21,191 nt of DNA from Syncephalis plumigaleata (Eukaryota > Zoopagomycota > Zoopagomycetes > Zoopagales > Piptocephalidaceae). This document shows positions 1 through 21,191 of this stretch, piece after piece. Numbering within the stretch: the stretch's first letter is position 1; the number at the start of each line of letters is the position of its first letter. The DNA is taken from NCBI GenBank assembly GCA_025201365.1, contig JAIXMF010000244.1, positions 1 to 21,191 of the forward strand, in the 5' to 3' direction. The translations under genes and the position numbers were made by a program. A model generated the notes under the pieces. That model saw only the letters and a program-made list of their open reading frames with translations, did not search any database and was not told where the DNA came from.

Positions 1-179
1 AAGGACAAGGAAACAACAACAACAACAGCAATAATGGCACTGGTACTACATCGATTGCTGCGCAATCATCGCCTCCTCTATCAGAAACACTAAGCAAGGT
101 TGCTCCACAAGTTGAAACGGTCGTTAAATCGGCTCTTGGTGCACTTAGTGATCTGGCCAGTGCCAATTACTCCAGCTAA
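1..179 (+). CDS. C-terminal end of an unidentified protein (5' partial)
   Basis: An open frame enters from the left edge (first full codon at position 3) and ends at TAA 177-179. The 58 visible residues begin with an Asn/Gly/Thr-rich low-complexity stretch containing a run of five Asn. They end in a possibly amphipathic segment (SETLSKVAPQVETVVKSALG) followed by ALSDLASANYSS. A candidate polyadenylation signal AATAAA lies at 241-246, about 60 bases after the stop, which supports a real gene end. No known domain is visible in this fragment, so no function is proposed. Coding status rests on the uninterrupted frame, the non-random composition and the downstream AATAAA. Confidence 0.6.
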   Translation, partial: GQGNNNNNSNNGTGTTSIAAQSSPPLSETLSKVAPQVETVVKSALGALSDLASANYSS

Positions 180-423
180 ACAACAAGTATCTACTTTCCC
201 TATACCATTACATCCAATATCATTCCGTCTTACCAAGTCAAATAAATAGCAATTTACTACATTATAATTATTACAAAAGCAGGAGTGACTATTTCATTTA
301 TACATGATTAATCGTGTTCATTATATGACTGCGTATACGGTATCTTAGTACAGGGTTTTCCAAACCAGTTGACATTGTTAACCTTTAACCTTAGCTTTCA
401 TTAATAAATGTGTAGAATTTTGT

Positions 424-590
424 ATTTGTTTGTATTCTGTAAACATATGTGCTCCTTCGCTCTATTCACTCCTACTGCTATCCATCCTATTTGTCCCTCT
501 GCTTCCATTCTCATTCAGCTAATAAACACCGTATCAACTTCATACATATCGCTGTATTCTCTACGCTCTATTGAACATACTTTGCTTTCA
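424..590 (+). repeat. Left arm of a long inverted repeat
   Basis: The segment from about 424 to 590 is found again as its reverse complement at about 1370-1548. The shared core begins GTATTCTGTAAACATATG and ends near ACTTTGCTTTCAACCA. By eye, about 155 aligned bases differ at roughly seven positions, mostly transitions, so identity is about 95%. The arms are separated by about 0.78 kb. Similarity fades into unrelated sequence at both ends, so the boundaries are accurate only to about 10 bases. It could be a fold-back element, an inverted duplication of a 3' untranslated region, or the termini of a non-autonomous element. Confidence 0.8.
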
Positions 591-1369
591 ACCAATATAG
601 CTATGTCAGTAAGCAAGCATTCGCCATTCATAATTATCGGTTAGCATTTGTCATTCTGTATAGTCATTGTATATCTAGTTGTATACACGTAGTCAAGTCC
701 ATTGCTGACTATACTCCTAATGACGAGCACATCGTATTGCAGCAGTACATTTAAAAGCTAGAATATTATTGTATCGAAATAGTGAATATGTTTTACTGTT
801 GATGAAATCATTAGATCATACAGCGATATCAGTAGTTGTATGGTCATGCTGTGCGAGTGCCATCACATTCTCATTGTCTATATGATTGCTAATTGATTCA
901 ATGACAGATTAGTATTTTAGTAGAATAAATCAGATATTGCTCGATACTTACCGTATACTAATAGTGTATCGATTATAACTAGAAATGTCTAAGCTAATAG
1001 ACGTACATACCATTGATTAATAAAGACAATTACACGATCCAACTATGATGGCAATGACCATTAAACCATTGCTTCTATTTGTAAACTATGCTGTCATTCA
1101 GTTATAGTTCGTGATTCAAGTATTAGGTAGTAGTAGTGTATTCATGTCAATGCACGCACGATCACGTCAGATGATCAGTATCTATTGTGTTGTTCGATGA
1201 TTTGCTATACAATTCACTACAATGACTACAGGTAAATATACATCAGTTGATATTAATGCATAATCAGTGAGTGGATGAGTGATATATTCTAGTTGACTGT
1301 ATACTGCTGATAACTGAATATGAATGATAGGAATAGCAGTGGTAGTAGTAGTAGTAGCAGCTAGTTGTA

Positions 1370-1548
1370 CTGGTTGAAAGCAAAGTATGTTCAATAGAGT
1401 GTAGAGAATACAACGATATGTATGAAGTTGATACGGTGTTTATTGGCTGAATGAGAATAGAAGCAGAAGGACAAGTAGTATGGATAGCAGTAGGAGTGAA
1501 TAGAGCGAAGGAGCACATATGTTTACAGAATACATACAAATAAACAAA
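1370..1548 (-). repeat. Right arm of a long inverted repeat
   Basis: Reverse-complement partner of the 424-590 arm. It includes the same 45-base block around the CATATG and CTCCTTCGCTC words without a difference. Beyond the arm the sequence passes into a purine-rich low-complexity stretch and then the retrotransposon relic at 1854. Confidence 0.8.
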
Positions 1549-1853
1549 TAAATAAACAGAGTTGATACAACAAGGAAGAGCAGCAGCAGTAGCAGCTAGT
1601 GAATAGAGCGAATAACGCGTATACACCACTTACCGAGTAGATTACAAATAAACAATAGAGATACAAGTGTATGAATAGAGTAGTAGACGAGTAAGCGAAC
1701 AGAGAAAAGAATAGATAGCAGGAGAGTAGTGGTATGAGTATGGTAAGAATAAACGAGCAATTGCAGTGAATAGTACTGACAGGTAAAGAGAGTAAGAGGA
1801 GTATACTGATATACGTAGAACATAGAGGGATGAGCAGTGAGATTAGTGAATAA

Positions 1854-2123
1854 AGATTTATCAATGATTTCATTCAAATTGTCGTCACTCTACGATATAA
1901 TCCACAGCCTCTTAATGCAAGTATCATTAATCATATTACAGTCGTTAACGCACTCTGGGCAATCCATCGTACACGAATGGCGAGTATATATGGCGACAAC
2001 CCAACTGATCATACAAACATCTTTTATATATGGCAATCCATACTTAAAAACATCATATACGCTAAACGCCGTACGGCAATTGTACAACCCTCTCTTCAAT
2101 CCTTCTACCAGAAATGGCAATAG
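1854..2123 (+). mobile_element. Relic of a non-LTR (LINE-type) retrotransposon, C-terminal end of ORF2
   Basis: The frame between an in-frame TAA at 1851 and TAG at 2121-2123 has no ATG near its beginning. It reads as 89 residues of protein-like sequence including INHITVVNALWAIHRTRMA, then FYIWQSILKNIIYAKRR, ending SFYQKW. The pattern ALWxIHRxR, then a W-containing helix and a basic segment, resembles the region after the reverse transcriptase and zinc-binding domain at the end of LINE ORF2 proteins. The reverse transcriptase, endonuclease and a clear poly(A) tail are absent, so this would be a dead, 5'-truncated copy. Family assignment is from pattern recognition only. A 76-residue antisense frame (2120-1890) is taken to be its shadow. 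Confidence 0.45.
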
Positions 2124-2456
2124 TTATCCAGTTACCTAAGAATGGACTTCATAAACATCTCTATTGATTAACATTGAATTTTGTTATCTTTATTCACAGT
2201 AATCAATAAACACTTCACAAATATCTCCATACAATTACTGTTACAATGCTAAATACATACATATATACATACATAGGATATCTGCATGTTAGTATACTAG
2301 ATAAAAGCATAGTCAAGATTTTCTTTGCTTTGAACTTCTTTTAGACTAGCAGCTATTCCCGCCATTTCAATGGTCACAAATCACGTGGAGACATAGAATA
2401 AATACGTAAGCCCTAATTTGTATTTGCATTATTTATTCTTTTTTTACTTATACAAT
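2124..2456. other. Spacer and probable 5' region of the RBR gene
   Basis: AT-rich, with a short ACATAC/TATAC repeat near 2255-2275. The proximal 100 bases carry the TTCCCGCC and CACGTG words listed separately. A T-rich stretch (about 2430-2450) directly precedes the ATG at 2457. No gene is seen here. Confidence 0.5.
2356..2387 (+). promoter_or_regulatory. Possible promoter elements: TTCCCGCC (E2F/MBF-like) and CACGTG E-box
   Basis: TTCCCGCC at 2356-2363 and the palindromic E-box CACGTG at 2382-2387 lie 70-100 bases upstream of the RBR start codon. Both are recognised classes of fungal and eukaryotic transcription-factor site, but they are short and could occur by chance. No TATA box is evident. 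Confidence 0.3.
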
Positions 2457-4485
2457 ATGGCTGCTGCTAAACAGAAAGGAAAGGGAGTTTTGCAAACTAT
2501 TGCTAATTGCAGTGACGAGGAAGAGAACACTGTCTCTCGTGTAGGCTTCCTTAAATTTATTGGCGTTCAACCGCAGCCAAAGCCGGTGTCTTTTGAATGT
2601 GGCATTTGCTACAACAAATTCATAACTGCCACGACTAATGCTGGTAGTAGTCGTGGACCGGTACATGGCCAGTTCCTCAGTTGTAGACATGGCTATTGCG
2701 ACACATGTATGAACAAGTATGTTACGACCAAACTACACGACGGAACCAACCCTTTTCCTTTGCACTGTCCAGTTCCAGAGTGTCAGTATGAAATAACGGA
2801 AAAGCATGTGCAATCACTACTCACCGCAAAAGACTACGATTTATGGAAGCGTAAGAAAGAGGAAAGCAACATGAATGGAAAGGTAAGCTGGTTTATAGTA
2901 GATATGTATATGAGGATATCTAGTAGACTAATGAATGATGAACTCACTAGATGTATTGTCCCAACAAACGATGCAGTAAAGTGTTGACTATATACCAGTT
3001 GTCACGGGCCAATGACTGCTTGGCCGAATGCACCCATTGCCATTATGCAATCTGTACTAAATGCACATGTCTATGGCATAATGGTAGGATAGTTATACTA
3101 GATGTGAAGCATACTGATATTAACTACTACTATTGCTACGATGATGATAATAGGCTATTCGTGTGCTCAGTATAAAGCAATACCCGATGCACGGAAAAAC
3201 ACCGAAGACAGCAGCGTATTAGCAATGGCCAAGGATAACAAATGGTGTCGATGCACAAAGTGTCAAGCACTAGTAGAGCTGAGATACGGCTGTAATCATA
3301 TCACTTGTCATTGCGGTCATCAATTGTAAGTAGTGGCGATGAATATAGTTGTGCATCAAGAAGTTATAACTAACACTGATACGACACAGTTGCTATAAAT
3401 GCAGTTCATCATGGAATGAAACAACAAGGCTATGCAGTACAGGCAAATGTAATCTATGGGATGAAGACATGTTGATATTGGCACAGAATGATCGAGAAGC
3501 ACAACAAGTACAGCCAGTGCAGCCAGTACAAGTACAGCCAGCACAATGGCGACCAGTACCACCAGTACAAGTACAGCCGCAGAATCAACGACCAGGAGTA
3601 CAGAAAGCTCGTGAAATCAATATAAACTTCCACAACCTCCTCCGGATTCCGGAATATAGGCACCCACCATGGATTTATGAGAGTTTGCATACTTCCAGCT
3701 GCATGTATTGTCCTGCTACATTTGCTAATATTGACCAGCTCAAACAACATTTGGAAACTGTTAAGCACCATGATGTTTATTACTGTTGCGGTAAACTATT
3801 TCAAACCAAACATTCACTTACACGACACCGACACTCTTCAAATTGTCAACTAGAAGATGATAATCATGATCTTGAATACGAAGAATACTACGAAAAAGAC
3901 TACTCCGAAGAAGAAGACTGTTACGAAGAAGAAGAAGAGTTGATCGGGAGTGACTTTATATTATGCAATCTCAACATCTATAGAGTATTGAGAAGATTGG
4001 CTGCAACCCGATCTTTAAATATGGCGCGCAGTATATTAGATAGGCGATGTTATTACTGTCATAGACAGTTTAGTGATGACGATAAGCTGCAATATCACTA
4101 CCGTAATACAGTTATGCATCCAGTTTACTATTGTTGCGGCCTCTTATTTGAGGGTGAGGATGGATTTGATGAGCATCAAGGCCGTTCATTATGCCATAAT
4201 AATTACTCTAAAGTCTTTAATGGAGCTCAAAGAGAAAAGATCAAAAAGCACAATTTCAATATTGATTTGGACGAGGTTATGGCTTGTCCAGATAAGAACA
4301 CAAATAGGAAATTTAAGGAGTGCCTAAAATATACTATGTGTTATTATTGCTATGATGCATTTGAAAGTCACTATGATCTTGAGGATCATTACGAGAAAGC
4401 CACTCATGATGTATTTACATGCTGTGGAATGATATTTAAAAATCGTCTCGGCATGAAAGTTCATCAGGTTGGTGCAGATTGCTAA
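2457..4485 (+). CDS. RBR (RING-IBR-RING2) E3 ubiquitin ligase with three C-terminal paired zinc-finger modules
   Basis: Four exons give a 608-residue protein: 2457-2882, 2951-3083, 3154-3325 and 3390-4485. The introns (64-70 bp) are GTAAGC..TAG, GTAGGA..TAG and GTAAGT..CAG, and all phases fit. RING1 uses C48, C51, C76, H78, C81, C84, C104 and C109. The IBR has ideal spacing (C145, C150, C169, C172, C177, C180, H185, C190). RING2 (about 218-248) contains YGCNH, so the thioester-forming Cys expected of RBR ligases is C233. A Gln/Pro/Val-rich linker (about 283-312) follows, then three modules at 348-396, 464-512 and 561-608 with the pattern CxxC-x12-H-x(5,6)-H-x(4,5)-CCG-x12-H-x5-C. An acidic stretch (about 400-430) separates modules 1 and 2. 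Expected role is ubiquitin transfer through a Cys intermediate; substrates are unknown. The ATG at 2457 is chosen because the upstream extension lacks an ATG. AATAAA overlaps the stop codon. Confidence 0.9.
3505..3590 (+). repeat. Degenerate VQP-coding repeat in the RBR gene linker
   Basis: Imperfect repeats of CAGCCAGTRCA/GTACAAGTACAGCC encode a Val-Gln-Pro-rich linker between RING2 and the first zinc-finger module. It is probably a flexible spacer. Confidence 0.6.
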
Positions 4486-4823
4486 TAAATAATACGCGTT
4501 GTAAAAGTGCTTAGAATACGATGTGTGACTATGCTGTAATGTTTGCACTAAATATCATGGTTATAACATTAGTAGGATTGTTTATTAGATAGATATCAAT
4601 AATGGCTTATTAGGAATAGGAATGGTGCCATTGTAATTGTTATCATTATTTGGTAGTCATTGATTTGAACCATTCATTTACCATCAAGTCGTTTACAAAT
4701 GCAATAATAATGCTTTATCTTAAAAAAAACAGCGATGCTAAGTAATATGCAACATTATTTATTAATAAGAACAAAAGTCAAAGACTAACAATGCTAACTG
4801 GTTGGAAAAATATGTACAACGGT
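4486..4823. other. Convergent 3' spacer
   Basis: This separates the stops of the + strand RBR gene and the - strand F-box gene. It is AT-rich. TTTATT at 4758-4763 is an AATAAA on the minus strand, about 60 bases after the F-box stop. A run of eight A lies near 4722-4730. No gene is seen. Confidence 0.5.
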
Positions 4824-6653
4824 TTATTCATTTGTAGTGGCTGGTTTCAACGTGTACAAGTCCTCATTAGTAACGACGAGTAGTTCACGGTTAAGTTGCG
4901 TAATATTATGACTATTAGTAACGATATCGGAATGGTAGATGATCTCACCATTATTCAAATTATAGCTTGACAGCGAGTTTCTAAATACACCATCATGTGC
5001 TTTATAATTGACGGCAAACAGTAAATGACCAATGGCACGCAAATAGTAGATTCTACCGGGATATGGTCCATGCTGTTGCACCTTACATAGCGATACCAGG
5101 TTCTTATCGTTACTGTTCGCTTTGTTTACAAATCGTTCACCGTTGGCATACGTTACAGCCGAGATGGAATCGGTTGCACGCTCGAGTGACGGGAATGTAA
5201 ACGGTCGAATCGGCAACGTGAGATCACACATACCAAGTTGATGCTGTTGATTGTAATAGCCGAACCCGACCGATGTAACAATAATACGTAGTCGCTGCAG
5301 TTTCTTATTCAGTTCATGCGTGGTTAAATCGCTAAATGGATCATTCGGCAAGTGTTCAGTGATATTGCTCAAAGCTATTCGATCGAAATAGAATCCCTCC
5401 TCTGGTAGTATTCTTATTAGTTCCTGGCCATCGATAGTGGACCACACCGCCAGATACAAGTGTTTATCGAGCGTGATGGCAATCTCGGGGAAGCAAGGAT
5501 CCACATAGGTGACATACGTGTTATACTCTAAATAGATGGTAACCGTACGACTAGTGGTAATATCATGACGTATCACTATACCGCGTTCCGCGCCACCCCT
5601 CTCTATACCCGCGATGATAACCTCCGGCTGGATGTTCAAGCTCTTTTGCCGTTGATACCAACTCGGCAGCACGTAGACTTGACGCCCGACCAGTCCCACT
5701 TCGAGGGTGAACTCGCTCAATAGACGTTTTGGCTTAGTGGCTATATCGTACACGCGTAGTACCTGCCAGATACCGTCCCAATTGGTCAGGGTGGTGACCA
5801 TTAATTTGGCCCACCAGTTAATCTCCAAAAGATGTTCCTGATGCATGCTATCATCCGGACGTAGGATGTCCTCGTAGACGATTTCATGCTCCGGGAAGGA
5901 CCACGCCCTCACCACGCTGTTGGGCTGTCCCTCAAGATAAACGCCATTGCTAACGATGCCCTGATCTGGCGAAGTGTAATCCGCGATGAGAAATCGAGAG
6001 AATTTGAAGTTATGTCTTTCATCCAGCGGTGTATCCGTCAATGAGAAGGCCTCGGTAATTAAAGGATCAAACGCGGACAATTCCGATAAACGCCACAGAT
6101 ACGTCTTATGTGAGTTATCTATGGACATTGTCACTTGCTGATTGTCACTGTTCTCGTTACTGCCATTGTTATTATTATTATCAATATCTTCATCAATGAG
6201 CACGTTGTTATTGTTGTCTTCAATGTCGCTTTGCTGCTCTAATGCACTTAGACGGCTGCTACGTCTCCAGTAATTCTCGAATTCTATCTCCCATTCCAGT
6301 AGTTTTCGCCACTCGCTAGGATTCTTATCGGTAAACTCTACATGACGACTCCAAACAGGATAGCGCGAGCAATAGGCGGTATACCATATGCTATTTTCAT
6401 TACATAACCTATCGGGACAACCAGTTAGTCGTTATCAACAATTCAAGCGTACCAATGATAAGTGCAATAGTTACTGGTAAAAACGGTGGCAACTTGTACG
6501 CACGTTCAGCAGCGTATTTATATCTCGAGCCGTGACACACACGAATATACGTAGCCATATCTCGTCCGGTACATTTACACTGTTCCGTTTTAGCGAATTA
6601 GTTGACATTTCAGTTGTTAGCGTGAATTCAGAAGACATATTGTAGGATAACAA
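4824..6653 (-). CDS. F-box protein with a large C-terminal domain, possibly a beta-propeller
   Basis: Two exons (6653-6475 and 6408-4824) flank a 66-bp intron (GTAACT..GATAG, with a CTAAC branch site), giving about 587 residues. Residues 27-62 (VPDEIWLRIF, then TARDINTLLNVRTSCHRFYQ) are a typical F-box, the Skp1-binding motif of SCF ubiquitin ligases. The intron splits the last F-box codon. A W-rich segment (NPSEWRKLLEWEIEF) and an Asn/Asp-rich linker follow (about 122-150). The remaining 430 residues show repeated beta-strand-like stretches resembling an irregular propeller, but no canonical WD motif was found, so this part is unassigned. Start ATG at 6653; a second in-frame ATG at 6638 is equally possible. 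Likely role is substrate recognition in an SCF complex. Confidence 0.85.
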
Positions 6654-7170
6654 TACAAGCGAGAATGAACAAGAGAGTAATGACGAGAAACCTTGTGAGG
6701 TTGATGGATAGATAGATAAATCGGTTACGCCGTGCCACTTGTAAATCCATGTGACCTTTCAAAAAGATCATTAACTCTTACTGAATCATGATGACTTGTC
6801 ATTTAAGCAATTCCACATTATAACTTATAATGGCAATATCCTTATCCACTTGCTTTTTTATTTATCAATGTCAACATCCAAGTATACGCTTCATTTGAAT
6901 GTTATAACAGGTATTGCATAGAATATACTCATTATGACATTGTTGTTTAATCCAAGATAAATAAATAAATAATAGCGATAACTTTGATTGACAGGCTTGG
7001 TTATTGTTATAACAACAAATACGCCTATCCTACACACATATATAGGTGGCACATACTCTTGTATAAACTTGTAACATCATTGTTTATTATGCAACAGCTA
7101 GAATCTGTTTGATAATTCCTTACTATTATTATCGTACTCCGTATGCTACTTTATGTCATGCTATATTTAC

Positions 7171-7317
7171 ATGACCAAACAAATGAAGGTATTCAACGAC
7201 AAACATTTAGAATATATCCTTAATCGTCGTGTAAGTAACCGTGTTGGATGGAATATACATGCAGAAGAAGCATGGATCTCTTCCCTTACCCAAGCTAAAC
7301 TGATGAGATACCATTGA
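7171..7317 (+). CDS. Possible 48-residue small ORF
   Basis: ATG at 7171 to TGA at 7315-7317. The frame is open upstream to 7102. The peptide has a balanced, protein-like composition (NRRVSNRVGWNIHAEEAWIS) unlike the Ser/Tyr/Leu-rich shadows elsewhere in the spacers. It matches no family I recognise. It could be a small gene, an exon, a decayed fragment or chance. Weak evidence. Confidence 0.15.
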   Translation: MTKQMKVFNDKHLEYILNRRVSNRVGWNIHAEEAWISSLTQAKLMRYH

Positions 7318-7663
7318 GTAATCAGTGAATCTTCACCATGGATAATTAGCTAATAACCACCATGTAAAACGGTTGCTCTACATTGTTGCCAAGCCTCGTA
7401 AACTTTGCGACAAGGCGTCGAAATTCTGCTCGCATTTTCCTACAAGCCCTTAGAGAAAGATGAGACATGGATCATTTGTTTCGAATCGTTTAATTGATGC
7501 TACGCTACCCCTCCTTGTATTAATCTCTAACTTACTACTTAGTAGTCGTGCCTGCGAGGATTTCCGTTTCTTTTTCCAGATTGCTCAAAAAAGAACACAC
7601 CACACACACGCACGTACACGTACATACATTACTGCATCCCTGTCCTTCTTTATTCATTTCCTA

Positions 7664-7689
7664 TGAATGAATGAATGAATGAATGAATA
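7664..7689 (+). repeat. (TGAA)n microsatellite
   Basis: About six perfect tandem copies of TGAA directly upstream of the TATA element. Confidence 0.85.
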
Positions 7690-7718
7690 AGGAAAATCTA
7701 AGAATCGTGTGAACGTTG

Positions 7719-7727
7719 TATAAATAG
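7719..7727 (+). promoter_or_regulatory. Strong TATA box (TATAAATAG)
   Basis: A perfect consensus TATA element, predicting transcription start near 7750-7760 on the + strand. The next well-supported + strand start codon is at 8968, so it would imply a leader of about 1.2 kb, probably spliced, or an unrecognised transcript. Confidence 0.45.
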
Positions 7728-8568
7728 GGATTAGAGGCAATGCCAGCGATCTTTATCCATAATCGACCGAATTAGCTCAGAAGAAAAAGAAGAACGGTTT
7801 CTACTTGCGCTTGTCTGTATCAGTGACAGTGTCAATCTACGTTGCCGGTGTGTCTCTACATGTAGAAGATTGGGGCAATATTAGTGTGCTACAATCATAC
7901 TCACTCACTCATTCAGTCAGTCAGTCACTGGTCACTCACTCGCATCCATACATGTTCTAAGAGATTTGTTTTTAATTGTTATACATCATTGACATCACAA
8001 TTCTTACTCTCCGACGATTCTTACTGGCGTCTATCTCTTGTTCTTTTTACTTTGCTTAACCGTTTCTATCTCCTTGAATTGTATTCTTGTTTTTTCTTTT
8101 TGCTTATTGCTCCATGCAGTACACTTTTACCGTTACCACCATTGCTGTGACTACTGCCGTTGCTGCTGCTGCTACTACCACCTGCTGATTGTTTCGCCCG
8201 TGTACTATTTTTCATACACCACTCACCCGCACGCACGTCTTCTTTTATGCACAGACAAGTCGGCACTTGTACTGTTCGGAATCTGTTACTTTTTTTACCA
8301 GTGCTACGCTCGCCTCTTCCCGTCACTCAGCATAGTACAATTTTTCTCCTTCTACTCCTTACTACAATTACAATTACTACTGCAGGCATTACCATTATAG
8401 CATTTACCGCTCTTCTATTCGTGATTTCTTGGTAAGTTTAGAAATTAACGCAGTATTACCTTGTCTGCAGCCATGCTGCAGCGAGCATCAATAATGATAT
8501 ACTAGTAACTCTATGCGTTGTTGCTAAGTGTGACTGCACTAGAGGTTGGCGACTTTTGCTATATCACC

Positions 8569-8599
8569 GCTATAACGCATGCTACTGGTGCATTATAGC
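8569..8599. repeat. Imperfect inverted repeat, 11-base arms
   Basis: Arms GCTATAACGCA (8569-8579) and TGCATTATAGC (8589-8599) pair at 10 of 11 positions around a 9-base centre. It lies about 370 bases upstream of the 8968 gene and could be a protein-binding site or chance. Confidence 0.4.
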
Positions 8600-8805
8600 C
8601 GCGCCCACAAAGACTTGAACACCGTGACGCGCACGCCATTTTGCTGGATGGTCTAGTAGATAAATGATGCCACACGTGCTACATGACGCGTTTGACGGCA
8701 ACTTCATTTCTTTCCTCTATTTGCCACATTATATTCTTGTCTAGAGACTGTTATAGATAATACTTTGCTAACAAAAAACTACATTCTCTGTCATTACTAT
8801 TACAC

Positions 8806-8835
8806 CTACTACTACTACTACTACTACTACTACTA
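8806..8835 (+). repeat. (CTA)10 microsatellite
   Basis: Ten perfect trinucleotide copies about 130 bases upstream of the 8968 start codon. Confidence 0.9.
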
Positions 8836-8967
8836 TCCTTTCATTTATTATCCTACCTTACTTTATATTACCATTTATCACTACGAATATTGTACGGTAT
8901 TCTATCCTGTGGATAATCTCACGCTGCTGTCACTCGTTCTTCTTCTCCTTCTTCTTCGTTTGCATTA

Positions 8968-9474
8968 ATGTCAATGGATAAACAGCTACACTTGGAGAGA
9001 ACTGCTTCGATAAATCGTGGTAGTTACTTGCGTAAGCTGCGCCGGCGCTTCTTTCCCTCACTTCGTACTAGGAAAAAATCTCGTCAATTTATTCACGAGT
9101 CGTCTATCGGCTACGGTATGCCAAGGGATATAAACGAAAAGTCTGGCTACTCCCATCACAATCATCATCATCATCCTATCGATACAACCATGTCCAAGGT
9201 AGTTGGCGTTACAAAGTTGGCGTCCTATTCTACTGGAGTGGACCCACCTGCATATACGGTTAATCCACCGCCTGCCTTTCTGCTGGGTCCTGCCAAATCA
9301 CCACGAAAGCCGCCATCCTTCAAGGCAAAATCAAGCAGGAGACGCGCTTCGCCGCATTCTACCACCAATCGAATGCAAGAGCTGCCGAAACAACAGGAGA
9401 AAGCCAAGCATCTAATAGTAGCCAGTAAACGGGAGACAGTTGCAGCATCACGTGACGTCTATTTGGTGAGTTAG
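8968..9474 (+). CDS. Small basic, proline-rich protein of unknown function (possibly first exon of a spliced gene)
   Basis: ATG at 8968 (ATTAATGTCA context) to TAG at 9472-9474 gives 168 residues. The N-terminus is strongly basic (YLRKLRRRFFPSLRTRKKSR, about residues 19-38). A His run (SHHNHHHHP, near 65) and a Pro-rich middle (VDPPAYTVNPPPAF) follow, then more Lys/Arg-rich sequence. No domain or transmembrane segment is recognised and it looks disordered. The last sense codons run directly into GTGAGT (9466-9471), a good splice donor in phase 0. The true product may therefore stop differing only after residue 166 and continue in a downstream exon. One in-phase candidate is 9725-9877. The neighbouring RasGEF gene is probably separate, because promoter-like motifs lie between them. 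Confidence 0.55.
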   Translation: MSMDKQLHLERTASINRGSYLRKLRRRFFPSLRTRKKSRQFIHESSIGYGMPRDINEKSGYSHHNHHHHPIDTTMSKVVGVTKLASYSTGVDPPAYTVNPPPAFLLGPAKSPRKPPSFKAKSSRRRASPHSTTNRMQELPKQQEKAKHLIVASKRETVAASRDVYLVS

Positions 9475-9723
9475 TACCGCTACTGTTGCTGCTAAAAGCA
9501 TTATAATTGGGGGGATGAGCGAATTTGGTAGTTACAGGGCATGTATATTATTCTAAACGAGTTATTGTCGACTATTCCTCAATGCGATGTATGCCTTTGT
9601 ATGCCGTACAGCTACAACTGCTGCATATTGGCGTATATTTCCTCTACACATGAATGTGGCATTTATTATTTTGGATTGACAAATAATAATGATGATAATA
9701 ATGATGATGATGGCGGCTAAATA

Positions 9724-9922
9724 GAGTGGGTCTAGCCCCAGCCAGAATGCGGATCGGCCGCATACTGGCTCCTCCCACTCCTCGCCGAGTGAACCTACTT
9801 CCTGGGACTCCATCAACAAGGCAGTATTCCGAACGGAGTATTACCTCAAGATGGTAGCCCCCTCGTGGAGCCTTTAGGGCCGGCCCACGTAAAGACGTGG
9901 CGGCCTAACTCGAATCATTTTT
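9724..9922 (+). ncRNA. Candidate structured RNA segment with three hairpins and a terminal T5
   Basis: On the + strand three helices can be paired by eye. First, GAGTGGG (9724-9730) pairs with CCCACTC (9774-9780), enclosing GCCAG/CTGGC and ATGCGG/CCGCAT around a 5-base loop. Second, AGTATTCC (9823-9830) pairs with GGAGTATT (9835-9842) around GAAC, using two G-U pairs. Third, CCACGT (9885-9890) pairs with ACGTGG (9895-9900) around AAAG, with an outer TTA-GGCC/GGCC-TAA helix ending at 9908. TTTTT follows at 9918-9922. No known RNA family is recognised. Structure could also reflect the element's origin. Confidence 0.25.
9725..9877 (+). CDS. Possible exon or LINE ORF remnant (50 codons)
   Basis: After the AG of AAATAG (9723-9724) the frame is open for 50 codons to TAG 9875-9877. 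It contains SSHSSPSEPTSWDSINKAVF and ends in MVAPSWSL. G+C is higher than in the surrounding spacer. It is exactly in phase with a GTGAGT donor at 9466, so it could be exon 2 of the 8968 gene through a 259-bp intron. It also lies almost wholly inside the retroposon-like segment and could be a relic of that element's ORF. The two readings conflict and neither is proven. Confidence 0.3.
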   Translation, partial: SGSSPSQNADRPHTGSSHSSPSEPTSWDSINKAVFRTEYYLKMVAPSWSL

Positions 9923-10051
9923 ACACAATAATTTGAGAATGCAGTTAACTTTATTCATTTAATTATTAACAGCAGCGGCCCACTTGCTTTTAAAAATAAA
10001 AATAAAAAATAGAGTGGGTCTAGCCTAACTAATAGGAAATGGCGAACCAGT

Positions 10052-10121
10052 CACGTGGTTGTCGTATTTCTCTGGCCATTCTCGTTGTAGCCAATAAGTC
10101 ATGCGAAATATACAACACGTG
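10052..10121 (+). promoter_or_regulatory. E-box / CCAAT / E-box cluster, probable RasGEF promoter
   Basis: CACGTG at 10052-10057, CCAAT at 10091-10095 and ACACGTGT at 10115-10122 lie within 70 bases, about 370-440 bases upstream of the RasGEF ATG. Two CACGTG sites flanking a CCAAT box look like a composite promoter (bHLH plus HAP/NF-Y type sites). Assignment of the factors is inferred. Confidence 0.4.
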
Positions 10122-10164
10122 TTCAGCGTGGACTATCATAGCAAACTATTATGCTGTCGTGTGT

Positions 10165-10181
10165 CTATAGTGGCACTATAG
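10165..10181. repeat. Perfect 17-base palindrome CTATAGTG-G-CACTATAG
   Basis: Eight-base arms around a single G, upstream of the RasGEF gene. Possible dimeric factor site. Confidence 0.5.
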
Positions 10182-10491
10182 CACTTGACCGATTGCATTA
10201 ACGTATTACTTTTCCTGTCCTTGTTCTTCTGTCTACTCCTCCTCCTCCTCCTCTTTCTCTCTTGCATGTACAAACTAAGCCATAGTTCACACTCTATCTA
10301 TACCACTGTCACTGTCGTGGAAAGATAGAGGTTGATATACGTTAAAGAAGTGAATTATTTGTTTGTTCATTCCTATACGTCTCTTTGTTTGCTAGTTTGT
10401 TAGTTGTTTGTTTGTTTGTTTGCTTGCCTATTAATTTGTAATTCCTGCCTTGGCTAACGTAAAATACCTTGTTACTATTATTACTACTATT

Positions 10492-13400
10492 ATGAATAAT
10501 TCTCCATTGGAACAAACGTCGATATCGGATCCATCTGCCGCGCCAACCTCTCATGGATCGTTGGACTGCAACTCGTGGCATTCTACAATGCAGGCGTATC
10601 AACACGGTGCATACTTGCAACAACTTGATGCCATCAGTAAATCGATCGAACTATTGCGTAATGTATCGATACAATACGAGAATCAATCGCCACGACCAAG
10701 TGTCAGTGTGAATGAACAGGATACGACAACCTCGACAGAATCGACTGCTCCGTTAAATGCGCAACAAGCGGCCGAATTATTCAAATCGGTACGCGGCTAC
10801 TTGAATCAAGCCGAGAAATACTTGAACACATGCTGGTCGAGGAGTAACAACAACTCGCCTAATAATTCGACACATTCACTCTCGATTATCGCTTCTGCTC
10901 CAGCAGCAACAACTAATGCCGCAGTGCTAGTTTGTTCACCACGTACCAGTATTAGCACTAGTGATGCAGAGGATGCGGGCGATGACACAGATGCAAATGA
11001 TGGTCGTGGTGGTGGTGATAGTAGTAGTAATATTGTAACGAAACCTAGTCGAACATCTACCATTAAATTCGCGGAAGTTAGTAGTAAGTCGAGACGACGT
11101 GGTCGTGGATTAACCCGTAAATCGTCACTTCACTCGGATGCCGATGTCGATACTGATACGGATTTCGATGGTAGTCGTACCAGTAAATCTATGGTCCAAC
11201 CGATGCCAGTTTACAAACCGGCCAAAGCATCGCTTCGTTCCTTGTTGGGATTACGCAGTTATGGTAACAAATTGAATCGACCAACCTCACCTCCATCCGG
11301 CGAGATTAGCAGCCCGGAGATTAGCGGGCATGAATCGGGTATGATCTATAGTGCACCTCCCTCGGCACCTCTACCCGCCAATGCCTATCGCACGAGACGA
11401 ACCCTCGCTCTTCGACAGGGTGATCAGTTGCGAATGCGTGGCACCAAGAGTCTCGACGCGTTACGCTTCTTCGGTAAAGAGGCGGGCACACCTCGTCCCT
11501 CCACTTCATCGGCCGATTTCCGTCGACCAGCAACGCGTACTTCAGTCAGCGATAATCCAGCTAATGTTCTACTACCGGCCGACGCCACCGATTCTTCCTC
11601 TGGTGAAGATGAAGACGACGATGTCACCACGACTAGTACGGTTATCGGTATACCGCCGGAAAGTCCATTGCCTTGCGAGGCTGATCTCGGTCTAATCGAT
11701 TGGCGATTCCGTATTCCTGCTGCTACTCGTAGTTCAATGCGAATTAGTACTCATCTAAATGGCAATAATAACGACAATAGCAATAATGGCTCATCAAACA
11801 AGGGTGGCAATAGTGAACCTACTACACCCTCCACTAATTTGGTACAATCATTATCTAGTCTCAATGTAAATAGTACGTCTTCATCACGTATGACGGTAGC
11901 TGCAGCGATAGATCAGCAAACATTACCGCGATCACCACGTAGCGTCAATCATGCCACGATAACTGGCGGTATAATTGGTTCATCTCGTGCACCAGCTACG
12001 ATCTCGCAACGATCTAGTGACCAGGCACTTACCCTACAACCGCCATTATCCTCATCTTGCTCCTCGCTTAGCGGAACGACGAGTAACACGCCAGCATCGG
12101 CCAAATCATCGATGGAGTATACGTCGTCGCCATTGATCACCGAGGTATTCTCGCCCGATATGACGGCAAACCTGGCGAGTATGGAGGTGTCGCCCGACTT
12201 TCTACCCTCGATGTTCTGCGATTACAACGATCTAATATCGGCACGTACCACCGACGGTCTCGCCGTGTCGTCATCGTCATCAAATCCTCATCGTCCACCC
12301 GATCGTGTTCCCATGGTGCCACGATCCCCACTACTAGGCGCGCACATCTACTTAACCAAGGTGTTGGAGGTACAAATCGCGGAATTACGTCGTTTGCAAG
12401 CACTCTCCATTGAAGCTGCATGGCGCGAGAACGGTATGGATGCACAATACGAGGCTGAAGCCGCTAAGGCACCGCACGGTCTTGTTGCCCCGCCTCAAGT
12501 GTCGGAAATGCGTTCGTTCAAATCACGCCTGGTGGAGCAGCAACAGCGACGTATTACTAATACGCGTGCCGGTATGAATCATTTAGCCACGCTGGTACAA
12601 GTGGCGGCAGCCACACCAACAATTCAATCATTCCCCTATCGATTGGTGGCCTATCAATTGACGCTCATTGACGCCACCCTATTCTCGCAAATCCCACCCG
12701 AAGCCATCCTTTCGCATTCGGCGCGTAACCCGCACCCACGCGTACAAGCATCCATCGATCTATTCAACTATGTTACACGTCTTGTGGAACACTCGCTACT
12801 CTCGTTAGATGAACCGGCCGCGCGTGCCTCCATGCTACACCGATGGAGTAAGGTGGCGAAGGCATTACGCGACTTGCGCTCCTATCAAATGCTACTGGCC
12901 GTGGTAGGCGGTCTGCAGACACCGCCTATTCGTCGACTTAAACGTACATGGGCTCAGGTGGCCAAGCGTGACATGCATCGTGTCCAGCGATTGCAACGAC
13001 TTGTCAATCCCGACAATAACTATTCGCGCTATCGTGAACTGCTAAACAAGGCCACAAGCAGTGGTTGGCACGTACCCTGCCTAAGTGTATTCTTACTTGA
13101 TGCCACTTATTTGGTGTCCGCTTGCAAGACAGCTGGTACACCAGTCCTTGAAGATACACGGGTGCAGGAATTACTAGCGCAAATGCAATCGTCACTTGCC
13201 TTGTGTCATTATCCGGCCACGCCACCCAGTTGGATGATGAAGTCACGTACTCGTCATCGGCCAACCCTATTTGGTTCTTTAACCCAATCACAGTCACAAC
13301 AATACCAACAGCAGCAGCAACAACAACAACAACAGCAAGCACCATCATCATCATCGACAACAACATCGATACGACGACAGCCATCCTTCAACAATCTTAG

Positions 13401-14205
13401 CTCGCCACCCTCTCATAATGGTGGTGTATCCGTTGCAACTGGAGCCAAGGCAGTTGATACTAATGCCAACAACAGCAATACATCATCTGGATTGGCCGTT
13501 CCTACAGCGGAAAAGTTGAAGCATCGTCGTAGTTCCTCGCTAGGATCACGTATGGGATTGGAAGGTTGGCTAGGACGAGCACAAGATCGATTACCCGCCG
13601 TAGTAAGCGGTATCACTCGAACAACCTCACCACCTCCTAGTGGTACGGGAAATCTTCCTAATACTAGTGTATCGGCAACTGCTAGCCAACCTGGTTCCGG
13701 TACTATTACGCCCATTTCAATTACGGGATCACCATACGCGCCAATCCCCACTACGACTGGATCACCTGAACATGGCAGCCATGCCTTGTCGGTATCGTCC
13801 ATGATGAACTCACCCACCGAGCATATTGGTGTGGATGCTGCCGCTGCCAAGGCAATCTACGCCACGCGTGTCACGCAATTCCTCATTGTCCACCATTTGG
13901 TGACACGATCATGGATGGAGGACACGGTAGCCGATCGACTTAGTATGGTACGTGAGCCACCACGCAACAAGGGCGGCAACGTAAGCGGTGCCTCTAGCGT
14001 AAGCAATATACCGTTGGATCCCAGTCAAGCGGGAAGTAATATTCACTTTAATGCCGCACTCGATAGTAGTAGCAGTAATAGTCAAAGTAGCGTAAGCTAT
14101 CTACGTAGACGTGCCAGTGGTAGTATTACCAAATGGGGCTACGGTGTTACGCTACAAGAACGATTCCACTACAAGAAAGACTCGGGATCCTCGAGTAAGA
14201 AATAA
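10492..14205 (+). CDS. RasGEF-domain protein (Ras-family guanine nucleotide exchange factor)
   Basis: A single uninterrupted frame of 1,237 residues from ATG 10492. The upstream extension to 10450 would begin with TTG. The first 600 residues are mostly disordered (Ser/Thr/Asn-rich, with acidic and basic blocks). The catalytic RasGEF domain spans about 700-900. FPYRLVAYQLTLIDATLF (from F714) is the start of the fold. LRDLRSYQMLLAVVGGLQ (about 793-810) and PPIRRLKRTW (to about 819) match the helical-hairpin core, and LSVFLLDATYLVSACK (864-880) its end. A polyQ tract (about 938-949) and another disordered region follow. Residues about 1118-1150 (ATRVTQFLIVHHLVTRSW) look helical and are unassigned. 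No RasGEF_N, SH3 or PH domain is evident. Expected role is exchange of GDP for GTP on a Ras-family GTPase; the partner is unknown. It converges with the fasciclin gene. Confidence 0.88.
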   Translation: MNNSPLEQTSISDPSAAPTSHGSLDCNSWHSTMQAYQHGAYLQQLDAISKSIELLRNVSIQYENQSPRPSVSVNEQDTTTSTESTAPLNAQQAAELFKSVRGYLNQAEKYLNTCWSRSNNNSPNNSTHSLSIIASAPAATTNAAVLVCSPRTSISTSDAEDAGDDTDANDGRGGGDSSSNIVTKPSRTSTIKFAEVSSKSRRRGRGLTRKSSLHSDADVDTDTDFDGSRTSKSMVQPMPVYKPAKASLRSLLGLRSYGNKLNRPTSPPSGEISSPEISGHESGMIYSAPPSAPLPANAYRTRRTLALRQGDQLRMRGTKSLDALRFFGKEAGTPRPSTSSADFRRPATRTSVSDNPANVLLPADATDSSSGEDEDDDVTTTSTVIGIPPESPLPCEADLGLIDWRFRIPAATRSSMRISTHLNGNNNDNSNNGSSNKGGNSEPTTPSTNLVQSLSSLNVNSTSSSRMTVAAAIDQQTLPRSPRSVNHATITGGIIGSSRAPATISQRSSDQALTLQPPLSSSCSSLSGTTSNTPASAKSSMEYTSSPLITEVFSPDMTANLASMEVSPDFLPSMFCDYNDLISARTTDGLAVSSSSSNPHRPPDRVPMVPRSPLLGAHIYLTKVLEVQIAELRRLQALSIEAAWRENGMDAQYEAEAAKAPHGLVAPPQVSEMRSFKSRLVEQQQRRITNTRAGMNHLATLVQVAAATPTIQSFPYRLVAYQLTLIDATLFSQIPPEAILSHSARNPHPRVQASIDLFNYVTRLVEHSLLSLDEPAARASMLHRWSKVAKALRDLRSYQMLLAVVGGLQTPPIRRLKRTWAQVAKRDMHRVQRLQRLVNPDNNYSRYRELLNKATSSGWHVPCLSVFLLDATYLVSACKTAGTPVLEDTRVQELLAQMQSSLALCHYPATPPSWMMKSRTRHRPTLFGSLTQSQSQQYQQQQQQQQQQQAPSSSSTTTSIRRQPSFNNLSSPPSHNGGVSVATGAKAVDTNANNSNTSSGLAVPTAEKLKHRRSSSLGSRMGLEGWLGRAQDRLPAVVSGITRTTSPPPSGTGNLPNTSVSATASQPGSGTITPISITGSPYAPIPTTTGSPEHGSHALSVSSMMNSPTEHIGVDAAAAKAIYATRVTQFLIVHHLVTRSWMEDTVADRLSMVREPPRNKGGNVSGASSVSNIPLDPSQAGSNIHFNAALDSSSSNSQSSVSYLRRRASGSITKWGYGVTLQERFHYKKDSGSSSKK
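13307..13338 (+). repeat. CAG/CAA (polyglutamine) repeat inside the RasGEF gene
   Basis: Mixed CAG and CAA codons encode a run of about 11 Gln. The alternation of synonymous codons argues for tolerated protein-level low complexity. Confidence 0.85.
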
Positions 14206-14567
14206 TAGTAATAATAATAGATGGAGGAATACGACATCTATCTATCTATATATCTATTGATCTATCTATATCTATATCTATATTATACTGAGTTTTACCG
14301 GTTAAAACGATATGATAACGAGTACAATACCGCATATTAGCCGTTTAATTTACTCATCTATTTGATTCTTGATTTTATTGTCACTCTTTATACGCATACA
14401 CATATATACATACTACACGTACACATTTCTATACACATTTCCATACATCCTATCTCGTATCGTTTAGTTGTAATTATAAATCTATCCGTAACTTAGCCAT
14501 TCACACAATATATAAATACACTTATATTTACTCAATTTACTGCTTTTATTTGTTTATTGTTTTTTGT
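14206..14567. other. Convergent 3' spacer with TCTA repeats
   Basis: AT-rich, between the RasGEF and fasciclin stops. A degenerate (TCTA)n/(ATCT)n run lies at about 14237-14283 and TACACA/TATACA words near 14395-14450. TTTATT at 14545-14550 and 14553-14558 supply AATAAA signals for the minus-strand fasciclin gene. No gene is seen. Confidence 0.55.
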
Positions 14568-15197
14568 TTATGATTGCACACTTAGTCGTTGACCAGAACT
14601 ACATTGATTATCGTTGGTGTCCATGTTGTAGTGACCATTGTTTGGTGATATTACCATATCAATCAGGTAAATGGTCGTATTCTTAACCTTAATCGGTGGA
14701 CGTAGAATACGAGCACAATTCACTCGTGGTGTATTGCTTCGATTATGTACGACCAATGGTGAACTGAACGGTGTGAGGATGGCCGACTGATAACTCTGCA
14801 AATCATTGCTACGAACATGCGTATAATCAATTTGTTCACCAATGATAATGTGATGGCGTAGGATGTCGATTTGATCCTCATTCTTATCCGGCCATGGAAA
14901 CCCGTTTACCGCATCATTACTAGGTACGAAGATGGTGGCAGGACCATCATCTAGGATATACGCTAAGGAGCGATCATATTGACTGTGCTTGTTGAATAGA
15001 TTGTAATAGCCGGTGGCACCAATATTCCATCGAATGGTCTCGAGTACAGAAGCAGTTTGAGTGTTGGTGTTAGCACGAGGTACAATGGATTTACCACCAG
15101 GCGTTGGACGAGCCGCAATACATGTAGATTCAATCATGATCATAGTAATGACGACAAATATGGCCGATAGGTTTGTTATACGTGTACTAAACCACAT
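14568..15197 (-). CDS. Secreted protein with one fasciclin (FAS1) domain
   Basis: ATG at 15197 gives 209 residues; the longer open frame to 15287 begins with TTG and is rejected. Residues 1-29 (MWFSTRITN, then a hydrophobic core LSAIFVVITMIMI, then CIAA) are a signal peptide. The FAS1 domain runs from about residue 50 to the C-terminal region. ASVLETIRWN opens it, PATIFVPSNDAV is the conserved H1 motif, and the LRHHIIIGEQ segment with the later TIYLIDMVISP matches the H2 region. NRS and NTT are potential N-glycosylation sites. FAS1 proteins act in cell-surface adhesion or matrix contact. No GPI-anchor signal is obvious at the C-terminus, so it is probably secreted or wall-bound. A TATA-like element lies about 170 bases upstream. 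Confidence 0.82.
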   Translation of the reverse strand: MWFSTRITNLSAIFVVITMIMIESTCIAARPTPGGKSIVPRANTNTQTASVLETIRWNIGATGYYNLFNKHSQYDRSLAYILDDGPATIFVPSNDAVNGFPWPDKNEDQIDILRHHIIIGEQIDYTHVRSNDLQSYQSAILTPFSSPLVVHNRSNTPRVNCARILRPPIKVKNTTIYLIDMVISPNNGHYNMDTNDNQCSSGQRLSVQS

Positions 15198-15364
15198 TTT
15201 AAGAATGTAACACTGCAATGTAATAGCTATAAAAATATTGATGATGCTGTTGTTGTTGAAGGTGTTGCTACTGTGGCAATAATGCAAAGAAATAACTTAA
15301 TGCTAACTGATGAATCAAGAGAAATAACACGATATTGCTTATGATAAATGATCAGTCATGCGGA

Positions 15365-15376
15365 TTATATATATAA
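15365..15376 (-). promoter_or_regulatory. TATA-like element upstream of the fasciclin gene
   Basis: TTATATATATAA, about 170 bases before the minus-strand ATG at 15197. AT-rich context makes chance occurrence possible. Confidence 0.3.
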
Positions 15377-15476
15377 GTATACGTGTATATGATTGACAGT
15401 GTAAACAGGATTGACTAGCTGTGGGACAGAGTGTTGTGCCAGTTTACTGGTTATACCACTTACTCCGTAACGAGTC

Positions 15477-15854
15477 ATGCCATTTCCAAGTTTAGCACTA
15501 TTTCTACTATTATTGTATAGGTTGCAATGTTCCATCTTCGTATCAGATTTATATTTAGTGATCTCGCTTGAGATTTACCGGTTATATGATACGCACGGAG
15601 GAAACATCATGGTCATGATCATCATCATTGCTATCGTTACTATTATCATATACATCGCGCTATGTTTCCAATACTATCCCCCTTGTCTATCCATTGCCGC
15701 CGAAATAGACTCTTAATATAGCATTGCTCGCTGGTTTTACGATGGTACATTGCGGCAAACAAGTATTCGACAACAATATCCATTCAGGCAAACATACCTG
15801 ATCTACTATAATGACCGTCATTATAGTATTACAAAGGTAAATCGATTCTATTAA
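15477..15854 (+). pseudogene. Possible small membrane protein interrupted by an in-frame stop
   Basis: ATG at 15477 opens a 79-residue frame with two hydrophobic stretches (residues 4-14, and MVMIIIIAIVTIIIYIALCF around 46-65), ending TAA 15714-15716. The same frame then continues for about 45 codons (15717-15854). That part reads IARWFYDGTLRQTSIRQQYP, then QTYLIYYNDRHYSITK, which looks like real protein. The pattern of a membrane segment followed by YP-x3-TY-x2-YYN resembles small DUF3592-like membrane proteins. No plausible intron removes the TAA in phase. It may be a pseudogene, a sequencing error, read-through, or two unrelated stretches. Confidence 0.3.
15804..15828. repeat. Perfect 25-base palindrome
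   Basis: Arms TACTATAATGAC (15804-15815) and GTCATTATAGTA (15817-15828) are exact reverse complements around one C. It lies about 610 bases upstream of the fasciclin start codon and within the possible coding stretch 15717-15854, so coding coincidence cannot be excluded. Confidence 0.7.
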
Positions 15855-16004
15855 TAACATCGCATGCTAGATCTATATACTCGCAGCAAGAATAAACAAC
15901 ATGTGTATACCACCACCTTCTCCTTTACTTTATAACAACTCTATAATAATGGCACGAATGTATATATATTCTTTATTAGATAATAGTAATAATAATGACG
16001 ATGA

Positions 16005-17154
16005 TCAAGTATGTTTACTAGTCGATGACAAACGACGATGTCCCCTCGATGGTAATAATGCCATCTTCCTCGATGTATTACGATTATGTGACGGCAATCG
16101 TCGTATCTTAATGGCACTAGCTCGTAGATCCTCACTAGGAGTAGTGGAATTATCGGCGGTTGCCAGTATTTGAATACCACTTGATCCTAGAGTGATATTA
16201 CCCTTGAGGTTCAATTGTCCTCGTCGTAGTAACTCGCGAAGATCGTGTACTCTATCTGCCGACGCAGGCCACACACTATCGGGGAAGCAGCACAGCATTT
16301 GGCCGCGTGTCACCAAGAATCGATCTAGCCATTGGGTTTCCGTTTCGTTGGCATGTCGTGCACCGGTCAGCGTAATCACCCGTTGTAGATCGATATTATC
16401 CTCGGTGACCGCGTAACCATGCTGTACCACGGTGTCATAGAAGATCGCCTGACCGAGCGGTGTGGTCACTCCGTGTTTGTGTGCAAATTTAAGAGCCGGC
16501 ACCAAATAGTGCTCCTCGTTAATACTGTCTTGAATGTGGCGGAATAGCTTGGTGTCCTGTTGATCGGCCATGGTCCACGCCGCAGGAAATCCCTCCAGAT
16601 GCTGAATGCTCTCCTTGCCATTCATGTCGCAATTCGGTAGGGCGGCAAGTCGACGTAACTCGGGCAAGTAGCGTGCGAGTGCCGTGTTGTTACTACCGCG
16701 TTGTTGCACGTATCGTTCCACCACCCATAACGCGTCACCCGTGCCTGTGGTAAACCCGATACGACCACAAGTGTAGCCACGTCCATCGTCCAGGTGTTCA
16801 CACTTGCCATAAGCGTATTCGGGCGTACCATTCTCGAAGGTGTTTGTGATACCCTCGATAATACGACGAATCATCGGTGATAATGATGCATGTGACATAT
16901 TCGCCAATGCAGGATCCGGTGAAGGGAAACTGAGCTCGGTTAGATTGGCGGGCGGACTAGCCACGCACGGTTCATCCTTGCCAGTATTCGTGTGTACATA
17001 GGAGAACTCGAATCGTGCACATTTCGGTATACTTGTAATGGAGAATTCCGGACCACAGAATTGCGATAAATTACGCGGACGTACAATGGTGGTATGTATG
17101 GGTGGTTTCGACATTTTACTTGTAAACGGTTTAGCTGGTCTTTTCGATGATAAC

Positions 17155-17188
<34 letters not shown>

Positions 17189-17357
17189 GCTTCGTCGAGT
17201 GAAGTGAAGCGACATAAGGTTTAGGGGTTGGTTTGCTATGTCGTGTTAATGAATGAGGAACACGATGTTGATGTTCAATGGCAAGTGTATGAAATGATAA
17301 TAAATGTAAGGATACCACTACCAATGGCAGTATCAGTAATCTATTCATCATTATCAT
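16005..17357 (-). CDS. Secreted GH46-type chitosanase
   Basis: A single exon of 450 residues. The ATG at 17357 begins MIMMNRLL; a start at Met4 is equally possible. A signal peptide (about 1-26, ending LSFHTLA) is followed by a Pro/Lys/Ser-rich linker with 11 consecutive Ser. The catalytic domain spans about 155-395. The GH46 signature is recognisable: TFENGTPEYAYG gives the candidate acid E175, and HLDDGRGYTCGRIGFTTGTG gives the candidate base D191. Later motifs (ARYLPELRRL, LGQAIFYDTVVQHG, WLDRFLVTRGQML) fit the family. E175 and D191 are 16 apart, against 18 for the catalytic pair of Streptomyces N174 (E22 and D40). The last 55 residues are a basic tail. It should hydrolyse chitosan outside the cell. 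GH46 is best known in bacteria. Confidence 0.85.
17155..17188 (-). repeat. (ATC)11 microsatellite encoding polySer
   Basis: Eleven GAT units on the + strand encode 11 Ser (TCA/TCG) in the linker of the chitosanase. Its length is likely polymorphic. Confidence 0.9.
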
Positions 17358-17799
17358 ATGTAATAGTAGTAGTAATAATTATTATAATAAATGGTTAAAC
17401 AATACAGATATCTAAACAAGAAAGCGTTAATCGAGAATAACATACATGAACAAAAAAAAACAAGGAGCATGTCACATTTATTTCTATTGTTTCTATTGGA
17501 GATCAATCAAATATTGTTATCGTTGTTGTTACTATTGTTATTATTATCATTTATCGTCACCACGACACAGACCAATATATCGATAATGACATTGTAGTCC
17601 AATGAAATTAAAAAGAAGAACATAAAAAAAGGGGGAATAGGAGAGAGGCGAGCTATGCATGTAATTCGCTGTAACTGTGAATGAATGAAAGAAAGAGTGT
17701 AGCATAAGATGTCACAATGGCGTAGTTTGGTAGTATGTGGTTAATGTGCTGGTTTTCATGGTAACATTAATATGCCATCAGTTAATTAGCATTATTTCT
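17358..17799. other. Spacer: chitosanase promoter and helicase 3' end
   Basis: AT-rich with A9 and TTATTG-type repeats (about 17500-17550). The + strand frame 17391-17597 is a low-complexity Leu run and is not supported. No RNA gene is seen. Confidence 0.5.
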
Positions 17800-19869
17800 T
17801 TAACGGCGACCACCACCACGTCCACCACGTCCACGGGAACCACCGCCGTATCCACCTGATCGACCACGACCACCACGACCACCGCCATAGCCATAGCCAC
17901 CGCCACCGCCATTGCGACCATAGCCACCACCGCCACGCTGATTATTGCCACCGAATCCCTCGCGCTCCTGTAGTTCAGGGGCCACCGAGGGTGCAGTCAA
18001 TACCCAGCCGCTGTCAGACTTGAATGGCTGTCCATTGAGTATAATGTCTGTCTCGCTGTTGACTTGTACTTTAGCTGATTTAATATCGAATACAACACCG
18101 TCCATCTCCTTTGTCATACGCATCGAGACTAGATCGTCAAAGGTGATACCGTAATCACGCTCTAGACCAGTGCGTACATAGCCGGCACCACGAATCTCCT
18201 GTCCTACTCGTACACACAGGGTTTGCACACCCTCCTTACCCGTAAGCAATGATCGTGAGGGTAGACCGGAGGCATAGCCCGAGATACAAGCCAATGCCTG
18301 TGCCAACGCCTTCTTCGCACCAAGTGACTCGATCAATTTAGCGGCGGTGTCATCGAAATGAGACACGACATTGGGGCTAACTCCGGTGACCATGGTGGCA
18401 GCATCCGATGCCGTAGCCTTAATGATATCCGATGGTTGCGGTGCACCCACCAAGTTCACCTGTGTACCAATACGTCTCTCTAGCTGGCGAATCCAACCAG
18501 ATTCCGATGGCTTATAAAAGGTAACGCACACACCCTTGCGTCCTGCACGACCCGTACGACCTGATCGATGAATGTAGGTCTCAATACCTTGCGATGGTTC
18601 GCTATTGATCACCAGATCGACATCGGGTATATCGAGACCGCGTGCCGCCACATCCGTACAGATGATACAGCTGAAACGACCATCACGGAAACCGGCCAGT
18701 GTACGTTCACGTTGATTCTGCGGGATGTCACCGTGGAGTACTTGAGCACCTGACTTCAACTTGTCATTCATCGCCAATTCGTTGGCTTCCGCCTTCGTGT
18801 TGACGAAGATGATGGTACGTCCCTTGGCACCACCGTACACGGCGACCACATCGCCAATGATATCCTTGCGTACCTCCCAGTGGGATACGATACCGTAATG
18901 CGTGATATTCTCGTTGGTCTTCAACTTTTGCTGACCAACAAGATCGACGGTGGCGTAGTCGGGCTTCAAGTATTTCTTGACCACCTTATGTACCCATTCC
19001 GGTAGCGTGGCCGAGAACAATAGGGTTTGGTAGCTGGGTGCATCGGGATTGGCGGCCTTCTGCTCTTGCACGCCTTGTAGCACCTTCTCCATGGCATCGG
19101 CAAATCCGATATCCAACATTTGATCGGCCTCATCGAGACAGATGAATCGAATGTTCTCAAGACGAAGCGTGCCACGCTCAAGATGATCCATAATACGACC
19201 GGGTGTACCGATGACCACGTCAACACCTTGACGGAAACCTTGATTCTGCTGATCGTACGCTACACCACCATAGACGGTGAGTACGCGTAGATTACCGGAG
19301 ATACTCTCGAATTCGGAGGCTACTTGCTTGGCCAATTCACGAGTGGGTGCCATCACGATTATCTTGGGTGAACGACTACCACGCGCATTAGATGATGACG
19401 ATGAATCTAGTTGCAATCGTTCGATCATAGGCAATGAGAAAGCGAGTGTTTTACCGGTACCGGTACGAGCGCGACCCAACATATCCTTGCCATCGAGAAT
19501 GGCGTCAAAAGTCGACGCTTGAATGGGGAACAACGACGTGATACCACGTTTCTCTAGGGCGGCCACGGTCGATGGCGAGATTCTAAAGTTGCTCACCAAT
19601 AGACTTGGATCGACGGCCTCCGATTCACTTTCTTCATTATCGGACCCCTTGACCTTGCTACGCTTAGCATCGGCGGTCTCTTCCGGCAGAGTAGTGCTAG
19701 TGGCATCACTATCATCAACGTCCATGGCTTCGTCGTGCGAACGCTTCTTGGACTTTTTATCCTTCTTCTCCTTCTTTTCCTTCTTCTCTTTCTTCTCCTT
19801 CTTCTTCTCCTTCTTGATCAACTCGTCAACCTCCATACTGATGGCTTCAACTTCAAGACGACCAGGCAT
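17800..19869 (-). CDS. DEAD-box RNA helicase with GUCT domain and RGG tail (DDX21/DDX50 family)
   Basis: ATG at 19869 (MPGRLEVEA) gives 689 residues; the longer frame to 19920 starts with TTG. The N-terminus has a Lys/Glu-rich charged run (about 18-43) and acidic blocks. The helicase core shows the Q motif (GITSLFPIQ, 109-117), motif I ARTGTGKT (134-141), Ia PTRELA (175-180), Ib TPGR (222-225), II DEAD (246-249), III SAT (286-288) and VI HRSGRTGRAG (434-443). The GUCT domain spans about 520-600. The last 50 residues are Gly/Arg-rich RGG/GGYG repeats that bind RNA. Relatives act in rRNA processing and transcription in the nucleolus, so a nucleolar role is inferred. No intron. Three T-tracts upstream may mark the promoter. 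Confidence 0.93.
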   Translation of the reverse strand: MPGRLEVEAISMEVDELIKKEKKKEKKEKKEKKEKKDKKSKKRSHDEAMDVDDSDATSTTLPEETADAKRSKVKGSDNEESESEAVDPSLLVSNFRISPSTVAALEKRGITSLFPIQASTFDAILDGKDMLGRARTGTGKTLAFSLPMIERLQLDSSSSSNARGSRSPKIIVMAPTRELAKQVASEFESISGNLRVLTVYGGVAYDQQNQGFRQGVDVVIGTPGRIMDHLERGTLRLENIRFICLDEADQMLDIGFADAMEKVLQGVQEQKAANPDAPSYQTLLFSATLPEWVHKVVKKYLKPDYATVDLVGQQKLKTNENITHYGIVSHWEVRKDIIGDVVAVYGGAKGRTIIFVNTKAEANELAMNDKLKSGAQVLHGDIPQNQRERTLAGFRDGRFSCIICTDVAARGLDIPDVDLVINSEPSQGIETYIHRSGRTGRAGRKGVCVTFYKPSESGWIRQLERRIGTQVNLVGAPQPSDIIKATASDAATMVTGVSPNVVSHFDDTAAKLIESLGAKKALAQALACISGYASGLPSRSLLTGKEGVQTLCVRVGQEIRGAGYVRTGLERDYGITFDDLVSMRMTKEMDGVVFDIKSAKVQVNSETDIILNGQPFKSDSGWVLTAPSVAPELQEREGFGGNNQRGGGGYGRNGGGGGYGYGGGRGGRGRSGGYGGGSRGRGGRGGGRR

Positions 19870-20735
19870 ATTGCAATAGGTTAATATATAAGTGTGTAAT
19901 AATAAATAACCAACAAACAAACAAACAAGTGTTCAAGGAAAGGAAAGAACACAACAACTATTACTACTACTACTGATCGTGAATATATACGTCCAAGTAA
20001 ATAGACGTAAAACTAACTAACAGCGTAAGGAAAAAGAAGATAGAAAGAGTGCGGCGGTGTAACAAACGAGTTTTTTTTATTTTTTTATACTTTTTTTTCA
20101 CTCTCAATGGCAGACATTCTCCTATAGCAATCTTGTCCAATCAGAGCAAAGTCCCATCTATTTATGTACAAACGATATTGTATCACTAGTAGATAGCAAT
20201 TGATATTTAGCAGCTATTAAACGTCATTATTCATTTTATTACTAGTTTGTAATGTAATAAATATGCTTGATCAAGCAGATCGTTGACTAGCTTAACATGT
20301 TCGTGTGTACATGTTTATGGCGGCAATCATCCATTGTAAACAATCTAGTAAAGCTGAAACAATGTATTACTCTAGGAAGCAATAGTCAAGTGAGTTTGCT
20401 CACTCATTCTTGGCGTATCGCTTAAATTACTTGCTAATTCTATAGGGAACATCTATAGTTAGGTGTAATTTTATACTATGCCATAGTAAAGGAAATCTCC
20501 GCTAACCTACAATGTCAATGTGATCCCTTTTTCAACAGCGACTTGTTCGTGTTTCAAATTTAAAGAGCGATCATCGACATGCTTGTGCCTACATGTACTT
20601 GGATCAATATGTCATACAGCTCGTTTAACGTCTTCTTCATTTCATATTCATTCTTCATTATCGATACGCATTTCATAGAGAACACACTGTCTTATTTACA
20701 TACATTTCATTCAACTACACTTGTAACACAATCAA
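19870..20735. other. Divergent spacer between the helicase and kinase-like genes
   Basis: About 0.87 kb shared between a minus-strand and a plus-strand start. It holds T-tracts at 20071-20078, 20081-20086 and 20091-20098 (listed separately). The + strand frame 20579-20764 has no domain and is left out. Confidence 0.5.
20071..20098. promoter_or_regulatory. Poly(dA:dT) tracts upstream of the helicase gene
   Basis: Runs of 8, 6 and 8 T within 28 bases, about 200 bases upstream of the helicase ATG. In fungi such tracts commonly keep promoters free of nucleosomes. The function here is inferred. Confidence 0.4.
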
Positions 20736-21191
20736 ATGATGATAGTATCATCTCACATAAATAGACTTTTCATACTTGTCTTCATTATTGTTGCATTGAA
20801 TTGCATAAACCTTATCAAGGCAACACCTTATGGATTTACTCCAGTAACTAGTACGTAAACACTTGTGATAATCTATCCTTTTAGCTAAACACAACAACAA
20901 CCATTATAGTGAAACAGGAGGGTGACTTTAACTTTGCCAAATATCCAGAATTTCAACGAGCTGGTCTCTACAATGTGATGCTTATTGGCTATGGCGATGA
21001 ATCCGTGTTTGGACGTGGACGTCTAACCGATGCAACCTATGAGAATGAAGATGTTATTGTCAAGTGTGTCAACTACTCGTCCAGCTCGAGTCGAGAGAGA
21101 AAGATGTATGATGTAAGGAGGCAGTATCATTCTACCATACACGCTCGTACAATATACTAATCATTATTATTAGTTACTTGATAAATATTTG
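20736..21191 (+). CDS. Kinase-like protein with an N-terminal signal peptide (3' partial)
   Basis: Exon 1 is 20736-20850, intron 20851-20909 (59 bp, GTACGT..TATAG), exon 2 20910-21112, intron 21113-21173 (61 bp, GTAAGG..TTAG, ACTAAT branch site), and exon 3 runs from 21174 to the window edge. Phases fit and the sizes match the other introns. Exon 1 encodes MMIVSSHINRLF, a hydrophobic core (ILVFIIVALNCI) and a cleavage-like NLIKA, that is, a signal peptide. The following chain contains KYPEFQRAGLYNVMLIGYGD with a glycine-rich segment (GYGDESVFGRGRL), then EDVIVKCV, resembling the kinase beta3 Lys, and RERKMYDLLDKY, resembling the alphaC Glu. This is the start of a protein-kinase-like fold. Catalytic motifs HRD and DFG lie outside the window, so activity cannot be judged. 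An alternative 41-bp first intron (20844-20884) is also in phase but unusually short. Confidence 0.6.

Follow-up and report, generated by a model that had tools for sequence, protein, structure and literature searches.

RBR-type E3 ubiquitin ligases such as ARIH1 and RNF216 carry a RING1-IBR-RING2 module with a catalytic cysteine. The ligase family of the fungus Syncephalis plumigaleata described here has the same module and the same cysteine, but compared with these two proteins it is without a match to the Ariadne domain and carries paired C2H2 zinc-finger units at its C-terminus instead. E3 domains combined with C2H2 fingers that serve recognition are known from ZNF598/Hel2 and RNF114, which in this respect resemble our family, but these proteins have a single RING and not an RBR, and we know of no report that treats them as hypervariable families.

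Further parallels can be drawn from accessible sections of the papers cited here. In Arabidopsis ARI12, serine replaces the catalytic cysteine of RING2, and monoubiquitination in vitro has been reported for this protein (PMC4503874). A more distant, four-unit relative of our family also has serine at this position, but ARI12 is a plant Ariadne protein, and the sections in question do not mention such zinc-finger units (PMC4503874). The ARI1 ligases of Caenorhabditis are, like the family here, a recent RBR expansion, in their case lineage-specific; they differ in being of the Ariadne type and in having a germline function, and zinc-finger arrays are not mentioned in those sections (PMC6288150). 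In fungi, the NLR genes het-d and het-e of Podospora show concerted evolution, hypervariable sites in the repeats of the sensor and reported diversifying selection (PMC12222747). They parallel our family as fungal genes that combine concerted evolution with hypervariable sensor repeats (PMC12222747; PMC10197012), but their sensor is of the WD40 type, they are not ubiquitin ligases, and diversifying selection is reported for them only (PMC12222747). HET-domain genes have also been described as hypervariable and long-diverged (PMC10197012). The ZAD-ZNF genes of Drosophila are evolutionarily dynamic zinc-finger proteins as well, but they are transcription factors with a ZAD domain and no ligase (PMC7655104).

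Among the matches listed in a search of the open-licence literature, no description of an RBR ligase with a C2H2 array was found in the accessible sections. In these, the term "IBR" is absent from PMC8778642, PMC2904391 mentions fungi once, as future work, and "RING", "RBR" and "zinc finger" are absent from PMC9815663.

Results

Gene structure and the RBR module

The window, by which we mean the whole stretch of 21,191 nucleotides analysed here, is contig C162 of a 32.6-Mb assembly, whose four Chitin_synth_1 matches point to a fungus, and holds a four-exon gene on the + strand (2457-4485) with a product of 608 amino acids. Exon 1 (2457..2882) runs from the ATG to a GT donor, which is the aligned boundary in ten of ten genomic copies of the gene, and encodes a 40-residue N-terminal tail, of which two sequence classes occur among the copies, followed by RING1 and the start of the IBR. 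Most of the IBR is encoded by exon 2 (2951..3083; CACTAG acceptor, GTAGGA donor), and the IBR end and most of RING2, including the catalytic C233, by exon 3 (3154..3325), which also has an acceptor and a donor. Exon 4 (3390..4485) is a single open frame with the last RING2 ligands, a Q/P/V-rich linker, the three paired-finger units and the stop codon. An earlier note on this DNA had proposed the four-exon model, and the alignment to the ten copies, which carries the window's boundaries with GT..AG introns of 63-76 bp throughout, bears it out. It had also described the gene as a fusion, and since a single open exon contains the three units together with the end of RING2, the fusion is one protein and a reading as two separate genes is ruled out.

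Upstream of the gene, about 360 bp (2095..2456, + strand) are common to eight of the other nine copies, and about 250 bp of this stretch are shared with the C13 copy; 5' of it, the window has a dispersed repeat. Downstream, about 122 bp (4486..4607, + strand) are common to the ten copies, with homology beyond this point in subsets only. A search for RNA families in the window found none.

Residues ~41-270 comprise RING1, IBR and RING2, in that order. The Pfam IBR model matches residues 134-190 with 39.4 bits against a cut-off of 24.3 and exceeds its cut-off in two stretches, whereas the RING-type matches at residues 47-95 (RING1) and the IBR_1 match over RING2 stay below their own cut-offs. 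The phmmer alignment to ARIH1 spans residues 74-253, and PDB matches of the region include ARIH1 (E ~1e-9) and RNF216 (E ~1e-7). C233 lies in the motif GCNHITC, which aligns with GCNHMVC of ARIH1 and is present in ten of ten copies. The claim of a complete RING1-IBR-RING2 with C233 as catalytic cysteine is thus upheld by the ARIH1 alignment, the conserved motif and the IBR score, and the gene product is, judged by its sequence, an RBR-type E3 ubiquitin ligase that would be expected to be active. A Pfam scan of the 608-residue protein gave no match up to E 1 to an Ariadne domain after RING2, to NACHT, NB-ARC or HET domains, or to the B-box, a hallmark of TRIM E3 ligases.

The paired-finger units

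Each unit has 48-49 residues and consists of two C2H2-like fingers with the pattern C-x2-C-x12-H-x5,6-H-x4-C-C-x12-H-x5-C. The three units extend from C348 (window 3700) to C608 (window 4482), as claimed before. Unit 1 (3700..3846, + strand; residues 348-396) matches the pattern, is the most conserved of the three and is separated from unit 2 (4048..4194, + strand; residues 464-512) by an acidic spacer (3853..3948, + strand; residues 399-430) with a net charge of -17 and a length that varies among copies. Unit 3 occupies 4339..4482 (+ strand; residues 561-608). A search with C..C-x12-H-x5,6-H-x4,5-CC-x12..14-H-x5-C found three matches in the 269-residue tail and none in 100,000 shuffles of it, which rules out chance spacing of the ligands; in the six frames of the window there was no further match. 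The repeated pattern in the earlier note thus stands, but its CCG-x12-H is actually CC-x12-H (CCG-x11-H). The histidines are spaced H-x6-H in units 1 and 2 and H-x5-H in unit 3, with four residues from the second histidine to CC. A weak repeat seems to reach about 28 residues further before each unit, with no invariant column among six units.

The ligand pattern fits two zinc sites per unit, as had been proposed. The CCG, by contrast, had been taken for a turn common to both fingers, and from the alignment it reads as the adjacent cysteine pair of the second finger. Nor do the units represent a novel type of domain: their combined profile, built from the three units of the window, aligns over both fingers with classical C2H2 tandems in solved structures (best E 3.7e-14, Aart). 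According to these profiles, the units are atypical tandem C2H2/C2HC pairs and not a new fold. The 279-residue tail, when scanned alone, passes the Pfam cut-offs of zf-C2H2_4, zf-C2H2_2 and zf-C2H2, all of which stay below cut-off in the scan of the full 608-residue protein. Of 32 extracted units, 14 were scanned, and in all of them the first finger (finger A) matches zf-C2H2_4 at E up to 0.1; window unit 1 reaches 27.5 bits against 27. The spacing of finger A is that of U1/matrin-like fingers.

In the second finger (finger B), the two cysteines are adjacent in all 14 aligned units, where the classical finger has a gap of 2-4 residues, and the last ligand is cysteine. It otherwise keeps the strand-strand-helix pattern, both in the profile alignment and in an AlphaFold model of unit 1 that was made from the three window rows only (mean pLDDT 67.7). 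The whole tail folded alone reached a pLDDT of 38.7 and was unusable. None of 22 Foldseek matches of the unit 1 model was significant (best E 0.53); the top ones were zinc-finger entries, including IDD10, which we take to be one. The CWCH2 pairs of Zic, Gli and Zap1 resemble the units, according to the accessible sections of their description, in that two C2H2 fingers possibly act as one and an aromatic residue precedes the second cysteine of finger A, but in the units this residue is mostly tyrosine instead of tryptophan, and the cysteines of finger B are adjacent (PMC2837044). The tryptophan between the cysteines that serves as CWCH2 criterion is absent from 14 of 14 units, finger A having mostly tyrosine and finger B no residue at this place.

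A multigene family with intact and interrupted members

A search of the protein against the contigs of the assembly, in which the best candidates were scored, yielded at least ten gene copies: that of the window (C162), those on C68, C246, C3, C13 and C257, and four on C340 (C340a-d). Six of the ten (C162, C68, C246, C3, C340b and C340c) are open through the three units, with tyrosine instead of cysteine as the last ligand in C3. The other four are interrupted: C340a has a broken frame in exon 1, C13 has a stop after unit 2, and in C340d and C257 a long acidic Tyr/Glu/Ala-rich repeat replaces unit 1 and is followed by stops, after which units 2 and 3 are open. The stops of the latter two (C340:1114-1116k and C257:26-28k) lie at the same place after this repeat.

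A more distant relative, at C1:1020800-1024900 and with a near-identical partner on C182, encodes an RBR followed by four units. By eye, its RING2 reads GSNHITC on both contigs, and the catalytic cysteine is therefore serine.

Units without an RBR were not encountered outside the family loci, either among the 24 matches listed for the three units of the four-unit relative used as query or among the 15 listed for the window tail. A search with the zf-C2H2_2 family gave four matches in other genes, but it is a weak test because it also missed the family's own loci. Another RBR gene (C112:1135k) has no such units in the 2.3 kb examined. One scan of viral contigs for relatives gave 17 pattern matches, none of which was confirmed.

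A hypervariable island in the C-terminal half

Divergence at the DNA level was compared in all 36 pairs of nine copies, C68 being left out as an allele of the window. The median was 3.3% (2.2-6.6) in the RBR part (exons 1-3 with introns), 16.6% (2.5-22.5) in unit 2 and 23.3% (1.0-30.8) in unit 3, both with their lead-ins, and 8.2% (2.5-13.9) in the 122 bp after the stop codon. Divergence above that of the RBR was found in 35 of the 36 pairs for unit 2 and in 33 for unit 3, and divergence above that of the post-stop stretch in 34 and 32 pairs, respectively. The exception for unit 2 is the pair C3/C340c, where this unit is nearly identical (2.5%), and those for unit 3 come from the trio C340a, C340d and C257, with a nearly identical unit 3 (1.0-1.4%). 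Between C3 and C340b, unit 3 and the sequence immediately behind the stop codon are equally divergent (11.5% each). Six pairs were aligned over ~5 kb; the initial 500 bp of their 3' flanks show 3-9% divergence in five pairs and no homology in the sixth. In the four-unit relative, which served as a control, C1 and C182 are 1.5% apart in the RBR and 1.9% in the units, with 1.7-2.7% in the other segments, and there is no hypervariable island.

Across 21 pairs of seven copies, mean dS and dN are 0.071 and 0.019 in residues 41-283, as compared to 0.240 and 0.187 in residues 326-608 (with C13 only to its stop). Silent sites share in this elevation, which selection acting on amino acids therefore cannot explain by itself. 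The pattern points to homogenisation of the RBR and flanks, to units swapped in from divergent sources, or to both.

Position of the variability and tests of selection

The variability of the units is not evenly spread. Across nine copies, units 2 and 3 have invariant residues in 15 of their 16 ligand columns, the exception being the last cysteine (tyrosine in C3), and in seven of the eight columns of the linker between the fingers. Compared with other non-ligand, non-core positions, helix positions -2 to +6 vary more (permutation p 0.0006), as do the contact positions (permutation p 0.005); these p-values are optimistic, because the column tests assume independent columns while the copies are related. 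When the helix mask was shifted circularly, only the true position among 2352 reached the observed value. The effect is strong in unit 3, where the helices of both fingers vary (contact positions 1.42 bits versus 0.87 in loops), and small in unit 2 (0.79 versus 0.73 bits), where the first finger is variable mainly in its helix, from position -2 to +3, and at one loop position, and there is little variation in the second-finger helix. In unit 1, which is conserved, mean column entropy is low among the seven copies aligned there. Variability similar to that of the units is also found in the stretches that precede units 2 and 3 (0.82 and 1.00 bits).

Under codon model M0, omega was 0.33 for the RBR and 0.41, 0.77 and 0.93 for units 1, 2 and 3. 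M2a was preferred over M1a in unit 2 (p 0.005) and unit 3 (p 0.002), with no gain in unit 1. However, it was also preferred in the RBR control (p 0.0008; a set without C340a, in which conversion violates the single tree), and we therefore do not accept the M2a result as evidence for positive selection. In both M1a and M2a, 29-40% of the sites of units 2-3 are strongly constrained (omega 0.02-0.04). The dN/dS of the helices in five intact copies (C68 left out) was 0.84 with their own dS and 1.46 (95% interval 0.94-2.21) with regional dS; for nine copies, the values were 0.80 and 1.17 (0.77-1.74). The synonymous sites of the helices are also highly divergent, so that block exchange contributes. 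We thus claim diversity together with constraint for the units; positive selection is not proven.

Recombination, alleles and flanking sequences

The copies recombine with each other: in the PHI test (own implementation), none of 1000 permutations reached the observed value in either half of the gene. Examples of exchange can be seen in individual copies. Downstream of the gene, C162 and C68 are collinear at 98-99% for 8.7 kb, save for an insertion of ~275 bp in C162, and are taken as alleles. Their units are more than 99% identical, but at the very start of exon 1 they differ in 25 of 125 alignment columns. Over these 125 columns, C68 has four differences from C13, such that the start of its exon 1 reads as an ectopic conversion. 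C3 and the C340b region align collinearly (96% over 3 kb), and because of this the two look like alleles. Yet they differ by 15-16% in unit 2, as compared to 6-9% in the near flanks, and C3 differs by at most 2% from its paralogue C340c between the linker and the beginning of unit 2 (1.9% in the unit 1 segment). Segments thus appear to be exchanged between copies and alleles, in the case of C3 and C340b between apparent alleles.

A presence/absence difference was found between C246 and C212, which are collinear at 99% over 3 kb: C246 has an RBR gene that is missing at that place in C212. On either side, 147 bp and 1 kb align at 97-98%, and between them 3.9 kb of C246 lie opposite 1.2 kb of unrelated sequence in C212. 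No pair of terminal inverted repeats was found at the very ends of the 3.9-kb segment, which may nevertheless be transposon cargo. Allelism in all these cases is deduced from collinearity within one assembly, and contig errors could mimic some of the differences. As a separate observation, the 1.2-kb sequence exactly opposite the segment (C212:46000-55500, locus 5064-6255) has, by eye, matching inverted ends, ACAG...CTGT.

Of the 5' flanks, those of the window copy and of C340b were tested, and both are dispersed repeats with tens of copies. That of the window (423-1883) occurs in tens of copies at 88-95% and contains an internal inverted repeat (423-603 versus 1362-1542, 94%); at this place, the C68 contig matches the 5' flank of C340b instead. 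The ~275-bp insertion (window 9734-10010) is itself a repeat, with at least 18 near-full-length copies at 98-100% and two partial ones among the best 40 of 53 candidates in the genome. The identity of these copies and the absence from collinear C68 mark it as a recently active short element.

Discussion

How can a uniform enzyme half and such variable units be reconciled in one gene family? Our preferred reading, to which we give a probability of about one half, is that of an E3 family with a fixed enzyme half and a diversifying zinc-finger recognition arm. The N-terminal RBR would take ubiquitin from an E2 onto C233, and the C-terminal array of three two-finger units would be the arm that recruits the enzyme to a target. 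Uniformity of the enzyme half would be maintained by gene conversion, and diversity would be maintained in units 2 and 3, above all at the exposed helix positions where C2H2 fingers contact their partner; because the diversity falls on these positions, the targets that are marked probably differ among copies and alleles. Such an arrangement would fit a role against changing targets, be it non-self, a virus or mobile element, or an internal genetic conflict. The recognition role that the earlier note had suggested for the units is in our judgement their likeliest use. A more far-reaching version is tentative and, taken as a whole, rather unlikely: that of a recognition repertoire for non-self, viruses or transposons, with one RBR engine at many loci, each of them given its own zinc-finger specificity through helix blocks exchanged among paralogues and alleles.

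An alternative is relaxed constraint, i.e., a duplicated ligase family that decays in repeat-rich DNA, with drifting units and a 5' half kept alike by conversion through chance. Four of the ten copies are indeed interrupted, the omega values of units 2 and 3 (0.77 and 0.93) are high, and dispersed repeats make up the 5' flank in both copies tested. We consider this unlikely, however, since 29-40% of the sites of units 2-3 are strongly constrained and ligands and linker are kept even in the units of interrupted copies. Furthermore, drift alone leaves unexplained why the units, silent sites included, diverge more than the RBR in nearly all pairs, and also more than the post-stop stretch in 34/36 (unit 2) and 32/36 (unit 3) of them.

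The recognition arm of our preferred reading could also be directed at nucleic acid, in which case the ligase would be led, like zinc-finger proteins of the KRAB or ZAD type, to DNA or RNA, which might for example belong to mobile elements. By sequence, the nearest solved structures are C2H2 tandems such as those of Aart, ZBTB24 and PRDM9, which we take to be DNA-binding, and variability is high at the base-contact positions -1, 2, 3 and 6. In addition, half of the scanned units (7 of 14) have a match at E up to 0.1 to zf-C2H2_jaz, a finger for double-stranded RNA. The classical linker between C2H2 fingers is TGEKP, but the linkers here are of another kind, and the H-x5,6-H and CC spacings also depart from the classical finger. 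Moreover, units 2 and 3 have a net charge of -4 each and lie beside the -17 spacer, although unit 1 with its lead-in is at +2. Nucleic acid as the target seems improbable to us: the acidic units mildly favour a protein, while the variability of the contact positions fits either.

Families of selfish or incompatibility genes show presence/absence, divergent alleles, repeats in the flanks and interrupted copies. That the copies are killers, antidotes or incompatibility factors and either disarm or trigger a partner by ubiquitination would agree with the C246/C212 difference, the divergent apparent alleles, the flank repeats and the interrupted copies, but it is quite unlikely, as no linked partner gene was identified in the window, where the neighbours named by Pfam are F-box-like (below cut-off), RasGEF, fasciclin, GH46 and DEAD-box helicase genes.

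If the reading as a repertoire is true, the family would form a counterpart, based on ligases, to the NLR repertoires of fungi. If, more modestly, the units of the recognition arm set the target, the copies would be a natural set of specificities on one constant enzyme, and their natural swaps would show how finger pairs choose partners. Fungal intracellular recognition would then be testable by a simple readout, namely what is ubiquitinated. The four-unit relative offers a ready contrast, with the same architecture, no hypervariable island and an altered chemistry, i.e., serine at the catalytic position.

With respect to the surroundings of the gene, an F-box-like N-terminus (below cut-off) is found on the - strand at window 4824-6758, adjoining the RBR gene, near a 535-residue frame without a Pfam match, and the two possibly belong to one F-box gene. 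On the - strand at 14568-17378 lies a glycosyl hydrolase family 46 gene with a fasciclin-domain gene beside it.
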